In this document: piece by piece, positions 1 through 64,000 of the stretch
Position numbering within the stretch: the stretch's first letter is position 1
Layout: every line of letters begins with the position of its first letter
NCBI RefSeq assembly: GCF_001431505.1
Contig: NZ_LDJP01000058.1
Location: 1-64,000 of the forward strand
Length of the DNA: 64,000 nt
Origin: Stenotrophomonas daejeonensis
GTDB lineage: Bacteria; Pseudomonadota; Gammaproteobacteria; Xanthomonadales; Xanthomonadaceae
Direction: 5' to 3'
Notes under the pieces: model-generated
The model's database searches: none
What the model was told of the DNA's origin: nothing
The model's input: only the letters and a program-made list of their open reading frames with translations
Program-made: the position numbers and the translations under genes

Positions 1-48
1 GCCGTGCGGCCTCGCCCCGCAGGGAGAGGGGCTTGCAAAAACGTGGCA
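1..48. repeat. Partial purine/pyrimidine-rich dispersed repeat downstream of erpA
   Basis: The first bases contain a CCCCGCAGGGAGAGGGGC-type stretch. It resembles the CCCTCTCCC...GGGAGAGGGG repeats seen intact at 32411-32446, 32841-32876 and inside pdhC near 54454-54500. Only part of the element is in the window and it sits directly after the erpA stop codon. The call rests on visual similarity only. Confidence 0.4.
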
Positions 49-435
49 CTACACCGTGAAACTGCTGCCGCAGCCGCAGGTGGTGCGCGCGTTGGGGTTG
101 CGGATCACGAACTGGGCGCCGGTCAGGCTCTCGCTGTAATCGACCTCGGCGCCCATCAGGTACTGCAGGCTCAGCGGGTCCACCAGCAGGGTCACGCCCT
201 CGGTGACGACGGCCAGGTCGTCGTCGGCGCGGTTTTCGTCGAACTCGAACCCGTACTGGAAGCCCGAGCAGCCGCCGCCCTGGATGTAGACGCGCAGGGC
301 GAGGGCGTCGTTGCCCTCGTCACGGATCAGTTCGTGCACCTTGGCCGCCGCCGCCACGGTGAAGTTCAGCGGGCGGTCGAGGGACTGGTAGTCGGGCGCG
401 GCCGGGGTGCCGGGCAGGGAGACGAGCGTGCTCAT
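49..435 (-). CDS. erpA: Iron-sulfur cluster insertion protein ErpA
   Basis: This is an A-type carrier (HesB/IscA family, 128 aa) that delivers Fe-S clusters to apoproteins in the cytoplasm. The three family cysteines are present: C56 in [11 protein letters not shown], and C120 and C122 in the C-terminal TTCGCGSSF. An extension of about 20 residues precedes the domain. The gene lies 31 bases after the bactofilin gene on the same strand and is probably cotranscribed with bactofilin and the DUF6776-like gene. ErpA rather than IscA is inferred because no isc genes are nearby and because of this neighbourhood, which from memory recurs in related gammaproteobacteria. Confidence 0.93.
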
Positions 436-466
436 GCGCTCAGCATGGGGACGGGACCGCCGCGAT

Positions 467-883
467 TCAAGCCTCTCCGGACGCCGCTGCCACCGCCTGC
501 GGCGCCGGCAGCGCGGCCATCGTGCCCGCGTGCAGCAGGCGGCCGTTGAGCTGCGCGCCGGCGCTCATTTCCACCACCTGGTAATGGACGTTGCCGTTGA
601 CCCGCGCGGTCGGCGCCAGTTCCACCCGTTCGTCGGCGTGCACGTCGCCGTCCAGGCTGCCGCTGACCACCACCACCGACGCGCGCACCTCGCCTTCGAT
701 ATGGCCCTGCTCGGCCAGGGTCAGCGTTGCCCTGGCGCCGTCCTCGGCCACCACCTTGCCCTCGATGCGACCTTCCACGTACAACCCGCCGCTGAACATC
801 ACGTCGCCGCGGATCACCACCTGCGGCCCGATCAGCGCGTCCACCACCATCTGGCTGTCGCGGCTGGACTTGTTTCCGAACAT
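467..883 (-). CDS. Bactofilin (polymer-forming cytoskeletal protein)
   Basis: The product is 138 aa with the bactofilin (DUF583) beta-helix core: repeating short strands with regularly spaced V, G and D residues, such as [20 protein letters not shown] and [15 protein letters not shown]. Family members polymerise without nucleotide into membrane-associated filaments that position cell-wall or appendage factors. The start ATG at 883 begins MFGNKSS. The reading frame stays open far upstream, but that part overlaps the DUF6776-like gene. The stop of that gene lies 2 bases upstream, so the two are probably translationally coupled. The tail after residue 120 is Ala/Pro-rich and probably disordered. 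The cellular role here is unknown. Confidence 0.88.
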
Positions 884-885
884 GC

Positions 886-1617
886 TTACTCCCCTCTGCC
901 GTTGCCGGCGAGTTTCCAATCGAATGTCTGGTTGGCGCTCCCCCCCGGGCCAGCCAACGAGATTCGCACACGTTGCGGTGTGAAATCCTTGGGCAGCATC
1001 ACGCTGCCATCCAGTTGCTGGAAATAGCGGAAGGAATAGTCCTGCCCCGGCACCGCGCTGCGCTGGTGCAGTTCGTCCCAGTTCACCGTGACCAGCTTGC
1101 CGTCCCGGACCCCCTCCACGGCGAAGCGCATCTGCCCCTGGCTGATCGCGCCGCGGTTCAGGTTCTGGGTGAGCACCACGCTGTAGTGCCAGCTGCCGGC
1201 GGTTTCGGCGGCGAACTCGATCGAATGCGCATTCAGCCCCTTGCGCTGGCTGGTGGCACCCACCAGCCGTTCGTAGAACGCCACGTCCGCGCGCAGCCCG
1301 GCGATTTCCTCCTCGCGCTCGGCCAGCGAGGCCTGCACCTCGGTGGTGGCGGCGCGGCTGATCTTGTCGGAAGCCTCCAGCGTGGCCTGCCGCTGCCGCA
1401 GTTCCTCGATCTGCCCGAGCTGCAGCTGCGCCTGCTGCTCGCTCTGGCGCAGGCGCTCGCGCAGGTTGCCGGCGTCGGGCGAGGCATGGCGCGAGGCCAG
1501 CCAACCCACCAGCAGCAGCGACAACAGCCACGACACGGCGATGGCCCACGACAGCCCACGCGAGTATCGCGGCGCGCCGCGCGGGGTGATCTGGAAACGC
1601 GAGGGACGGTTGTTCAT
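886..1617 (-). CDS. Single-pass membrane coiled-coil protein (DUF6776-like)
   Basis: The 243 aa protein has a basic N-terminus, one transmembrane helix (about residues 21-41), a predicted coiled coil (about 50-120, rich in E, Q, R and L heptads) and a periplasmic beta-rich domain ending in a DWKLAG motif. It resembles the DUF6776 family found upstream of bactofilin and erpA in related gammaproteobacteria; the family call is from memory. The ATG at 1617 starts MNNRPSRF; the frame is open further upstream but carries no recognisable sequence. It is the first gene of a likely three-gene unit with bactofilin and erpA. A role as membrane partner of bactofilin is inference from gene order. Confidence 0.75.
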   Translation of the reverse strand: MNNRPSRFQITPRGAPRYSRGLSWAIAVSWLLSLLLVGWLASRHASPDAGNLRERLRQSEQQAQLQLGQIEELRQRQATLEASDKISRAATTEVQASLAEREEEIAGLRADVAFYERLVGATSQRKGLNAHSIEFAAETAGSWHYSVVLTQNLNRGAISQGQMRFAVEGVRDGKLVTVNWDELHQRSAVPGQDYSFRYFQQLDGSVMLPKDFTPQRVRISLAGPGGSANQTFDWKLAGNGRGE

Positions 1618-1779
1618 GACAGTGGCGGCGGCAGCCCGCGGGCGCCGCCTGCGCTCCGGCTGAAACGGTCGGGCAGTGTAAACGACCCCGGCGCCCGCCA
1701 CCCCGCCGGCAAGGCTGGCAATCGCCCCGGCCATCGCCGATAGTTGCCAGCCTGTCCCCGGTTTCCACTGGCGCCGTCC

Positions 1780-2409
1780 ATGACCGAAGCCCACGTGTTC
1801 GTCATCGGCATCCTGCTGGCCTGGCTGGCCGGCATCCGCGTGTACCTGACCGTGTTCGGCGTCGGCCTGGCCGGCCTGCTGGGCTGGGTCGATCTGCCTC
1901 CGGCGCTGCAAGCCACGCAGTCATGGTGGGTGCTGGGTACCTCCGGCGCGCTGGCGCTGGTCGAATTCTTCGCCGACAAGATCCCCGGCGTGGATTCGAT
2001 CTGGGACCTGCTGCAGACGCTGGCAAGGGTCCCGGCCGGCGCATTCCTGGCCGCGGCCACGCTGTCGCCCGATGGCGAGCTGAGCACCGGCGTGCTGGTC
2101 GCCGGCGCCGGCGTGGCGCTGGCCAGCCACGGGTTGAAGGCCGGCACCCGCGCCCTGCTGAACACCTCGCCGGAACCGGCCAGCAACTGGATGGCGTCGG
2201 TCGCCGAGGACAGCGTGGTCATCGGCGGGCTGGCACTGGCACTGGCGCACCCGTGGCTGGCGCTGGCGTTCGTGCTCGGCACCAGCCTGTTCGGCGCGCT
2301 GGCGGTGTGGCTGGCCTGGCGCATGCTCTGGCGCGGCCTCAAGCGCCTGTTCGCGCCGGCCGATAGCCACGGCGACGCATCGCGGCATTCGCTGCCACCG
2401 GCACCTTGA
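1780..2409 (+). CDS. DUF4126 family membrane protein
   Basis: This 209 aa very hydrophobic protein has about five or six transmembrane segments. It carries the AGIRVYLTVFGVGLAGLLGW and ALVEFFADKIPGVDSIWDLL sequences typical of DUF4126 proteins, whose function is unknown. The ATG at 1780 (MTEAHVF) is chosen; an in-frame TTG at 1744 would add 12 unconvincing residues. It is divergent from the DUF6776-bactofilin-erpA unit and is followed 31 bases later by the response regulator gene. The C-terminal tail is short, polar and probably cytoplasmic. Confidence 0.8.
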   Translation: MTEAHVFVIGILLAWLAGIRVYLTVFGVGLAGLLGWVDLPPALQATQSWWVLGTSGALALVEFFADKIPGVDSIWDLLQTLARVPAGAFLAAATLSPDGELSTGVLVAGAGVALASHGLKAGTRALLNTSPEPASNWMASVAEDSVVIGGLALALAHPWLALAFVLGTSLFGALAVWLAWRMLWRGLKRLFAPADSHGDASRHSLPPAP

Positions 2410-2440
2410 CCGCATAATCCACGGCTCACGGGGAGTACCG

Positions 2441-4269
2441 ATGGCACGCAGCGACACACCCAACCTTTCCGCCCGCCCGGTCCGCGCGGAAGTCCCGCCG
2501 GTCAACTACTGGCAACGCTGGAGCGTGGCGAGCGCCAAGCCGGCCGAGGTCGTGCGCGCCCAGCTCACCGAGGCGGCCGCCGGCGCGGCCACGCCCACCG
2601 TGCAGGCGCCCGGCCTGCAGGCCGCCAACGAGGCGCCGTACCGGGTGCTGATCGTCGAGGACGACCGCTCGCAGGCGCTGTTCGCGCAAAGCGTGCTGCA
2701 CGGCGCCGGCATGCAGGCGATCATGCAGATGGAGGCCGAGGGCGTGCAGCAGGCCATCGACACCCACCGCCCGGACCTGATCCTGATGGACCTGCACATG
2801 CCCGGGCTGGACGGCATGCGCCTGACCACGCTGATCCGCCAGCAACCGGAGCAGCAACTGCTGCCGATCGTGTTCCTGACCGGCGACGTCGACCCCGAGC
2901 GCCAGTTCGAAGTGCTCGACAGCGGCGCCGACGACTTCCTGACCAAGCCGATCCGCCCGCGCCACCTGGTCGCGGCCGTGTCCAACCGCATCCGCCGCGC
3001 GCGCCAGCAGGGCCAGGGCGGCACCGGCGCCGGCCCGGCGATGAACAATCCCGAGACCGGCCTGCCCACCCGCCACAACCTGATGCTGCAACTGGATGCC
3101 GCGCTGGCCGGCAAGGAAAGCGGCGGGCTGATGTTCATCGAGATCGCCAGCGCCCTGGGCCTGCGCGAACGCTACGGCTACGCCGCCTTCGAACGGCTGA
3201 TGGTGCAGGCCGGCCGGCGCCTGGGCGAGGCCGCGCGGCCGCACCCGCTGGCGCGGCTGAGCGACAACAGCTTCCTGCTGCTGGCGCGCAACATCGACGA
3301 GAACACCGTCGAGGCGCTGGCGCGCGCGCTGCGCGAATCGCTGTCGGCGCACCCGTTCCTGGTGCGCGAGGAGGAATCGGTGCACCTGCGCTGCGCCATC
3401 GGCCACGCCCACCTGTCGCAGGGCTTCGCCGACGCCGGCACCGCCGTGGAAGCGGTGGAACGCACCGCCCTGCAGGCGCGCCTGCTCCCCGACGGCATTG
3501 CCGCGCACCAGAGCGCCGCCGACGCTGCCGCGCAGGAACACCTGGCGCTGCTCGACGGCCACCTCGAACTGGCCTACCAACCCATCGTCGCCGTCTCCGG
3601 CAGCGACACCGCGCAGTACCAGGTGCTGCTGCGCATGCGCCGCAGCGACGGCGCCCTGCTCTCGGCCGGGCAGGTGATCCCCGCCGCCGAGGCCGCCGGG
3701 CGCATCGCCGACCTCGACCAGCAGGTGCTGGAACACGCGCTGGGCCTGCTGCACCGCTACCAGTTCGCCACCCCGCCGATGCGCCTGTTCGTCTCGCAGT
3801 CGCTGCGCACGCTGGCGCGCGAGGCCTTCGCCGACTGGCTGCTCAAGGCCATCGCCGAGCGCGGCATTTCCGGCAGCGCGCTGGTGATCGACGTGCGCCT
3901 GGCCGACGCCTTGGTCCACGCGGTGACGCTGCAGCAGTTCTGCGACCGCCTGATGCAGGCCGGCGTGCAGTTCTGCCTGAGCCAGTTCGAACCCGGCGCC
4001 GAAGCCAACGCGCTGCTCACCCAGCTGCCGCTGAGCTTCGTGCGCATGGCCGGCCGCTACGCCGGCAGCCATGCCGACCAGAAGCTGCGCGACGAGCTGC
4101 GTGGTGTCATCGATGCCGCGCACCGCGCCAACCTGCAGGTCGTCGGCCAGCAGATCGAAGACCCGCAGGCCGCCGCCGCGATGTGGATGGGCGGCGTCGA
4201 TTTCATCCAGGGCAACGTGGTGCAGTCGGTCGGCAGCGAACTGGACTTCGACTTCCAGAACGCGGTGCT

Positions 4270-4273
<4 letters not shown>
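2441..4273 (+). CDS. Response regulator with degenerate GGDEF and EAL domains
   Basis: The 610 aa protein has a polar N-terminus, a receiver domain (about residues 68-190; acidic pair in VEDD, phosphoacceptor D117 in LMDLHMPG, K in TKP), a GGDEF-like domain (about 205-345) and an EAL-like domain (about 360-605). The receiver looks active. The GGDEF motif is replaced by SDNSF, and every EAL catalytic signature I can place is lost: EALLR reads QVLLR, FVN reads FVS, and the DDFG region reads LSQFEPG. It is therefore expected to be a c-di-GMP sensor or scaffold rather than an enzyme, by analogy with FimX. Its stop overlaps the GTG start of the hybrid kinase, the probable phosphodonor. Confidence 0.85.
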
Positions 4274-6561
<2,288 letters not shown>

Positions 6562-6562
6562 A

Positions 6563-7033
6563 TCAGTCTTCCAGCTTGGTCAGCAGGTAATTCGGCTCGC
6601 CGATGCGCTCGATCAGGTCCAGCTGCGTCTCCAGCCAGTCGATGTGTTCCTCTTCCGAATCGAGGATCTTTACGAACAGCTCGCGGCTGACGTAGTCACC
6701 GATGCTCTCGGCGTAGGCCACCGCGTCGCGCAGCAGCTTCACCCCGTCGCTTTCCAGTGCCAGGTCGCAGCGCAGGATCTCGGTCGGGTTCTCGCCGATG
6801 CGCAGCTTGCCCAGCGCCTGGAAATTCGGCAGCCCTTCGAGGAAAAGGATGCGGTCGGACAGCATGTCCGCATGCTTCATCTCGTCGATCGACTCCTTGT
6901 ACTCGTGCTCGGCCAGTTCCTTCAGCCCCCAGTTCTTCAGCATCTTGGCGTGCAGGAAGTACTGGTTGATCGAGGTCAGCTCGTTGTAGAGCGCCTTGTT
7001 GAGGAATTCGATGACCTTGGCGTCGCCTTTCAT
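6563..7033 (-). CDS. bfr: Bacterioferritin
   Basis: This 156 aa iron-storage protein forms heme-containing 24-mers. All the ferroxidase ligands are at textbook positions: E18, E51, H54, E94, E127 and H130. M52, the heme axial ligand, marks it as a bacterioferritin rather than a ferritin or Dps. The start is ATG 7033 ([10 protein letters not shown]). It is transcribed toward the hybrid kinase gene and ends one base away, leaving no room for a separate terminator. Bfd, the ferredoxin that mobilises its iron, is encoded 170 bases upstream on the same strand, so storage and release are linked genetically. Confidence 0.97.
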
Positions 7034-7203
7034 GGGTTGCTCCCGCACACGTTGAACGCGCGCACTGTAGCGCCATGCAGCGGACGATGAAGTAACGCGA
7101 ATCGTGCTCATTGACCTTGCCGCATGCGGCAGTGACGCACGCGCGGCACCGACTACGACGGGACGGAGAACGGGTGCGGGAAACGCCGGGATGGCCCGGC
7201 CGC

Positions 7204-7413
7204 TCAGGCGGCCTTGCCCAGCTCCAGCATCGGCAGCGGCAAGCCGTGCGTGGCGCGCGCCTTGGCCAGCAGCTCAGCCGCCATGTCCAGGCAGGAACCA
7301 CAGGTCGAGCCGCAACCGGTACGCATGGTCAACTCGGCCACCGTGCTGCAGCCGTTGTCGGCGGCTTCGCGGATCTGGTGGTCGGTCACTCCGTTGCAGA
7401 TGCAGACGTACAC
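7204..7413 (-). CDS. bfd: Bacterioferritin-associated ferredoxin Bfd
   Basis: Bfd is a small [2Fe-2S] ferredoxin that docks on bacterioferritin and reduces its core to release iron. With the GTG start at 7413 the protein is 69 aa and its cysteines fall at C4, C6, C38 and C41, the positions of the cluster ligands in known Bfd proteins ([11 protein letters not shown] and CGSTCGSC). An in-frame TTG at 7440 would add nine residues but would lie only about 10 bases from the inferred transcription start. A Fur-box-like promoter lies just upstream (7456-7505), as expected for a gene induced by iron starvation. Confidence 0.9.
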
Positions 7414-7455
7414 GGCGGGCGTCGGGGGCAGGCAGGCCAAGAGCGGCCTGCCGGC

Positions 7456-7484
7456 ATTTCATCGAAAACGAGAATGGTTGTCAA
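7456..7484 (-). promoter_or_regulatory. Predicted sigma70 promoter of bfd
   Basis: Read on the minus strand, a perfect -35 TTGACA (7479-7484) is followed by a 17-base spacer and a -10-like TGAAAT (7456-7461). This would start transcription around 7449, about 36 bases before the GTG at 7413. The -35 lies inside a Fur-box-like sequence. Confidence 0.55.
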
Positions 7485-7505
7485 TAATCTTCCTGAATCA
7501 TTCTC
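7470..7505. promoter_or_regulatory. Fur-box-like operator upstream of bfd
   Basis: GAGAATGGTTGTCAATAAT (7470-7488) matches the 19-base Fur consensus at about 12 positions by eye. The outer arms GAGAATG (7470-7476) and CATTCTC (7499-7505) form a perfect 7-base inverted repeat. It covers the -35 of the predicted bfd promoter, so iron-loaded Fur would block transcription. AT-richness stands out against the surrounding high GC. Confidence 0.5.
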
Positions 7506-7518
7506 GTCAAACCCCGGC

Positions 7519-8142
7519 TCAGCTACCGGCGGGGCCTTCCCCCTGCACCTTCTTCGGCCAGTACCCACGCGCACGCGAACGCTTGCGTGGCCGCTCGTGG
7601 CCGGCGGCATGGCCGGGCATCCAGGCCTCCTGCGCGCTCTGCGGCATCGCCGTGACCTCGCTGCCCGCCACCCCGCGCGCCAATGGCGCCAGGTGCCGCA
7701 ACGCCCGCGCGTAGACACCGCGCTTGAACATCACCACGTGCTCGACCGGGTACCAGAAATCCACCCAGCGCCAGTGGTCGAATTCGGGTGAATCGGTATG
7801 GTCCAGGCTCACGTGCGTCTCGTCGCCGGTCAGGCGCAGCAGGAACCAGACCTGCTTCTGGCCGATGCACACCTGCCGCTCGTTGCGGCGGATGGCGCGG
7901 CTGGGCAGGCGGTAACGCAGCCAGCCGGGCGTTGCCCCCAGCACTTCCACATGCTCGGGCAACAGGCCGGTTTCTTCCTGCAATTCGCGATACATGGCCT
8001 CGACCGGGGTCTCGTCGGAATTCATCCCGCCCTGCGGAAACTGCCAGCCGTCCCTGCGCACTCGCCGTGCCCAGAACACCTGCCCGTCTTCCCGCATCAG
8101 CACGATGCCGACGTTCGGTCGATAGCCGTCCGGATCGATCAC
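7519..8142 (-). CDS. rppH: RNA pyrophosphohydrolase RppH (Nudix)
   Basis: RppH removes pyrophosphate from the 5' triphosphate of mRNAs and so triggers RNase E-dependent decay. The GTG start at 8142 gives [15 protein letters not shown], the standard RppH opening, and is preceded by AGGAG at 8-base spacing; upstream in-frame codons lack this. The Nudix box runs from residue 38 to 60 ([20 protein letters not shown]). At 207 aa it is about 30 residues longer than the E. coli enzyme because of a very basic C-terminal tail ([17 protein letters not shown]), perhaps for RNA contact. It stands alone between bfd and the tRNA genes. Confidence 0.93.
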
Positions 8143-8217
8143 GATGCGGACTCCTGAAGTTCTACTGTCCGGACTCTGCCATGGCCATCGCCGCGCCACA
8201 AGCTCGGAAGAAAACTG

Positions 8218-8246
8218 TTGACAGGCATCCCCGCCATGCGCAAAAT
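8218..8246 (+). promoter_or_regulatory. Promoter of the tRNA-Met/tRNA-Gln unit
   Basis: A perfect -35 TTGACA (8218-8223) and a -10-like CAAAAT (8241-8246) are separated by exactly 17 bases. A GC-rich discriminator follows, as is common for stringently controlled stable-RNA promoters. The inferred start is about 8 bases before the first tRNA. Confidence 0.6.
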
Positions 8247-8261
8247 TGCGGGCTCCCTCAG

Positions 8262-8338
8262 GGCTATGTAGCTCAGCCGGTTAGAGCACAGCACTCATAA
8301 TGCTGGGGTCGGTGGTTCGAGTCCACCCATAGCCACCA
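8262..8338 (+). tRNA. tRNA-Met (CAT), elongator type
   Basis: The sequence folds into a 77-base cloverleaf. The acceptor arms GGCTATG and CATAGCC pair fully, the T arm has GGTTCGAGTCC, the anticodon CAT is at 8296-8298, and the 3' CCA is encoded. The sequence resembles the E. coli elongator Met tRNA rather than the initiator, since the acceptor starts with a paired G. A lysidine-modified Ile2 tRNA would share the CAT anticodon but looks less likely. Confidence 0.9.
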
Positions 8339-8392
8339 CGGATGCCGGCATTGGCATCCCCTCGCAGGGAATGCGATAATCATCGCTCACAT

Positions 8393-8467
8393 TGCCCCGT
8401 CGCCAAGCGGTAAGGCACCTGACTCTGACTCAGGCATTCGGTGGTTCGAATCCATCCGGGGCAGCCA
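8393..8467 (+). tRNA. tRNA-Gln (CTG)
   Basis: A 75-base cloverleaf with acceptor arms TGCCCCG and CGGGGCA, anticodon stem CCTGA/TCAGG enclosing loop CTCTGAC (anticodon CTG at 8425-8427), T arm GGTTCGAATCC and encoded CCA. It lies 54 bases after tRNA-Met in the same direction and is probably cotranscribed with it. Confidence 0.92.
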
Positions 8468-8473
8468 AACACG

Positions 8474-8503
8474 AAAGGCCCGATCGAAAGATCGGGCCTT
8501 TTT
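8474..8503 (+). terminator. Rho-independent terminator of the tRNA unit
   Basis: A 9-bp GC-rich stem GGCCCGATC/GATCGGGCC closes a GAAA tetraloop and is followed by a run of five T; upstream A residues would pair with the T run and extend the stem. It begins seven bases after the tRNA-Gln CCA. Confidence 0.93.
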
Positions 8504-8601
8504 CTTTGCCTTCCGTCGCCCTACCCAACCCTCTCGGAAAAGCCACATCGCGACTGGCGCCGCCCCTACGGCTTGCTTCCGTGAGCCACGGCCCGAACGA
8601 C

Positions 8602-8627
8602 AAAAGCCCGGCCGAAGCCGGGCTTTT
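8602..8627 (-). terminator. Terminator of the rplM-rpsI operon
   Basis: An 11-bp inverted repeat AAAAGCCCGGC/GCCGGGCTTTT encloses a 4-base loop that is TTCG on the minus strand, a very stable tetraloop. It lies about 50 bases after the rpsI stop. A tracts on one side and T tracts on the other make it bidirectional in principle. Confidence 0.9.
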
Positions 8628-8676
8628 GCTTTTCCAACCAGCGGGACCCCGAAGGATCCCGGCCAAACGCGATGGA

Positions 8677-9069
8677 TCAGCGCTTGGAGAACTGGGTGGC
8701 GCGGCGGGCCTTGTGCAGGCCGACCTTCTTGCGCTCGACTTCGCGGGCGTCGCGGGTCATGAAGCCGGCCTTGCGCAGCTCGGACTTCAGGCCTTCGTCG
8801 TACTCGACCAGCGCGCGGGCGATGCCCAGGCGGATCGCACCGGCCTGGCCGGTGGTGCCACCGCCGGCGGCGGTGACGACGACGTCGAAGCTTTCGGTGT
8901 TCTTGGTCAGCTCCAGCGGCTGGCGCACGATCATGCGCGCGGTCTCACGGCCGAAGAACTCGTCCAGCGGACGGCCATTGACGGTGATGTTGCCGGTGCC
9001 CTTGCGCAGGAACACGCGGGCGGTGGAGGACTTGCGGCGGCCAGTGCCGTAGTTTTGCGTGATAGCCAT
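8677..9069 (-). CDS. rpsI: Small ribosomal subunit protein uS9
   Basis: This is ribosomal protein S9 (130 aa), which reaches into the ribosomal P site with its C-terminal tail. The start [20 protein letters not shown] and the conserved basic tail ending in QFSKR are both intact. The gene follows rplM after a 2-base gap, the usual operon order, and is followed by a strong terminator at 8602-8627. Confidence 0.98.
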
Positions 9070-9071
9070 GA

Positions 9072-9500
9072 TCAGATATCCAGGACTTGCGGCTGCTGGG
9101 CGGCGTGCGGATGTTCGGCGCCGGCGTAAACCTTGAGCTTGCGGTACATCTGGCGACCCAGCGGACCCTTCGGCAGCATGCCCTTCACGGCGATCTCGAT
9201 CACGCGCTCCGGGTGGCGCTCCAGCGCCTGGGCCAGGGTTTCGGTCTTCAGGTTGCCGATGTAGCCGGTGAAGCGGTGGTACTGCTTGTCCTGCAGCTTC
9301 TTGCCGGTGACGGCAATCTTTTCTGCATTGATGACAACCAGGTAGTCGCCGGTATCGACGTGCGGGGTGTAGACGGGCTTGTGCTTGCCACGCAGGCGGC
9401 GGGCCAGCTCGGTGGCCAGACGGCCCAGGGTCTTGCCCGAGGCGTCGACGAGATACCAGTCGCGTTGGACGGTCTCGTTCTTTGCGGTGAAAGTGCTCAT
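9072..9500 (-). CDS. rplM: Large ribosomal subunit protein uL13
   Basis: Ribosomal protein L13 (142 aa), an early-assembly 50S protein. Hallmark sequences such as [17 protein letters not shown] and [17 protein letters not shown] are present. It is the first gene of the rplM-rpsI operon. An 80-base leader separates the start from a well-spaced promoter (9589-9617). In E. coli this operon is autoregulated through L13 binding to its leader; whether that holds here is not visible. Confidence 0.98.
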
Positions 9501-9588
9501 GAAAGAACTCAGGTTAGGTCGGGCTCATTGCGGCGCTGCACTGCCGGAACTCTGCCACGCGTTGTGAAGGTGGAACGCAAGAGGCGGG

Positions 9589-9617
9589 ATTGTACCGGCC
9601 GCGCCACCTCCGCGCAA
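9589..9617 (-). promoter_or_regulatory. Predicted promoter of rplM-rpsI
   Basis: On the minus strand TTGCGC (9612-9617) and TACAAT (9589-9594) are separated by exactly 17 bases, with a GC-rich discriminator after the -10. This would start transcription about 80 bases before the rplM ATG. Position and spacing support it; no other comparable pair is seen nearby. Confidence 0.6.
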
Positions 9618-9692
9618 CCGAAGGCCCCGCCGGCCTTGGCAGCCCCCATGCCAGCGGCGAGAATCCCGGGGACGCCCTTCCCGCCGGATGCC

Positions 9693-10337
9693 ATGACCAT
9701 CACCCGCGCCCACACGCCACTGGACCACCTGCTGACCGAAGCGCAACGCGCCCTGGACACCGTGTTCGGCAATCCCCCGGCCATGCGCCCGAACCCGGCC
9801 GGCAACACCCCGGAAATCACGCTGGAAACGCACGAGCGGCGGCACGCGGCCGGGCTGATGCGCATCAACCACGTCGGCGAGGTCTGCGCGCAGGGGCTGT
9901 ATTTCGGCCAGGCCGCGGTCGCGCGCGACCCCGCCACCCGCGCGCACCTGCTGGAAGCGGCGCAGGAGGAAACCGACCACCTGAGCTGGTGCGCCGACCG
10001 CCTGCGCGAACTGGACAGCCGCCCCAGCCTGTTCAACCCGCTGTGGTACGCGGGCAGCTACGCCATCGGCACGCTGGCCGGGCTGCGCGGCGATGGCTGG
10101 AACCTGGGCTTCGTGGTCGAGACCGAGCGCCAGGTCGAGGCACACCTGGACGAGCATCTGGAAACCCTGCCGCCGGCCGACCAGCGCAGCCGCGCGATCC
10201 TGCGGGTCATGAAGGCCGACGAGGCGCGCCACGCCGAGCATGCCGAACATGCCGGCGCCCGCGTGCTGCCGCAGCCGATCCCGACGGTGATGGCGCTGGC
10301 CTCCAAGGCGATGAAGACCGTCGCCTACCGGCTCTGA
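9693..10337 (+). CDS. coq7: 3-demethoxyubiquinol 3-hydroxylase Coq7
   Basis: This di-iron hydroxylase performs the last ring hydroxylation of ubiquinone synthesis at the membrane and is the alternative to UbiF. The product is 214 aa from ATG 9693. Ligands are visible at E63 (NHVGEV), E93 and H96 (EETDHL), E145, and E177 with H180 (ADEARH). The gene stands alone, divergent from rplM-rpsI, and is followed by a REP dimer. Open frame continues far upstream of 9693, but that part lies opposite rplM. Confidence 0.95.
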
Positions 10338-10367
10338 TGCGGCCCACTCGAAACCGCATCCTCGACC

Positions 10368-10436
10368 GTAGCTGCGGGGCTTGCCCCGCAGGGGGCCTTG
10401 CCGCGAGAACCCGTGCCGGGCAAGCCCGGCACCTAC
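10368..10436. repeat. REP dimer (GTAG/SMAG type) after coq7
   Basis: Two 24-base palindromic units in opposite orientation, 10368-10391 (GTAG head, arms CTGCGGGG/CCCCGCAG, loop CTTG) and 10413-10436 (inverted, arms GTGCCGGG/CCCGGCAC, loop CTTG). This is the architecture of the Stenotrophomonas GTAG REPs: a tetranucleotide head followed by a hairpin, in dimers with a short spacer. It sits between convergent coq7 and gdx. Confidence 0.85.
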
Positions 10437-10468
10437 GAGGCACGTCGCAACCGACTCACCGCTCCACT

Positions 10469-10786
10469 TCAGCCTGACGCCAGCTTCAAGCCGATCACGC
10501 CGGCCACGATCAGCGCCACGCAGGCCAGCCGCGCCGGCGAGGCGCTGTCGTTGAACAGGACGATGCCCAGCACCGCCACGCCCATCGCGCCGATGCCGGT
10601 CCAGATGGCGTAGGCGGTGCCGATCGGGATCTGCTTCATCGCCTGCGTCAGCAGCCACAGGCTGATGCCGGCGGCCACCACGGTGCCGACGCTCGGCCAC
10701 AAACGGGTGAAGCCTTCGCTGTATTTCAGGCCCAGCGCGAAGCCGATCTCGAACAGGCCGGCCAGCAGCAGGTAAACCCAGGGCAT
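10469..10786 (-). CDS. gdx: Guanidinium exporter Gdx (SugE, small multidrug resistance family)
   Basis: A 105 aa SMR protein with four transmembrane helices, the essential E13 in the first helix (LLLAGLFEIGFALGLKY) and the Gdx-subtype motif GTAYAIWTGIG. Gdx proteins form antiparallel dimers that exchange guanidinium for protons; the older name is SugE. Start ATG 10786 has a very strong ribosome-binding site (AAAGGAGG). A guanidine-II riboswitch with terminator lies in its leader, which independently supports guanidinium as substrate rather than the broader drug range of EmrE-type members. Confidence 0.95.
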   Translation of the reverse strand: MPWVYLLLAGLFEIGFALGLKYSEGFTRLWPSVGTVVAAGISLWLLTQAMKQIPIGTAYAIWTGIGAMGVAVLGIVLFNDSASPARLACVALIVAGVIGLKLASG

Positions 10787-10843
10787 CCGATACCTCCTTT
10801 CCTCAACCCCGCGCCGGATGCACGGCCGGTCGCGGGCAATCGC

Positions 10844-10878
10844 AAAAAGAAACGGCCCGATGCTTTCGCACCGGGCCG
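10844..10878 (-). terminator. Riboswitch-controlled terminator in the gdx leader
   Basis: On the minus strand an 11-bp stem (CGGCCCGGTGC/GCATCGGGCCG, one G-T wobble) closes a GAAA loop (10864-10867 region) and is followed by TTTCTTTTT. The first four bases of its 5' arm (10875-10878) are also the 3' arm of riboswitch hairpin P2, so the two folds exclude each other. Confidence 0.85.
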
Positions 10879-10926
10879 CCGTCGGCTGTGGTCCATGCCT
10901 TGCGGCATGGGGCGGGCCGTCCCGCC
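10875..10926 (-). ncRNA. Guanidine-II (mini-ykkC) riboswitch
   Basis: Read on the minus strand there are two hairpins, each with the diagnostic ACGG loop: P1 at 10926-10911 (GGCGGG-ACGG-CCCGCC) and P2 at 10886-10875 (GCCG-ACGG-CGGC). A 24-base linker between them holds its own GCAA-capped hairpin (10893-10910). Paired ACGR loops upstream of an SMR gene define this riboswitch class, in which guanidine promotes loop-loop contact. P2 competes with the terminator just downstream, so ligand binding should allow gdx transcription. Confidence 0.9.
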
Positions 10927-10977
10927 GTGTTTCAGTGGTGCAAGCCTAAGCGCCCGCACACGAACCGCATGTAACCG

Positions 10978-11772
10978 TCACTCGGCCAGGTTGCGGCCGT
11001 GGAACAGCTCCTCGATCTCGCGGCGCAGCAGCGCCTCGATCTTCATGCGCTCCTTGAACGAGAGGTTCTTGGCCTTCTCCTCGAACAGGTACTGGTCCAG
11101 GTCGAAGTCCTTCAGGTGCATCTTGGTGTGGAAGATGTTTTCCTGGTAGACGTTGACGTCGAACATCTCGTAGCGCGACTTGATGTTCTTGGCCAGGAAG
11201 TTCTGGATCGAGTTGATCTTGTGGTCGATGAAGTGCTTCTTGCCCTTCACGTCGCGGGTGAAGCCGCGCACGCGGTAGTCCATGACCACGATGTCCGACT
11301 CCAGGCTCTCGATCAGGTAGTTCAGCGCCTTCAGCGGCGAAATGACGCCGCAGGTGGCCACGTCGATGTCGGCGCGGAACGTGGCGATGCCTTCCTGCGG
11401 GTGCGTCTCCGGATAGGTATGGACGGTGATGTGGCTCTTGTCCATGTGCGCGACCACCGCATCGGAGATCAGCTCCTTGCCGGCGGCCTTCTTGTCGATC
11501 ACCGGTTCCTCGGAGATCAGGATGGTCACCGACGCGCCCTGCGGGTCGTAGTCCTGGCGGGCGACGTTGAGGATGTTGGCGCCGATGATCTCGGCCACAT
11601 CGGTGAGGATCTGCGTGAGACGATCGGCGTTGTATTCCTCGTCGATGTACTCGATGTAACGCTGGCGCTCCTCTTCGGTTCGCGCATAGCAGACGTCATA
11701 GATGTTGAAGCTCAGCGCCTTGGTGAGGTTGTTGAAACCCTGCAACCTCAGGCGAGGCAACGGCTTGACCAC
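10978..11772 (-). CDS. speD: S-adenosylmethionine decarboxylase proenzyme
   Basis: SpeD makes decarboxylated AdoMet, the aminopropyl donor for spermidine. The proenzyme cleaves itself to create a pyruvoyl cofactor from a serine; here S113 in [16 protein letters not shown] is the expected site. At 264 aa it matches the E. coli-type (class 1A) enzyme in length. It is divergent from clp, an order I recall from Xanthomonas genomes. The gdx leader starts just after its stop codon. Confidence 0.95.
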
Positions 11773-11913
11773 GGCGGTCGATCCTGTAAATGGCGGGAAA
11801 GGGTCAATTATGGGGCAAACCGCCCCCCGGCGAAACGGCGGCCCCGCCCAGCCGGATTGCCCGGTGCGGACGGCCCCGTTAAGCTTGCTCGTTCGAGCTG
11901 AGTTCAGCCTTTT

Positions 11914-12615
11914 GTGAACAACTTCATGAATCCGGGAATCGCCAACACCGCTTCAGGCATGCGTCTTGCCTCCAGCCCGCTGACGCTGGACATCGCCACC
12001 ATCGACCGGTTCCTCGCCCACAGCCACCGCCGGCGCTACCCGACGCGCACCGATGTGTTCCGTCCCGGCGACGCGGCCGGCACCATGTATTACGTGATCA
12101 GCGGCTCGGTGAGCATCATCGCCGAGGAAGAGGAAGACCGCGAGCTGGTGCTGGGCTATTTCGGCACGGGCGAGTTCGTCGGCGAAATGGGCCTGTTCAT
12201 CGAGTCGGACAAGCGCGAGGTCATCCTGCGCACCCGCACCCCGTGCGAACTGGCAGAGATCAGCTACGAGCGCCTGCACCAGCTGTTCCTCGGGCCGTTG
12301 TCCGGCGATGCGCCGCGGCTGCTGTACGCGATCGGCTCGCAGATTTCCCGGCGCCTGCTGCATACCAGCCGCAAGGCCAGCCGGCTGGCGTTCCTGGACG
12401 TGACCGACCGCATCGTGCGCACCCTGCACGATCTGGCCAAGGAGCCGGAATCGATGAGCCATCCGCAGGGCACCCAGTTGCGCGTGTCGCGGCAGGAAAT
12501 CGCCCGCCTGGTCGGCTGCTCGCGCGAAATGGCCGGGCGCGTGCTGAAGAAACTGCAGGCCGATGGCCTGCTGCACGCGCGCGGCAAGACCATCGTCCTG
12601 TACGGGACGCGCTGA
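11914..12615 (+). CDS. clp: CRP-like global regulator Clp
   Basis: A CRP/FNR-family regulator of 233 aa with a cyclic-nucleotide-binding domain (about 25-145), dimer helix and a C-terminal helix-turn-helix ([20 protein letters not shown]). Its near-identity in remembered sequence to Xanthomonas Clp is clear ([27 protein letters not shown]). In Xanthomonas Clp controls extracellular enzymes, exopolysaccharide and virulence and is inhibited by c-di-GMP. GTG 11914 is taken as the start; ATG 11926 is also possible and the N-terminal tail is not conserved. Divergent from speD. Confidence 0.93.
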
Positions 12616-12661
12616 AAGCGCGCATACGCGCTTTCAGCGCCAAAGTTTGCGCAGCAAACTT
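12611..12661 (+). terminator. Double hairpin at the end of clp
   Basis: A 12-bp perfect stem GCTGAAAGCGCG/CGCGCTTTCAGC (12611-12638) includes the clp stop codon and is followed at once by an 8-bp stem AAGTTTGC/GCAAACTT (12643-12661). There is no clear T run, so it may be an attenuating or mRNA-stabilising structure rather than a classical terminator. Confidence 0.45.
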
Positions 12662-12707
12662 CGGGCCCCGGCTTCTCAACCTCCAATTCCCCTGCGCCTG
12701 TCGACGC

Positions 12708-12728
12708 CCCCCCTTTACCAAAGGGGGG
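12708..12728. repeat. CCCCCCTTT/AAAGGGGGG hairpin
   Basis: A perfect 9-bp inverted repeat with a 3-base ACC loop in the clp-TSUP intergenic region. Similar C-run/G-run palindromes are, from memory, dispersed in xanthomonad genomes. It could act as a rho-independent terminator for clp only weakly, since no T tract follows. Confidence 0.4.
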
Positions 12729-12825
12729 CTGCTTCAACCGATACATGGCTTCGCAAGCCTCAAGGCAACGCCATCGCCTTGCCAGCTTCCTTGACGCACC
12801 CGCCCCCACCCAGCAGGCTCCGTGA

Positions 12826-13593
12826 ATGGAATTTGGAAGCGAGTTCTACTGGTTCATCCTGATCGGCATCGGCGCGCAGCTGGTCGATGGCGCGCTGGGC
12901 ATGGCGTTCGGGCTGGTGTCGTCCTCGGTGCTGCTCAGCATGGGCCTGCCGCCGGCGGCGGTGAGCGCCAGCATCCACACCGCCGAGGTGTTCACCACCG
13001 GCGCTTCCGGGGTATCGCACCTGGTGGCCGGCAATGTCGACAAGCGGCTGTTCCTGCGGCTGGCGCTGCCCGGCGCGGTCGGCGGCGCGCTCGGCGCCTA
13101 CGTGCTGACGCAACTGCCCGGCGACATCATCCGTCCCTTCATCTACCTCTACCTGCTGGCGCTGGCGATCTTCATCCTCGCCCGCGCATGGGGGCGCTTC
13201 ACGCCCAAGCGCGAGGTGCAGCGGGTGCCGGTGCTGGGCTTCTTCGCCGGGCTGCTGGACGCCAGCGGCGGCGGCGGCTGGGGGCCGGTGGCGACCTCGA
13301 CGCTGCTGGCGCGCGGCGGGCAGGCACGCACCACCATCGGCACCGTCAACGCGGCCGAGTTCATCGTCACCATCGCCATTTCCGCCACCTTCCTGCTGTC
13401 GATGGGCGTGCAGCACGCCAGCATCGTCGCCGGCCTGCTGGTCGGCGGCATGATGGCCGCGCCGGTCGCGGCCTTGCTGGTCAAGCGCCTGAAGGAGCGC
13501 TGGGTACTGATTGGCGTGGGCGTGATGGTGCTGTCGATCAGCCTGTTCCAGATCGGGCACGCGGTCGGCGGCTGGCTGGGCCGTACTCCGTAG
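12826..13593 (+). CDS. TSUP/TauE-SafE family membrane transporter
   Basis: A 255 aa polytopic membrane protein with about eight transmembrane helices in two similar halves. Each half carries the family signature of small residues near a helix (DGALGMAFGLVSS, DASGGGGWGPVATSTLLARG). TSUP members export or import sulfite, sulfoacetate and related organosulfur anions; the substrate here cannot be read from sequence. Its TAG stop codon lies within the GTAG head of a REP element. Confidence 0.85.
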   Translation: MEFGSEFYWFILIGIGAQLVDGALGMAFGLVSSSVLLSMGLPPAAVSASIHTAEVFTTGASGVSHLVAGNVDKRLFLRLALPGAVGGALGAYVLTQLPGDIIRPFIYLYLLALAIFILARAWGRFTPKREVQRVPVLGFFAGLLDASGGGGWGPVATSTLLARGGQARTTIGTVNAAEFIVTIAISATFLLSMGVQHASIVAGLLVGGMMAAPVAALLVKRLKERWVLIGVGVMVLSISLFQIGHAVGGWLGRTP

Positions 13594-13661
13594 GGGCGCA
13601 CCCTGGTGCGCGACGGGGCCTTGCCGGAAAAGTTTCATCGCGCACCAAGGTGCGCTCCTAT
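13590..13661. repeat. REP dimer between convergent TSUP and HAD genes
   Basis: Two inverted GTAG-type units with GCGCACC/GGTGCGC arms, 13590-13613 and about 13638-13661. The plus-strand unit supplies the TAG stop of the TSUP gene (13591-13593). The other supplies the stop of the HAD gene on the minus strand (13658-13660, head ATAG). A similar arm sequence recurs at 19087-19156. Confidence 0.8.
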
Positions 13662-14374
13662 GCAGGTTCGCCGCCGCGGTCCACGCAGCCCCAGTTGAGG
13701 ATCGGCGTGCCGGCCGGCAGTACCTTGCGGAAGAATTCCACCCGTGCATGCTTGGGGTTGACCACCACCGGCGCCTTCGCGGCCTTCAGCAGCGGCAGGT
13801 CGGCGGTGCTGTCCGAATAGGCGATGGCGATGTCGCCGTAGCCGCGCTCTCGCAGCATGCGCATCTTCTCTTCGTTATGGCAGTGGCGGGTGGCGCCCAT
13901 CGCGCCGAAGCGCGGGCCCACCGCGCTGCCGATCACGCTCACGTCCTGGTGCGCGACGAAGGCGAGGATCGCGCGCGCCAGTTCCGGCGGCGCGCCGGTG
14001 GCCACCACCACCTTGTCGCCGGCGCGACGGTGCGCGGCGAACACGTCCAGCGCCCGCGGCAGCAGGCGGGTGCGGATTTCCGCCTCGTGGGTGCGTACGT
14101 AGCGGTCGATGACGGTGTTGAACTGGCGCGCGCCGTGCAGGCCGAAGGTGGCGATCCAGACATAGCCGGAAATGCCGTGGCGGCGGGTCGGCAGCAGCGC
14201 CACCAGCGGCCCCAGCAGCGGCGTGGCCAGCAAGGCGGCCAGCAGCCGCAAGGGGTTGCGCTTGAGCAGCCAGGCGAACAGGTGGCTGCCGGAGTCGCCG
14301 TCGTAGAGGGTGTGGTCGAAATCGAAGACGACCAGTTGCGCGTCGTCACCGGGAACGGGGTAAGGATCGGTCAT
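13658..14374 (-). CDS. HAD-IB family phosphatase (SerB-like)
   Basis: The 238 aa protein has the HAD motifs: DFDHT with nucleophile D18 and acid D20, the TGAPP threonine motif, a lysine, and [11 protein letters not shown] for metal binding. A hydrophobic stretch (about 38-60) may associate with the membrane. The family dephosphorylates small phosphomonoesters such as phosphoserine; the substrate is unknown. Its ATG overlaps the trpC stop by four bases (ATGA), so it is translationally coupled to the trp genes. A link to tryptophan metabolism is inference only. Confidence 0.82.
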
Positions 14375-15165
14375 GCGCCGAAGAATAGCTGACGCAGGCC
14401 CTCGCCCGGCTCTTCCGCGCGCATGAAGGCTTCGCCGACCAGGAAGGCGTTGACGCCGGCGTCGCGCATCAGCTGCACGTCGGCCGGGCCGAGGATGCCG
14501 CTCTCGGTGACCAGCAGGCGGTCGCGCGGCACCGCGTCCTTCATCGACAGCGTGGTGTCCAGCGACACCTCGAAGCTGCGCAGGTTGCGGTTGTTGATGC
14601 CCACCAGCGGCACCGGCACCTGGATGGCGCGCTCCAGCTCGTCGATGTCGTGCACTTCCACCAGCACGTCCATCTTCAAGCGCATCGCCAGGTCGGACAG
14701 CTCGGCCAGCTGGCGGTCGTCCAACGCCGAGACGATCAGCAGGATGCAGTCCGCGCCCAGCACGCGCGCCTCGTATACCTGGTACGGGTCGATCACGAAA
14801 TCCTTGCGCAGCACCGGCAGCGTGCAGGCCTCGCGCGCCTGCTGCAGGTAGGCATCGGCGCCCTGGAAAAAATCCACGTCGGTCAGCACCGACAGGCAGC
14901 TGGCGCCGCCGAACTCGTAGCTCACCGCGATCTCGGCCGGGCGGAAATCCGGGCGGATCACGCCCTTGGACGGGCTGGCCTTCTTGACCTCGGCGATCAC
15001 CGCCGGGTCGCCGTTGGCGATGGCCGCGTGCAGCGCGCTGGCGAAGCCGCGCACCGGCGAGGCGTCTGCCACGCGCGCCTTCAGCTCGGCCAGCGGCACG
15101 CGGGCGCTGCGCTCGGCCACCTCCTGCGTCTTGCGGGCGAGGATGGTGTTGAGGATGTCGCTCAT
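14371..15165 (-). CDS. trpC: Indole-3-glycerol phosphate synthase
   Basis: TrpC (264 aa) closes the ring of carboxyphenylamino-deoxyribulose phosphate to indole-3-glycerol phosphate. Signature sequences are present: [13 protein letters not shown] with the catalytic lysine, [21 protein letters not shown] and TESGI. It is a stand-alone enzyme without the TrpF fusion of enteric bacteria. It follows trpD after 39 bases and overlaps the downstream HAD gene. trpF, trpB and trpA are not in the window. Confidence 0.97.
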
Positions 15166-15204
15166 CGAATCTGCTTCCTGGGGTTCCGCTGCCGCGAAGA
15201 GGGC

Positions 15205-16230
15205 TCAGAGTGTATGGGTGGCGGCCACGTATTGCTGCATGCGCGCGCGCGCGCTGCCGTCGGCCAGCACCGCGCGCGCGCGCGCCAGGCCATCGGCGAT
15301 GCTGTCGGCCACGCCGGCCACGTACAGCGCGGCGCCGGCGTTGAGCGCGACGATGTCGTGGGCCGGCCCCGGCTGGTCGTCGAGCACGCCGCGCAGCATG
15401 GCGATGGACTCGGCCGGGTCGGCGACCTTGAGGTTGCGGCTGGCGGACATGGCGATGCCGAAGTCCTCCGGGTGGATCTCGTACTCGCGCACCTTGCCGT
15501 CGCGCAGCTCGCCGACCAGCGTGCCGGCGCCCAGCGAGATTTCGTCCATGTTGTCGCGGCCCCACACCACCAGCGCGCGCTGCGCGCCCAGTTCGCGCAG
15601 CACGCGCGCCTGGATGCCGACCAGGTCCGGGTGGAACACGCCCATCAGGATGTTGGTGGCGCCGACCGGGTTGGTCAGCGGGCCGAGGATGTTGAAGATG
15701 GTGCGCACGCCCATCTCGCGCCGCACCGGCGCCACCACCTTCATCGCCGGGTGGTGCATCGGCGCGAACATGAAGCCGATGCCGGTCCGTTCGATGGCGC
15801 GCGCCACCTGTTCGGGGCGCAGCTCGATCACCGCGCCCAGCGCTTCCACCGCGTCGGCGCTGCCGGACTTGGACGACACGCTGCGGTTGCCGTGCTTGGC
15901 CACCTTGGCCCCGGCCGCGGCGACCACGAACATCGCGCAGGTGGAGATGTTGAAGGTGTGCGAGCCGTCGCCGCCGGTGCCGACGATGTCGACCAGATTT
16001 GTCCTGTCGTCCACCTGCACCGGCAGCGCGAACTCGCGCATCACCGTAGCCGCGCCGGCGATCTCGCCGACGGTTTCCTTCTTCACCCGCAGGCCGGTGA
16101 GGATGGCCGCGGTCATCGTCGGCGAGACTTCGCCGCGCATGATCTGGCGCATCAGGTCGACCATTTCGTCGAAGAAGATCTCGCGGTGCTCGATGGTGCG
16201 TTGCAGGGCTTCCTGCGCGGTGAAGGTCAT
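15205..16230 (-). CDS. trpD: Anthranilate phosphoribosyltransferase
   Basis: TrpD (341 aa) transfers phosphoribose from PRPP to anthranilate. It has the glycine-rich PRPP loop [31 protein letters not shown] and the metal-binding region. It is not fused to TrpG. Near its C-terminus the gene carries two alternating GC tracts (about 15239-15254 and 15271-15285) that encode Ala-Arg repeats and could be slippage-prone. It is preceded by a DUF1543 gene 11 bases upstream. Confidence 0.97.
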
Positions 16231-16241
16231 GGTGGCTCCGG

Positions 16242-16751
16242 TCAGATTACGATGTAGTCGCTGGCGCAGGCGATGCCGTCGTGCGCGCCTTCGCGCAAAT
16301 GCACGTGCAGGCCGCCGATGGGGCCGAGCGGGAGGCAGGCATCCACCTCAAGCAAGGCGTCGCGATGCGGCTTGAGCCAGTGCGCCCCGGCCTGCGCCAG
16401 CGCCTCGCGCTTGGCCTCGGCGGCATCGTCGGCGACGACAAGCAGGTTGTGATGCGCCTCGCCGAACTCGCCGGCGACATAGCCGCCAAGGTTGACGAAG
16501 TAGAGCTTCGGCGAAGCTTCCGCTGGCGGTTCGGCGGAAAAACGCACCTGCCATTGTTCGACGCCATCAACCGTCATCCACGAATCGATGTGCAGCCCGG
16601 CCGGTTCGCCGAACCACTGCCGGCGCAGCTGCTCGTGGGTCTGTTCGATGCCCGGCGCGACCGCGAACACCACGTCGTGCACCTCGGTGTTGGCGCGCGC
16701 GTGGCGACCGCCGAGCATCACCACGAACAGGCGCAGTTCCTGCACGCTCAC
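16242..16751 (-). CDS. DUF1543 domain protein in the trp cluster
   Basis: The 169 aa protein has two related halves typical of DUF1543: [26 protein letters not shown] and a second unit starting LYFVNLGGY. The GTG at 16751 is chosen because GGAGG lies six bases upstream and the protein then begins VSVQELRLF; open frame continues 14 codons upstream without support. It lies 31 bases after trpG and 11 before trpD. Its function is unknown; the insertion between trpG and trpD suggests only coexpression. Confidence 0.75.
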
Positions 16752-16782
16752 GGCTGGCCTCCCTGCGCGGCGGAACGGCATT

Positions 16783-17367
16783 TCATCGCGCACGTTCCAG
16801 GAAATTCTTCAGCAGCGCATGGCCGTGCTGGGTGAGGATGGATTCGGGATGGAACTGCACGCCCTCCACCGGATGCTTGCGGTGGCGCAGGCCCATGATC
16901 TCCTCCATCGAACCATCGGCGTTCTCGGTCCACGCAGTGATTTCCAGTTCCGCCGGCAGCGTGGCCTTGTCCACCACCAGCGAGTGGTAGCGGGTGGCCT
17001 CGTAGCCGTCCGGCAGGCCGGCGAACACGCCCTTGCCCTCGTGGCGGATCTTTGATGTCTTGCCGTGCATGATGTTGCCGGCACGGATCACGTCGCCGCC
17101 ATAGACCTGGCCAATGCTCTGGTGACCCAGGCACACGCCGAGGATCGGCGTGCTCGCGCCGAGCCGGCGGATCACTTCCAACGACACGCCCGCCTCGTTC
17201 GGCGTGCACGGACCGGGCGAAACGACGATGTGCGATGGCTGCAGCGCGGCGATTTCATCGACGCTCAGCGCGTCGTTGCGCACCACCTTGACCTCGGTGC
17301 CCAGCGTCTGCAGGTACTGCACGAGGTTGAAGGTGAAGCTGTCGTAGTTGTCGATCATCAACAGCAT
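16783..17367 (-). CDS. trpG: Anthranilate synthase component II (glutamine amidotransferase)
   Basis: TrpG (194 aa) is a class I glutaminase that feeds ammonia to TrpE. The catalytic cysteine is in [15 protein letters not shown] and the His/Glu pair in FHPESILT. The oxyanion loop [12 protein letters not shown] is intact. It starts at ATG 17367, 35 bases after the trpE stop. In some bacteria the same subunit also serves PabB for folate; that cannot be decided here. Confidence 0.97.
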
Positions 17368-17402
17368 GGGGATTCCTGCCTGTATTCGGTGACGGCGCGG
17401 GC

Positions 17403-18878
17403 TTACAGCCCCTGGGCGGCCTGGGCGACGGCGCGGAACAGCGCGCGGCCTTTGTTCATGGTTTCATCCCATTCCTTCTCCGGGTCGGAATCGAACACGA
17501 TGCCGGCGCCGGCCTGCACGTGCAGGCGGCCGTCCTGGATGACCGCGGTGCGGATGGCGATGGCGGTGTCGGCGTCGCCATGCCAGCCGAGGTAGCCGAT
17601 GGCGCCGGCATAGACGTTGCGCTTGACCGGCTCCAGTTCGCGGATGATCTCCAGCGCGCGGATCTTCGGCGCGCCGCTGACGGTGCCGGCCGGAAAGGTG
17701 GCGCGCAGCACGTCGGCGTAGCTGAGGTTGTCGTGCAGGCGGCCGGTCACTTCGCTGACGATGTGCATGACGTGGCTGTAGCGCTCGATCACGAAGCGTT
17801 CGCCGACCTCGACGCTACCCACCTGCGAGACGTGGCCGACGTCGTTGCGGCCGAGGTCGATCAGCATCAGGTGCTCGGCGCGTTCCTTCGGGTCGGCCAG
17901 CAATTCGGCTTCCAGCGCCTGGTCCTCGGCCTGCGTCCTGCCGCGCGGGCGGGTGCCGGCGATGGGGCGCACGGTTACCTTCCCGTCCTGCAAACGCACG
18001 AGGATTTCCGGCGAAGAGCCGACCACCTGGGTGCCGCCGACGTCGAGGAAATACATGTACGGCGACGGGTTCAGTGCACGCAGCGCGCGATAGACGTCGA
18101 TCGGGCGGGCATGGAACGGCACGCTCATGCGCTGGCTCAACACCACCTGGAAGGCGTCGCCGGCACGCACGTAGTCCTGCACCCGCTGCACCGCGTCGAT
18201 GAAGCCCTCGCGGGTGAAGCCACTGACGAAATCGGCCTCGTCCAGTGCCGCCGGCTGCAGGGTTTCCGGGTAGCCAGCGCCGCCGTGGCGCAGCCGGTGC
18301 GCCAGTTCGTCGAGGCGGCGGTTGGCGCGTGCCCAAGCCTGCGGCTGCGACGGGTCGGCGTGCACGATCAGGTACAGCCGGCCCTTGAGGTTGTCGAACA
18401 CCGCCAGTTCTTCGGACAGCATCAGGTAGATGTCCGGGGTGCCGAGTTCATCGGGCTTGTCACCGGCGGCCAGACGCGGCTCGATGTACTGGATGCACTC
18501 GAAGCCGAACCAGCCGACCAGCCCACCGGTGAAACCGGGCAGGCCCTCGAAGCGCGGCACCGAGTGCCGGGCGCGCAGGATTTCGACTTCGGCCAGCGGG
18601 TCGGCGACGTCGCGGCGCTCGACCACTTCGCCCAGTTCGCACACTTCCAGCGCGTGGCCGCGGAAGCTGTAGGTGCGCCGCGCCGGCAGGCCGATGATGG
18701 AGTAGCGGCCGAAGCGCTCGCCGCCTTCGACCGATTCGAACAGGTAGGTATGCGGGCCGTCGGCGAGCTTCAGGTAGACCGAAAGCGGCGTGTCCAGGTC
18801 GGACAGCACTTCGCGGACGACGGGGATGCGGTTATGGCCTTCAGCGGCCTGCTGCTGGAACTGCGCTTGCGTGATCAA
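17403..18878 (-). CDS. trpE: Anthranilate synthase component I
   Basis: TrpE (491 aa) converts chorismate to anthranilate with TrpG and is the feedback-controlled first step of tryptophan synthesis. The N-terminal inhibitor site ([18 protein letters not shown]) and the chorismate-binding core ([36 protein letters not shown]) are complete. The likely start is TTG 18878, preceded by GGAAGGAAG at good spacing. Upstream in-frame codons are not supported. I see no leader peptide with Trp codons, so control by attenuation is not evident. Confidence 0.95.
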
Positions 18879-19086
18879 GACGGTCTTCCTTCCGGGAATC
18901 GGCGGTGGCGGTACGGACGACGGCAACGGGCCACCATCGCCACCAGCGGCGAGCGGAAGAAAGGGAACGCTTGGTCGTCAGAGTGGGCACCGGCGCACTT
19001 TACCGCACTTCCGGCGGGCGTTGTGCATTGCCGCAGGCGGTGGATCGCTTGCAGGAGCAACGATCTGCGGCTGATGGCGCTTTCCC

Positions 19087-19156
19087 GCAGAGCGCGCCTT
19101 GGTGCGCGATGAAGCTTTCCCGGCAATGTCCCTCGCGCACCAAGGTGCGCTCCTAC
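19087..19156. repeat. REP dimer with GCGCACC-type arms
   Basis: Unit 1 at 19087-19109 has a GCAG head and arms around CCTTGG; unit 2 at 19133-19156 is inverted and ends in CTAC (GTAG on the minus strand). The hairpin sequence matches the dimer at 13590-13661. Confidence 0.75.
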
Positions 19157-19348
19157 CGGGCAATGCGTGTCATGTTGCCGTCATCGGGCGCCCGGAGAAT
19201 GGGAGGCCATGGCAGGGACGATGGATGGAGGCGGGATCAGCCTCCGACTGATTCCCCCGGCCGCAGCGGCGACGCTGCGGCTTTTCTTTTGGACTCGTCT
19301 CGCCGCGGCACGCGAAGGGGTTTTCCCGCACCCATCGAGAACACCCTC

Positions 19349-19419
19349 GTGGATGCGGGGCTTGCCCCGCATTGGGGCTTTCCCGGTGAAGCCTCATGCG
19401 GGGCAAGCCCCGCATCTAC
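19349..19419. repeat. REP dimer with ATGCGGGG arms
   Basis: Unit 1 at 19349-19372 (head GTGG, arms ATGCGGGG/CCCCGCAT, loop CTTG) and inverted unit 2 at 19396-19419 with a perfect CTAC end. Same sequence class as the units at 22569, 46611, 55334 and 56379. Confidence 0.82.
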
Positions 19420-19433
19420 AAGGGCGTCTTGCC

Positions 19434-19919
19434 TCACTCCCCTGCAAAACGCCGCAGCGCCTCGCCTTCCAGCCGGTACACCGTCCATTCGTCCTGCGGT
19501 TTCGCGCCTGCCGCTTTGTAGAAATCGATGGCCGGCGTGTTCCAGTCCAGCACCGACCACTCGAAGCGGCCGCAGCCCTGCGCCACCGCCAGCCGCGCGA
19601 TGTGCTGCAGCAGCGCCTTGCCCGCGCCGCAGCCGCGATGCCCGGGGCTGACGTACAGGTCTTCCAGATAGATGCCGTTGCGGCCCAACCAGGTGGAGTA
19701 GTTGTGGAAATAGACGGCATAGCCCACCGGCACGCCGTCAAGCTCGCAGACCAGCGCCTGTGCCTTGGCGTCCGTGCCGAACAGGCTGGCGCGGATGCCG
19801 GCCTCGTCGGTCCGCACCGACGATTCGGCTTTCTCGTAGATCGCCAGCTCGCGGATGAAGCGCAGGATCAGGCCGGCGTCGGCGGCGACCGCTGGGCGGA
19901 TGCGCAGGCCGGCGGCCAC
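19434..19919 (-). CDS. GNAT family N-acetyltransferase (SSAT/thialysine type)
   Basis: The 161 aa protein has the acetyl-CoA binding motif in VSPGHRGCGAGKALLQHIA and the pattern of diamine or thialysine acetyltransferases (LRIRPAVAADAGLILRFIRELA, YLEDLYVSPGHRG, WNTPAIDFYKAAGA). Such enzymes acetylate amino groups of small molecules. The start is taken as GTG 19919, three bases after the rpe stop. The exact substrate is not determined by sequence. Confidence 0.85.
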   Translation of the reverse strand: MAAGLRIRPAVAADAGLILRFIRELAIYEKAESSVRTDEAGIRASLFGTDAKAQALVCELDGVPVGYAVYFHNYSTWLGRNGIYLEDLYVSPGHRGCGAGKALLQHIARLAVAQGCGRFEWSVLDWNTPAIDFYKAAGAKPQDEWTVYRLEGEALRRFAGE

Positions 19920-19922
19920 CGC

Positions 19923-20597
19923 TCAACCCCGCGCCGCGGCGACATTGGCGCGCATCTGCGCGATCACCTGCGCATAGTCCGGCGCGTTGAAAATGGCCGA
20001 GCCGGCGACGAAGGCGTCCGCACCGGCAGCGGCGATCTCGCCGATGTTGTCGGCCTTCACCCCGCCATCGACTTCCAGCAGCACCGGCTTGCCGCGCTTG
20101 TCGATCATCGCCCGCACCGCGCGCAGCTTGTCCAGCGTGGACGGGATGAAGGCCTGCCCGCCGAAGCCGGGGTTGACCGACATCAGCAGCACCAGGTCCA
20201 GGTCGTCCAGCACCCAGTCCAGCACTTCCACCGGCGTGGCCGGGTTCAGCACCAGCCCGGCCTTGCAGCCGTGCGACCTGATCAGCTGGATGGTGCGGTG
20301 CACGTGCCTCGACGCTTCCGGGTGGAAGCTGATCAGGCTGGCACCGGCCTCGGCGAAGTCGGGGATGATGCGGTCCACCGGCTCGACCATCAGGTGCACG
20401 TCGATCGGCGCGGTCACGCCATGCTTGCGCAGCGCCTGGCAGACCATCGGGCCAATGGTCAGGTTGGGCACGTAGTGGTTGTCCATCACGTCAAAGTGGA
20501 CCCAGTCGGCACCGGCGGCGAGCACGTTGTCGACCTCCTCGCCCAGCTTGGCGAAATTGGCCGACAGGATGGACGGGGCGATGATGCAGTTGGACAT
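19923..20597 (-). CDS. rpe: Ribulose-phosphate 3-epimerase
   Basis: Rpe (224 aa) interconverts ribulose 5-phosphate and xylulose 5-phosphate in the pentose phosphate pathway. The TIM-barrel signatures are present: [32 protein letters not shown] with metal and catalytic residues, [23 protein letters not shown] and EVDGGVK. The start is ATG 20597. It lies between the J-domain gene and a GNAT gene, all on the minus strand and probably cotranscribed. Confidence 0.97.
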
Positions 20598-20607
20598 GGC
20601 GGGGCCT

Positions 20608-20937
20608 TCAGCGCTTGCGCAGGGTTTTGATGCGGTCGTAGGCGGCATTGATCTGCCGGGCTTTCCTTTCGGCCTGGGCGCGCAGCTCGGGCGCGGCGCC
20701 GGCCACCTTGTCGGGGTGGTACTGCGAGATCAGGCGGCGGTAGGCCAGCTCGACCTCGGCGTCGCTGGCCTCGCGGGTCAGGCCCAGCTCGCGGTACGGG
20801 GCGTCGCGGTTCAGCCGGAACCAGTCGCTGTCGAAGGCATGGCCGAGCAGCACGCCGAGCGCCGCGCCGAACAGCGGGTTGGGCCTGAACAGCAGTGCGC
20901 CGGCGATGAATCCGAGCAGTTTTCCGTACCAGCGCAT
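20608..20937 (-). CDS. Short membrane-anchored J-domain protein (DjlA-like)
   Basis: The 109 aa protein begins [20 protein letters not shown], resembling the DjlA membrane anchor, and ends with a J domain (about 48-109) that keeps the HPDK motif ([14 protein letters not shown]). The TerB-like middle domain of full DjlA is missing. J domains stimulate DnaK ATPase, so this would recruit DnaK to the inner membrane. ATG 20937 matches the family start; ATG 20955 would add six residues. It lies ten bases upstream of rpe. Confidence 0.82.
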
Positions 20938-21080
20938 GGGTGGGCGCGCGTCCATCGACAAGGGGAATGGGCATTTTACACAGCGGCCCCGGACGGCCTT
21001 ACACTAGGCCGCCCGCCGTCCAGCCGCGGGCCCCCCGGGTCCTGAGTGGACGGCTTCATCGCCAAGTTCCAGGAGTGCCC

Positions 21081-22007
21081 GTGCCAACCACGCTGCTGCA
21101 ATCCGATCTTCCCGGCCTGCCCTTGCGCCACCGCGGCAAGGTGCGTGACGTGTTCGACATCCCGCGCGAACGCCTGCCTGCCGACACTCCTCCGGGCGAC
21201 TACCTGCTGATCGTGGCCACCGACCGCCTGTCCGCGTTCGACGTGGTGCTGCCCGACCCGATCCCCGGCAAGGGCGAGATGCTGTGCCAGGTGTCGAACT
21301 TCTGGTTCGGCAAGACCGAGCACCTGATGCCCAACCACCTGACCGGCATCGACGTGGCCAGCGTGCTGCCCGAGGGCGTGGACCCGGCGCTGTACGCCAG
21401 GCGCGCGGTGGTGACGAAGAAACTGAAGCCGGTGCCGGTGGAAGCCATCGCCCGTGGCTACCTGATCGGCAGCGGCTGGAAGGACTACCAGCGCACCGGC
21501 AAGGTCAGCGGCATCGAGTTGCCCGACGGCCTGCGACAGGCGCAGCAGTTGCCCGAGCCGATCTTCACCCCGTCCACCAAGGCGGCGGTGGGCGACCACG
21601 ACGAGAACATCGACTTCGACGCGATGGTCAAGGCGGTGGGCGCGGAGCTGGCCGAGAAGGTGCGCGACGCCACCCTGCGCATCTACAAGTTCGCCGCCGC
21701 CTATGCCGCCGAGCGCGGCATCCTGCTGGCCGACACCAAGTTCGAGTTCGGCACCGACGCCGACGGCCGCCTGTACATCATGGACGAGATGCTGACCCCG
21801 GATTCCTCGCGCTACTGGCCGGCCGACGAGTACGAGGTCGGCACCAGCCCGCCGAGCTACGACAAGCAGTTCGTGCGCGACTACCTGGAGACGCTGGACT
21901 GGGGCAAGACCGCGCCCGGCCCGGAACTGCCGGCCGAGGTCATCGCCCGCACCCGCGACAAGTATGCCGAGGCGTTGCAGAAGCTGGCCGGCATCCGCAT
22001 CGACTGA
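21081..22007 (+). CDS. purC: Phosphoribosylaminoimidazole-succinocarboxamide synthase
   Basis: PurC (308 aa) joins aspartate to CAIR in purine synthesis. Signatures [34 protein letters not shown] and [13 protein letters not shown] are clear. At about 300 residues it belongs to the longer PurC form also found in yeast rather than the 237 aa enteric form. The start is GTG 21081, with AGGAG five bases upstream. It is divergent from the rpe group. Confidence 0.96.
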
Positions 22008-22057
22008 ACCCCCGCGCGCCCGGCCGGGCGCGCCCTACCACCCCGCCGGAGCAGAGG

Positions 22058-22537
22058 ATGGACATGAGCACCGCACGCCCCATCGACCGCTGGTTCGCCA
22101 GCTACTCCGGCGACCATCGCAACGCCACCAACCAGGCCATCCACGTGTTCGCGGTGCCGGCCATCGCGTGGTCGGTGATCGCGCTGCTGTGGTGCATCCC
22201 GCCGCTGCTGCCGTGGTTCCAGTACGGCATCTGGGCGGCGCTGGCGATGTTCGGCACGTGGGCGTACTACAACCGCCTGTCGCGGCCGCTGGGCGTCGGC
22301 ATGCTGATCCTGTTCTTCGTCGCCGGCTGCATCTGCCGGCTGGTCGAGGAGCGCTATGGGCTGCACGCGCTGCTGTACGCCGGCATCGGCGTGTTCGTGG
22401 TGGCGTGGATCGCGCAGTTCATCGGCCACCACATCGAAGGCCGCCGGCCCAGCTTCCTCACCGACCTGACCTACCTGCTGATCGGCCCGATCTGGGTGCT
22501 GGCCAAGCTGTACCGGCAGTTCGGCTGGAGGTATTGA
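22058..22537 (+). CDS. Mpo1-like membrane protein (DUF962)
   Basis: The 159 aa protein has four or five transmembrane helices and conserved histidines (GDHRNATNQAIHVFAVP, FIGHHIEGRRPSFLTDL). The yeast relative Mpo1 is an iron dioxygenase that oxidises 2-hydroxy fatty acids; the bacterial role is unproven. ATG 22058 has GGAG six bases upstream; ATG 22064 is an alternative. It follows purC by 50 bases on the same strand. Confidence 0.82.
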   Translation: MDMSTARPIDRWFASYSGDHRNATNQAIHVFAVPAIAWSVIALLWCIPPLLPWFQYGIWAALAMFGTWAYYNRLSRPLGVGMLILFFVAGCICRLVEERYGLHALLYAGIGVFVVAWIAQFIGHHIEGRRPSFLTDLTYLLIGPIWVLAKLYRQFGWRY

Positions 22538-22568
22538 GCGGCAGGTCCCGCCTGCGAAACGCGGGATC

Positions 22569-22638
22569 GTAGATGCGGGGCTTGCCCCGCATGGGGCATT
22601 GCCGGGAAGGCTTCGTGTGGGGCAAGCCCCACACCTAC
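22569..22638. repeat. REP dimer between Mpo1-like and epimerase genes
   Basis: Unit 1 at 22569-22592 (GTAG, ATGCGGGG/CCCCGCAT, loop CTTG) and inverted unit 2 at 22615-22638 (GTGTGGGG/CCCCACAC, CTAC end). The TAG stop of the minus-strand epimerase gene (22635-22637) is part of the GTAG head. Confidence 0.85.
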
Positions 22639-23522
22639 GGGATGAGCATTTCCCGGGTCGGGTCGAACCGGCGCGGGGCGTAGCCGAAGTCGCGCCGGGC
22701 CGGTTCGAGGTCGAACACCAGCGGTTCGCGCATGCGCGCCAGCGCCGCGGCATTCAGGCCGCGCAGGCGGCCGGCGGCGTGCGCCAGCGCCAGCGCGGCC
22801 CGGAACAATGGCGCCGGCACGCGCAGCAGGCGCGGTCGCGGGCGCAGCGCGGCCAGCACCCGCCGCACCATCTCGGCATAGCCCAGCACCTCGCCGCCGC
22901 CCAGCGCGTAGGCCCGCCCGGCCGTGGCCGGGTGCCGCGGCACCTGCAACGCCGCGTCGGCCAGGTCCTGCACGTGCACCGGCTGGCGCAGGCCATCGGC
23001 GCCGGAAGGCAGCACGAACAAGCCGGTGCGCGAGGCCAGCGCGGCGATCGCGCTCAACGTGGCGTCGCGGCCGGCGCCATAGACCAGCGTCGGGCGCAGC
23101 ACGGTCGCCGCCGCGCCACGTTCGCGCGCCGCGGCGAACAGCGTGGCCTCGGCCTCGCGCAGGCGGCGGGCGACATCGCGCTCGGCCGCTTCGCTGGAAT
23201 CGCCCTTGACCTCGACGCTGGTGGAGCCGAAGGCCACCACGCGCGCGGCACCGACGTCGGAGGCGGCATACCAGCGCGCGAAGTGGTCGAGCGGGCCGCA
23301 ACTGAACACCGCATCGAACGATGCCGGCTCCTGCCACGCGCCGGACAGGTCGCCCAACCGCCAGACCAGCCCGGGCGCCGCTGCACGCGATGCGCGCGAT
23401 ACCGCCGTCACCTGCCAGCCGGCCGCCAGCAGGCCGGCCAGCACGCGCTCGCCGATCTGCCCGCTGCCGCCGAACACCAGCGCATGCCGCGGCCGGTCTT
23501 CGCCACTTCGTTCCATTGCCAT
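22635..23522 (-). CDS. NAD(P)-dependent epimerase/dehydratase-like protein
   Basis: An extended short-chain dehydrogenase fold of 295 aa. The Rossmann motif is VFGGSGQIGERVLAGLL near the start; LRPTLVYGAGRDATL and QPVHVQDLADA are typical of NAD-dependent epimerases. The usual YxxxK catalytic pair is not obvious, so it may be an atypical reductase or a binding protein. Start ATG 23522 or 23516 (MAMERSGED). The substrate is unknown. Its stop codon is formed by a REP. Confidence 0.78.
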   Translation of the reverse strand: MAMERSGEDRPRHALVFGGSGQIGERVLAGLLAAGWQVTAVSRASRAAAPGLVWRLGDLSGAWQEPASFDAVFSCGPLDHFARWYAASDVGAARVVAFGSTSVEVKGDSSEAAERDVARRLREAEATLFAAARERGAAATVLRPTLVYGAGRDATLSAIAALASRTGLFVLPSGADGLRQPVHVQDLADAALQVPRHPATAGRAYALGGGEVLGYAEMVRRVLAALRPRPRLLRVPAPLFRAALALAHAAGRLRGLNAAALARMREPLVFDLEPARRDFGYAPRRFDPTREMLIP

Positions 23523-23597
23523 GCCGCAAGCATAGGTGATGCCGACGCCGTCGCGCCCACCGGGTAGACTCGAAGCAACCGCCATGCCGAGAGCGCC

Positions 23598-24479
23598 ATG
23601 ACGCACACCGCCCCGCCGCCTGCCGCCATCCTGCTCGCCACCGACCTGAGCGCACGCTGCGACCGCGCGCTGTCCCGTGCACTGCAACTGGCCCGGCAAT
23701 GGGAGGCGCGGCTGGTGGTGGCGACGGTGCTGCCGCCGGCACCGTCGCCGCAATCGTTCCTCGCCACCGGGCCCGCGCCCGACGTCGCCCGGCTGGAACA
23801 ACGCCTGCACCGCGACATCGGCGCGGACGCCGAGGGCGTCGCGCTGAGCGTGCGGGTGACCGAGGGCCACGTCGGCCGCGCGCTGCTGCAGCTGGCCGCC
23901 GAGGAAGGCTGCGGGCTGGTCGTCACCGGCATCGCCAGCGACCCGGCGTTCGAACTGCCGCTGCTGGGCTCCACCGTGCTGTGGCTGACCCGCCATTCGC
24001 CGCTGCCGCTGCTGGTGGTGCACCAGCGCGTGCGCGGGCCCTACCGCAGGTTCGCCGTGGCCACGGACTTCTCCGACAGTTCGGCCAACGCTGCCAACCG
24101 TGCGCTGGCGCTGTTCGGGCAGCCGCTGCAACTGGCGCTGGTGCATGCGCTGGAAACGCCCGGCAGTGCGCTGCTCGGTGGCGACCACGACGTCCTGCTG
24201 GCGCAGGCGCACGAACAGGCGCGGACACAGGCGCGGGCCTTCCTCGCCGGGCTGCGGCCACTGCCACCGCCGGAACGGATACGGCTGGTGATCGAGCCGG
24301 GCGACCCGGCGCCGCTGCTGCAGCGGCAGGCCGCCGAAGCCGAGCTGGTGGTGGTTGCCACGCACGGGCGCGGCGCCCTGTTCGAGCTGCTGATCGGCAG
24401 CGTCGCGCGCCGGCTGGTGGCGACGCTGGAAACGGACACCCTGCTGGTCCGCGACCAGCGCTCGCACCCGCCGCTGTAG
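23598..24479 (+). CDS. Tandem universal stress protein
   Basis: The 293 aa protein consists of two Usp domains (about 8-140 and 148-285). The second keeps the ATP-type loop signature (VVVATHGRGALFELLIGSVARRLV); the first has VVTGIASDPAFELPLLGSTVLWL, a weaker version. Usp proteins bind nucleotides and help survival under stress. It lies 99 bases upstream of the Mrp operon in the same direction and might be read with it. Confidence 0.88.
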   Translation: MTHTAPPPAAILLATDLSARCDRALSRALQLARQWEARLVVATVLPPAPSPQSFLATGPAPDVARLEQRLHRDIGADAEGVALSVRVTEGHVGRALLQLAAEEGCGLVVTGIASDPAFELPLLGSTVLWLTRHSPLPLLVVHQRVRGPYRRFAVATDFSDSSANAANRALALFGQPLQLALVHALETPGSALLGGDHDVLLAQAHEQARTQARAFLAGLRPLPPPERIRLVIEPGDPAPLLQRQAAEAELVVVATHGRGALFELLIGSVARRLVATLETDTLLVRDQRSHPPL

Positions 24480-24578
24480 CGCCCCGAACCCGAACGGCGC
24501 GTTCATGCAACGGGTTCCGGCGGGAAAAAGGCGCCTGCTAGACTCCGGTGCCTTGCTCGCGAATCCCGCATTCCCTGC

Positions 24579-27407
24579 ATGACATCCGTTCTCCCCCTGC
24601 TGCTCGCGCTGCCGTTCCTGACGGCCGCGCTGATCGCCCTGCACGGCCGCCTGTCGCGTAGCGCCGGCGCATGGCTGGCCGCGCTGGCGCCCCTGCTGGG
24701 GCTGGTGCTGCTGGGCAGCATGACCCCGGCCGTGCTCGACGGCGCGGTGCCGCGCGCCGGCTGGCCGTGGCTGCCGCAGCTCGGGCTGGACTTCAGCCTG
24801 CGCCTGGACGGGCTGGCGTGGCTGTTCGCCGGGCTGGTGCTGGGCATCGGCGCGCTGGTGGTGCTGTACGCGCACTACTACCTGTCGGCGCAGGACAGCA
24901 CGCGCCGCTTCTACAGCTGCCTGCTGCTGTTCATGGGCTCGATGCTGGGCATGGTGCTGTCCGGCAACCTGTTGCTGCTGGTGGTGTTCTGGGAGCTGAC
25001 CAGCATCAGCTCGTTCCTGCTGATCGGCTTCTGGTCGCACCGCCGGGACGCGCGCGAGGGCGCGCGCATGGCGCTGGTCATCACCGCCGCCGGCGGGCTG
25101 GCGCTGCTGGCCGGCGTGCTGCTGATCGGGCGCATCGTCGGCAGCTTCGACCTGGACGTGGTGCTGGCCTCGGGCGAGCTGATCCGCGGCCACCGGCTGT
25201 ACCCGTGGATCCTGCTGCTGGTGCTGGCCGGCATCTTCACCAAGAGCGCGCAGTTCCCGTTCCACTTCTGGCTGCCGCACGCGATGGCCGCGCCGACCCC
25301 GGTGTCGGCCTACCTGCACTCGGCGACGATGGTGAAGGCCGGCGTGTTCCTGCTGGCGCGGCTGCACCCGGCGCTGGCCGGCAGCGAGCTGTTCTTCTAC
25401 GTGGTCAGCGGCATCGGCGCGGTCACCCTGCTGGTCGGCGCGTGGAACGCGATCTTCCAGCACGACCTCAAGGGCCTGCTGGCGTACTCGACGATCTCGC
25501 ACCTGGGCCTGATCACCCTGCTGTTCGGCCTGTCCACGCCGATGGCGGTGGTCGCCGGCGTGTTCCACATCCTCAACCACGCCACCTTCAAGGCCTCGCT
25601 GTTCATGGCCGCCGGCATCATCGACCACGAAACCGGCACCCGCGACATGCGCCGGCTCGGCGGCCTGCGCAAGCTGATGCCGATCACCAGCGCGCTGGCG
25701 ATCGTCGCCTCGCTGGCGATGGCCGGCATCCCGCTGCTCAACGGCTTTTTGTCCAAGGAGATGCTGTTCGCCGAGGCGTTGGCCACCGGCGGCCCGCAGT
25801 GGATGCGCGCGGCGGTCAGCGGCACCGCGCTGCTGGCCGGCATCCTCGGCGTGGCCTACAGCCTGCGCTTCGTGCACGACACCTTCTTCGGCAAGGGCCC
25901 GCTGGACATCGACGTGGCGCCGCACGAGCCGCCGCGCTGGATGAAGCTGCCGGTGGAAATCCTGGTGGTGATCTGCCTTGCGGTCGGCATCGTGCCGGCG
26001 CTGACCGTGGCGCCGGTGCTGCGGGCCGGCGCACAGGCGATCCTCGGCCCGGCCCTGCCCGACTACAGCCTGTCGATCTGGCACGGCTTCAACCTGCCGC
26101 TGGCGATGAGCGCGGTCGGCGTGGCCGGCGGCATCGCGCTGTATTTCGGCCTGCGCCGGCTCACCGACCTGTACGCCGCGCGCAACCGCCCGCTCGGCAA
26201 GCAGGCCTTCCAGCGCGGCATGGACGCCCTGTTCGGCTTCGCCCAGCGCTGCACCCACGCGCTGGCCAACGGCAGCCTGCAACGGATGCTGCTGGCGCTG
26301 GTGCTGGTGGCGATGGTCGTGGCCGCCGCGCCCCACCTGGCCGCCCCGGCATGGCCGGCGTGGCCGTCGCCGCAACCGATGCCGCTGCTGGGCTGGGCGC
26401 TGTGGCTGGTGATGCTGGCCTGCGCGCTGGGCGGCCTGTTCCTGTACCGGCAGCGCCTGCTGGCGGTGATCGTGATGGGCGGCACCGGGCTGATGGTGGC
26501 GCTGGCCTTCGTGTTCCTGTCCGCGCCGGACCTGGCGCTGACCCAGTTGATGGTGGAGATGGTGACGCTGGCGCTGATGCTGCTGGGCATGAACTACCTG
26601 CCGGCGCAGTCGCCGCCCGAGCACGGCCGCTGGCGCAGGCGCCGCGACGCGCTGATCGCCATCGTCGCCGGCGCCGGCCTGGCGGCGCTGGCCTACACGA
26701 TGATGACGCTGCCGCCGGACACCGTGGCCGGCGAGATGCTGCGCCGCTCGCTGCCCGAAGCCTACGGCCACAACGTGGTCAACGTGATCCTCGTGGACTT
26801 CCGCGGCTTCGACACCTTCGGCGAGATCACCGTGTTCGGCATCGCCGCGCTGGTGGTGCACGCGCTGCTGCGGCGCTCGCGGATGGCGCCGGAGCAGATC
26901 ATGCCGGGCCCGCCGATCAAACTGCCGGTGCCGGCCGACCTGGCGCAGATCATGTTCCCGCTCACCCTCACCGTGTCGATCTTCCTGTTCCTGCGCGGCC
27001 ACAACGCGCCCGGCGGCGGCTTCATCGCCGGGCTGGTGCTGGCGGTGCCGCTGCTGATCCAGTACGTGATCCAGGGCACCGCGTCGGTGGAGTCGCGCTT
27101 CGGCTTCGACTACATCCGCTGCATCGGCACCGGCCTGCTGGTGGCGCTGCTGTCCGGCGCGGCCTCGCTGCTGTTCGGCGTGCCGTTCCTGACCAGCGGC
27201 CACGTCGTGCTGGACCTGCCGCTGGTCGGCGAACTGGAGCTGGCCAGCGCGATGGGCTTCGACACCGGCGTCTACCTGGTGGTGTTCGGCGGGGTGATGC
27301 TGATCCTGTCGATGATGGGCACCATCAAGCCCTCGCGCACGCGCAACGCGCGCCACGGCGAGATCGACCTGCAACGCCGCTCGGCCCACACCGGGGAGAT
27401 GCACTGA
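24579..27407 (+). CDS. mrpA: Mrp antiporter subunit A with fused MrpB domain
   Basis: The 942 aa membrane protein is the largest subunit of the Mrp (Mnh/Sha/Pha) Na+/H+ antiporter. The N-terminal two thirds are the complex-I-like proton channel domain (LTKSAQFPFHFWLPHAMAAPTPVSAYLHSATMVKAG region, with K and E residues). From about residue 785 comes an MrpB domain (FPLTLTVSIFLFLRGHNAPG). This fused MrpAB is the group 2 (PhaA-like) arrangement. Its stop overlaps the mrpC start (TGATG). The complex expels Na+ and supports growth at high pH or salt. Confidence 0.95.
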   Translation: MTSVLPLLLALPFLTAALIALHGRLSRSAGAWLAALAPLLGLVLLGSMTPAVLDGAVPRAGWPWLPQLGLDFSLRLDGLAWLFAGLVLGIGALVVLYAHYYLSAQDSTRRFYSCLLLFMGSMLGMVLSGNLLLLVVFWELTSISSFLLIGFWSHRRDAREGARMALVITAAGGLALLAGVLLIGRIVGSFDLDVVLASGELIRGHRLYPWILLLVLAGIFTKSAQFPFHFWLPHAMAAPTPVSAYLHSATMVKAGVFLLARLHPALAGSELFFYVVSGIGAVTLLVGAWNAIFQHDLKGLLAYSTISHLGLITLLFGLSTPMAVVAGVFHILNHATFKASLFMAAGIIDHETGTRDMRRLGGLRKLMPITSALAIVASLAMAGIPLLNGFLSKEMLFAEALATGGPQWMRAAVSGTALLAGILGVAYSLRFVHDTFFGKGPLDIDVAPHEPPRWMKLPVEILVVICLAVGIVPALTVAPVLRAGAQAILGPALPDYSLSIWHGFNLPLAMSAVGVAGGIALYFGLRRLTDLYAARNRPLGKQAFQRGMDALFGFAQRCTHALANGSLQRMLLALVLVAMVVAAAPHLAAPAWPAWPSPQPMPLLGWALWLVMLACALGGLFLYRQRLLAVIVMGGTGLMVALAFVFLSAPDLALTQLMVEMVTLALMLLGMNYLPAQSPPEHGRWRRRRDALIAIVAGAGLAALAYTMMTLPPDTVAGEMLRRSLPEAYGHNVVNVILVDFRGFDTFGEITVFGIAALVVHALLRRSRMAPEQIMPGPPIKLPVPADLAQIMFPLTLTVSIFLFLRGHNAPGGGFIAGLVLAVPLLIQYVIQGTASVESRFGFDYIRCIGTGLLVALLSGAASLLFGVPFLTSGHVVLDLPLVGELELASAMGFDTGVYLVVFGGVMLILSMMGTIKPSRTRNARHGEIDLQRRSAHTGEMH

Positions 27408-27778
27408 TGGAACTGGCGCTGGCAAGCGCGATCGGCGTGCTCACCGCCATCGGCATCTACCTGACGCTGCGCGCGCGCAGCTTCGACGTGATCCTCGGCA
27501 TGACCTTCCTGTCCTACGCCACCAACCTGCTGATCTTCGCCGGCGGGCGGCTGGTCAGCGGCAAGGCGCCGGTGCTGCGCGACGGCATCCCCGCCGACCT
27601 CGCGCACCAGACCGACCCGCTGCCGCAGGCGCTGGTATTGACCGCCATCGTGATTGCCTTCGCCATGACCGCGATCAGCATCGTGCTGGCCATGCGCAGC
27701 CGCAGCGACAACCACAGCGACCACGTCGACGCGCACGAGCCGGACGAAGGCCGGCGCGGTGATGGAGGCGGCGCATGA
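27407..27778 (+). CDS. mrpC: Mrp antiporter subunit C
   Basis: MrpC (123 aa) is a three-helix NuoK homologue (LASAIGVLTAIGIYLTLRAR, GMTFLSYATNLLIFAGG, QALVLTAIVIAFAMTAISI). It is shorter than MrpA and MrpD and forms part of the membrane core. The acidic, histidine-rich cytoplasmic tail (SDNHSDHVDAHEPDEG) is notable. It overlaps both neighbours by a few bases, indicating tight coupling. Confidence 0.93.
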   Translation: MELALASAIGVLTAIGIYLTLRARSFDVILGMTFLSYATNLLIFAGGRLVSGKAPVLRDGIPADLAHQTDPLPQALVLTAIVIAFAMTAISIVLAMRSRSDNHSDHVDAHEPDEGRRGDGGGA

Positions 27779-29316
27779 ACCACCTGGTGATCCTGCCGAT
27801 CCTGGTGCCGATGCTCGGCGCGGCGCTGTCGCTGTTCGTCGAGCACCGCCGCTACGGGCCCAGGGTGCAGCGCGGCGTGGCCTGGGCCAGTCTGGCGCTG
27901 CTGGCGCTGGCCGAATCGCAGCTGCTCGCACGCACGCTGCAGGGCGAGGTGCTGGTCTACCTGCTCGGCGACTGGCCGGCGCGACTGGGCATCGCGCTGG
28001 TCGCCGACCGCCTGGCCGGCTGGATGCTGGGCACCACGCTGCTGCTGGCCGCGGCCTGCCTGCTGCACGCCTGCACCGGCTGGGACCGGCGCGCGCCGCA
28101 CTTCCACGCGCTGTTCCAGTTCCAGCTGGTCGGCTTCAACGGCGCGTTCCTGACCGGTGACATCTTCAACCTGTTCGTGTTCTTCGAGGTGCTGCTGATC
28201 GCCTCCTACGGCCTGCTGCTGTCCGGCGGCCGCGGCCTGCGCGTGCGCATCGGCCTGCACTACGTGGTGTTCAACGTCAGCGCCTCGACCGTGTTCCTGA
28301 TCGCGCTGGGCATGCTCTACGCCACGCTGGGCTCGCTGAACATGGCCGAGATCGGCCAGCGCATCGCCACCCTGCCGCCCACCCACCTGAAGCTGGCCAA
28401 GACCGCGCTGGGGCTGCTGATGGTGGTGTTCTGCGCCAAGGCCGCGCTGCTGCCGCTTTACCTGTGGCTGCCGGAGTCCTATGCGCGCGCGCCGGCGGCG
28501 GTGGCCGCGCTGTTCGTGATCATGACCAAGGTCGGCCTGTACGCGCTGCTGCGGATCGGCACGCAATGGTTCGGCAACGAGGCCGGCGCGCTGGCCGGCT
28601 ATGGCGCCGACTGGCTGCTATGGGCCGGGCTGGCGACGCTGCTGCTGGGTGCGCTGGGCGCGCTGGCCGCCACCCGCCTGCGGGTGCAGGTGGCCTACCT
28701 GGTGGTGGTGTCGGCGGCCACCCTGTTCATCGCCTTCGCGCTGGGCAACGCCGGCACCATCGCCGCCGGCCTGTACTACCTGCCGCACAGCACCTTCACC
28801 GCCGCCGCGCTGTTCCTGGTCGCCGACCTGATCCGCCGCCGCCGCTTCCGCGCCGGCGAGCGCGAGGGCCACGAGCTGGCCGCGGCGTTGCCGGGCAAGA
28901 CCGTGCCGGGGCTGCTGTTCCTGCTCGGCGCGGTGGCGATGGCCGGGTTGCCGCCGCTGGCCGGCTTCCTCGCCAAGGCGACGTTGCTGGCGGCGGTGCC
29001 GGACGCGCACGTCGGCGTGGTGTGGGCGGCGGTGCTGGGCGGCGGCCTGCTGGTGATCATCGCGCTGGTGCGCAGCGGCATCCGCCTGTTCTGGCACGTG
29101 CCCGGTGACGATGCGCCCCCCGTGCCCGATCCCGACGTGCCGGCGCGGCCGTTCGAGACCGCCGCCACCACCCTGCTGCTGGCCTGCACGGTGGCGATGA
29201 GCCTGTTCGCCGCGCCGCTGATGCGGCAGGCCGACGCCACCGCCGCGCAGCTGCTGTCGCCGCAGCACTACCTGCTCGACGTGCGCGGCACCGTGCCGCA
29301 ATCGAGGTCGCCATGA
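27775..29316 (+). CDS. mrpD: Mrp antiporter subunit D
   Basis: MrpD (513 aa) is the second antiporter-like subunit, homologous to NuoM/NuoN. About 14 transmembrane helices carry the key motifs (LFVFFEVLLIASYGLLLSGG, KAALLPLYLWLPESYARAPA). ATG 27775 overlaps the mrpC stop (ATGA) and the gene ends in the same way on mrpE. Required together with MrpA for cation/proton exchange. Confidence 0.95.
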   Translation: MNHLVILPILVPMLGAALSLFVEHRRYGPRVQRGVAWASLALLALAESQLLARTLQGEVLVYLLGDWPARLGIALVADRLAGWMLGTTLLLAAACLLHACTGWDRRAPHFHALFQFQLVGFNGAFLTGDIFNLFVFFEVLLIASYGLLLSGGRGLRVRIGLHYVVFNVSASTVFLIALGMLYATLGSLNMAEIGQRIATLPPTHLKLAKTALGLLMVVFCAKAALLPLYLWLPESYARAPAAVAALFVIMTKVGLYALLRIGTQWFGNEAGALAGYGADWLLWAGLATLLLGALGALAATRLRVQVAYLVVVSAATLFIAFALGNAGTIAAGLYYLPHSTFTAAALFLVADLIRRRRFRAGEREGHELAAALPGKTVPGLLFLLGAVAMAGLPPLAGFLAKATLLAAVPDAHVGVVWAAVLGGGLLVIIALVRSGIRLFWHVPGDDAPPVPDPDVPARPFETAATTLLLACTVAMSLFAAPLMRQADATAAQLLSPQHYLLDVRGTVPQSRSP

Positions 29317-29819
29317 ACCCGCGCCCCGCCCTGTGGCGACGGCTGCTGCCCGCGCCCGCGCTGTCGCTGATCGTGGTCGCGTTCTGGCTGCTGATGTCCG
29401 ACAGCTTCACCTTCGGCCAGCTGCTGCTGGGCATGCTGCTGGGCGTGGTGGTGCCGCTGTTCGCGGCGCGGCTGGACCGCGAGTTCGCCCGCATCGGCAC
29501 GCTGCGGCCGTTGCCGCGGCTGCTGTGCGTGATGCTGTGGGACATCCTGGTGTCCAACCTCCGCGTCGCCATGCAGGTGCTGGGGCCGGAGAAGAGGCTC
29601 ACCCCCGGCTTCATCTGGGTGCCGCTGGACATCGGCAACATCCACGGCATCGCCGCGCTGACCAGCCTGATCACGCTGACCCCCGGCACGGTGTCCTCGG
29701 CGCTGTCCGACGACCGCCGCCACCTGCTGGTGCACGTGCTGCACCTGACCGACGCCGATGCGCTGATCGCCGAGATCAAGACCCGCTACGAGGCGCCGCT
29801 GATGGAGATATTCCCGTGA
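29313..29819 (+). CDS. mrpE: Mrp antiporter subunit E
   Basis: MrpE (168 aa) has two N-terminal membrane helices and a soluble C-terminal part with ITLTPGTVSSALSDDRRHLLVHVL, the family signature. It is not homologous to complex I and is needed for assembly and activity. ATG 29313 overlaps the mrpD stop; its own stop overlaps the GTG of mrpF. Confidence 0.93.
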   Translation: MNPRPALWRRLLPAPALSLIVVAFWLLMSDSFTFGQLLLGMLLGVVVPLFAARLDREFARIGTLRPLPRLLCVMLWDILVSNLRVAMQVLGPEKRLTPGFIWVPLDIGNIHGIAALTSLITLTPGTVSSALSDDRRHLLVHVLHLTDADALIAEIKTRYEAPLMEIFP

Positions 29820-30100
29820 ATGGCTCCCTGATTTTCGGAACCACGCTGGTGCTGTGCATGCACGCGGTCGGCGTGGCGATGCTGCTGGCGCTGTGGCGGC
29901 TGCTGCGCGGCCCTACCGTGCCCGACCGCATCCTCGCCGCCGACACGCTGTCGGTCACCGCCATCGCCGAGCTGATGCTGTTCGGCATGTACATCGACTC
30001 GGCCATCTACTTCGAGGCGGCGCTGGTGATCGCCATGCTCGGCTTCTGCAGCACCGTAGTGCTGAGCAAGTTCGTGCTGCGCCGGGACATCGTCGAATGA
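29816..30100 (+). CDS. mrpF: Mrp antiporter subunit F
   Basis: MrpF (94 aa) has three transmembrane helices and the conserved GPTVPDRILAADTLSVTAIA segment. The start is GTG 29816, overlapping the mrpE stop (GTGA); the protein starts VNGSLIFGTTLVL. It ends overlapping mrpG. Confidence 0.93.
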   Translation: MNGSLIFGTTLVLCMHAVGVAMLLALWRLLRGPTVPDRILAADTLSVTAIAELMLFGMYIDSAIYFEAALVIAMLGFCSTVVLSKFVLRRDIVE

Positions 30101-30468
30101 CCACCTTCCTGCAGATCGCGCTGTCGGCGCTGCTGCTGTTCGGCTGCTTCTTCATCGTCGTCGGCGCGCTGGGGCTGGTGCGCTTCTCCGATTTCTTCAA
30201 GCGCCTGCACGCGCCGACCAAGGCCAGCACGCTGGGCGTGGGCTGCGTGCTGGCGTGCTCGGTGGCCTACCACATCTTCCTCGGCGAGGACCCGCAGCCG
30301 CGCGAGCTGCTGATCACCGTGTTCCTGTTCATCACCGCGCCGATCAGCGCGCACCTGATGGCCAAGGCGGCGCTGTCGCTGATGATGGAAAGCCGCCCGG
30401 AAGTGCCGGGCGACGACAGCGCGCGCAAGGAACAGCTGCCGCCGCCGGAAGGCCGCGCCGAGGACTGA
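30097..30468 (+). CDS. mrpG: Mrp antiporter subunit G
   Basis: MrpG (123 aa) has three transmembrane helices and the family sequence GLVRFSDFFKRLHAPTKASTLGVGC. A polar C-terminal tail of about 25 residues follows. It closes the mrpA-C-D-E-F-G operon; all six genes overlap by a few bases. No clear terminator follows, though a GC-rich hairpin without T run lies near 30484-30501. Confidence 0.93.
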   Translation: MTTFLQIALSALLLFGCFFIVVGALGLVRFSDFFKRLHAPTKASTLGVGCVLACSVAYHIFLGEDPQPRELLITVFLFITAPISAHLMAKAALSLMMESRPEVPGDDSARKEQLPPPEGRAED

Positions 30469-30571
30469 GCGGCACGCGCCATCGCGGCCGGATGGCCGCG
30501 GCAGCACCTGTCATCGTGCTTTCATCCGCGGCCGGCACGCTTGCGGCTCCGCGCCGCATTGCCCTTCCCCC

Positions 30572-31066
30572 ATGCAACCGCGCAAGACCGACCTCGCACA
30601 CGCCGCACTGCAGGCCCACCGGGCACCGCTGGACCTGCGCCAGCGCCGCGCCCTGATCCTGTGCGACGGCCAGCGCAGCCTGGCCGAGCTGGTCGCCCTG
30701 CTCGGCGGCGACGCACCGGCATTGATCGCGCAACTGCAGCGCGATGGTTACCTGCATGCGCCGCCGGTCGCCTCCCCGGCAACGATGGCAGCGGTGGCGC
30801 CGGAAACCCCGGCACGGCGGCGCTCGCTGGCGGCCGCGCGCCTGTACCTGCTGGACATGCTCGCCCTGCAGCGCGACCCGGTCGCGGCACGGCTGCACCG
30901 CCTGCTGCAGGCCACGCGCGAGGAAGCGGACACGCTGCACGCCTTCCGGCTGGCGCTGGCGCAGTTGCCGGCGCTGGCCTCCGATGGCTACGTGCAGCGG
31001 GTACGCGAACGCCTGCGCGAAGTACTGCCCGAATCGCACCTGGCCGCCGTGCTCACCGGGGAGTGA
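30572..31066 (+). CDS. Hypothetical helical protein
   Basis: I do not recognise this 164 aa protein. It is soluble, Ala/Leu/Arg-rich and probably all-helical; the first 60 residues (LDLRQRRALILCDGQRSLAELVALLG) look like a winged-helix-type fold of the kind seen in several xanthomonad hypotheticals, but no motif is decisive. A Pro/Ala linker (about 64-82) separates two halves. ATG 30572 has no strong ribosome-binding site. It lies 103 bases after mrpG and convergent to hmgA. Confidence 0.55.
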   Translation: MQPRKTDLAHAALQAHRAPLDLRQRRALILCDGQRSLAELVALLGGDAPALIAQLQRDGYLHAPPVASPATMAAVAPETPARRRSLAAARLYLLDMLALQRDPVAARLHRLLQATREEADTLHAFRLALAQLPALASDGYVQRVRERLREVLPESHLAAVLTGE

Positions 31067-31087
31067 GCCCAGCTCACTCCCGGCCCG

Positions 31088-32380
31088 TCACCCGCGCCTG
31101 AAATTGGCGCGCAGCCCGCTCCAGCACGCCAGGTAATCGCGCTGGCGATGGGCGGCAGCGATGGCCTGCTCGGTCGGGCGGATCACCCCGCGGGTCTCGA
31201 ACATGAAGGCCATCGTGTCGGTGACGATGTCCGGCTTGCTCAGATCGGCATTGGACGCCTTGTCGAAGGTGGCCGCGTCCGGGCCGTGGCCGGTCATGCT
31301 GTTGTGGATCGAGCAGCCGCCGGGCACGAAACCCTCGGCCTTGGCGTCGTAGGCGCCGTGGATCAGGCCCATGAACTCGCTGGCGATGTTGCGGTGGAAC
31401 CACGGCGGGCGGAACGTGTCCTGCGCCACCAGCCAGCGCGGCGGGAAGATCACGAAGTCCATGTTGCTGGTACCGGCGGTGTCGCTGGGCGAATGCAGCA
31501 CCAGGAAGATCGACGGGTCCGGGTGGTCGTGGCTGATCGAGCCGATGGTGTTGAAGCGGCGCAGGTCGTAGCGGTACGGCGCGTAGTTGCCGTGCCAGCC
31601 GACCACGTCCAGCGGCGAGTGGCCGATATCGGCGCGCCACAAGCGGCCCTGGAACTTGGCGATCAGCTCGAACCGGCCTTCCACGTCCTCGAACGCGGCC
31701 ACCGGGGTTTCGAAATCACGCGGGTTGGCCAGGCCGTTGCTGCCGATCGGGCCGAGGTCCGGCAGCTTCAGCAGCGCGCCGAAGTTCTCGCAGACGTAGC
31801 CGCGCGCCTGCCCGTCCGGCAGCTCGACCGCGAAGCGCACGCCGCGCGGGATCACCGCGACCTGCTGCGGCTCGACGTCGAGCACGCCCATTTCGGTGCG
31901 CAGCCGCAGCCGGCCCAGCTGCGGCACGATCAGCAGCTCGCCATCGGCGTCGTAGAACCAGCGCCCGCGCATGTCGGCATTGGCCGCGTACAGGTGGATG
32001 CCCGCCCCGGTGTGCGCCTCGGGCGAACCGTTGCCGCCCATCGTGAACAGGCCCTCGACGAAATCGGTGGGCGTGGCCGGCAATGGCAGCGGGTTCCAGC
32101 GCAGTTGGTTGGGCGACACCGCACCGTGGCTGAAGTCGCCCTGCAGGTGCGGCTGCGCGAACGGCGTGAACTCGCCGTGCATCGCCGCCGGGCGGATGCG
32201 GTACAGCCAGCTGCGGCGGTTGGCGCCGCGCGGCGCGGTGAACGCGGTGCCGCTCAGCTGCTCGGCATACAGCCCGTGGGCCACGCGCTGCGGCGAGTTG
32301 CGCCCCACCGGCAAGGTACCGGGTACCGCCTCGGTGGCGAACTCGTTGCCGAAGCCGGATTGATAACCGTCACTGACCAT
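31088..32380 (-). CDS. hmgA: Homogentisate 1,2-dioxygenase
   Basis: HmgA (430 aa) opens the homogentisate ring to maleylacetoacetate in tyrosine and phenylalanine breakdown. The iron ligands are visible as H329, E335 and H365 ([11 protein letters not shown] and MTGHGPD), with the spacing of the human enzyme. ATG 32380 ([17 protein letters not shown]) is the family start. It lies downstream of hpd on the same strand, separated by a DUF559 gene. maiA and fahA for the next steps are not in the window. Confidence 0.97.
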
Positions 32381-32405
32381 CGCTGACCTGCCTTTGCTTG
32401 TGCTT

Positions 32406-32804
32406 TCAAAGCCCGTCTCCCGCCGGGAGAGGGGTTGGGGTGAGGGTGCGGCCACTGGCAATGTTCAATATCGCCACGACCACGGCTTCCATTTGCAACA
32501 GCACTTCATCGTTCCAGTAGCGCACTACCCGCCATCCTTGCGCCTGCAGATAGCGCGTGCGTTCGGCATCGGCAGGGCCGCCATGCTGCGAGCCATCCAA
32601 TTCAATCACCAGCGCCAGCTCCACGCAGCAGAAATCCACGATGTAAGGTGGAACCGGATGCTGGCGCCTGAATTTGAGGCCACCCAGCCGGCCAGCTCGG
32701 AGGTGGTACCAGAGCTTGCGCTCCGCGTCGGTCATGGCGCTGCGCAGGTTCCGCGCATTTTCCAGCGTCATGCTGGGGAGCGGGGGCTTGGTCGTCCTTG
32801 GCAT
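32406..32804 (-). CDS. DUF559 protein (Vsr/restriction-endonuclease-like fold)
   Basis: The 132 aa protein carries the DUF559 core: [42 protein letters not shown] and [12 protein letters not shown]. These contain the D...ExD/Q...H residues of a PD-(D/E)xK-like nuclease fold. Function is unproven. Its last 15 codons are encoded by a dispersed repeat, giving the tail [13 protein letters not shown]. An inverted copy of the repeat lies 37 bases upstream of its start, so the gene sits as a unit between hmgA and hpd. Confidence 0.8.
32411..32446. repeat. Dispersed repeat, left flank of the DUF559 gene
   Basis: A hairpin CTCCCGCCGGGAG followed by AGGGGTTGGGGTGAGGG. Positions 32425-32446 are a perfect inverted match of 32841-32862. 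The element overlaps the 3' end of the DUF559 gene. Related copies occur near 1-48 and inside pdhC (54454-54500). Confidence 0.8.
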
Positions 32805-32840
32805 GCGACTTCCTGCCGGCTTGCATTGCCTGGAAGCCTA

Positions 32841-32876
32841 CCCTCACCCCAACCCCTCTCCCGGGGGGAGAGGGGC
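32841..32876. repeat. Dispersed repeat, right flank of the DUF559 gene
   Basis: CCCTCACCCCAACCCCTCTC followed by CCGGGGGGAGAGGGGC, the inverted partner of 32411-32446. It separates the DUF559 start from the end of hpd. Confidence 0.8.
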
Positions 32877-32891
32877 TTTCAAGCAGAAGCC

Positions 32892-34007
32892 TTACAGCAC
32901 GCCGCGCTTGATCTGGTCGCGCTCGATGCTCTCGAACAGCGCCTGGAAGTTGCCTTCGCCGAAGCCTTCGTTGCCCTTGCGCTGGATGATCTCGAAGAAG
33001 ATCGGGCCGATGCAGTTCTGGGTGAAGATCTGCAGCAGCTTGCGCTGCTTGGTCTCCGGGTCGGCGTCGATCAGGATCTTGTTCCGGCGCAGGCGCGGCA
33101 CGTCCTCGCCATTGTCGGGGATGCGCAGGTCGACCACGTCGAAGTAGGTGTCCGGCGTGTCCAGGAACTCGATGCCGCGCGCGCGCATCGCCTCCACGGT
33201 GTCGTAGATGTTGTCGGTGAAGCAGGCGATGTGCTGGATGCCCTCGCCGTTGTAGGCGTCCAGGTATTCGTTGATCTGGCTCTTCGGGTCGGAGGACTCG
33301 TTGAGCGGGATGCGCACGATGCCGTCCGGCGCGGTCATCGCCTTGGACACCAGCCCGGTCTTGGCACCCTTGATGTCGAAGTAGCGGATCTCGCGGAAGT
33401 TGAACAGCCGCTCGTAGTAGTCCGACCACTGCTGCATGTTGCCCAGGTACAGGTTGTGGGTCAGGTGGTCGATGAAGGTCAGGCCGAAGCCGGCCGGGTT
33501 CTGCTCGGCGCCCTCGATCGGCGCGTAGTCGGCGTCGTAGATGCTGCCGGCCGCGCCGTAGCGGTCCACCAGGTACAGCATGCAGTCGCCGATGCCCTTG
33601 ATCACCGGGGCCGGCACCGCGCGGGTGTCGGCCAGTTCGGCATGCTGCTCGGCGCCGTTTTCCAGCGCCGCGGCCAGCACGTCGGCGGCGGGCTTGCGGA
33701 AGCGGATGGCGAAGCCGCAGGCGCAGGGACCGTGCTTGGCGGCGAAGGCCGCGGCGAACGAATCCGGCTCCTCGTTGACAAGGAAGTTGACGCCGCCCTG
33801 ACGGTATACCGTAATAGCACGCTGCCGGTGTCGCAGTACGGCGGTGAATCCCATGTTCCGGAAGTAGTCGTGCAGCCGGTCAGCCTGCCCGGCCGGTGCG
33901 GCGAACTCGACGAACTCGAAGCCGTCGATGCCCATCGGGTTCTCGAAGGTGGTGACCTGCATGCCCGGGTCGGGCGTGCCGGATGCGGCGGGGACGTGGA
34001 TGTTCAT
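32892..34007 (-). CDS. hpd: 4-hydroxyphenylpyruvate dioxygenase
   Basis: This enzyme (371 aa) converts 4-hydroxyphenylpyruvate to homogentisate, the substrate of HmgA. It has two vicinal-oxygen-chelate domains; the metal ligands are H181 (FIDHLTHNLY), H259 (GIQHIACF) and E339 (IFFEIIQRKG). Start ATG 34007. It is divergent from a MarR regulator gene with a palindromic operator candidate between. Homogentisate can also polymerise to pyomelanin if HmgA is limiting. Confidence 0.96.
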   Translation of the reverse strand: MNIHVPAASGTPDPGMQVTTFENPMGIDGFEFVEFAAPAGQADRLHDYFRNMGFTAVLRHRQRAITVYRQGGVNFLVNEEPDSFAAAFAAKHGPCACGFAIRFRKPAADVLAAALENGAEQHAELADTRAVPAPVIKGIGDCMLYLVDRYGAAGSIYDADYAPIEGAEQNPAGFGLTFIDHLTHNLYLGNMQQWSDYYERLFNFREIRYFDIKGAKTGLVSKAMTAPDGIVRIPLNESSDPKSQINEYLDAYNGEGIQHIACFTDNIYDTVEAMRARGIEFLDTPDTYFDVVDLRIPDNGEDVPRLRRNKILIDADPETKQRKLLQIFTQNCIGPIFFEIIQRKGNEGFGEGNFQALFESIERDQIKRGVL

Positions 34008-34102
34008 GGCTGGCCTCCGGAAACGTGGGCCGCCACCGCCGGGGGGCGGCGACGAGGGGGATCAAAGGGGGTCCGCGGTGCGGATCAGAATCAAGAGTTG
34101 TA

Positions 34103-34116
34103 GTTTCACATGAAAC
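34103..34116. promoter_or_regulatory. Palindromic operator candidate between hpd and the MarR gene
   Basis: GTTTCA and TGAAAC form a perfect 6-base inverted repeat with a 2-base centre. It lies in the only AT-rich part of the 131-base divergent region, 23 bases before the MarR-gene ATG and 96 bases before hpd. A MarR dimer binding here could control both genes. Confidence 0.45.
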
Positions 34117-34138
34117 GACCATCAAGGTGCAGTGCAAC

Positions 34139-34636
34139 ATGAGCTCTTCCGAATACAGCAAGTCCACCAGCTTCCGCGCTTCGCACGTGCTGCTCGACCT
34201 CGAGCAGTTCCTGCCCTATCGCATCAGCGTGTTGTCCAACCGGGTCAGCAGCAACATCGCCCGGCTGTACGGCGAGCGCTACGGCCTGTCGATCCCCGAA
34301 TGGCGGGTGATCACCATCCTGGCGCTGTACCCGGGCTCGTCGGCCAGCGAGGTGTCCGACCGCACGGCGATGGACAAGGTGGCGGTCAGCCGCGCGGTGG
34401 CGCGCCTGCTGGAGCGCGGCTTCATCAAGCGCGAGACCCACGGCGACGACCGCCGCCGCTCGGTGCTGGCGCTGTCGGCGGCCGGGTTCGAGGTGTACGA
34501 GACGGTGGCGCCGATGGTGATGGAGATCACCCGCAAGCTGATGTCGGTGCTGACCGACGAGGAAGAGCAGGTGCTGGAAAAGCTGATCACGCGGCTGGCC
34601 GACGTCGGCCTGGCGCAGATGACCACGTCGGATTAA
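34139..34636 (+). CDS. MarR family transcriptional regulator
   Basis: The 165 aa protein has the winged helix-turn-helix of MarR proteins (PGSSASEVSDRTAMDKVAVSRAVARLLERGFI, then the wing ETHGDDRRRSVLALSAAG) between dimerisation helices. Divergent orientation to hpd suggests control of homogentisate catabolism with an aromatic acid as ligand; this is inference. It also resembles the HpaR-type regulators known in Xanthomonas. ATG 34139 is chosen; the upstream open frame runs over the hpd start. Confidence 0.88.
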   Translation: MSSSEYSKSTSFRASHVLLDLEQFLPYRISVLSNRVSSNIARLYGERYGLSIPEWRVITILALYPGSSASEVSDRTAMDKVAVSRAVARLLERGFIKRETHGDDRRRSVLALSAAGFEVYETVAPMVMEITRKLMSVLTDEEEQVLEKLITRLADVGLAQMTTSD

Positions 34637-34858
34637 GCGCGAAGTTTCAGAATCCCTCTCCCATCGGGGCGGTGACGACCGCTTGCGAACCACCGGTTCG
34701 CGGCCGGCACCGCGCCCTCGCGGCAACGCGAGGGCCGTGGCACGGAGCGGGGATGGGGGTGAGGAGCAAACGGAGTCACGATGGGCCAACCATCATGGAC
34801 TCCGCTCACCCCTCATCCGCCCTTCGGGCACCTTCTCCCGAAGGGAGAAGGGCAAGAA
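34637..34858. repeat. Repeat-rich gap after the MarR gene
   Basis: No gene is seen. The gap holds a CTCTCCC...GGGATGGGGGTGAG pair (about 34653-34764) and a second repeat at about 34812-34855 with CTCATCCGCCCTTCGGGCAC followed by an 8-base CTTCTCCC/GGGAGAAG hairpin. The latter resembles the second repeat inside pdhC (54505-54560). Confidence 0.6.
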
Positions 34859-37800
34859 TCACTCCACCGGCGCCTTCGCCGCCGCGCGCGCGGCCAGCAG
34901 GCGGTCGAGGATCGATTTCAGCGCCAACGGCCGCACCGGCTTGTGCAGCAGGGTCAGGCCCTGCTCCAGCACCTCGCGACGGGTGGCGAGGCTATCGTCG
35001 GCGCTGAGGATCAGCGTCGGCCGCGCGCCGAAGCGCCCGGCCAGGCGTGCGTGCAGGGCGGTGCCGGTGTCGCCGTCGTCCAGGTTGTAGTCGAACAGCC
35101 ACAGTGCCGCCGGGGCGACCTGCATGGTCGCCACCGCGCCGGCATCGCCGCCCGCCTCGGCCACGTCGTAGCCCCAGCCGCGCAGCAGCCCGGCCAGCCC
35201 GGCCAGCGCCGCCGGGTCGTTGTCCACCACCAGCACGCGGGTGGCCACCGGCGTCGCCGTCGGTTCCGCCAGCGCCAGTGCTGGCGGCATGGCTTCCGCC
35301 GGCACCGGCACGGTGGCCAGCGACACCGAGAACACGGTGCCGCGGCCCGGTTCGCTGTGCAGCCGCAACGGCGCCTGCAGCAGCCCGGCGATGCGGTCGG
35401 CGATGGCCAGCCCGAGGCCCAGCCCCTGCCCGCTGCTGTCCTCGCCGCGGCGGAATTCCTCGAAGATGCGCCGCTGCTCGCTGCGGGCGATGCCCGGCCC
35501 GGTGTCGTGCACCTCGATGCGCACGCGCCCACCCTCGCGGCGCACGCCCAGCAGCACCCCGCCACGCGCGGTGTAGCGCACCGCGTTGGCGAGGAAGTTC
35601 TGCAGCACGCGGCGCAGCAGCTGCGGGTCACTGTCCGTCCACGCGCGGGTCGGCACGTAGTGGAAGGCCAGCCCGCGCGCGGCGGCCAGCGCGCGGAACT
35701 CGGACGCCAGCGGATCCAGCACCTCGGCCAGCGGCATCGCGCGCGGCTGCGGCACCAGCCCACCGGCTTCCAGCCGCGACATGTCGAACAGGCCGGTCAG
35801 CAGCTGCGTGGTCGAATCCAGCGCGCCGCGTATCTGCACCACCGCCTGCTGCTGCGCGGGCGCGTCCACCTGCTGCGCCAACGTTTCGGTGAACAGGTGC
35901 GCGGCATGCAGCGGTTGCAGCAGGTCGTGGCCGATGGCGGTGAGGAAACGGCTCTTGGCGTCGTTGGCGCGCTCGGCCTCGCGCTTGGCCGATTCCAGCA
36001 GCGCGGTACGCTCGTCCACGCGCTGCTCCAGCGTCTCGTTGCTGCGCTTGAGCGCCTGCTCGTTGCGGCGGAACTCGGTGACGTCGGTGAAGGTGGCGAC
36101 GAAGCCGCCGCCAGGCATCGGGTTGCCGCGGATCTCGACGATGCGGCCATCGGGGAACACGCGCTCGGTCAGGTGCGCGGTGCCGGCGCGCATGAACGCC
36201 AGGCGCCGGTCCACCGCGCGCTCGTCGCCGCCGCGCTCGGGCATCGCCTGCAGCGCCCAGCGGGTCAGGTCGATGATCGGCCGGCCGACCTGCAACAGTT
36301 CGTCGGGGAAGCCGAACAGCTGCGCGTAGGGTCGGTTCCACGCCACCAGCCGCTGCTCGCGATCGATCACGCTGATGCCCTGGCTCATGTTCTGCAACGC
36401 TGCCTGCAACACCTGCTGGTTGAAGCGCAGGTCCTGCGAGGCCTCGCTGACGATCGCCGCCACCGTCGCCAGTTCACCCTCCTCGCGGCGTGCGGCGTCC
36501 AGCAGCAGCCGCGCCGAGGCCGCGCCCAGCACCGCCGACAACTCGCGCTCGACACTGGCCTCGATCCGCGCCGGCACCGGGCCGTGGCGCGGCGCGTCGG
36601 CCAGCAACCGCTGCACTTTTTCCCAAGGCAGGAAACGGCGGCCGGCATCGCGCAATGCATCGGCATCGAGGTTGCGGCGCGTGCGGTCGGGCGTGTCGCG
36701 GCGCCACGCCATCGCCAGCAGCGTCACCGCCGTGCCGACGAACAGGCTGGCGCCCACCGCACGACCCAGCGGGCTCCAGCCGGTCAGGCCGAACAGCGCG
36801 TCCGGCGCCAGCCAGCGCCAGCCGAACGGGCCTTCGACCAGCCAGCCGGGCGCCATGCCGTTGCCCTGCAGCAGCGAGGGCAGCAGCAGCACCCACGCCC
36901 AGGTGACGAAACCGGCCAGCAGGCCGGCGATGGCCGCGCGCGGCGGCGTCTGCGGCCGCCAGATCGCGAAGCCCAGCACCGGCACCAGCGTGGCCATCGC
37001 CGAGAACGAGATGCCGCCGATGTCGGCCAGCACGTTGCCGCCGCCGATCAGGCGGCTGTAGGCCCACGCCAGCAGCATGATCACGCAGATGCCCACGCGC
37101 CGCAGCCACACCAGCTCGCGGCGGTGGTCGCCGCCGGCGCGCGCCCAGGTGCTGCGCAGCAGGCCCGGCGCGAACCAGTGGTTGCCGATCATCAGGCTCA
37201 GGGTCAACGTGCTGACCACCACCATGCCGGTGGCCGCGCTCAGGCCGCCGAGGAAGGCGAACAGCGCCACCCCGGTATGCCCGGCCGAGAACGGCAGCGC
37301 CAGCGTGTACATGTCGCTGGGCACGCTGGCGCCGAGCAGGGCGCTGCCGGCGCGCGCCAGCGGCAGGATCGGCAGCGCGATCAGCAGCAGGTACAGCGGG
37401 AACAGCCAGCGCGCGGTGCGGATGTCGGCCGGGTCGCGGCATTCGACCACGCCGACGTGGAACTGGTGCGGCAGCAGGAACATCGCCAGCGCGCCCAGCA
37501 GCACCAGCGGCATGAAGCCGCCGGCCGGCGCATCCACCGGCTGCGGCGCGGGCAGGTCGATGCCTTTCAGCCCGAACCAGACGAACACGCCCAGCGCCAG
37601 CATCGCGCCGAGCTTGAACAGCGACTCGGCCGCCATCGCCAGCACCAGCCCGCGGTTGTGCTCGGACACGTCGGCACGGCGCGCGCCGAACAGCATCGCG
37701 AACAGCGCCATCGCCAGCGCCACGTACAGCGCGCTGTCGCGCCACGGCGCCGCGTCCTGCACCGCGTCGGCCGAGCGCAGGGTGAGCATGCCGAAGCTCA

Positions 37801-38215
37801 TCGCCACTGCCTTGAGCTGCAGGGCGATGTAGGGAATCAGGCCAAGCGCGGCGATCAGGGTCACCGTCGCCGCCAGCCACGCGTCGCGGCCCAGCCGCGC
37901 GGCGATCAGGTCGGCCAGCGAGGTGGCGTTGGTTTCGCGCGCCAGCCGCACCAGCCGCATCATCATGCCGATCGCCAGCGCGTAGAACAGGATCGCGCCG
38001 ACGAAGGTCGGCGGCAGCGGCCAGCCGTAGCGCGCGGCCTGGGTAACCGTGCCGTAGAAGGTCCACGAGGTGCAATGCACCGCCAGCGACAGCGCGTAGA
38101 CATGGCGCCAGTGGCGGGCCAGCACCGCCGGCCGCCGCTCGCCGTACAGGGCGACGCCGAACATCAGCACCAGCCAGGCCACCCCGGCCAGCGCCACCGT
38201 CACCAGGCTCAGCAT
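34859..38215 (-). CDS. Transporter-like hybrid sensor histidine kinase (SSS-PAS-HisKA-HATPase-REC)
   Basis: The product is 1118 aa. The N-terminal half (about 1-490) is a sodium:solute symporter-like domain with about 13 transmembrane helices. A PAS domain (about 590-690), a coiled coil, HisKA with H763 (FLTAIGHDLLQPLHAA), HATPase_c (NAVRYT, DTGPGI, GLGLGLAIADRI) and a receiver with D1042 (LFDYNLDDG) follow. This is the CbrA/PutP-like kinase class with the NahK-type HisKA. Start ATG 38215 has GGAAA upstream; no receiver-only partner is adjacent, so its target is unknown. Confidence 0.9.
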   Translation of the reverse strand: MLSLVTVALAGVAWLVLMFGVALYGERRPAVLARHWRHVYALSLAVHCTSWTFYGTVTQAARYGWPLPPTFVGAILFYALAIGMMMRLVRLARETNATSLADLIAARLGRDAWLAATVTLIAALGLIPYIALQLKAVAMSFGMLTLRSADAVQDAAPWRDSALYVALAMALFAMLFGARRADVSEHNRGLVLAMAAESLFKLGAMLALGVFVWFGLKGIDLPAPQPVDAPAGGFMPLVLLGALAMFLLPHQFHVGVVECRDPADIRTARWLFPLYLLLIALPILPLARAGSALLGASVPSDMYTLALPFSAGHTGVALFAFLGGLSAATGMVVVSTLTLSLMIGNHWFAPGLLRSTWARAGGDHRRELVWLRRVGICVIMLLAWAYSRLIGGGNVLADIGGISFSAMATLVPVLGFAIWRPQTPPRAAIAGLLAGFVTWAWVLLLPSLLQGNGMAPGWLVEGPFGWRWLAPDALFGLTGWSPLGRAVGASLFVGTAVTLLAMAWRRDTPDRTRRNLDADALRDAGRRFLPWEKVQRLLADAPRHGPVPARIEASVERELSAVLGAASARLLLDAARREEGELATVAAIVSEASQDLRFNQQVLQAALQNMSQGISVIDREQRLVAWNRPYAQLFGFPDELLQVGRPIIDLTRWALQAMPERGGDERAVDRRLAFMRAGTAHLTERVFPDGRIVEIRGNPMPGGGFVATFTDVTEFRRNEQALKRSNETLEQRVDERTALLESAKREAERANDAKSRFLTAIGHDLLQPLHAAHLFTETLAQQVDAPAQQQAVVQIRGALDSTTQLLTGLFDMSRLEAGGLVPQPRAMPLAEVLDPLASEFRALAAARGLAFHYVPTRAWTDSDPQLLRRVLQNFLANAVRYTARGGVLLGVRREGGRVRIEVHDTGPGIARSEQRRIFEEFRRGEDSSGQGLGLGLAIADRIAGLLQAPLRLHSEPGRGTVFSVSLATVPVPAEAMPPALALAEPTATPVATRVLVVDNDPAALAGLAGLLRGWGYDVAEAGGDAGAVATMQVAPAALWLFDYNLDDGDTGTALHARLAGRFGARPTLILSADDSLATRREVLEQGLTLLHKPVRPLALKSILDRLLAARAAAKAPVE

Positions 38216-38279
38216 GCGTGTCGTTTCCCCGTGGGCAGGACCGGCAGGATAAAGCGAAGGGCGCGTGCCGGGGCCGGCA

Positions 38280-38316
38280 ACGAAAAGCCCATCCCGCGCC
38301 ATGTGCGGGATGGGCT
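38280..38316 (-). terminator. Terminator of the TonB receptor gene
   Basis: On the minus strand a perfect 12-bp stem (AGCCCATCCCGC/GCGGGATGGGCT) with a 7-base loop is followed by TTTTCG. It lies about 57 bases after the receptor stop and separates that gene from the kinase gene. Confidence 0.85.
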
Positions 38317-38372
38317 TCGATCAAACCGGGGAACGGGCGGCGCGCCTGCCCTGCCCGTTCCCTGCTTCCCGG

Positions 38373-40568
<2,196 letters not shown>

Positions 40569-40746
40569 CGGTCTCCCTCCTCCCGGGTATGACACTGGCG
40601 GCGGCGTTGTTGGTGTATGGAATGCCGCCATGTCGCGCACGTTAACGGGGTGCCGGCAGCGCGCGTATCGTCCCTTCGTACAGTGGGCCGTCCCGGCCCG
40701 GCTCCCGATACTCCGCGGCAATGCAATGGCCGGCGGGGAGCCGCGG

Positions 40747-42153
40747 ATGTCGTTCCTGATCGTGTTGGCAGCCCTGTGCTTCCTGATGTACGTGGCCTAC
40801 CGCGGCCACAGCGTGATCCTGTTCGCGCCGGTCGCCGCGCTCGGCGCGGTGCTGCTGACCGACCCATCGCTGGTGCAGCCGATGTTCACCGGCCTGTTCA
40901 TGGACAAGATGGTCGGCTTTTTGAAGCTGTACTTCCCGGTGTTCCTGCTCGGCGCGGTGTTCGGCAAGCTGATCGAGGTCTCCGGCTTCTCCAAGTCGAT
41001 CGTCAGCGCCACCATCCGCCTGGTCGGCGCGCAGCGGGCGATGCTGTCGATCGTGCTGGTCTGCGCGCTGCTCACCTATGGCGGGGTGTCGCTGTTCGTG
41101 GTGGTGTTCGCGGTGTATCCGTTCGCCGCCGAGCTGTTCCGCCAGAGCGACATCCCCAAGCGGCTGATCCCCGGCACCATCGCGCTGGGCGCGTTTACCT
41201 TCACCATGGACGCGCTGCCGGGCACGCCGCAGATCCAGAACATCATCCCGGCCTCGTTCTTCGGCACCACCAGTTGGGCCGCGCCGACGCTGGGCGTGAT
41301 CGGCGCGGTGGTGATCCTGGCGCTGGGCATGAGTTATCTGGAGTGGCGCCGCCGCGTCGCCGCCGCCAAGGGCGAGGGCTACGCCGGCAGCGGCGAGGAA
41401 CTGCGCAACGAGCCGGAGCCCTTCCACGGCAGCAAGCTCGCCCATCCGTTGCTGGCGGTGTTGCCGCTGCTGCTGGTGGGCGTGGCCAACTTCCTGTTCA
41501 CCCGCTGGATCCCGGGGTTCTATGGCGAAAGCCAATCGTTCGTGCCGGCGGTGATCGGCAACCCGGCCCCGGTGGTGCAGGAGGTTTCCAGGGTCGCGGC
41601 GATCTGGGCGGTGCAGGGCGCGTTGCTGCTGGGCATCCTCAGCGTCATTGCGCTGGCATGGAAACCGGTGGTGGCCGCATTCGCCGAAGGCACCCGGTCG
41701 GCGATCGGCGGCGCCATGCTGGCGTCGATGAACACCGCGTCGGAGTATGGCTTCGGCGCGGTGATCGCCGCCCTGCCCGGCTTCCTGGTCGTGGCCAACG
41801 CGCTGGGCTCGATCCCCAACCCGCTGGTCAACGAGGCCATCTCCGTGACCGCGATGGCCGGCATCACCGGCTCGGCCTCCGGCGGCATGAGCATCGCGCT
41901 GGCGGCGATGGCCGACAGCTTCATCGCCAACGCGCAGGCCGCGGGCATCCCGATGGAGGTGCTGCACCGGGTGGCGGCGATGGCCTCCGGCGGCATGGAC
42001 ACCCTGCCGCACAACGGCGCGGTGATCACCGTGCTGGCCGTCACCGGCCTGACCCACCGCCAGTCCTACAAGGACATCTTCGCCATCACCTGCATCAAGA
42101 CCCTGGCGGTGTTCGCGATCATCGGCGTGTACTACGCGACCGGGCTGGTCTGA
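40747..42153 (+). CDS. GntP family permease (organic acid/H+ symporter)
   Basis: The 468 aa protein has about 12-14 transmembrane helices and GntP signatures (LLTYGGVSLFVVVFAVYPFA, TMDALPGTPQIQNIIP, GMDTLPHNGAVITVL). Family members carry gluconate, idonate, 3-hydroxybutyrate or similar acids with protons. ATG 40747 is chosen, with GGGGAG upstream; an in-frame ATG at 40726 is possible. It is divergent from the TonB receptor. No sugar-acid kinase or dehydrogenase is adjacent, so the substrate is open. Confidence 0.87.
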   Translation: MSFLIVLAALCFLMYVAYRGHSVILFAPVAALGAVLLTDPSLVQPMFTGLFMDKMVGFLKLYFPVFLLGAVFGKLIEVSGFSKSIVSATIRLVGAQRAMLSIVLVCALLTYGGVSLFVVVFAVYPFAAELFRQSDIPKRLIPGTIALGAFTFTMDALPGTPQIQNIIPASFFGTTSWAAPTLGVIGAVVILALGMSYLEWRRRVAAAKGEGYAGSGEELRNEPEPFHGSKLAHPLLAVLPLLLVGVANFLFTRWIPGFYGESQSFVPAVIGNPAPVVQEVSRVAAIWAVQGALLLGILSVIALAWKPVVAAFAEGTRSAIGGAMLASMNTASEYGFGAVIAALPGFLVVANALGSIPNPLVNEAISVTAMAGITGSASGGMSIALAAMADSFIANAQAAGIPMEVLHRVAAMASGGMDTLPHNGAVITVLAVTGLTHRQSYKDIFAITCIKTLAVFAIIGVYYATGLV

Positions 42154-42228
42154 GCCCGTTCACGGGGCACCGGATCGTCGGGGCGCCCCATACCTGCTTC
42201 CACCGATGGAAGTCCTGCTAAGCGTGGG

Positions 42229-42272
42229 GGCTTCCCCGATGAAGCGTCATGCGGGCCCCGCCCGCATCCACG
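42229..42272. repeat. Degenerate REP pair
   Basis: A CGTGGGGGCTTCCCC remnant is followed by ATGCGGGCCCCGCCCGCATCC (42249-42269) with a CAC end. The arms resemble the ATGCGGGG REP class but with lost loop symmetry. Confidence 0.45.
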
Positions 42273-42277
42273 TCCCC

Positions 42278-42322
42278 AAAAGAAAATCGCCCGGCTGCAC
42301 GTCACTGTGCAACACCGGGCGA
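42278..42322 (-). terminator. Terminator of the ComEA-like gene
   Basis: On the minus strand TCGCCCGG (42322-42315) pairs with CCGGGCGA (42294-42287), with an inner TGCAC/GTGCA stem, and is followed by TTTTCTTTT (42286-42278). It lies about 106 bases after the gene's stop. Confidence 0.8.
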
Positions 42323-42427
42323 CCCACGTCCTTGTTGGCATCCTGCCTTCCCCCCTGCCTCCTGGCATGCCGGGATTCCTGGTGCGCGTCATCCCGACGC
42401 CGCACGCGTTGCGGTTTGCACTCCCTG

Positions 42428-42763
42428 TCAGCGCCTTTCAACCGGTTTGACCGCCGCCGTCGTGGCGGGCTTCCTGGCGGTGGGGGCGGCTCCGGCCCTC
42501 ACTTCGATCAGGTCTCGATTCCGTTCGACCGTCTTCAAGCCGATGCCCTTGACCAGCGCCAGTTCCTCGACGCTGCCGAAGGGCCCGTTTGCCTGCCGGT
42601 GATCGACGATGGCCTGCGCCTTGGCGGGGCCGACGTTCACCAGCACCTGGTCCAGTTCCGCCGCGCTGGCGGTGTTGATGTCGACCTTTTCCGTGGCTTG
42701 CGCCGATACGGCCAACAACAACGTCAGGACCAGTGACTTCAGCATCACGGTGAAAAGCTTCAT
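42428..42763 (-). CDS. ComEA-like helix-hairpin-helix DNA-binding protein
   Basis: The 111 aa protein has a signal peptide (MKLFTVMLKSLVLTLLLAVSAQA) followed by a helix-hairpin-helix pair (VDINTASAAELDQVLVNVGPAKAQAIVDHR, FGSVEELALVKGIGLKTVERNRDLI). Such ComEA-type proteins bind incoming DNA in the periplasm during natural transformation. A Lys/Pro/Ala tail of about 25 residues follows. Start ATG 42763 has GGGAGT upstream. It has its own terminator. Its role in transformation is by family, not proven here. Confidence 0.9.
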   Translation of the reverse strand: MKLFTVMLKSLVLTLLLAVSAQATEKVDINTASAAELDQVLVNVGPAKAQAIVDHRQANGPFGSVEELALVKGIGLKTVERNRDLIEVRAGAAPTARKPATTAAVKPVERR

Positions 42764-42962
42764 GGCTCACTCCCTGTGGTTTGGACGGGTATGCCGGCAA
42801 TCCCCGCCGGCCAGACCAGTGTTCCGCGCCACATGAACGCAGCCTATCCGCCGCGCCCCCTGCCCCGCAGCCGGCAAACCGCCCGACGCCCTGTAGGAAA
42901 ATCCCTACAACACGGAGCGCGTAGAATGGTTGCATCTGAACCTTGCATCCAGGAGTTCCCGA

Positions 42963-44456
42963 ATGGACAGCGCCAAGCTCGGCCAATTTCTCAGCGACAA
43001 ATGGGACGACGACATCGTCCCGCAGCTGGTCGATTACATCCGCATCCCCAACAAATCGCCGATGTTCGACGCCAACTGGGTCGCCAATGGCTACATGGAC
43101 CAGGCCGTGGCGCTGATGGAGAACTGGGCGAAGGCGCAGAAGATCCCCGGCCTGCAGGTCGAGGTGGTGCGGTTGGAAGGGCGCACGCCGTTGATCTTCC
43201 TTGAAATCCCGGCCAGCGGCACGGAAACCGGCGACGACACCGTGCTGCTCTACGGCCACCTGGACAAGCAGCCGGAAATGACCGGCTGGGACGACGACCT
43301 CGGCCCGTGGAAGCCGGTGCTGCGCGGCGACAAGCTGTACGGCCGCGGCGGCGCCGACGACGGCTATGCGATCTTCGGCTCGCTGGCCGCGGTGCTGGCG
43401 CTGCAGGAACAGGGCCTGCCGCATGCGCGCTGCGTGATCCTGATCGAGGCCTGCGAGGAATCCGGTTCCTACGACCTGCCGGCCTACGTCGACCACCTGG
43501 CCGGGCGCATCGGCCAGCCGTCGCTGGTGGTGTGCCTGGATTCGGGCTGCGCCAACTACGAGCAGCTGTGGTGCACCACTTCGCTGCGCGGCCTGGCCGG
43601 CGGCAACTTCACCGTGAAGGTGCTCAACGAGGGCGTGCATTCCGGCGACGCCTCCGGCGTGGTGCCGTCGTCGTTCCGCCTGCTGCGCCAGCTGCTGTCG
43701 CGCATCGAGGACGAGAAGACCGGGCGCATCCTGCTCGACGGCCTGCACGTGGAGATCCCGGCCGAGCGCCTGGGCCAGGCCAGGCGTGCCGCCGAGGTGG
43801 TCGATACCGCCATCTTCGACAAGTTCCCGCTGGTCGATGGGCTGAAGCCGATGAACGACGACCTGTCCGAGCTGGTGCTCAACCGCACCTGGCGCCCGGC
43901 GCTGTCGGTGACCGGCATCGGCGGCATGCCGCCGCTGGATTCGGCCGGCAACGTGCTGCGCCCGGAAACCGCGGTGAAGCTGTCGCTGCGCCTGCCGCCG
44001 ACCGCCGACGGCAAGAAGAGCGGCGAACTGCTGAAGGAAGCGCTGCTGCGCGACCCGCCGAACGGCGCCAAGGTCACCCTGGAACTGGAAAAGGCCTCCA
44101 CCGGCTGGAACGCGCCGGCGATGGCGCCGTGGCTGGAGAAGGCCATCGACGACGCCAGCCGGGCGTTTTTCGGCAAGCCGGCGATGTACATGGGCGAAGG
44201 CGGCTCGATCCCGTTCATGGGCATGCTCGGCGAGAAGTTCCCCGGCGCGCAGTTCATGATCACCGGCGTGCTCGGCCCGCATTCCAACGCGCATGGCCCC
44301 AACGAGTTCCTGCACATCCCGATGGGCAAGCGCGTCACCGCCTGCGTGTCCAAGGTGCTGCTCGACCACCACGCGGCCAGCCTGCGCGGCGAGACCAGCG
44401 GCTCCAAGGTGCATGCCGACAGCGGCACCCGCCACGGCGACCACGGCTGCTGCTGA
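42963..44456 (+). CDS. M20 family metallopeptidase (dipeptidase)
   Basis: The 497 aa enzyme has M20 motifs: LLYGHLDKQPEMTGW with the metal-binding His and Asp, GRGGADDGYA, ACEESGS with catalytic and ligand Glu, the lid dimerisation domain, and a His near the C-terminus (GPHSNAHGPNE). It resembles carnosinase-type dipeptidases that act in the cytoplasm. Start ATG 42963 has AGGAG seven bases upstream. The C-terminal tail ends HGDHGCC, which is unusual. It stands alone. Confidence 0.88.
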   Translation: MDSAKLGQFLSDKWDDDIVPQLVDYIRIPNKSPMFDANWVANGYMDQAVALMENWAKAQKIPGLQVEVVRLEGRTPLIFLEIPASGTETGDDTVLLYGHLDKQPEMTGWDDDLGPWKPVLRGDKLYGRGGADDGYAIFGSLAAVLALQEQGLPHARCVILIEACEESGSYDLPAYVDHLAGRIGQPSLVVCLDSGCANYEQLWCTTSLRGLAGGNFTVKVLNEGVHSGDASGVVPSSFRLLRQLLSRIEDEKTGRILLDGLHVEIPAERLGQARRAAEVVDTAIFDKFPLVDGLKPMNDDLSELVLNRTWRPALSVTGIGGMPPLDSAGNVLRPETAVKLSLRLPPTADGKKSGELLKEALLRDPPNGAKVTLELEKASTGWNAPAMAPWLEKAIDDASRAFFGKPAMYMGEGGSIPFMGMLGEKFPGAQFMITGVLGPHSNAHGPNEFLHIPMGKRVTACVSKVLLDHHAASLRGETSGSKVHADSGTRHGDHGCC

Positions 44457-44532
44457 GCCACCGGCGGGCCTGATGACGGACGCAGCCCGGCCTTGCTAGG
44501 CTGCGTCTTTCCTTTTGGCGGACAGGCAGCGC

Positions 44533-44808
44533 ATGAGCGGACTGTTTGGCAGCGGCAGCTGGCTTTACATCATCCTGATCGGCTTCATCGTCGGCCTGCT
44601 CGGGCGCTTCTTCATGCCCGGCAACAACCGCATGGGCTGCCTGCTGACCATCGTGCTGGGCATCGCCGGCGCGGTGTTCGCCGGCTGGTTCGGGCGCGAG
44701 ATGGGCTGGTACGCCGCCGGGCAGCCGGCCGGTTTCCTCGGCTCCATCGTCGGCGCGGTGGCCATCCTCGCGCTGCTGCGGCTGGTCAGCGGCGGCAACA
44801 AGCGCTGA
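44533..44808 (+). CDS. GlsB/YeaQ/YmgE family membrane protein
   Basis: The 91 aa protein has three hydrophobic segments with the glycine-rich family pattern (LIGFIVGLLGRFFMPG, TIVLGIAGAVFAGWFGREMG, GFLGSIVGAVAILALLRLV). Relatives (also annotated transglycosylase-associated) are small stress-induced membrane proteins of unknown mechanism. ATG 44533 gives the usual start; an upstream in-frame ATG at 44515 is less likely. It precedes amgK by 36 bases. Confidence 0.85.
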   Translation: MSGLFGSGSWLYIILIGFIVGLLGRFFMPGNNRMGCLLTIVLGIAGAVFAGWFGREMGWYAAGQPAGFLGSIVGAVAILALLRLVSGGNKR

Positions 44809-44844
44809 CGCCCGCCGGCGCCATGCGCCGGCCATACCCCGCAG

Positions 44845-45861
44845 ATGACTCCCGATCCTTCTTCCGATCCGCAGCGCGCGCAACAGCGCCTGCACTGGGC
44901 GCGCACCGCGCTGGGCGATGCCGCCGTCACGCTCGAACGCGCCTCGGTCGATGCCGGCTTCCGCAGCTACTGGCGCACGCGGGGCGCGGGCGCCAACCGC
45001 ATCGTGATGGATTCGCCGCCGGACCGGGAGGACGTGCGACCGTGGCTGCGCATCCACGACCTGTTCGAGCGCCACGGCGTGCGCGTGCCGCACATCGAGC
45101 AGCGCGACGTCGACAATGGCTTCCTGCTGCTGGAAGACCTCGGCGGGCCGACGCTGGCGATGGTGCTGGACGAGGCCAACGCCGACGCGCACTTCGATGC
45201 CGCCATCGACCAGTTGCTGGCGATGCAGCGGATTCCCGCGCCGGACGGCATCGGCGAGTTCGGCGAGGCGCTGCTGCTGCGCGATGCCGGGCTGTTCGAG
45301 GAATGGTTCCTCGGCCACCACCTCGGCATCACCCTGGATTGCAGTGAATCGGACCAGTTGGAACTGGCGCAGCGGCGGCTGATGGACAACGCCCATGCGC
45401 AGGCCAGAGTGCTGGTGCACCGCGATTTCATGCCGCGCAACCTGATGCCGGTGGATGGTGGCACGGCGGTGCTGGATTTCCAGGACACGGTGCTCGGCCC
45501 GGTCGCCTACGACGCGGTGAGCCTGTTCAAGGACGCCTTCCTGAGCTGGCCGCTGGCGCGCGTGGACGGCTGGCTGGCCCGTTACCACCAGCGCGCGCAG
45601 GCCGCCGGCATCCCGGTGCCGTCGTTGCCCGTGTTCCTGCGCGACGCCGACTGGCTGGGCGTGCAGCGACACCTGAAGATCCTCGGCATCTTCGCGCGCC
45701 TGCACTACCGCGACGGCAAGTCGAAATACATCGCCGACGTGCCGCGCTTCATCGCCTACCTGGACGAAGTGCTGCCGCGCCATCCCCAGTTGGCCTCGCT
45801 GGCCGAGCTGCTGGAAACCCGCATCAAGCCCGCGCTCGCGGCCAAGGCCGCCGCCGCATGA
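44845..45861 (+). CDS. amgK: N-acetylmuramate/N-acetylglucosamine anomeric kinase AmgK
   Basis: A 338 aa aminoglycoside-phosphotransferase-fold kinase with VLVHRDFMPRNLMPV (catalytic loop) and AVLDFQDTVLGP (metal site). With the next gene it forms the AmgK-MurU cell-wall recycling route: AmgK phosphorylates C1 of MurNAc so that UDP-MurNAc is made without MurA, which in pseudomonads lowers fosfomycin sensitivity. The four-base overlap with murU makes the assignment strong. Confidence 0.93.
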   Translation: MTPDPSSDPQRAQQRLHWARTALGDAAVTLERASVDAGFRSYWRTRGAGANRIVMDSPPDREDVRPWLRIHDLFERHGVRVPHIEQRDVDNGFLLLEDLGGPTLAMVLDEANADAHFDAAIDQLLAMQRIPAPDGIGEFGEALLLRDAGLFEEWFLGHHLGITLDCSESDQLELAQRRLMDNAHAQARVLVHRDFMPRNLMPVDGGTAVLDFQDTVLGPVAYDAVSLFKDAFLSWPLARVDGWLARYHQRAQAAGIPVPSLPVFLRDADWLGVQRHLKILGIFARLHYRDGKSKYIADVPRFIAYLDEVLPRHPQLASLAELLETRIKPALAAKAAAA

Positions 45862-46562
45862 AGGCGCTGATCTTCGCCGCCGGGCTGGGCGAGCGCATGC
45901 GCCCGCTCACCGAGCACACGCCCAAGCCGCTGCTGGCGGCCGGCGGCAAGCCGCTGATCGCGTGGCATCTGGAAAAGCTGGCCGCGCTCGGCGTGCGCGA
46001 GGTCGTGGTCAACACCTCGTGGCTGGCCAGGCAGTTCCCCGCCACGCTGGGTGACGGCAGCCGCTGGAGCCTGCGGCTGCATTTCGTGCACGAAGGCGAC
46101 ACGCCGCTGGAAACCGGCGGCGGCATGCTCAACGCATTGCCGGTGCTGGGCGACGCACCGTTTCTGGCGGTCAACGGCGATATCTGGTGCGACTTCGATT
46201 TCGCGCGCCTGCCCGCCGAACCGGAGGGCGAGGCGCACCTGCTGCTGGCCGATAACCCCGAACACCACCCCGAAGGCGACTTCATCCTCGATGCCGATGG
46301 CCGCGTGCACGACGCAGGCGCCGCGCCGCGGCTGACCTTTGCCGGCATCGGCGTGTATCGCCCGTCGTTGCTGGCCGGCTGGCGGCAAGTGGTCGGCGAT
46401 GCCGGAGGCGCCGATGCCACGCCCCCCCGCTTCAAGCTCGCCCCGCTGCTGCGCGCGGCGATGGCCCGCGGTGCGGTGCACGGCCAGCATCATCGCGGGC
46501 GCTGGACCGACGTGGGCACGCCGCAGCGGTTGCAGGCGCTGGACGCCGCCCTGTCCGGATGA
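45858..46562 (+). CDS. murU: N-acetylmuramate alpha-1-phosphate uridylyltransferase MurU
   Basis: MurU (234 aa) is a nucleotidyltransferase with the sugar-1-phosphate signature LIFAAGLGERMRPLTEHTPKPLL, a GGGMLNALPVLG segment and NGDIW metal site. It converts MurNAc-1-phosphate and UTP to UDP-MurNAc. It starts at ATG 45858, overlapping amgK (ATGA). A REP pair follows, then a convergent hypothetical gene. Confidence 0.94.
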   Translation: MKALIFAAGLGERMRPLTEHTPKPLLAAGGKPLIAWHLEKLAALGVREVVVNTSWLARQFPATLGDGSRWSLRLHFVHEGDTPLETGGGMLNALPVLGDAPFLAVNGDIWCDFDFARLPAEPEGEAHLLLADNPEHHPEGDFILDADGRVHDAGAAPRLTFAGIGVYRPSLLAGWRQVVGDAGGADATPPRFKLAPLLRAAMARGAVHGQHHRGRWTDVGTPQRLQALDAALSG

Positions 46563-46610
46563 CGGGAGGTGCCGGAGGCTCCCGGCATAGGGTTTCACCT
46601 GGAATGCCCC

Positions 46611-46670
46611 ATGCGGGGCAAGCCCCGCATCCACGGGAACCAACACGCAGGTGCCGGGCTTGCCCGGCAC
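46611..46670. repeat. REP pair between murU and the convergent hypothetical gene
   Basis: Inverted unit 46611-46634 (ATGCGGGG/CCCCGCAT, end CCAC) and direct unit 46647-46670 (GCAG head, GTGCCGGG/CCCGGCAC, loop CTTG). Here the heads face each other, unlike most dimers in the window. Confidence 0.78.
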
Positions 46671-46703
46671 GGGCCTTCCCGTGGATATCCAGGCGGAACA
46701 GGC

Positions 46704-47825
46704 TCAGCTCAGGTACTTGCGGCGGATATAGACCCACGGCGCGGCCAGCGCGGCGATGGCGCCGCCGGCGAAGCCCAACGCCGCCGCTACCGCGGCGGCC
46801 TCGACGCGGCCCGGCAGGGCCAGCGCGGCGATCATCAGCAGGGCCACCGGCAGGCCGATGAACGAGGCCAGGAAGAAGCGCCAGCGCGGCACCCACGTGT
46901 GCAGCTGCATCAGACTGGCGCTGGTCCAGGCTTCGCCGGCCTGGCTGCGGCGGACCTTGTCCACCAGCCGCACCAGGTCCACCTGCACCACGGTCCGGCC
47001 CGGCGCGGCCCCGGCCAGCTCGGCCTCCACCTCCACCGGCGCCGGCCACGAGGCCGGCCATGCCTGCGGCGCGGCGACGCCGTAGGCGGTGAGCAGCGGC
47101 ACCGTCAGCGACGGCGCCGACAGCGCGCGCAGCTTGCGGTTGTCCAGCACGCACCACACCTGCGTCCGCCCCGCCACCTGCACCTGGTACAGCGCCAGCT
47201 GCTCCGGCGCCGGGTAGGGCAGCGCGGTGACCCGCGCGGCCAGCGAATCGACGCCCATCGCGCGCAGGAAGCCGACCCGGGCGCGCCCCACCTGGGTCCA
47301 ACCCAGTCCCAGCGGCCCCAGCAGCATCACCTCGGCCGCATCGGTGGCGCCGGCGCTGGCACGCTCGTCGCTGGCCAGGTAGGCCGCAAGCGAATTCGGT
47401 TCGGCGACGTCGCCCTTGCCCCAGCGCTGCGACTGCCCCAGCAGGTACTTCAGCGGCACCCGCGCGGCGACGGTCTCGCCGCGCACGCTGTCGGAGGCGA
47501 ACGGCACCACCGCCGCGACGAACGCGCGCAGTTCGTTGCCGGGCGCGCCGTTCCAGTCGGCCGGCAGCAGGCCGTCCAGCAGGCCTTCGCGTACCAGTTG
47601 GTCGATCCGCTCCTTCTGCGCGACCAGCCGCGCCACGGCGGCCTGCAGCTTGATGTCCGGCGGCACCGCCGCCGGCGGCAGCCGGTAGCGGGGCGGCGGC
47701 GTATCCGCCTCGCCCGGGGTCTCGTCCATCAACGCTTCCACCGTCGGCATGGCGACGCCGGGCGCCTCGGTGCCGGCATCGGCAACGGGGGGGACGGCGG
47801 CAGCGGCGGTGGTGGGCTGCGACAT
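46704..47825 (-). CDS. Hypothetical membrane protein with two C-terminal helices
   Basis: I do not recognise this 373 aa protein. Residues 1-50 are Pro/Ala-rich; about 55-290 form a soluble domain with no known motif (repeated RVPLKYLLGQSQRWGKGD and RFRLRAM-type stretches absent); the end has two transmembrane helices (about 318-337 and 343-362) and a basic YIRRKYLS tail. ATG 47825 starts MSQPTTAAA; open frame continues upstream but is low-complexity. It lies downstream of the thioredoxin-fold lipoprotein gene on the same strand, beyond a strong hairpin. Confidence 0.6.
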   Translation of the reverse strand: MSQPTTAAAAVPPVADAGTEAPGVAMPTVEALMDETPGEADTPPPRYRLPPAAVPPDIKLQAAVARLVAQKERIDQLVREGLLDGLLPADWNGAPGNELRAFVAAVVPFASDSVRGETVAARVPLKYLLGQSQRWGKGDVAEPNSLAAYLASDERASAGATDAAEVMLLGPLGLGWTQVGRARVGFLRAMGVDSLAARVTALPYPAPEQLALYQVQVAGRTQVWCVLDNRKLRALSAPSLTVPLLTAYGVAAPQAWPASWPAPVEVEAELAGAAPGRTVVQVDLVRLVDKVRRSQAGEAWTSASLMQLHTWVPRWRFFLASFIGLPVALLMIAALALPGRVEAAAVAAALGFAGGAIAALAAPWVYIRRKYLS

Positions 47826-47919
47826 GCGGCACCGGGACACGGGAATGCTCCCGTTAGCGGCCGGCCGGCGCGGAAATTGAGGCCGCGATGCCGGACTTCG
47901 CCCCAGCCGCGTCCCCGCA

Positions 47920-47953
47920 AACGACGACGGCGCCCTGCGGCGCCGTCGTCGTT
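47920..47953 (-). terminator. 15-bp hairpin after the thioredoxin-fold lipoprotein gene
   Basis: AACGACGACGGCGCC and GGCGCCGTCGTCGTT form a perfect 15-bp stem with a 4-base loop, 18 bases after the stop codon at 47971. There is almost no T tract, but stem length and location support a terminator or 3' end stabiliser. Confidence 0.65.
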
Positions 47954-47970
47954 GCATCATCCGCCCGGGG

Positions 47971-48573
47971 TCAGGGCGTCTGCGCGGGCGCCCATTCCTT
48001 CAGGAACGCGAAGAACTTCGCCCGGTCGTAGCCCTTGCCCTTCTCCAGCTCGCCGGTGAACTGCGAATGCAGCAGCTCGCCATCGGCATCGAGCACGAAC
48101 AGGTGCGGATAGCCGGTGATGGCCGGGAAACGCGACAGGAAGGCGGCGTTCTCGTTGTCTTCGCTGTAGTTGACCTTCATCCACACGTAATGGGCGTCGC
48201 GGAAGCGGCGCATCTCCGAGTCACCCTCCATGAAGGCATCCAGCAGGTGGCACCACGAGCACCACTCGCCGCCGACGTCGAGCATGATCCGCTTGCCGCC
48301 GCGCTGGGCTTCGACCTTGGCCGTCTCCAGGTCGGCGACCGGGTCGCGCGCCGGGTCGAACTGCGCGTTGAGCGCGGCCACCGCGGCCACGTCGGCCGCG
48401 GCCGGGGTGTTGCCCGAGGCGACCGGCTGGCTGACGTCGGCCACCGGCATCTTCTGCTCGCTGGTATCCAGCGGCTGCGCCTTTTCCGGCGCCGGCGCCG
48501 GTGGCGGCGAGCAGCCGGCCAGCGCCGCGCCCAGCAGCAGGGCCAGCGCCCCGGAACGCAATTTCATCGCCAC
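47971..48573 (-). CDS. Thioredoxin-fold lipoprotein
   Basis: The 200 aa protein has a lipoprotein signal (LLLGAALAGC, cysteine at 21), a disordered Pro/Ala/Gln linker and a thioredoxin-like domain (about 85-195) with the redox motif WCSWC. It resembles the DsbD-gamma/thioredoxin_7 group that reduces or isomerises disulfides in the periplasm. It lies four bases after the POT transporter gene and is probably cotranscribed with it. The partner is unknown. Confidence 0.85.
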   Translation of the reverse strand: MAMKLRSGALALLLGAALAGCSPPPAPAPEKAQPLDTSEQKMPVADVSQPVASGNTPAAADVAAVAALNAQFDPARDPVADLETAKVEAQRGGKRIMLDVGGEWCSWCHLLDAFMEGDSEMRRFRDAHYVWMKVNYSEDNENAAFLSRFPAITGYPHLFVLDADGELLHSQFTGELEKGKGYDRAKFFAFLKEWAPAQTP

Positions 48574-48577
48574 GTCC

Positions 48578-50083
48578 TCACTTCACGCCATGCATCAGCT
48601 TCTGCACCAGCGGGGCGATCAGGAACAGCAGCACGCCCGCGCCCAGCAGCGACCAGAAGCCGAAGGTATAGCCCTTCAGCGCGGATTCCACCGTCATGCC
48701 GCTTTCACCGCTGACCACCGCGGCGAAGATGCCCGACAGGTTGTTGCCGATGGCGGTGGACAGGAACCAGCCGCCCATCGCCAGGCCGACGACCTTCACC
48801 GGCGCCAGCTTGGTGGTCATCGACAGGCCGATCGGCGACAGGCACAGCTCGCCGACGGTCTGGATCACGTAGACCATGAACAGGGTCCAGAACGGCACCT
48901 TCAGCGTCTCCGGGTCGACCAGCGAGGACAGCGCGTACATCAGCAGCGCGAACGCCAGGCCGTTGAAGATCAGGCCGAGGCCGAACTTGCGCGGGATCGA
49001 CGGATTGTTCTTGCCCAGCGCCACCCACAGCCACACGAACACCGGGCCGAGGGTGAGGATGGCGATGGAGTTCACCGACTGGAACCAGCCCACCGGGAAC
49101 GTCCAGCCGCCGAAGTCGCGCTCGACGATGTTCTGCGCCAGGAAGTTGAACGAGCTGCCGGCCTGCTCGAAGAACATGAAGAACAGCACGTTGAACACGA
49201 AGATCACCAGCATGGCGAGGGCGCGGTCGCGCGCCACCTTGCCCTCGCGGATGCCCTCGACCAGGATCGACACGCACAGCGCCACGAACAGCGCGCCGAG
49301 GATCCAGCCGAGGATGCCGGCGTCGATGGTCAGCAGCCCGTAGGCCACCGGCACCGCCACCAGCGTGCCGACCAGCACCGCCAGGGTGCGGCCGAGCCCG
49401 GCGCCGGCCGGGGCCACGCCGACGCTGCCGAGCTGGCGGCGACCGATCCAGAACCACACCAGGCTGACCAGCATGCCGACGCCGGAGGCGATGAACACGT
49501 ACTTGTAGGCCGGCATCGCCTCGCTGCCGAACACCTTGTCGGCGAGGATGCCGGTCAGGATCGGGGCGATGAAGGCGCCGGCGTTGATGCCCATGTAGAA
49601 GATGGTGAAACCCGAGTCGCGGCGGCTGTCGTTGAGCCCGTACAGTTGCCCCACCATCGTGGAGATGTTGGGCTTGAACAGGCCGTTGCCGGCGATGACC
49701 GTGGCCAGGCCGATGCGGAACACCTGCTCGTTGGGGATGGCGATCAGGAACAGGCCCAGCGACATCACCGCCGCGCCGATCAGGATCGAGCGCTGGTAGC
49801 CGATCAGGCGGTCGGCGACGAAGCCGCCGAACAGCGCCGAGGCGTACACCAGCGCCAGGTAGGCGCCGTAGAGCCGGTTGGCCGGCGCCTCGCCGGCGCC
49901 TTCGCCGCCAAAGAACTGCGAGACGATGTACAGCGTCAGCGCCCAGCGGATGCCGTAGAACGCGAAGCGCTCCCAGAACTCGGTCATGAACAGCATCCAC
50001 AGCGGACGCGGGTGGCCGAGCAGGTCGTTGAACGCCGGCACGGGCGCCGGTGTGGATGCGGAATTCGGCGCGGCAGCGCTCAT
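48578..50083 (-). CDS. POT/PTR2 family peptide:proton symporter
   Basis: The 501 aa major-facilitator transporter has 12-14 transmembrane helices and POT motifs: the ExxERF motif in EFWERFAFYGIRW, GNGLFKPNISTMVGQLY and FTIFYMGINAGAFIAPIL. These carriers import di- and tripeptides with protons. Start ATG 50083 with GGGGAA upstream. It is followed by the thioredoxin-fold lipoprotein gene. Confidence 0.93.
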   Translation of the reverse strand: MSAAAPNSASTPAPVPAFNDLLGHPRPLWMLFMTEFWERFAFYGIRWALTLYIVSQFFGGEGAGEAPANRLYGAYLALVYASALFGGFVADRLIGYQRSILIGAAVMSLGLFLIAIPNEQVFRIGLATVIAGNGLFKPNISTMVGQLYGLNDSRRDSGFTIFYMGINAGAFIAPILTGILADKVFGSEAMPAYKYVFIASGVGMLVSLVWFWIGRRQLGSVGVAPAGAGLGRTLAVLVGTLVAVPVAYGLLTIDAGILGWILGALFVALCVSILVEGIREGKVARDRALAMLVIFVFNVLFFMFFEQAGSSFNFLAQNIVERDFGGWTFPVGWFQSVNSIAILTLGPVFVWLWVALGKNNPSIPRKFGLGLIFNGLAFALLMYALSSLVDPETLKVPFWTLFMVYVIQTVGELCLSPIGLSMTTKLAPVKVVGLAMGGWFLSTAIGNNLSGIFAAVVSGESGMTVESALKGYTFGFWSLLGAGVLLFLIAPLVQKLMHGVK

Positions 50084-50244
50084 GCGGGGTTCCCCCAGTA
50101 ATGCCGGTACGGTGAAAAAGGCGGGACCCCGGCGCGGGCCGGGGCGCGGGGAGGATCACCGACCGCCCGGCCCGGCGTCAAATTTCGTTCATCTGCAACC
50201 AATGCCGCGGACAGCCGCCGGCAACCGGGCCGGCGCAGGCCACA

Positions 50245-51102
50245 CTACGCCACGCCGATGCTGGTGCGCACCTCGAACAGCTCGGGGAAGAAGGTCAACT
50301 CCAGCGCCTGCTTCAGGAAACCCACGCCGCTGGAACCACCGGTGCCGCGCTTGAAGCCGATGATCCGCATCACCGTGCGCATGTGGCGGAAGCGCCACAG
50401 CTGGAACTGGCTCTCCAGGTCCACGAAGTCCTCGCACAGCGAGTACTCGCGCCAGTAGCGGTCGGTGTCGCGGTAGATGTTCTCGAAGACCGGGCGCAGC
50501 GCCGGGTCGCTGACGTGCGGCAGGGTCCAGTCATGGCCTTCATAAGTGGCCGGGACGGCATGGCCGAAGCGCGCCAGGTAGCGCAGGAATTCCTCGTACA
50601 GGCTCGGTGCCTCCAGCGCCTGCCGCAGCTTCGCCTGCCCGTCCGGGTCGTGCCCGAACACCAGCAGCATGTCCGCGTTCTTGTTGCCCAGCAGGAACTC
50701 GATGCAGCGGTACTGCAGCGACTGGAAGCCCGAGGACGGGCCGAGCACGTCGCGGAAGCCCATGTATTCGGACGGGGTCAGGGTTTCCAGCACCGACCAC
50801 TGCTCGGTCAGCTGGCGCAGCACCTGCTTGCCGCGCGCCAGCACCTTGCGGCACTGCCAGACCTCGTCGCGCTGCAGGTGGCCCATCGCCGCGCGCAGTT
50901 CATGGTCGAGCAGCTTCAGCCACAGCTCCGAGGTCTGGTGCTGGATGATGAACAGCATCTCGTCGTGGTGCGCCGGGTTCGACAATGGCTGCTGCGCCGA
51001 CAGCAGGCGGTCCAGGCACAGGTAGCCGCCATAGGTGAGCCGGCCCTGCAGGTCGGTGTGGATGCCGGCTTCGAGCTCACGCTGGTTCTGTTCTACGGTC
51101 AT
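50245..51102 (-). CDS. kynA: Tryptophan 2,3-dioxygenase
   Basis: KynA (285 aa) is a heme enzyme that opens tryptophan to N-formylkynurenine. Signatures [36 protein letters not shown] and [16 protein letters not shown] are intact. ATG 51102 (MTVEQNQRE) is the start; a long open frame upstream has no support. Later kynurenine-pathway genes are not adjacent. In these bacteria the route supplies NAD and catabolic carbon. Confidence 0.95.
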
Positions 51103-51367
51103 GGCCTTGCCATCTGCGCGGGGCGCAAAGGGTAACGCAGGCGGCGGGCGCGCAAACGGAAAGCGAACACTTGCAGGCGCAACCGGCGCGACAATGCCGC
51201 GCCTGCCCGCGATGAAGCTGAATGCGATGATTCGACCCACCTCGCGCGGCAGGCGGGCGCCGCAGCGCGCAATTCCGTGCTGCGGCGCAGGACGGCTTTT
51301 CCGGGCCGAGTCCTTACCATGTGCAATTCCTATCAATTGAAACCATCTGTTCGAAGGTGTTGCTGCA

Positions 51368-52456
51368 ATGACGGTTTCCGCCCAGTTCCAAATCGAATAC
51401 CTGCAGTACCTGGATGCCGACGGCAACCTGGTACGCGACGACCTGCCGGCCTCGCTGCGCGACCCACGCGCACTGTTGCCGCTGTTCCGGCAGATGCTGG
51501 CCACCCGCGTGTTCGACACCAAGGCCGTGGCCCTGCAACGCACCGGCAAGCTCGGCACCTTTGCCTCTTGCCTGGGCCACGAAGCGGCCCACGTCGGCAT
51601 CGGCGCGGCAATGAAGCCCGGTGACGTGCTCGCCCCCAGCTACCGCGAGTACGGCGCCATGTTCATGCGCGGCGTGCGCCCGCGCGACGTGCTGATGTAC
51701 TGGGGCGGCGACGAGCGCGGCAGCGACTACGACCGCGGCAGCGACGCCGCGCGCGACTTCCCGATCTGCGTGCCGATCTCCACCCAGTGCCTGCATGCGG
51801 CCGGCACCGCGCTGTCGTTCAAGCTGCAGGGCAAGCCGCAGGTGGCGGTGGCCGTGTGCGGCGACGGCGGCAGCTCCAAGACCGACTTCTACGCCGCGGT
51901 GAACTCGGCCGGCGCCTACACCCTGCCGCTGATCCTGTGCGTGGTGAACAACGGCTGGGCGATCTCGGTGCCGCGCTCGGCGCAGACCGGCGCCGAAACC
52001 CTGGCCCAGAAGGGCCTGGCCGGCGGCCTGTTCTGCCTGCAAGTCGATGGCAACGACCTGCTGGCGGTGCTGGCGGCGATGCAGCAGGCGCGCGAACGCG
52101 CGCTGGCCGGACAGGGCGGCACCGTGCTGGAACTGCTCACTTACCGCCTGTCCGACCACACCACCGCCGACGACGCGCGCCGCTACCGCGACGACGCCGA
52201 GGTCAAGGCGGCGTGGCAGAACGAACCGCTGATCCGCCTGCGCAAGTACCTGACCGCGCAGGGCGTGTGGAGCGAGGAGGAAGAGAAGACCTGGATCGCC
52301 GAATGCGGCGCGCGCGTGGACGAGGAGGTCAACGCCTACCTCAACTGCCCGGTGCAGCCGGTCGAGGCGATGTTCGACTACCTGTACGCCGACCCGCCGC
52401 CGGACCTGCTGGCCCAGCGCGCCGCCGCCATCGCCCTGGAGCAGCGTCATGGATGA
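51368..52456 (+). CDS. pdhA: 2-oxoacid (pyruvate/branched-chain) dehydrogenase E1 alpha
   Basis: The 362 aa subunit has the thiamine-diphosphate motif [36 protein letters not shown] and the phosphorylation-loop-like [11 protein letters not shown]. Together with E1 beta it decarboxylates a 2-oxoacid. Whether pyruvate or branched-chain acids are preferred cannot be read from sequence. It opens the operon pdhA-pdhB-SH3-pdhC; no E3 gene is seen here. ATG 51368 has only a weak ribosome-binding site (GAAGG). Confidence 0.92.
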
Positions 52457-52541
52457 CATCAAGCACAGCGCCGCCGGCTTGCACGCCGCCCACGACCCCG
52501 GCACCGACCACGGCGCGGCAGGCGCCAGCGGAGAACCCACC

Positions 52542-53528
52542 ATGACCGCCACCCCCATCACCCTGATCGAAGCCGTGACCCAGGCGCTTGCGTGGGAAAT
52601 GGAACACGACCCGTCGGTGCTGGTGCTGGGCGAGGACGTCGGCGTCAACGGCGGCGTGTTCCGCGCCACCGCCGGCCTGCAGCAGCAGTTCGGCCCGCAG
52701 CGCGTGCTCGACACCCCGCTGGACGAAACCACCATTGCCGGCCTCACCGTCGGCCTGGCCGTGCAGGGCATGAAGCCGGTGGCCGAGGCGCAGTTCGACG
52801 GCTTCGTCTACCCGATGGTCGACCACGTGATCTGCCACGCCGCGCGCATCCGCAACCGCACCCGCGGCCGCCTGCACTGCCCGATGGTGCTGCGCGTGCC
52901 GTGGGGCGGCGGCATCCGCGCGCCGGAGCACCACAGCGAGGCCAACGAGGCCATCTTCACCAACGTGCCGGGCCTGCGCGTGGTGCTGCCGTCCAGCCCG
53001 CAGCGCGCCTACGGCCTGCTGCTGGCCGCGATCCGCGAGCCGGACCCGGTGATCTACATGGAGCCCAAGCGCATCTACCGCCAGTACAAGGAAGTGGTCG
53101 CCAACGACGGCGAGGCGCTGCCGCTGGACGTGTGCTTCGTGCTGCGCGACGGCACCGACGTGACCCTCGTCGCCTGGGGCGCGCAGGTCAAGGAAGCGCT
53201 GGAAGCGGCCGACAAGCTGGCCGGCGAAGGCATCAGCGCCGAAGTCATCGACGTGGCCACGCTGCGCCCGCTGGACTTCGCCACCATCGCCGAGTCGGTG
53301 GCCAAGACCGGCCGCTGCGTGATCGTGCAGGAAGCGCCGAAGACCGCCGGTTTCGGTGCCGAGATCGCCGCGCGGCTGGCCGAGGAGTCGATGTACGACC
53401 TGCTGGCCCCGGTCGAGCGCGTCACCGGCTACGACACCCACATCCCGCTGTTCCGGCTGGAAATGAAGTACCTGCCGAGCGTGGAGCGCATCGTCACCGC
53501 CGCCAGGCGCGCGGTCGCGGCGGGTTGA
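52542..53528 (+). CDS. pdhB: 2-oxoacid dehydrogenase E1 beta
   Basis: The 328 aa E1 beta has typical motifs: LGEDVGVNGGVFRATAGLQ, FDGFVYPMVDHVICHAARIRNRT and LRPLDFATI. ATG 52542 gives the family start MTATPITLIEA with GGAG eight bases upstream. An in-frame ATG at 52449, overlapping pdhA and also with GGAG, would add 31 residues of low-complexity sequence; both are possible. Confidence 0.92.
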   Translation: MTATPITLIEAVTQALAWEMEHDPSVLVLGEDVGVNGGVFRATAGLQQQFGPQRVLDTPLDETTIAGLTVGLAVQGMKPVAEAQFDGFVYPMVDHVICHAARIRNRTRGRLHCPMVLRVPWGGGIRAPEHHSEANEAIFTNVPGLRVVLPSSPQRAYGLLLAAIREPDPVIYMEPKRIYRQYKEVVANDGEALPLDVCFVLRDGTDVTLVAWGAQVKEALEAADKLAGEGISAEVIDVATLRPLDFATIAESVAKTGRCVIVQEAPKTAGFGAEIAARLAEESMYDLLAPVERVTGYDTHIPLFRLEMKYLPSVERIVTAARRAVAAG

Positions 53529-53530
53529 GC

Positions 53531-53881
53531 ATGCGCGCGCGCCTGCTCAGCGCCTACCGCAGCCAGTACCCCGATCCGCTCCGCTTCCACGCGGGGCAGG
53601 TCGTCGAACTGGGCGTGCGCGACGAGGAATGGCCGGACTTCGCCTGGGTGCGCACCGCCGACAACCGCGCCGGCTGGGCGCCGGTGGCGTGGCTGCGCGT
53701 GCTCGACGACGGCCACGCCGAGGCCCTGCGCGACTACACCGCGCAGGAGCTGGACGTGGACAATGGCGAGCTGGTGGAACTGCATCACGAACACGGCGGC
53801 TGGTGGTGGTCCGAACGCGCCAATGGCGCGCAGGGCTGGCTGCCGGCACGCGACCTTGAACTACTGGAAGAAACCCCCTGA
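53531..53881 (+). CDS. Two-SH3-domain protein in the pdh operon
   Basis: The 116 aa protein is built of two SH3-like domains (about 1-57 and 62-114). The second shows the eukaryote-type SH3 pattern: ALRDYTAQELDVDNGELVEL, the double tryptophan GGWWWSE and GWLPARDLELL. It has no signal peptide or transmembrane segment, so it is cytoplasmic. It lies two bases after pdhB, and its stop overlaps the pdhC start (TGATG). A role as assembly or docking factor for the E1/E2 complex is inference from position only. Confidence 0.8.
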   Translation: MRARLLSAYRSQYPDPLRFHAGQVVELGVRDEEWPDFAWVRTADNRAGWAPVAWLRVLDDGHAEALRDYTAQELDVDNGELVELHHEHGGWWWSERANGAQGWLPARDLELLEETP

Positions 53882-55251
53882 TGAGCCAGACCAAGAACTT
53901 CAACCTGCCCGACCTGGGCGAAGGCCTGCCGGACGCCACCATCGTCGAGTGGTTCGTCAAGGAAGGCGACGTCATCAAGCTGGACGAACCACTGGTGTCG
54001 ATGGAAACCGCCAAGGCGGTGGTGGAAGTGCCCTCGCCGGTGTCCGGCAAGGTGCTGAAGCTGGCCGGCGCGGCCGGCGACATCGTGGTGACCGGGCACA
54101 TGCTGGCGCAGTTCGAGATCGACCCGAACCTGCCGCAGCGCGCCGAAGGCCAGGACACCGGCCACCACCACGGTGCGCCCGCCCCGGCTGCACCGGCACC
54201 CGCGGCGGCACCCGCCCCGGCAGCGGCCGCCGCCGAGCGCGCCGACGAAGGCACCGTGGTCGGCGCGATGGTCAGCTCCAACGCCGTGCACACCGAGCAG
54301 GCCGTGGCCGTCGGCGGCGTCAAGGCGATGCCGGCGGTGCGCGCGGTGGCGCGCAAGCTCGGCGTCGACCTGGCCCGCGTGCGCGCCACCGGCGCCGATG
54401 GCGCGGTGACGATGGACGACGTGAAGCAGGCGGCGGCGAATCCGTCTGCCCTGCTCCCCTCTCCCGCCGGGAGAGGGGTTGGGGGAGAGGGTGCGGCAGC
54501 CGCCGTACCCCCATCCGCCCTGCGGGCACTTTCCCCCGATGGGGGAAGGGAGCGTACCCCGCTCTCCGCCGCCGGCAAGCCGATGCGCACCGCGCCCCCG
54601 GGCGTGGTCGCCAAGGGCCAGCCGGAGCCGCTCAAGGGCGTGCGCCGCAACATGGCGCGGGTGATGGCCGACGCGCACAGCAAGGTGGTGCCGACCACGC
54701 TCAGCGACGATGCCGACATCCACGCCTGGGCGCCGGGCAACGACATGACCTCGCGGCTGGTGCGCGGCATCGTCCGTGCCTGCCAGGCAGTGCCGGCGAT
54801 GAACGCATGGTTCGACGGCGACAACCTCACCCGCACCCTGCACGCGCAGGTGGACATCGGCATCGCCGTGGACACCGACGACGGCCTGTTCGTGCCGGCG
54901 CTGCGCAACGCCGACATGCTCGACGCACGCGGCGTGCGCGAGGGCATCAACCGCCTGCGCCAGCAGGTCGAGGATCGCAGCATCGCCCCGTCGGAGCTGA
55001 CCGGCTACACCATCAGCCTGTCCAACTTCGGCATGTTCGCCGGCCGCTACGCCACCCCGGTGGTGGTGCCGCCGTGCGTGGCGATCGTCGCCGCCGGCCG
55101 CGCCCGCTTCCAGCTGACCCCGGTGATGGGCGGGGTGGAAACGCACAAGGTGATCCCGCTGTCGGTCACCTTCGACCACCGCGCCTGCACCGGCGGCGAG
55201 GCGGCGCGCTTCCTGCGCGCATTGATCGACGATCTCGCGTTGGTCAATTAA
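53881..55251 (+). CDS. pdhC: 2-oxoacid dehydrogenase E2 (dihydrolipoamide acyltransferase)
   Basis: The 456 aa E2 has one lipoyl domain (about 1-80, lipoyl-lysine in METAKAVVEV), an Ala/Pro linker, a peripheral-subunit-binding domain (about 146-185, VRAVARKLGVDLARVRATG), a second linker and the catalytic domain (about 255-455). The second linker (about 190-240) is encoded by two dispersed repeats read in frame. The catalytic signature reads DHRACTGG where most E2 enzymes have DHRxxDG. ATG 53881 overlaps the SH3 gene stop. Confidence 0.92.
   Translation: MSQTKNFNLPDLGEGLPDATIVEWFVKEGDVIKLDEPLVSMETAKAVVEVPSPVSGKVLKLAGAAGDIVVTGHMLAQFEIDPNLPQRAEGQDTGHHHGAPAPAAPAPAAAPAPAAAAAERADEGTVVGAMVSSNAVHTEQAVAVGGVKAMPAVRAVARKLGVDLARVRATGADGAVTMDDVKQAAANPSALLPSPAGRGVGGEGAAAAVPPSALRALSPDGGRERTPLSAAGKPMRTAPPGVVAKGQPEPLKGVRRNMARVMADAHSKVVPTTLSDDADIHAWAPGNDMTSRLVRGIVRACQAVPAMNAWFDGDNLTRTLHAQVDIGIAVDTDDGLFVPALRNADMLDARGVREGINRLRQQVEDRSIAPSELTGYTISLSNFGMFAGRYATPVVVPPCVAIVAAGRARFQLTPVMGGVETHKVIPLSVTFDHRACTGGEAARFLRALIDDLALVN
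54454..54560. repeat. Two dispersed repeats inside the pdhC linker
   Basis: 54454-54500 matches the CCCTCTCCCGCCGGGAGAGG element that flanks the DUF559 gene. 54505-54560 matches the CATCCGCCCTGCGGGCAC element at 34812-34855. Both are read through without frameshift and encode a Gly/Pro/Arg/Ala-rich linker. Confidence 0.8.
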
Positions 55252-55260
55252 ACGAAAGCC

Positions 55261-55357
55261 ATGTGGGGCAAGCCCCGCATCTACCTTGTAGGTGCCGGGC
55301 TTGCCCGGCACGGGGCTTCACCGGTAAAGCCGCATGCGGGGCAAGCCCCGCATCTAC
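55261..55357. repeat. Cluster of three REP units after pdhC
   Basis: Inverted unit 55261-55284, direct unit 55288-55311 (GTAG, GTGCCGGG/CCCGGCAC) and inverted unit 55334-55357 (ATGCGGGG/CCCCGCAT). Loops are CTTG or CAAG throughout. It is the densest REP cluster in the window. Confidence 0.85.
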
Positions 55358-55401
55358 GACACCGGGGTTTTGCGATGAACCCGATGGATGCGGTGGGTTC
55401 G

Positions 55402-55495
55402 GTGGGTGCCGACCGTTGGTCGGCACTATCCATCGGCTTGCGGTAAAGCCCCACGGCGCTACGCGCCGCCGCCACGACCAACGGTCGGGCGCTAC
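55402..55495. repeat. REP-like pair of the GACCGTTGGTC class
   Basis: 55402-55426 has a GTGG head and the stem GTGCCGACC/GGTCGGCAC; 55472-55495 carries the inverted GACCAACGGTC core with CTAC at its end. Different core sequence but the same head logic as the other REPs. Confidence 0.65.
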
Positions 55496-55537
55496 CGTCT
55501 TCGCTAGCCCCAGCCCCACCATTGCTAAACTCGGCGC

Positions 55538-56020
55538 ATGTTCACCACTTCCACGCTCACCGGCAGCAAGCCGGAACAGTACGCCCAGCTGCTGGCCCAG
55601 GCCCGCGCGCTGGTCCACGGCGAAAGCGACCGCATCGCCAATGCCGCCAACCTGTCGGCGCTGGTCTACCACGCGCTACCGCAGCTGAACTGGGTCGGCT
55701 TCTATTTCTTCGACGGCACCGAGCTGGTGGTCGGCCCGTTCCAGGGCCTGCCGGCCTGCGTGCGCATACCGCTGCACAAGGGCGTGTGCGGCGCGGCGGC
55801 CAGCAGTGGCCAGACCCAGCGCGTGGAGGACGTCAACGCCTTTCCCGGCCATATCGCCTGCGACTCAGCCTCGCGCTCGGAGCTGGTGGTGCCGCTATTC
55901 CACGACGGCAGGCTGGTCGGCGTGTTCGACATCGACAGCCCGGTCCCCGCGCGCTTCGACGCCGACGACCAGGCCGGGCTGGAGGCCATCGCCGGAGCGT
56001 TCGTCGGGGCCTTGAAGTGA
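55538..56020 (+). CDS. msrC: Free methionine-(R)-sulfoxide reductase (GAF domain)
   Basis: The 160 aa GAF-domain enzyme reduces free Met-R-sulfoxide. The three functional cysteines are at C74, C84 and C108 (LPACVRIPLHKGVCG, GHIACDSASRSE), with the spacing of E. coli fRMsr (84, 94, 118). Start ATG 55538. Its stop overlaps the GTG start of the following gene (GTGA). Confidence 0.93.
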   Translation: MFTTSTLTGSKPEQYAQLLAQARALVHGESDRIANAANLSALVYHALPQLNWVGFYFFDGTELVVGPFQGLPACVRIPLHKGVCGAAASSGQTQRVEDVNAFPGHIACDSASRSELVVPLFHDGRLVGVFDIDSPVPARFDADDQAGLEAIAGAFVGALK

Positions 56021-56382
56021 GCACGCTGAAGCTGCGCAACATCGGCCCCAAGAGCGCGGCATGGCTGCGCCAGGTGGGCCTGCGCAGCGCCGAGGACCTG
56101 GCCGCGGCCGGTGCGGTCGGCGCCTTCGTCAAGGTGCGCCGCGCCGGCTTCAAGCCCAGCCTCAACCTGCTCTATTCGCTGGAAGGGGCATTGCTTGGCT
56201 GCCATTGGCAGGAAGTGCCCGAGCCGCGCCGCCAGCAGCTGGTCGCCGAGTACGAAGCCGCCGCCGGCGCACTGTCGGCCGTGCCCAGCGCGCAGCGGCC
56301 CGGCCCGGTGCGGGAGCACCACGTGCAGGCCGAAGCCGAAGTGGAAGAAACCGGCGAACTTGGTTTCGACGAAAACCCGTAG
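56017..56382 (+). CDS. TfoX C-terminal-domain-like protein
   Basis: The 121 aa protein starts VSTLKLRNIGPKSAAWLRQVGLRSAEDLAAAG, a helix-hairpin-helix-like fold characteristic of the TfoX C-terminal domain; the N-terminal TfoX domain is absent. The last 35 residues are acidic and probably disordered. GTG 56017 overlaps the fRMsr stop, so the two are coupled. Its TAG stop is part of a REP head. A competence-related role is possible but not shown. Confidence 0.8.
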   Translation: MSTLKLRNIGPKSAAWLRQVGLRSAEDLAAAGAVGAFVKVRRAGFKPSLNLLYSLEGALLGCHWQEVPEPRRQQLVAEYEAAAGALSAVPSAQRPGPVREHHVQAEAEVEETGELGFDENP

Positions 56383-56448
56383 ATGCGGGGCTTGCCCCGC
56401 ATGAAGCTTCACCGGGAAAGCGCCATGCGGGGCAAGCCCCGCATCTAC
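56379..56448. repeat. REP dimer between convergent TfoX-like and cobS genes
   Basis: Direct unit 56379-56402 and inverted unit 56425-56448, both with perfect ATGCGGGG/CCCCGCAT arms and GTAG heads. Each head supplies the TAG stop of the adjacent gene: 56380-56382 for the TfoX-like gene and 56445-56447 for cobS on the minus strand. Confidence 0.88.
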
Positions 56449-57167
56449 GCCGCCAGTACCAATGCCAGCAGCAGCAGGCTTTCGGTGACCTCGACGCTGG
56501 CGCCGAGGCAATCGCCGGAAATGCCGCCCAGCCGGCGCCGCCAGTAGAAGGCGACCAGCGGCACCAGCAGCAGGGCCAGCAGCAACGGCCAGGCCACGAA
56601 CGCGGTGATTGCCGCCAGCAGCAGCGCCCACAGCCACAGCGACCGCAGACTCAGCTGCCACGAAAAGCGCTCGGCCATGCCGGCACCATGCAGCGACGGC
56701 AGCAGCCGGCTCCACCACAGCGTGCCCCAGCGCGCCCACGCCGGCACCAGCACGATGCCGTACCACAACGAGCTCGTCGCCAGTTCGCCCAGCAGCACGA
56801 ACTTGAGCAGCAGCTGCATGACCAGCGTGACCACGCCGAACACGCCCATGTGCGGGTCCTTGAGCACCTCGAGGAAGCGCTGCGGGTCGCGGTGCGCAGC
56901 GCCGAAGGCGTCGGCCACGTCGCCCAGCCCGTCCAGGTGCAGCGCGCCGGTCACCCACACCCACAGCAGCAGGGCCAGCGCGCCGGCCAGCCACGGCCGC
57001 CCGTCCAGCAGGTACAGCGGCAACATCAGCAGCGCGCCGATGATCGCGCCGACCAGCGGGTAGTACACCGCCGAACGGCTCAGGTCGTCGTTGCGGAAAT
57101 CCTTCACTTGCGGCGTCGGCAGCCGGGTCAGGAACTGGATGGCCAGGATCAGACGGCGCACGCTCAT
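56445..57167 (-). CDS. cobS: Adenosylcobinamide-GDP ribazoletransferase
   Basis: CobS (240 aa) is a membrane enzyme that joins adenosylcobinamide-GDP with alpha-ribazole. It has about six helices and signatures FLTRLPTP, HLDGLGDVADAFGA, DPHMGVFGV and GISGDCLGASVEVTE. It starts at ATG 57167, overlapping the end of cobC by four bases. Part of a cobT-cobC-cobS group for nucleotide-loop assembly; its stop comes from a REP. Confidence 0.95.
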   Translation of the reverse strand: MSVRRLILAIQFLTRLPTPQVKDFRNDDLSRSAVYYPLVGAIIGALLMLPLYLLDGRPWLAGALALLLWVWVTGALHLDGLGDVADAFGAAHRDPQRFLEVLKDPHMGVFGVVTLVMQLLLKFVLLGELATSSLWYGIVLVPAWARWGTLWWSRLLPSLHGAGMAERFSWQLSLRSLWLWALLLAAITAFVAWPLLLALLLVPLVAFYWRRRLGGISGDCLGASVEVTESLLLLALVLAA

Positions 57168-57760
57168 GGCTGGCACAGCTCCAGCAGTTCGCCCCACAAC
57201 CGGCCATCGTCGTCGCGCTCCACGCGCAGGCGCAGGCGCGTGCCGTAGTCGATGCGCAGCGCCCACAGCGCCGCCAGCGGCATGCCGCACACGCACGACA
57301 CCGCCAGCCGCAGCACGCCGGCGTGGCTGACCACCAGCACCGGGTCGCCGCCTTCGTCCTCGTCTTCGCCCTCGTCCAGCAGCCGTTGCAGCTGCGCTTC
57401 GATGCGCGAGTGGAACTGCTGCCAGCTCTCGCCGTTGGGCGGCACCTGCGCATGCGGCGGGTCGTATAGCCCGGCCAGCTGCGCGGCGGGGATCTCGTCG
57501 TAGCGGCGGCCGTCCCAGTCGCCGAAGTCCAGTTCGGCCCAGTTCGGGTGGATCTCGCAGAACAGCTCGCGGCCGGCCAGCAGCGCGGTGGCGGTATCCA
57601 GCGCACGCCGGCGCGGCGAGGCGATCACCCGGCTCCAGCGGCCACCGCCGTGGCGTTGCAGCAGCGCATCCACCGCGCCGTCGAGCAGTGGCGGGTCGGT
57701 GCGCCCGTCGAGGTGGCCGTGGCGGCCGGTGGAAGCATGGCGCATCAGGTCGAGGATCAC
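57164..57760 (-). CDS. cobC: Alpha-ribazole phosphatase (histidine phosphatase)
   Basis: The 198 aa protein has the phosphoglycerate-mutase-type motif DLMRHAST with catalytic H8, an SPRRRALDTA motif, and VVSHAGVLRL with the second His. In a cob gene cluster this is CobC, which removes phosphate from alpha-ribazole phosphate. GTG 57760 overlaps the cobT stop (GTGA) and its own end overlaps cobS, so all three genes are coupled. Confidence 0.9.
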   Translation of the reverse strand: MILDLMRHASTGRHGHLDGRTDPPLLDGAVDALLQRHGGGRWSRVIASPRRRALDTATALLAGRELFCEIHPNWAELDFGDWDGRRYDEIPAAQLAGLYDPPHAQVPPNGESWQQFHSRIEAQLQRLLDEGEDEDEGGDPVLVVSHAGVLRLAVSCVCGMPLAALWALRIDYGTRLRLRVERDDDGRLWGELLELCQP

Positions 57761-58827
57761 GGCGCGGCGCTCCGCTGCGCCACCGCCGCCTCGGCGAAGG
57801 TGGCCATGTCGTTGTGCAGCGCGCAGGCCAGCCGCAGCAGCGGCAACGCCAGCGCGGCGCCGGAGCCTTCGCCCAAGCGCAGGTCCAGTTGCAGCAGCGG
57901 CGCGGCCTGCAGGCAATCGAGCACGCGGGCATGGCCGCATTCGGCCGAGCGATGCGAGAACAGCAGCCACGGCCGCAGCGACGGGTTGATCCGCACCGCC
58001 GCCAGCGCCGCGGCCGAAACGATGAAGCCGTCCACCAGCACCGGCACGCCGCGCTGCGCGGCGGCGATCATGGCCGCGGCCAGTGCGGCGATCTCCAGCC
58101 CGCCGACGCGGCGCAGGGCCTCGTGGCCGGGGATGGCGGCGGCATCGATGGCAGCCCCATGCAGGGCCAGCGCCTGCGCGACGAGTTGCTGCTTGCGGGC
58201 GACGCGCGGCGCATCCAGCCCGGTCCCCGCGCCGACCATACCTTCCAGCGGCAATGGCCCGAGCACGGCGGCCAGCGCACTGGCGGCGGTGGTGTTGCCG
58301 ATGCCCATCTCGCCGAGCAGCAGCAGGTCGGCGCCATCGGCGCAGGCCGCTGCCACCGCACGCTGCGCGGCCGCGAAGGCGGCATCGAGGTCGGCCGGCG
58401 CCATCGCCGGGCCCACGCTGAAATCGTCGGTGCCGCGGCGCGGTTTGTCGCAGGCCACGCCCGGCACCGGCGCATCGGCCAGGCTGCCGACGTCCCATAC
58501 ATGCAGCGGCAGCCCGAGCTCGCGCGCCAGCACCGCGATGGCGGCGCCGCCGGCGGCGAAGTTGCGCAGCATCTGCACCGTCACCTCGGCCGGATAGGCC
58601 GACACGCCCCGCGCGGCGATGCCGTGGTCGCCGGCGAATACCAGCACCGGCACCCGCGCGGCGCGCGGCCGCTCGCGGCCCTGCAGCGCGGCCAGTTCGA
58701 TGGCGAGGGTTTCCAGCCGCCCCAGCGCGCCTTCCGGCTTGGTCAGCTGCCGCTGGCGGGAGATGGCCTGCTGCCGGTGCGCCGACGAGGGCGCGGGGCA
58801 GGCGCGGGTGAACCAGTCTTGCGTCAC
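57757..58827 (-). CDS. cobT: Nicotinate-nucleotide:dimethylbenzimidazole phosphoribosyltransferase
   Basis: CobT (356 aa) makes alpha-ribazole phosphate from dimethylbenzimidazole. Signatures include KPEGALGRLE, VFAGDHGIAARGVSAYP, EMGIGNTTAASAL and the C-terminal RLGEGSGAALALPLL. It is the first gene of cobT-cobC-cobS and is divergent from the cobalamin riboswitch and btuB. No riboswitch is seen on its own strand. Confidence 0.95.
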   Translation of the reverse strand: MTQDWFTRACPAPSSAHRQQAISRQRQLTKPEGALGRLETLAIELAALQGRERPRAARVPVLVFAGDHGIAARGVSAYPAEVTVQMLRNFAAGGAAIAVLARELGLPLHVWDVGSLADAPVPGVACDKPRRGTDDFSVGPAMAPADLDAAFAAAQRAVAAACADGADLLLLGEMGIGNTTAASALAAVLGPLPLEGMVGAGTGLDAPRVARKQQLVAQALALHGAAIDAAAIPGHEALRRVGGLEIAALAAAMIAAAQRGVPVLVDGFIVSAAALAAVRINPSLRPWLLFSHRSAECGHARVLDCLQAAPLLQLDLRLGEGSGAALALPLLRLACALHNDMATFAEAAVAQRSAAP

Positions 58828-58934
58828 GGCTGTTCCGTTGCTGCGTTGCGGTCGCGCATTTTACGGTGGTGCGGGCGGGACGCAGGGCCCGCGCCTGCCT
58901 TCGCGGCGCCGATGGCATAGAATGCGCGCACTTT

Positions 58935-59152
58935 CGGGTGACCGGCTGGGACTTCCTCCCGCCGGTTGAAACGGGAAGCCGGTGCCGCGCATTGCTGGAG
59001 TTCCAGCCATCCGCCAGTCCGGCGCTGCCCCCGCAACGGTGAGCAGGACAGCCCAGACACACCGCCACTGTGCATCCATCGCATGGGAAGGCGTCTGGGC
59101 GGAAGCGGCCACGGCCGCTTCGCCTGCAAGCCCGGAGACCGGCCCGGAAGCC
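58935..59152 (+). ncRNA. Cobalamin (AdoCbl) riboswitch
   Basis: Conserved elements appear in order: GGGAAGCCGGTG (58973-58984), GCTGCCCCCGCAACGGT (about 59024-59040), GCCACTG (59064-59070) and the B12 box AAGCCCGGAGACCGGCC (59128-59144). A -10-like TAGAAT at 58918-58923 lies a few bases upstream. The aptamer is followed by the btuB leader. Binding of adenosylcobalamin should reduce btuB expression. Confidence 0.95.
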
Positions 59153-59244
59153 GACTGGTTGCGATGCGGAGGGCATGGCGGCGGCAGTGGCGCCGTGCGC
59201 GCACTCCGTCGTGGCGTCCTCTCCTGGCAACCCCCACCGTCTGT

Positions 59245-59262
59245 CCGCGCGGGAGCGCGCGG
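59245..59262 (+). promoter_or_regulatory. Expression-platform hairpin before btuB
   Basis: CCGCGCG/CGCGCGG form a 7-bp stem with a GGAG loop, just 5' of the ribosome-binding site GCAGGAG (59266-59272). No T tract follows, so control of translation initiation is more likely than termination. This is inference. Confidence 0.5.
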
Positions 59263-59279
59263 GTTGCAGGAGTTTCCCG

Positions 59280-61139
59280 ATGAAGTTGTCCCACCACGCC
59301 CTTTCCCTCGCCCTGGCGCTCGCGCTGCCGGGCATCGCCGCCGCCGAACAGGCGCCCACCGAGTTCGACGACGTCTTCGTCACCGCCACCCGCACGCCGC
59401 TGTCCGTCGAGAGCAGCGTGGTGCCGGTGCAGGTGGTCGACCGCGAGCAGATCGAGCGCAGCCAGGCGATCTCGCTGCTGGACCTGCTGCGCGGCCGCGC
59501 CGGCCTGGACTTCGCCAACCAGGGCGGCACCGGCAAGATCACCTCGCTGTTCCTGCGCGGCACCAACTCCAACCAGGTGCTGGTGCTGGTGGACGGCGTG
59601 CGCGTGGGTTCGGCCACCTCCGGCATGGCGGCGCTGCAGGACCTGCCGGTCGACCAGATCGAACGCATTGAAATCGTGCGCGGCCCGCGTTCGAGCCTGT
59701 ACGGCTCGGAAGCCATCGGCGGCGTGGTCCAGGTCTTCACCCGCAACGCCGGCAAGGGGCTGCAGCAGAACCTGTCGCTGACCGCCGGCAGCAACCGGCT
59801 GCGCCAGGCCAGCGCCGGCTTCAGCAACCGCGGCGAGCGCGGCTGGATCTCGGCCCAGGGCGGCTACCAGAAGACCGACGGCATCAATGCCTGCAACGGT
59901 TCGTCGCTGCTGTTCCAGGGCTGCTACGTCGAAGAGCCCGACCGCGACGGCTACCGCAACACCTCGATCAACGTGCGCGCCGGCTATGCGCTGACCGACG
60001 CACTGAGCCTGGAAGGCCACGTGCTCGACGCCAGCAGCTTCAACGAATACGACGGCAGCGTCTTCGGCGGCAACGAGGCCGAGAACCGCCAGCAGGTCTA
60101 CGGCGGCAAGCTGGCGTGGAAGGCCTCGGATACCTTCAGCCTTACTGCGCAGGTCGGCCGCAACCGCGACGAAGCCGACAACTACTTCGCCGACGCCGGC
60201 GGCCGCACCTTCGCCAGCGCCTTCGACACCCGGCGCGACACCGCCAGCGTGCAGGGCGACTTCCTGTTCGCCGCGGGCCAGCAGCTGAGCGCCGGCGTCG
60301 ACTGGCAGAACGACCAGGTCACCAGCTCCACCGCCTATGACGTCGCCGACCGCGACAACACCGGCGTGTTCGTCGAATACCAGGGCCGGTTCGGCGCGCA
60401 TTCGCTGCAGGCCAGCGTGCGCAACGACGACAACGAGCAGTTCGGCAACCACACCACCGGCAGCCTCGGCTACGGCTTCGCCTTCGGCAACGGCCTGCGC
60501 CTGACCGCCAGCGCCGGCACCGGCTTCAAGGCGCCGACCTTCAACGACCTGTACTACCCGGGCTTCAGCAACCCGGACCTGAAGCCGGAAGAGTCCAGGA
60601 GCCTGAACCTCGGCATCGCGCAGTACGCCGACGACTGGAACTGGACCTTCGACGCCTACGAGACCCGCGTGGACCAGCTGATCGGCTACGACAGCAACTT
60701 CAACATCGTCAACGTCGCCGAAGCCCGCATCCGCGGCGCCGAACTGACCGGCTACCTGTCGCTGGCCGGTTTCGACATCAATGCCCAGGCCAGCTTCACC
60801 GACCCGCGCGACCGCACCGCCGGCGCCGCCACCTACGACAAGCTGCTGGCCCGCCGCGCGCGCAGCAGCGGCCGCATCGACGTGGACCGCGGCTTCGGCC
60901 CGCTGCGCCTGGGCATCACCGCCGCCGGCTACGGCCACCGTTTCGACAACGCCGCCAACACGGTGCGCCTGGCCGGCTACGGCACCGTCGACCTGCGCGT
61001 GGAATACGCCATCAACGACGCCTGGAGCCTGCAGGCGCGCGCGGCCAACGTGTTCGACCGCGCGTACGAAACCATCGCCTGGTACAACCAGCCGGGCCGC
61101 GAGTACCAGCTGACCCTGCGTTACCGCTCGGCCAACTGA
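59280..61139 (+). CDS. btuB: TonB-dependent vitamin B12 receptor BtuB
   Basis: The 619 aa outer-membrane receptor has a signal peptide (MKLSHHALSLALALALPGIAAA), TonB box region (DDVFVTATRTPLS), plug (about 30-150, VLVLVDGVRVGS, IVRGPRSSLYGSEAIGG) and barrel ending in a terminal YRSAN. Its length matches BtuB (about 600 aa). The cobalamin riboswitch in the leader and the divergent cob genes identify the substrate. ATG 59280 has GCAGGAG upstream. Confidence 0.95.
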   Translation: MKLSHHALSLALALALPGIAAAEQAPTEFDDVFVTATRTPLSVESSVVPVQVVDREQIERSQAISLLDLLRGRAGLDFANQGGTGKITSLFLRGTNSNQVLVLVDGVRVGSATSGMAALQDLPVDQIERIEIVRGPRSSLYGSEAIGGVVQVFTRNAGKGLQQNLSLTAGSNRLRQASAGFSNRGERGWISAQGGYQKTDGINACNGSSLLFQGCYVEEPDRDGYRNTSINVRAGYALTDALSLEGHVLDASSFNEYDGSVFGGNEAENRQQVYGGKLAWKASDTFSLTAQVGRNRDEADNYFADAGGRTFASAFDTRRDTASVQGDFLFAAGQQLSAGVDWQNDQVTSSTAYDVADRDNTGVFVEYQGRFGAHSLQASVRNDDNEQFGNHTTGSLGYGFAFGNGLRLTASAGTGFKAPTFNDLYYPGFSNPDLKPEESRSLNLGIAQYADDWNWTFDAYETRVDQLIGYDSNFNIVNVAEARIRGAELTGYLSLAGFDINAQASFTDPRDRTAGAATYDKLLARRARSSGRIDVDRGFGPLRLGITAAGYGHRFDNAANTVRLAGYGTVDLRVEYAINDAWSLQARAANVFDRAYETIAWYNQPGREYQLTLRYRSAN

Positions 61140-61144
61140 ACCGG

Positions 61145-61972
61145 CTACCCCACGGGCGCCCGGCCGCCCGTGGGGCCACCCATGTCCGCCCCGGCGAACG
61201 GCACCACCATCGGCGTGCCGGTCACCGGGTCGGGCGCCACCAGCGCGCGCAGGCCGAACACCGCCGCGACCAGTTCCGGGGTGATCACCTGCCGCGGCTC
61301 CCCGGCGGCGAGGATCGCCCCCGCCTTCATCGCGATGACGTGGTCGGCGTAGCGCGCGGCCTGGTTGAGGTCGTGCAGCACCATGACCACGGTGCGTCCA
61401 TGCTCGCGGTTGAGCCGGCGGCACAGTTCCAGCAGCTCGTACTGGTGGGCGATGTCGAGGAAGGTGGTGGGTTCGTCCAGCAACAGCAGCGGGGTGTCCT
61501 GGGCGATCACCATCGCCAGCCATGCGCGTTGCCGCTGGCCGCCGGAAAGCGACTCCACGGTTTGCTCGGCCAGGTCCTCCACGCCGGTCTGGCGCATGGC
61601 CTGGCGCACCATGCGCTCGTCCTGCGGCGACCACTGCCGCAGCAGCGTCTGGTGCGGGAAACGGCCGCGCGCGACCAGGTCGGCCACGCAGATGCCCGGG
61701 GGCGCCAGCGGTGACTGCGGCAGCAGGCCGAGGCGACGCGCCACTTCGCGCGGGGAATAGCCGCGGATATCGCGCCCTTCCAGCAGCACCCGCCCCGCCT
61801 GCGGCGCCAGCAGCCGCGCCAGCGCGCGCAGCAGGGTCGATTTGCCACAGGCATTGGGGCCGACGATCACCGTCACCTTGCCGGCCGGGATGTGTACGTC
61901 CAGCGCCTCCGTCACCTGGCGCGCGCCGTAGCGCAGGGTCAGCTGCTCGCCGTACAGCGGGGAATCGTTCAT
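61145..61972 (-). CDS. Iron-siderophore/cobalamin-type ABC transporter ATPase
   Basis: The 275 aa ATPase has Walker A GPNACGKST (38-46), Q-loop LLPQSPLAP, signature LSGGQRQRAWLAM, Walker B LLLLDEPT and the switch His VMVLHDLNQAARY. The sequence is of the FecE/FhuC/FepC type. It follows two permease genes on the same strand. Its C-terminal tail has a GC-rich hairpin (61148-61175) shared with convergent btuB. Confidence 0.92.
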   Translation of the reverse strand: MNDSPLYGEQLTLRYGARQVTEALDVHIPAGKVTVIVGPNACGKSTLLRALARLLAPQAGRVLLEGRDIRGYSPREVARRLGLLPQSPLAPPGICVADLVARGRFPHQTLLRQWSPQDERMVRQAMRQTGVEDLAEQTVESLSGGQRQRAWLAMVIAQDTPLLLLDEPTTFLDIAHQYELLELCRRLNREHGRTVVMVLHDLNQAARYADHVIAMKAGAILAAGEPRQVITPELVAAVFGLRALVAPDPVTGTPMVVPFAGADMGGPTGGRAPVG

Positions 61973-62005
61973 TGCCGGTCCGTCCTCGTTCGTCCCATCG
62001 CTGCC

Positions 62006-63055
62006 TCAGCCACGCCGCCCGCGGCCCAGCAGCCATATCAGGTAGGCACCGCCGACGATGCCGGTCATGCGCCCGATCGGCAGGTTCAGCCGCCACGGCA
62101 GGGCCTGCGCGCCCAGGTCGGCCAACAGCAGCAGGCAGGCGGCCATTGCTGCCGCGGCAAGCAGCGGCAAGCGGCCTCCCCCGCACAGCCGCGCCGCCAA
62201 CTGCGGCGCGGCAAGCGCGACGAAGGCGATGGGCCCGGCCGCGGCGGTGGCCAACGCGGCCAGCAGCACGCCGCAGGCGACGGCCGCCAGCCGCGTGCGC
62301 TCGACGCCGATGCCCAGTTGCATCGCCAGGTCGTCCCCCATTTCCAGCAATTGCAGGCGCCGGCCCAGCAGCAGCACGCAGGGCAGTGCCAGCACCACGC
62401 CGGCCACCAACGGCAGCGCATGTCCCCAGGTGCGCGCATCGAGCGAACCGGCGCGCCACAGGTTGGCCATGACCGCGTTGTCCAGGTTGCCCTTGACCTG
62501 CATCAGCCCGTTGAGCGCATCCAGGATCGCGCCCACGCCGACCCCCACCAGCACCAGCCGGTAACCGCCGCTGGCGCCGTCCTTCAGCGACAGCAGGTAC
62601 ACCAGCGCCGCGGTCAGCAGGCCACCGCCGACCGCCGCCAGCGACACCGGCACGCCACCGTGGCCGAACAGCACGATCTGCGCGATCGCGCCGGTGGCCG
62701 CGCCCAGGGTGAAGCCGATGATGTCCGGCGAGCCCAGCACGTTGCGCGACACCGACTGGAACACCGCCCCGGACACGCCCAGCGCGGCCCCGGCGAACAA
62801 CGCCACCAGCGCGCGCGGCAGGCGGATATCGAGCACGATCCGCTCGGCCACCCCACCCTCCTGCCCGAGCAGGGCCAGCGCCACCTGCTGCACGCCCAGC
62901 GCGCTGCGACCAGCCAGCAGCTCGGCCACCGCCAGCAGCAGCGCCAGCGCCGCCAGCGACGCGGCGACCACCCAGCCGCGCGGGTACAACCGCAGCGAAT
63001 GGTCACCGAGGCGGAGGGTCCGCCAGCTGCCGATGCGCGCAGGCCGGCCGTTCAC
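62006..63055 (-). CDS. FecD-type ABC transporter permease
   Basis: The 349 aa membrane protein has about nine or ten helices and FecCD signatures (DIRLPRALVALFAGAALGVSGAVFQ, SPDIIGFTLGAATGA, PIGRMTGIVGGAYLIWLL). GTG 63055 overlaps the stop of the upstream permease gene by three bases. Two different permease genes point to a siderophore-type heterodimer (FecCD/FepDG) rather than BtuC2, although btuB is adjacent. Confidence 0.9.
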   Translation of the reverse strand: MNGRPARIGSWRTLRLGDHSLRLYPRGWVVAASLAALALLLAVAELLAGRSALGVQQVALALLGQEGGVAERIVLDIRLPRALVALFAGAALGVSGAVFQSVSRNVLGSPDIIGFTLGAATGAIAQIVLFGHGGVPVSLAAVGGGLLTAALVYLLSLKDGASGGYRLVLVGVGVGAILDALNGLMQVKGNLDNAVMANLWRAGSLDARTWGHALPLVAGVVLALPCVLLLGRRLQLLEMGDDLAMQLGIGVERTRLAAVACGVLLAALATAAAGPIAFVALAAPQLAARLCGGGRLPLLAAAAMAACLLLLADLGAQALPWRLNLPIGRMTGIVGGAYLIWLLGRGRRG

Positions 63056-64000
63056 AACCGCCCGATCCTGCGCCGCCGCACCAGCGCCACGAAGAACGGC
63101 CCACACAGCAGCGCCACCATCACCCCCACGCCGATCTCGCCCGGCCGCGCCACCCAGCGGCCGAGGATGTCGGCCACCAGCACCATCAGCGCGGCCAGCA
63201 GCATCGAGTACGGCAACAGCCAGCGGTGCCCGGGGCCGGCCAGCGCCCGTGCCAGATGCGGCGCGGTCAGCCCGACGAAGCTCAACGGCCCGGCCGCGGC
63301 GGTGGCGGCGCCGGCCAGGACCACCACCGACAGCATCGCCAGCGCCCACGTCCGCCCCGGGTTGGCGCCCAGCGCCTGCCCCAGTTCGTCGCCCAGCATC
63401 ACCGCGTCCAGCGGCCGCGCCAGCGCCCACGCCAGCCCGGCCCCGGCCAGCGTGGCCAGCGCCGCCGGCCACAGTACGCCCCAGCCGCGGCCCTGCAGCG
63501 AACCCACCGCCCAATGCCGGAACTGGTCGAACACCACGTCCTCGCTGTTGAGCAGGACCACCTGGGTCAGCGCCTGCAGCACCACGGTCAGGGCCACGCC
63601 GGCCAGCACCAGTCGCACCGGGTCGATGCCGCGGCGCGCGCCGCCGAGCAGGTAGACCGCGACCGCGGCCAGCGCGGCGCCGGCCAGCGCGAACCACAGG
63701 TAGCCGGTGATGTCGACGATGCCGAAGAACGCCACCGCCACCACGATCGCCGCGGCCGCACCGCCGGTCACTCCGAGCAGGCCGGGGTCGGCCAGCGGGT
63801 TGCGGGTCAGCGCCTGCATCACCGCGCCGGCGGCGCCCAGCGCGCAGCCGACCACGATGGCCAGCAACGAGCGCGGGACGCGCAGCAGCCGCACCAGCAG
63901 GTGGTCGTTGTTGCCGGGGTCGAAGGCGTGCAGCGCCGCCCAGGTATCGGCCAACGCGATGTCGCGGGTGCCCACGCAACTGCCGAGCACCGCCAGCGCC
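63052..64000 (-). CDS. FecC-type ABC transporter permease, cut by the window edge
   Basis: At least 315 residues of a FecCD permease are seen (VLGSCVGTRDIALADTW, LLRVPRSLLAIVVGCALGAAGAVMQALTRNPLADPGLLG, RPGEIGVGVMVALL). The frame stays open to base 64000, and the expected first helix is missing, so the start lies outside. A GTG at 63990 is internal. A substrate-binding protein is expected further upstream but not seen. Confidence 0.88.
   Translation of the reverse strand, partial: ALAVLGSCVGTRDIALADTWAALHAFDPGNNDHLLVRLLRVPRSLLAIVVGCALGAAGAVMQALTRNPLADPGLLGVTGGAAAAIVVAVAFFGIVDITGYLWFALAGAALAAVAVYLLGGARRGIDPVRLVLAGVALTVVLQALTQVVLLNSEDVVFDQFRHWAVGSLQGRGWGVLWPAALATLAGAGLAWALARPLDAVMLGDELGQALGANPGRTWALAMLSVVVLAGAATAAAGPLSFVGLTAPHLARALAGPGHRWLLPYSMLLAALMVLVADILGRWVARPGEIGVGVMVALLCGPFFVALVRRRRIGRL

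Follow-up and report, generated by a model that had tools for sequence, protein, structure and literature searches.

A probable guanidine-II-type riboswitch on a transcription-terminator platform between speD and gdx in Stenotrophomonas daejeonensis and related Xanthomonadaceae

Introduction

In Stenotrophomonas daejeonensis (assembly GCF_001431505.1, contig NZ_LDJP01000058.1) the gene for a predicted guanidinium exporter, gdx/sugE, lies downstream of speD, and the question which this locus raises is whether, and by what means, the RNA between the two genes controls the exporter. An earlier note on this DNA had proposed a guanidine-II riboswitch in which the second of two hairpins overlaps a terminator. 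In the passages of the literature cited here guanidine-II is called an exclusively translational class (PMC9561414), and translational control has been described or proposed in several further reports (PMC12186494, PMC7544219, PMC9094411, PMC5486947, PMC10907184), including one on E. coli (PMC13064478). Published guanidine-II linkers are 7–40 nt long (PMC7544219), and in the docked state the linker has been reported to be well extended (PMC5486947).

Materials and Methods

The window, that is the whole stretch of DNA which was analyzed, comprised 64 kb (positions 1–64,000 of the contig). Both strands were scanned for hairpins with an ACGR loop and a stem of at least four Watson-Crick pairs.

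A covariance model (R2) was built from alignment A1, which contained 25 of the 26 intact-type copies first extracted, the window included; one copy with a long linker was moved to alignment A2, which held 24 S. maltophilia-type copies (L030 was left out, the P1 pattern not being found in it). R2 contains the pairs of P1, the linker and the terminator, while the pairs of P2 were left out. From 114 R2 matches in the family 90 copies were taken; those left out were nine of S. maltophilia type, eleven with E values of 2e-4 or above, two from short contigs belonging to a single genome and two duplicate loci. Of these 90 copies 86 were searched further, four of S. maltophilia type being set aside. 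Alignment A4 (MAFFT) consisted of 89 distinct copies, namely 79 of 82 distinct sequences plus 10 from A1, and the three rows dropped were sequences without gdx, which were also the lowest-scoring among the 86 copies searched. The terminator parser read 84 of the 89 A4 copies, and gdx could be extracted from 85 of them for trees. A speD distance of -104 returned for L060 is a script artefact.

Results

Organization of the locus

On the minus strand speD (11772–10978) is followed by a 191-nt gap and then by gdx/sugE (10786–10469). The features of this region, in the direction of transcription, are listed below.

10978..11772, minus strand: speD, S-adenosylmethionine decarboxylase, the upstream gene (TIGR03331, 472.3 bits)
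10943..10976, minus strand: promoter-like pair GGTTAC (10976–10971) and TAGGCT (10948–10943), 22 nt apart, noted for its shared spacing in other copies
10911..10926, minus strand: P1 hairpin GGCGGG-ACGG-CCCGCC, 6 bp, ACGG loop (sequence and predicted fold)
10893..10910, minus strand: linker hairpin CCATGCC-GCAA-GGCATGG between P1 and P2, 7 bp, GCAA loop (predicted -12.0 kcal/mol)
10887..10892, minus strand: unpaired ACCACA from the linker hairpin to P2 (predicted fold)
10875..10886, minus strand: P2 hairpin GCCG-ACGG-CGGC, 4 bp, ACGG loop (sequence and predicted fold)
10853..10878, minus strand: intrinsic terminator CGGCCCGGTGC-GAAA-GCATCGGGCCG, 11 bp, GAAA loop (predicted fold and terminator scan)
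10844..10852, minus strand: terminator T-tract TTTCTTTTT (sequence)
10793..10797, minus strand: likely Shine-Dalgarno sequence GGAGG of gdx, 77 nt from P2 (sequence)
10469..10786, minus strand: gdx/sugE, predicted SMR-family guanidinium exporter (NF008512, NCBIfam SugE, 134.1 bits, cut-off 126)

The full linker between P1 and P2 spans 10910–10887 (24 nt), and the terminator scan gave 13 pairs at 10851–10880. Bases 10878–10875 are shared, the 3' arm of P2 being the first four bases of the 5' arm of the terminator. The earlier note was thus correct, when read on the minus strand, in the coordinates and counts of its two ACGG-loop hairpins, in a 24-base linker with its own GCAA hairpin and in the arm which P2 shares with an 11-bp terminator. 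Its guanidinium-exporter gene also passed the SugE model, the exporter function being a prediction; the best solved relative of the gdx product was a protein of the small multidrug resistance family, 6wk5 (E 2.3e-29).

Among the 90 copies gdx was found downstream of the element on the same strand in 87, at 100 nt or less in 86 and at 595 nt in one, and the speD C-terminus was present in 86 (tblastn). The adjacency of speD and gdx around the switch was maintained in most copies examined. Elsewhere in the window, on the plus strand at 58919–59161, there is a cobalamin riboswitch of a familiar kind (93 bits, cut-off 31.5).

Chance control

The scan of the window returned eight ACGR hairpins with only one close pair among them, and that pair was P1 and P2 with the overlapping terminator. 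Sixty dinucleotide-preserving shuffles of the window gave one close pair in total and none with a terminator. Terminator-like sites occurred at a mean of 0.9 in shuffles of 1,501 bases, so that the terminator taken alone is an ordinary feature.

Distribution among relatives

The regions upstream of gdx in relatives sorted into clear types. Many Xanthomonadaceae gdx leaders carried P1, the linker hairpin, P2 and the terminator between speD and gdx; several other Proteobacteria and Rhodanobacter-like genera carried two ACGR hairpins right before the start codon, and in these start-codon-adjacent pairs our script found no overlapping terminator.

R2 scored 96.5 bits in the window, itself one of the 25 training copies, and no second match under E 0.2 was found in the genome from which the window comes. 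At an E value of 0.001 or below, R2 matched 109 of 297 genomes in the family, spread over 19 of 54 genera, with S. maltophilia-type and weak matches counted. The order-level search at E 0.01 gave 65 matches in 299, of which the seven outside the family (family f12) all had E values of 5e-4 or worse. At the level of the class Gammaproteobacteria there were 8 matches in 369 at E 0.01, four of them within the family, and no gdx was found in the DNA retrieved around the four weak matches outside it. A protein tree of gdx with 145 rows (85 of terminator type, 48 of ribosome-binding-site type and 12 of the 24 S. maltophilia-type copies) did not reject a single origin of the terminator types (p-AU 0.787, from 104 columns with few supported forks). 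Two copies, L228 and L231, had damaged P1 stems with terminator and gdx intact, possibly as a result of recent decay.

Conservation and covariation

With P1, the linker and P2 taken as one structure, 89.8% of cells were paired and the covariation score was 0.200 against 0.086 in shuffles, with 0 of 500 as high; with P1, the linker and the terminator, 97.9% of cells were paired and the score was 0.317 against 0.152, again with 0 of 500 as high (89 copies each; these shuffles ignore the relatedness of the copies, and the search with R2 favours copies which form the P1, linker and terminator pairs). When the partners were slid by 1–3 columns the paired cells fell to 29.7–50.3% for the P2 structure and to 30.2–42.7% for the terminator structure. 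The pairing of P2 is not a product of the search, since its pairs are absent from R2, with which most copies were found.

Each helix contributed to this result in the 89 copies. P1 was paired in 97.9% of cells with changes on both sides in three of six pairs, the terminator in 98.8% with such changes in six of 11 pairs, and all five counted pairs of the linker hairpin changed on both sides. For P2 only one of six pairs did so, this being the fourth pair (G-C in 45 and A-U in 42 of 89). The two outer pairs of P2 form in only 24 and 37 of the 89 copies, and the conserved P2 is therefore one of 4 bp. The loop of P2 was ACGG in 80 and ACGA in four of the 84 parsed copies, and that of P1 was ACGR in 85 of 89, with ACGT in two and GCGG in two. 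Covariation of both ACGR stems among relatives, the absence of which the earlier note had named as grounds for giving up its reading, was thus present as compensatory changes in the 89 copies.

Two details which that note had called unusual turned out to be normal for the clade. A folded linker was predicted for every one of the 89 copies (median -10.6 kcal/mol, lengths 20–30 nt), and a P2 of exactly 4 bp was the commonest length (46 of 84 parsed copies). We would offer only as a suggestion that the linker hairpin sets the distance between P1 and P2.

The arm shared by P2 and the terminator

The 3' arm of P2 lay wholly inside the 5' arm of the terminator in 83 of the 84 parsed copies. When the fourth base of the shared arm was read together with its two partners, the triples were G-C-G in 43 copies, A-U-G in 36, A-U-A in two and others in three, so that the pairing with the terminator partner was kept in 84 of 84 and that with the P2 partner in 82 of 84. 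On the gdx tree of 85 copies the state of the triple changes at least seven times. A strict test of independent pairs on this tree gave three cases for, none against and two uninformative, too few for significance, and we take it to be well supported, though not proven, that the two structures compete for one arm and exclude each other.

Predicted folding and mechanism

Folding of the growing transcript, a calculation which covers the base pairing of the RNA alone, gave P2 a probability of 0.91–0.96 until the lower arm of the terminator was made, after which it dropped to near 0. In the predicted folds P2 coexists with a terminator of which the upper half, 7 bp, has closed, and it gives way once the final bases of the terminator have been made. 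As P2 shares only the foot of the terminator and stands beside the upper 7 bp, it competes for the foot alone. The terminated fold was better than the P2 fold by 8.7 kcal/mol in the window (8.2 with two more bases) and by a median of 9.7 kcal/mol in 85 copies, a difference so large that a ligand has to work kinetically or make a large contribution.

On the reading which we prefer, P2 would form first when guanidine is absent and would then lose its 3' arm to the far stronger terminator, whose foot that arm forms, and RNA polymerase would halt ahead of gdx. With guanidinium present, docking of the P1 loop with the P2 loop, both ACGR, would keep P2 closed; the foot of the terminator could then not close, the upper hairpin would be left 4 nt from the T-tract, and the polymerase would read through into gdx. 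Guanidine is the presumed ligand by virtue of the loop motif and the gene, and the docking of the loops, with the antitermination that would follow from it, is modelled on guanidine-II structures as described in the passages cited (PMC5486947, PMC9561414).

Rfam models

The Rfam mini-ykkC model (RF01068, Guanidine-II), which the earlier note had put forward as a check, did not accept the element as Guanidine-II: the score was below the gathering score (18.9 bits at E 10, cut-off 32), and the match lay in another register with P1 taken as the second hairpin. Neither RF01068 nor BjrC68 (RF02353) gave a match at E 1 in 11 of 11 relatives of the same architecture or in one S. maltophilia-type copy, in a search of 60,766 bases in which the 18.9 bits of the window would likewise go unlisted. 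Of three ribosome-binding-site-type controls in the same search two passed the RF01068 cut-off; the one that failed has a linker of 57 nt. At least nine weak RF01068 matches (20.4–29.1 bits) overlapped R2 matches, mostly with the same register shift. It is likely that the longer, structured linker is the reason for which RF01068 misses the element.

The best Rfam match of the stretch was BjrC68, which scored 32.3 bits against a cut-off of 39 (E 6e-07 in 221 bases); this identity was rejected, the score being under the cut-off and the 12 related leaders having no match at E 1. GGAM-1 and Guanidine-I (ykkC) were absent among the 10 Rfam matches of the stretch at E 10.

Where transcription starts

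The motif GGTYAY was found before P1 in 33 of 89 copies, the window included. It was followed by TAnnnT in 22 of these 33 copies, which are related rows, and in 21 of them the spacing was exactly 22 nt; in composition-only shuffles of the spacers TAnnnT occurred anywhere in range in 13.6%. From its sequence the GGTYAY/TAnnnT pair looks like a promoter of the element's own, just upstream of P1. A sigma-70 scan did not recognise the pair, nor did it find any promoter between the terminator and gdx.

In 24 of the 89 copies P1 starts 6–18 nt after the speD stop codon. Such a gap leaves no room for a promoter, which points to read-through from speD or to a start inside speD, and gdx in these 24 copies would seem to rely on guanidine-gated passage of the polymerase through the speD terminator. 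In some other copies a strong hairpin stood between speD and P1.

S. maltophilia-type leaders and the second gdx copy

In all 24 copies of A2 the P1 stem pairs, with the loop ACGA in 21, ACGT in two and ACGG in one. These leaders retain the terminator, and their long linker hairpin has a 9-bp outer helix (e.g. L010:1368-1474 and L032:1869-1975). The ACGR loop of P2 was lost in 23 of the 24, being replaced by ACCCA in 14 and by other non-ACGR sequences in nine, and was ACGA in the remaining copy. Covariation within the 24 copies was nil, and conservation there therefore says little.

The leader may be a decayed switch or a single-hairpin one. That a single-hairpin form arose in the S. maltophilia group and still works, one ACGR hairpin sensing guanidine or another ligand, we consider unlikely; in the part of a published survey cited here single-hairpin forms were thought unlikely to be found (PMC9481103).

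A second copy of gdx in the same genus had a pair of ACG-loop hairpins upstream in 19 of 20 stretches (L238–L257). With a strict parser (stem of at least four pairs, loop exactly ACGR) both hairpins were found in six of the 20 stretches, one in 13 and none in one; by eye, 13 of the 20 had an additional A next to the first ACG loop, a hairpin that was missed by the strict parser for this reason. The second-copy leader, guanidine-II-like and of the ribosome-binding-site type, resembles the element in having two ACG-loop hairpins upstream of an exporter paralogue and differs from it in that P2 ends about 19–25 nt before the start codon and adjoins AGGAGG, so close that an overlapping terminator would not fit. 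A second copy that is still switched may be what makes the loss of P2 at the first tolerable.

Discussion

The riboswitch-like element between speD and gdx is real and conserved. We hold it to be most probably a guanidine-II-type riboswitch on a transcription-terminator platform, which would act as an ON switch by antitermination. This agrees with the reading of the earlier note as to a guanidine-II-like aptamer, a terminator and an ON switch, which fits the compensatory stems, the shared-arm triples and the position of gdx in 87 of 90 copies; the part which had to be altered is the blocking of the terminator, which would be confined to its foot.

The element shares with Guanidine-II (RF01068) two G+C-rich ACGR-loop hairpins, joined by a linker, upstream of gdx/sugE. 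It differs in its platform, which is a terminator with the 3' arm of P2 built into it and not a position close to the ribosome-binding site, and in the conserved hairpin of its linker, the linker of the class being described as poorly conserved (PMC9561414, in the part cited). Among the 30 best Rfam Guanidine-II matches in the family none had an overlapping terminator and 29 had a GGAG-like site 7–11 nt after P2, from which it follows that the two platforms are distinct. As in attenuator riboswitches, an aptamer helix and a terminator here share a strand and would exclude each other.

The Guanidine-I (ykkC) aptamer is a different one, and larger. In that class too, as far as the cited passage goes, binding of the ligand takes up part of the terminator stem and raises transcription (PMC5486947). 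Guanidine-IV (GGAM-1) is likewise a guanidine ON switch which works by transcription termination before sugE-type genes, and its authors also propose that outer terminator pairs are kept from forming (PMC7736828). As described in the cited passages, GGAM-1 differs from the element in that it is without conserved ACG trimers (PMC7736828) and has one aptamer loop inside the terminator hairpin (PMC12186494). GGAM-2 to -6 were rejected as candidates because their lineages, as given in the cited part of PMC7736828, do not include Gammaproteobacteria.

Other explanations of the locus have to be weighed against this reading. The sequence might be a plain speD terminator, its ACGR hairpins sensing nothing and gdx being expressed by read-through or from its own promoter. 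Such a terminator lies close behind speD, it would be unremarkable in itself, and the S. maltophilia group does keep the terminator with the ACGR loop of P2 gone in 23 of 24 copies; we nevertheless judge it improbable, as the paired ACGR loops and compensatory stems are kept in 89 copies, the hairpin pair with a terminator arose in none of 60 shuffles, guanidine-II is known for downstream genes of this type and the sigma-70 scan offered no promoter for gdx behind the terminator. An aptamer of the same shape for another guanidino compound, or one of mixed kind, would have a precedent in a guanidine-IV variant with an apparently different ligand (PMC9788692, in the part cited). Both ACGR loops and gdx are features of guanidine-II, however, and the P1 loop is ACGR in 85 of 89, so that we would place this slightly lower still.

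It is very improbable that P1 and P2 govern access to the Shine-Dalgarno sequence, the model given for the class in the passages cited (PMC9561414, PMC12186494, PMC5486947), for P2 ends 77 nt before GGAGG, whereas the distance is 7–11 nt in 29 of the 30 Rfam-type members. Least probable of all, to the point that we give it hardly any weight, is a small RNA of BjrC68 type (RF02353) released from the leader or from the end of speD. A terminated leader would indeed be a short RNA and BjrC68 was the best Rfam match of the stretch, but that match is below its cut-off, is repeated in 0 of 12 related leaders at E 1 and probably rests on the terminator and its tail.

If the guanidine-II-type antitermination reading is right, the guanidine-II class, which the cited passages treat as translational, appears to have a transcriptional branch, and terminator-type members may be mentioned in print elsewhere. 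The branch would be widespread in one family and invisible to the standard Rfam model. It would offer a natural comparison of the same two-hairpin aptamer on two platforms within one family, which the hairpins upstream of the second gdx copy extend to a single genus. With a P2 of 4 bp and a shared terminator foot the system would be very small and well defined, and suited to the question of how docking of a ligand beats a far more stable terminator during transcription. For the organism itself, the adjacency of speD and gdx raises the possibility that polyamine synthesis and guanidine export are connected.
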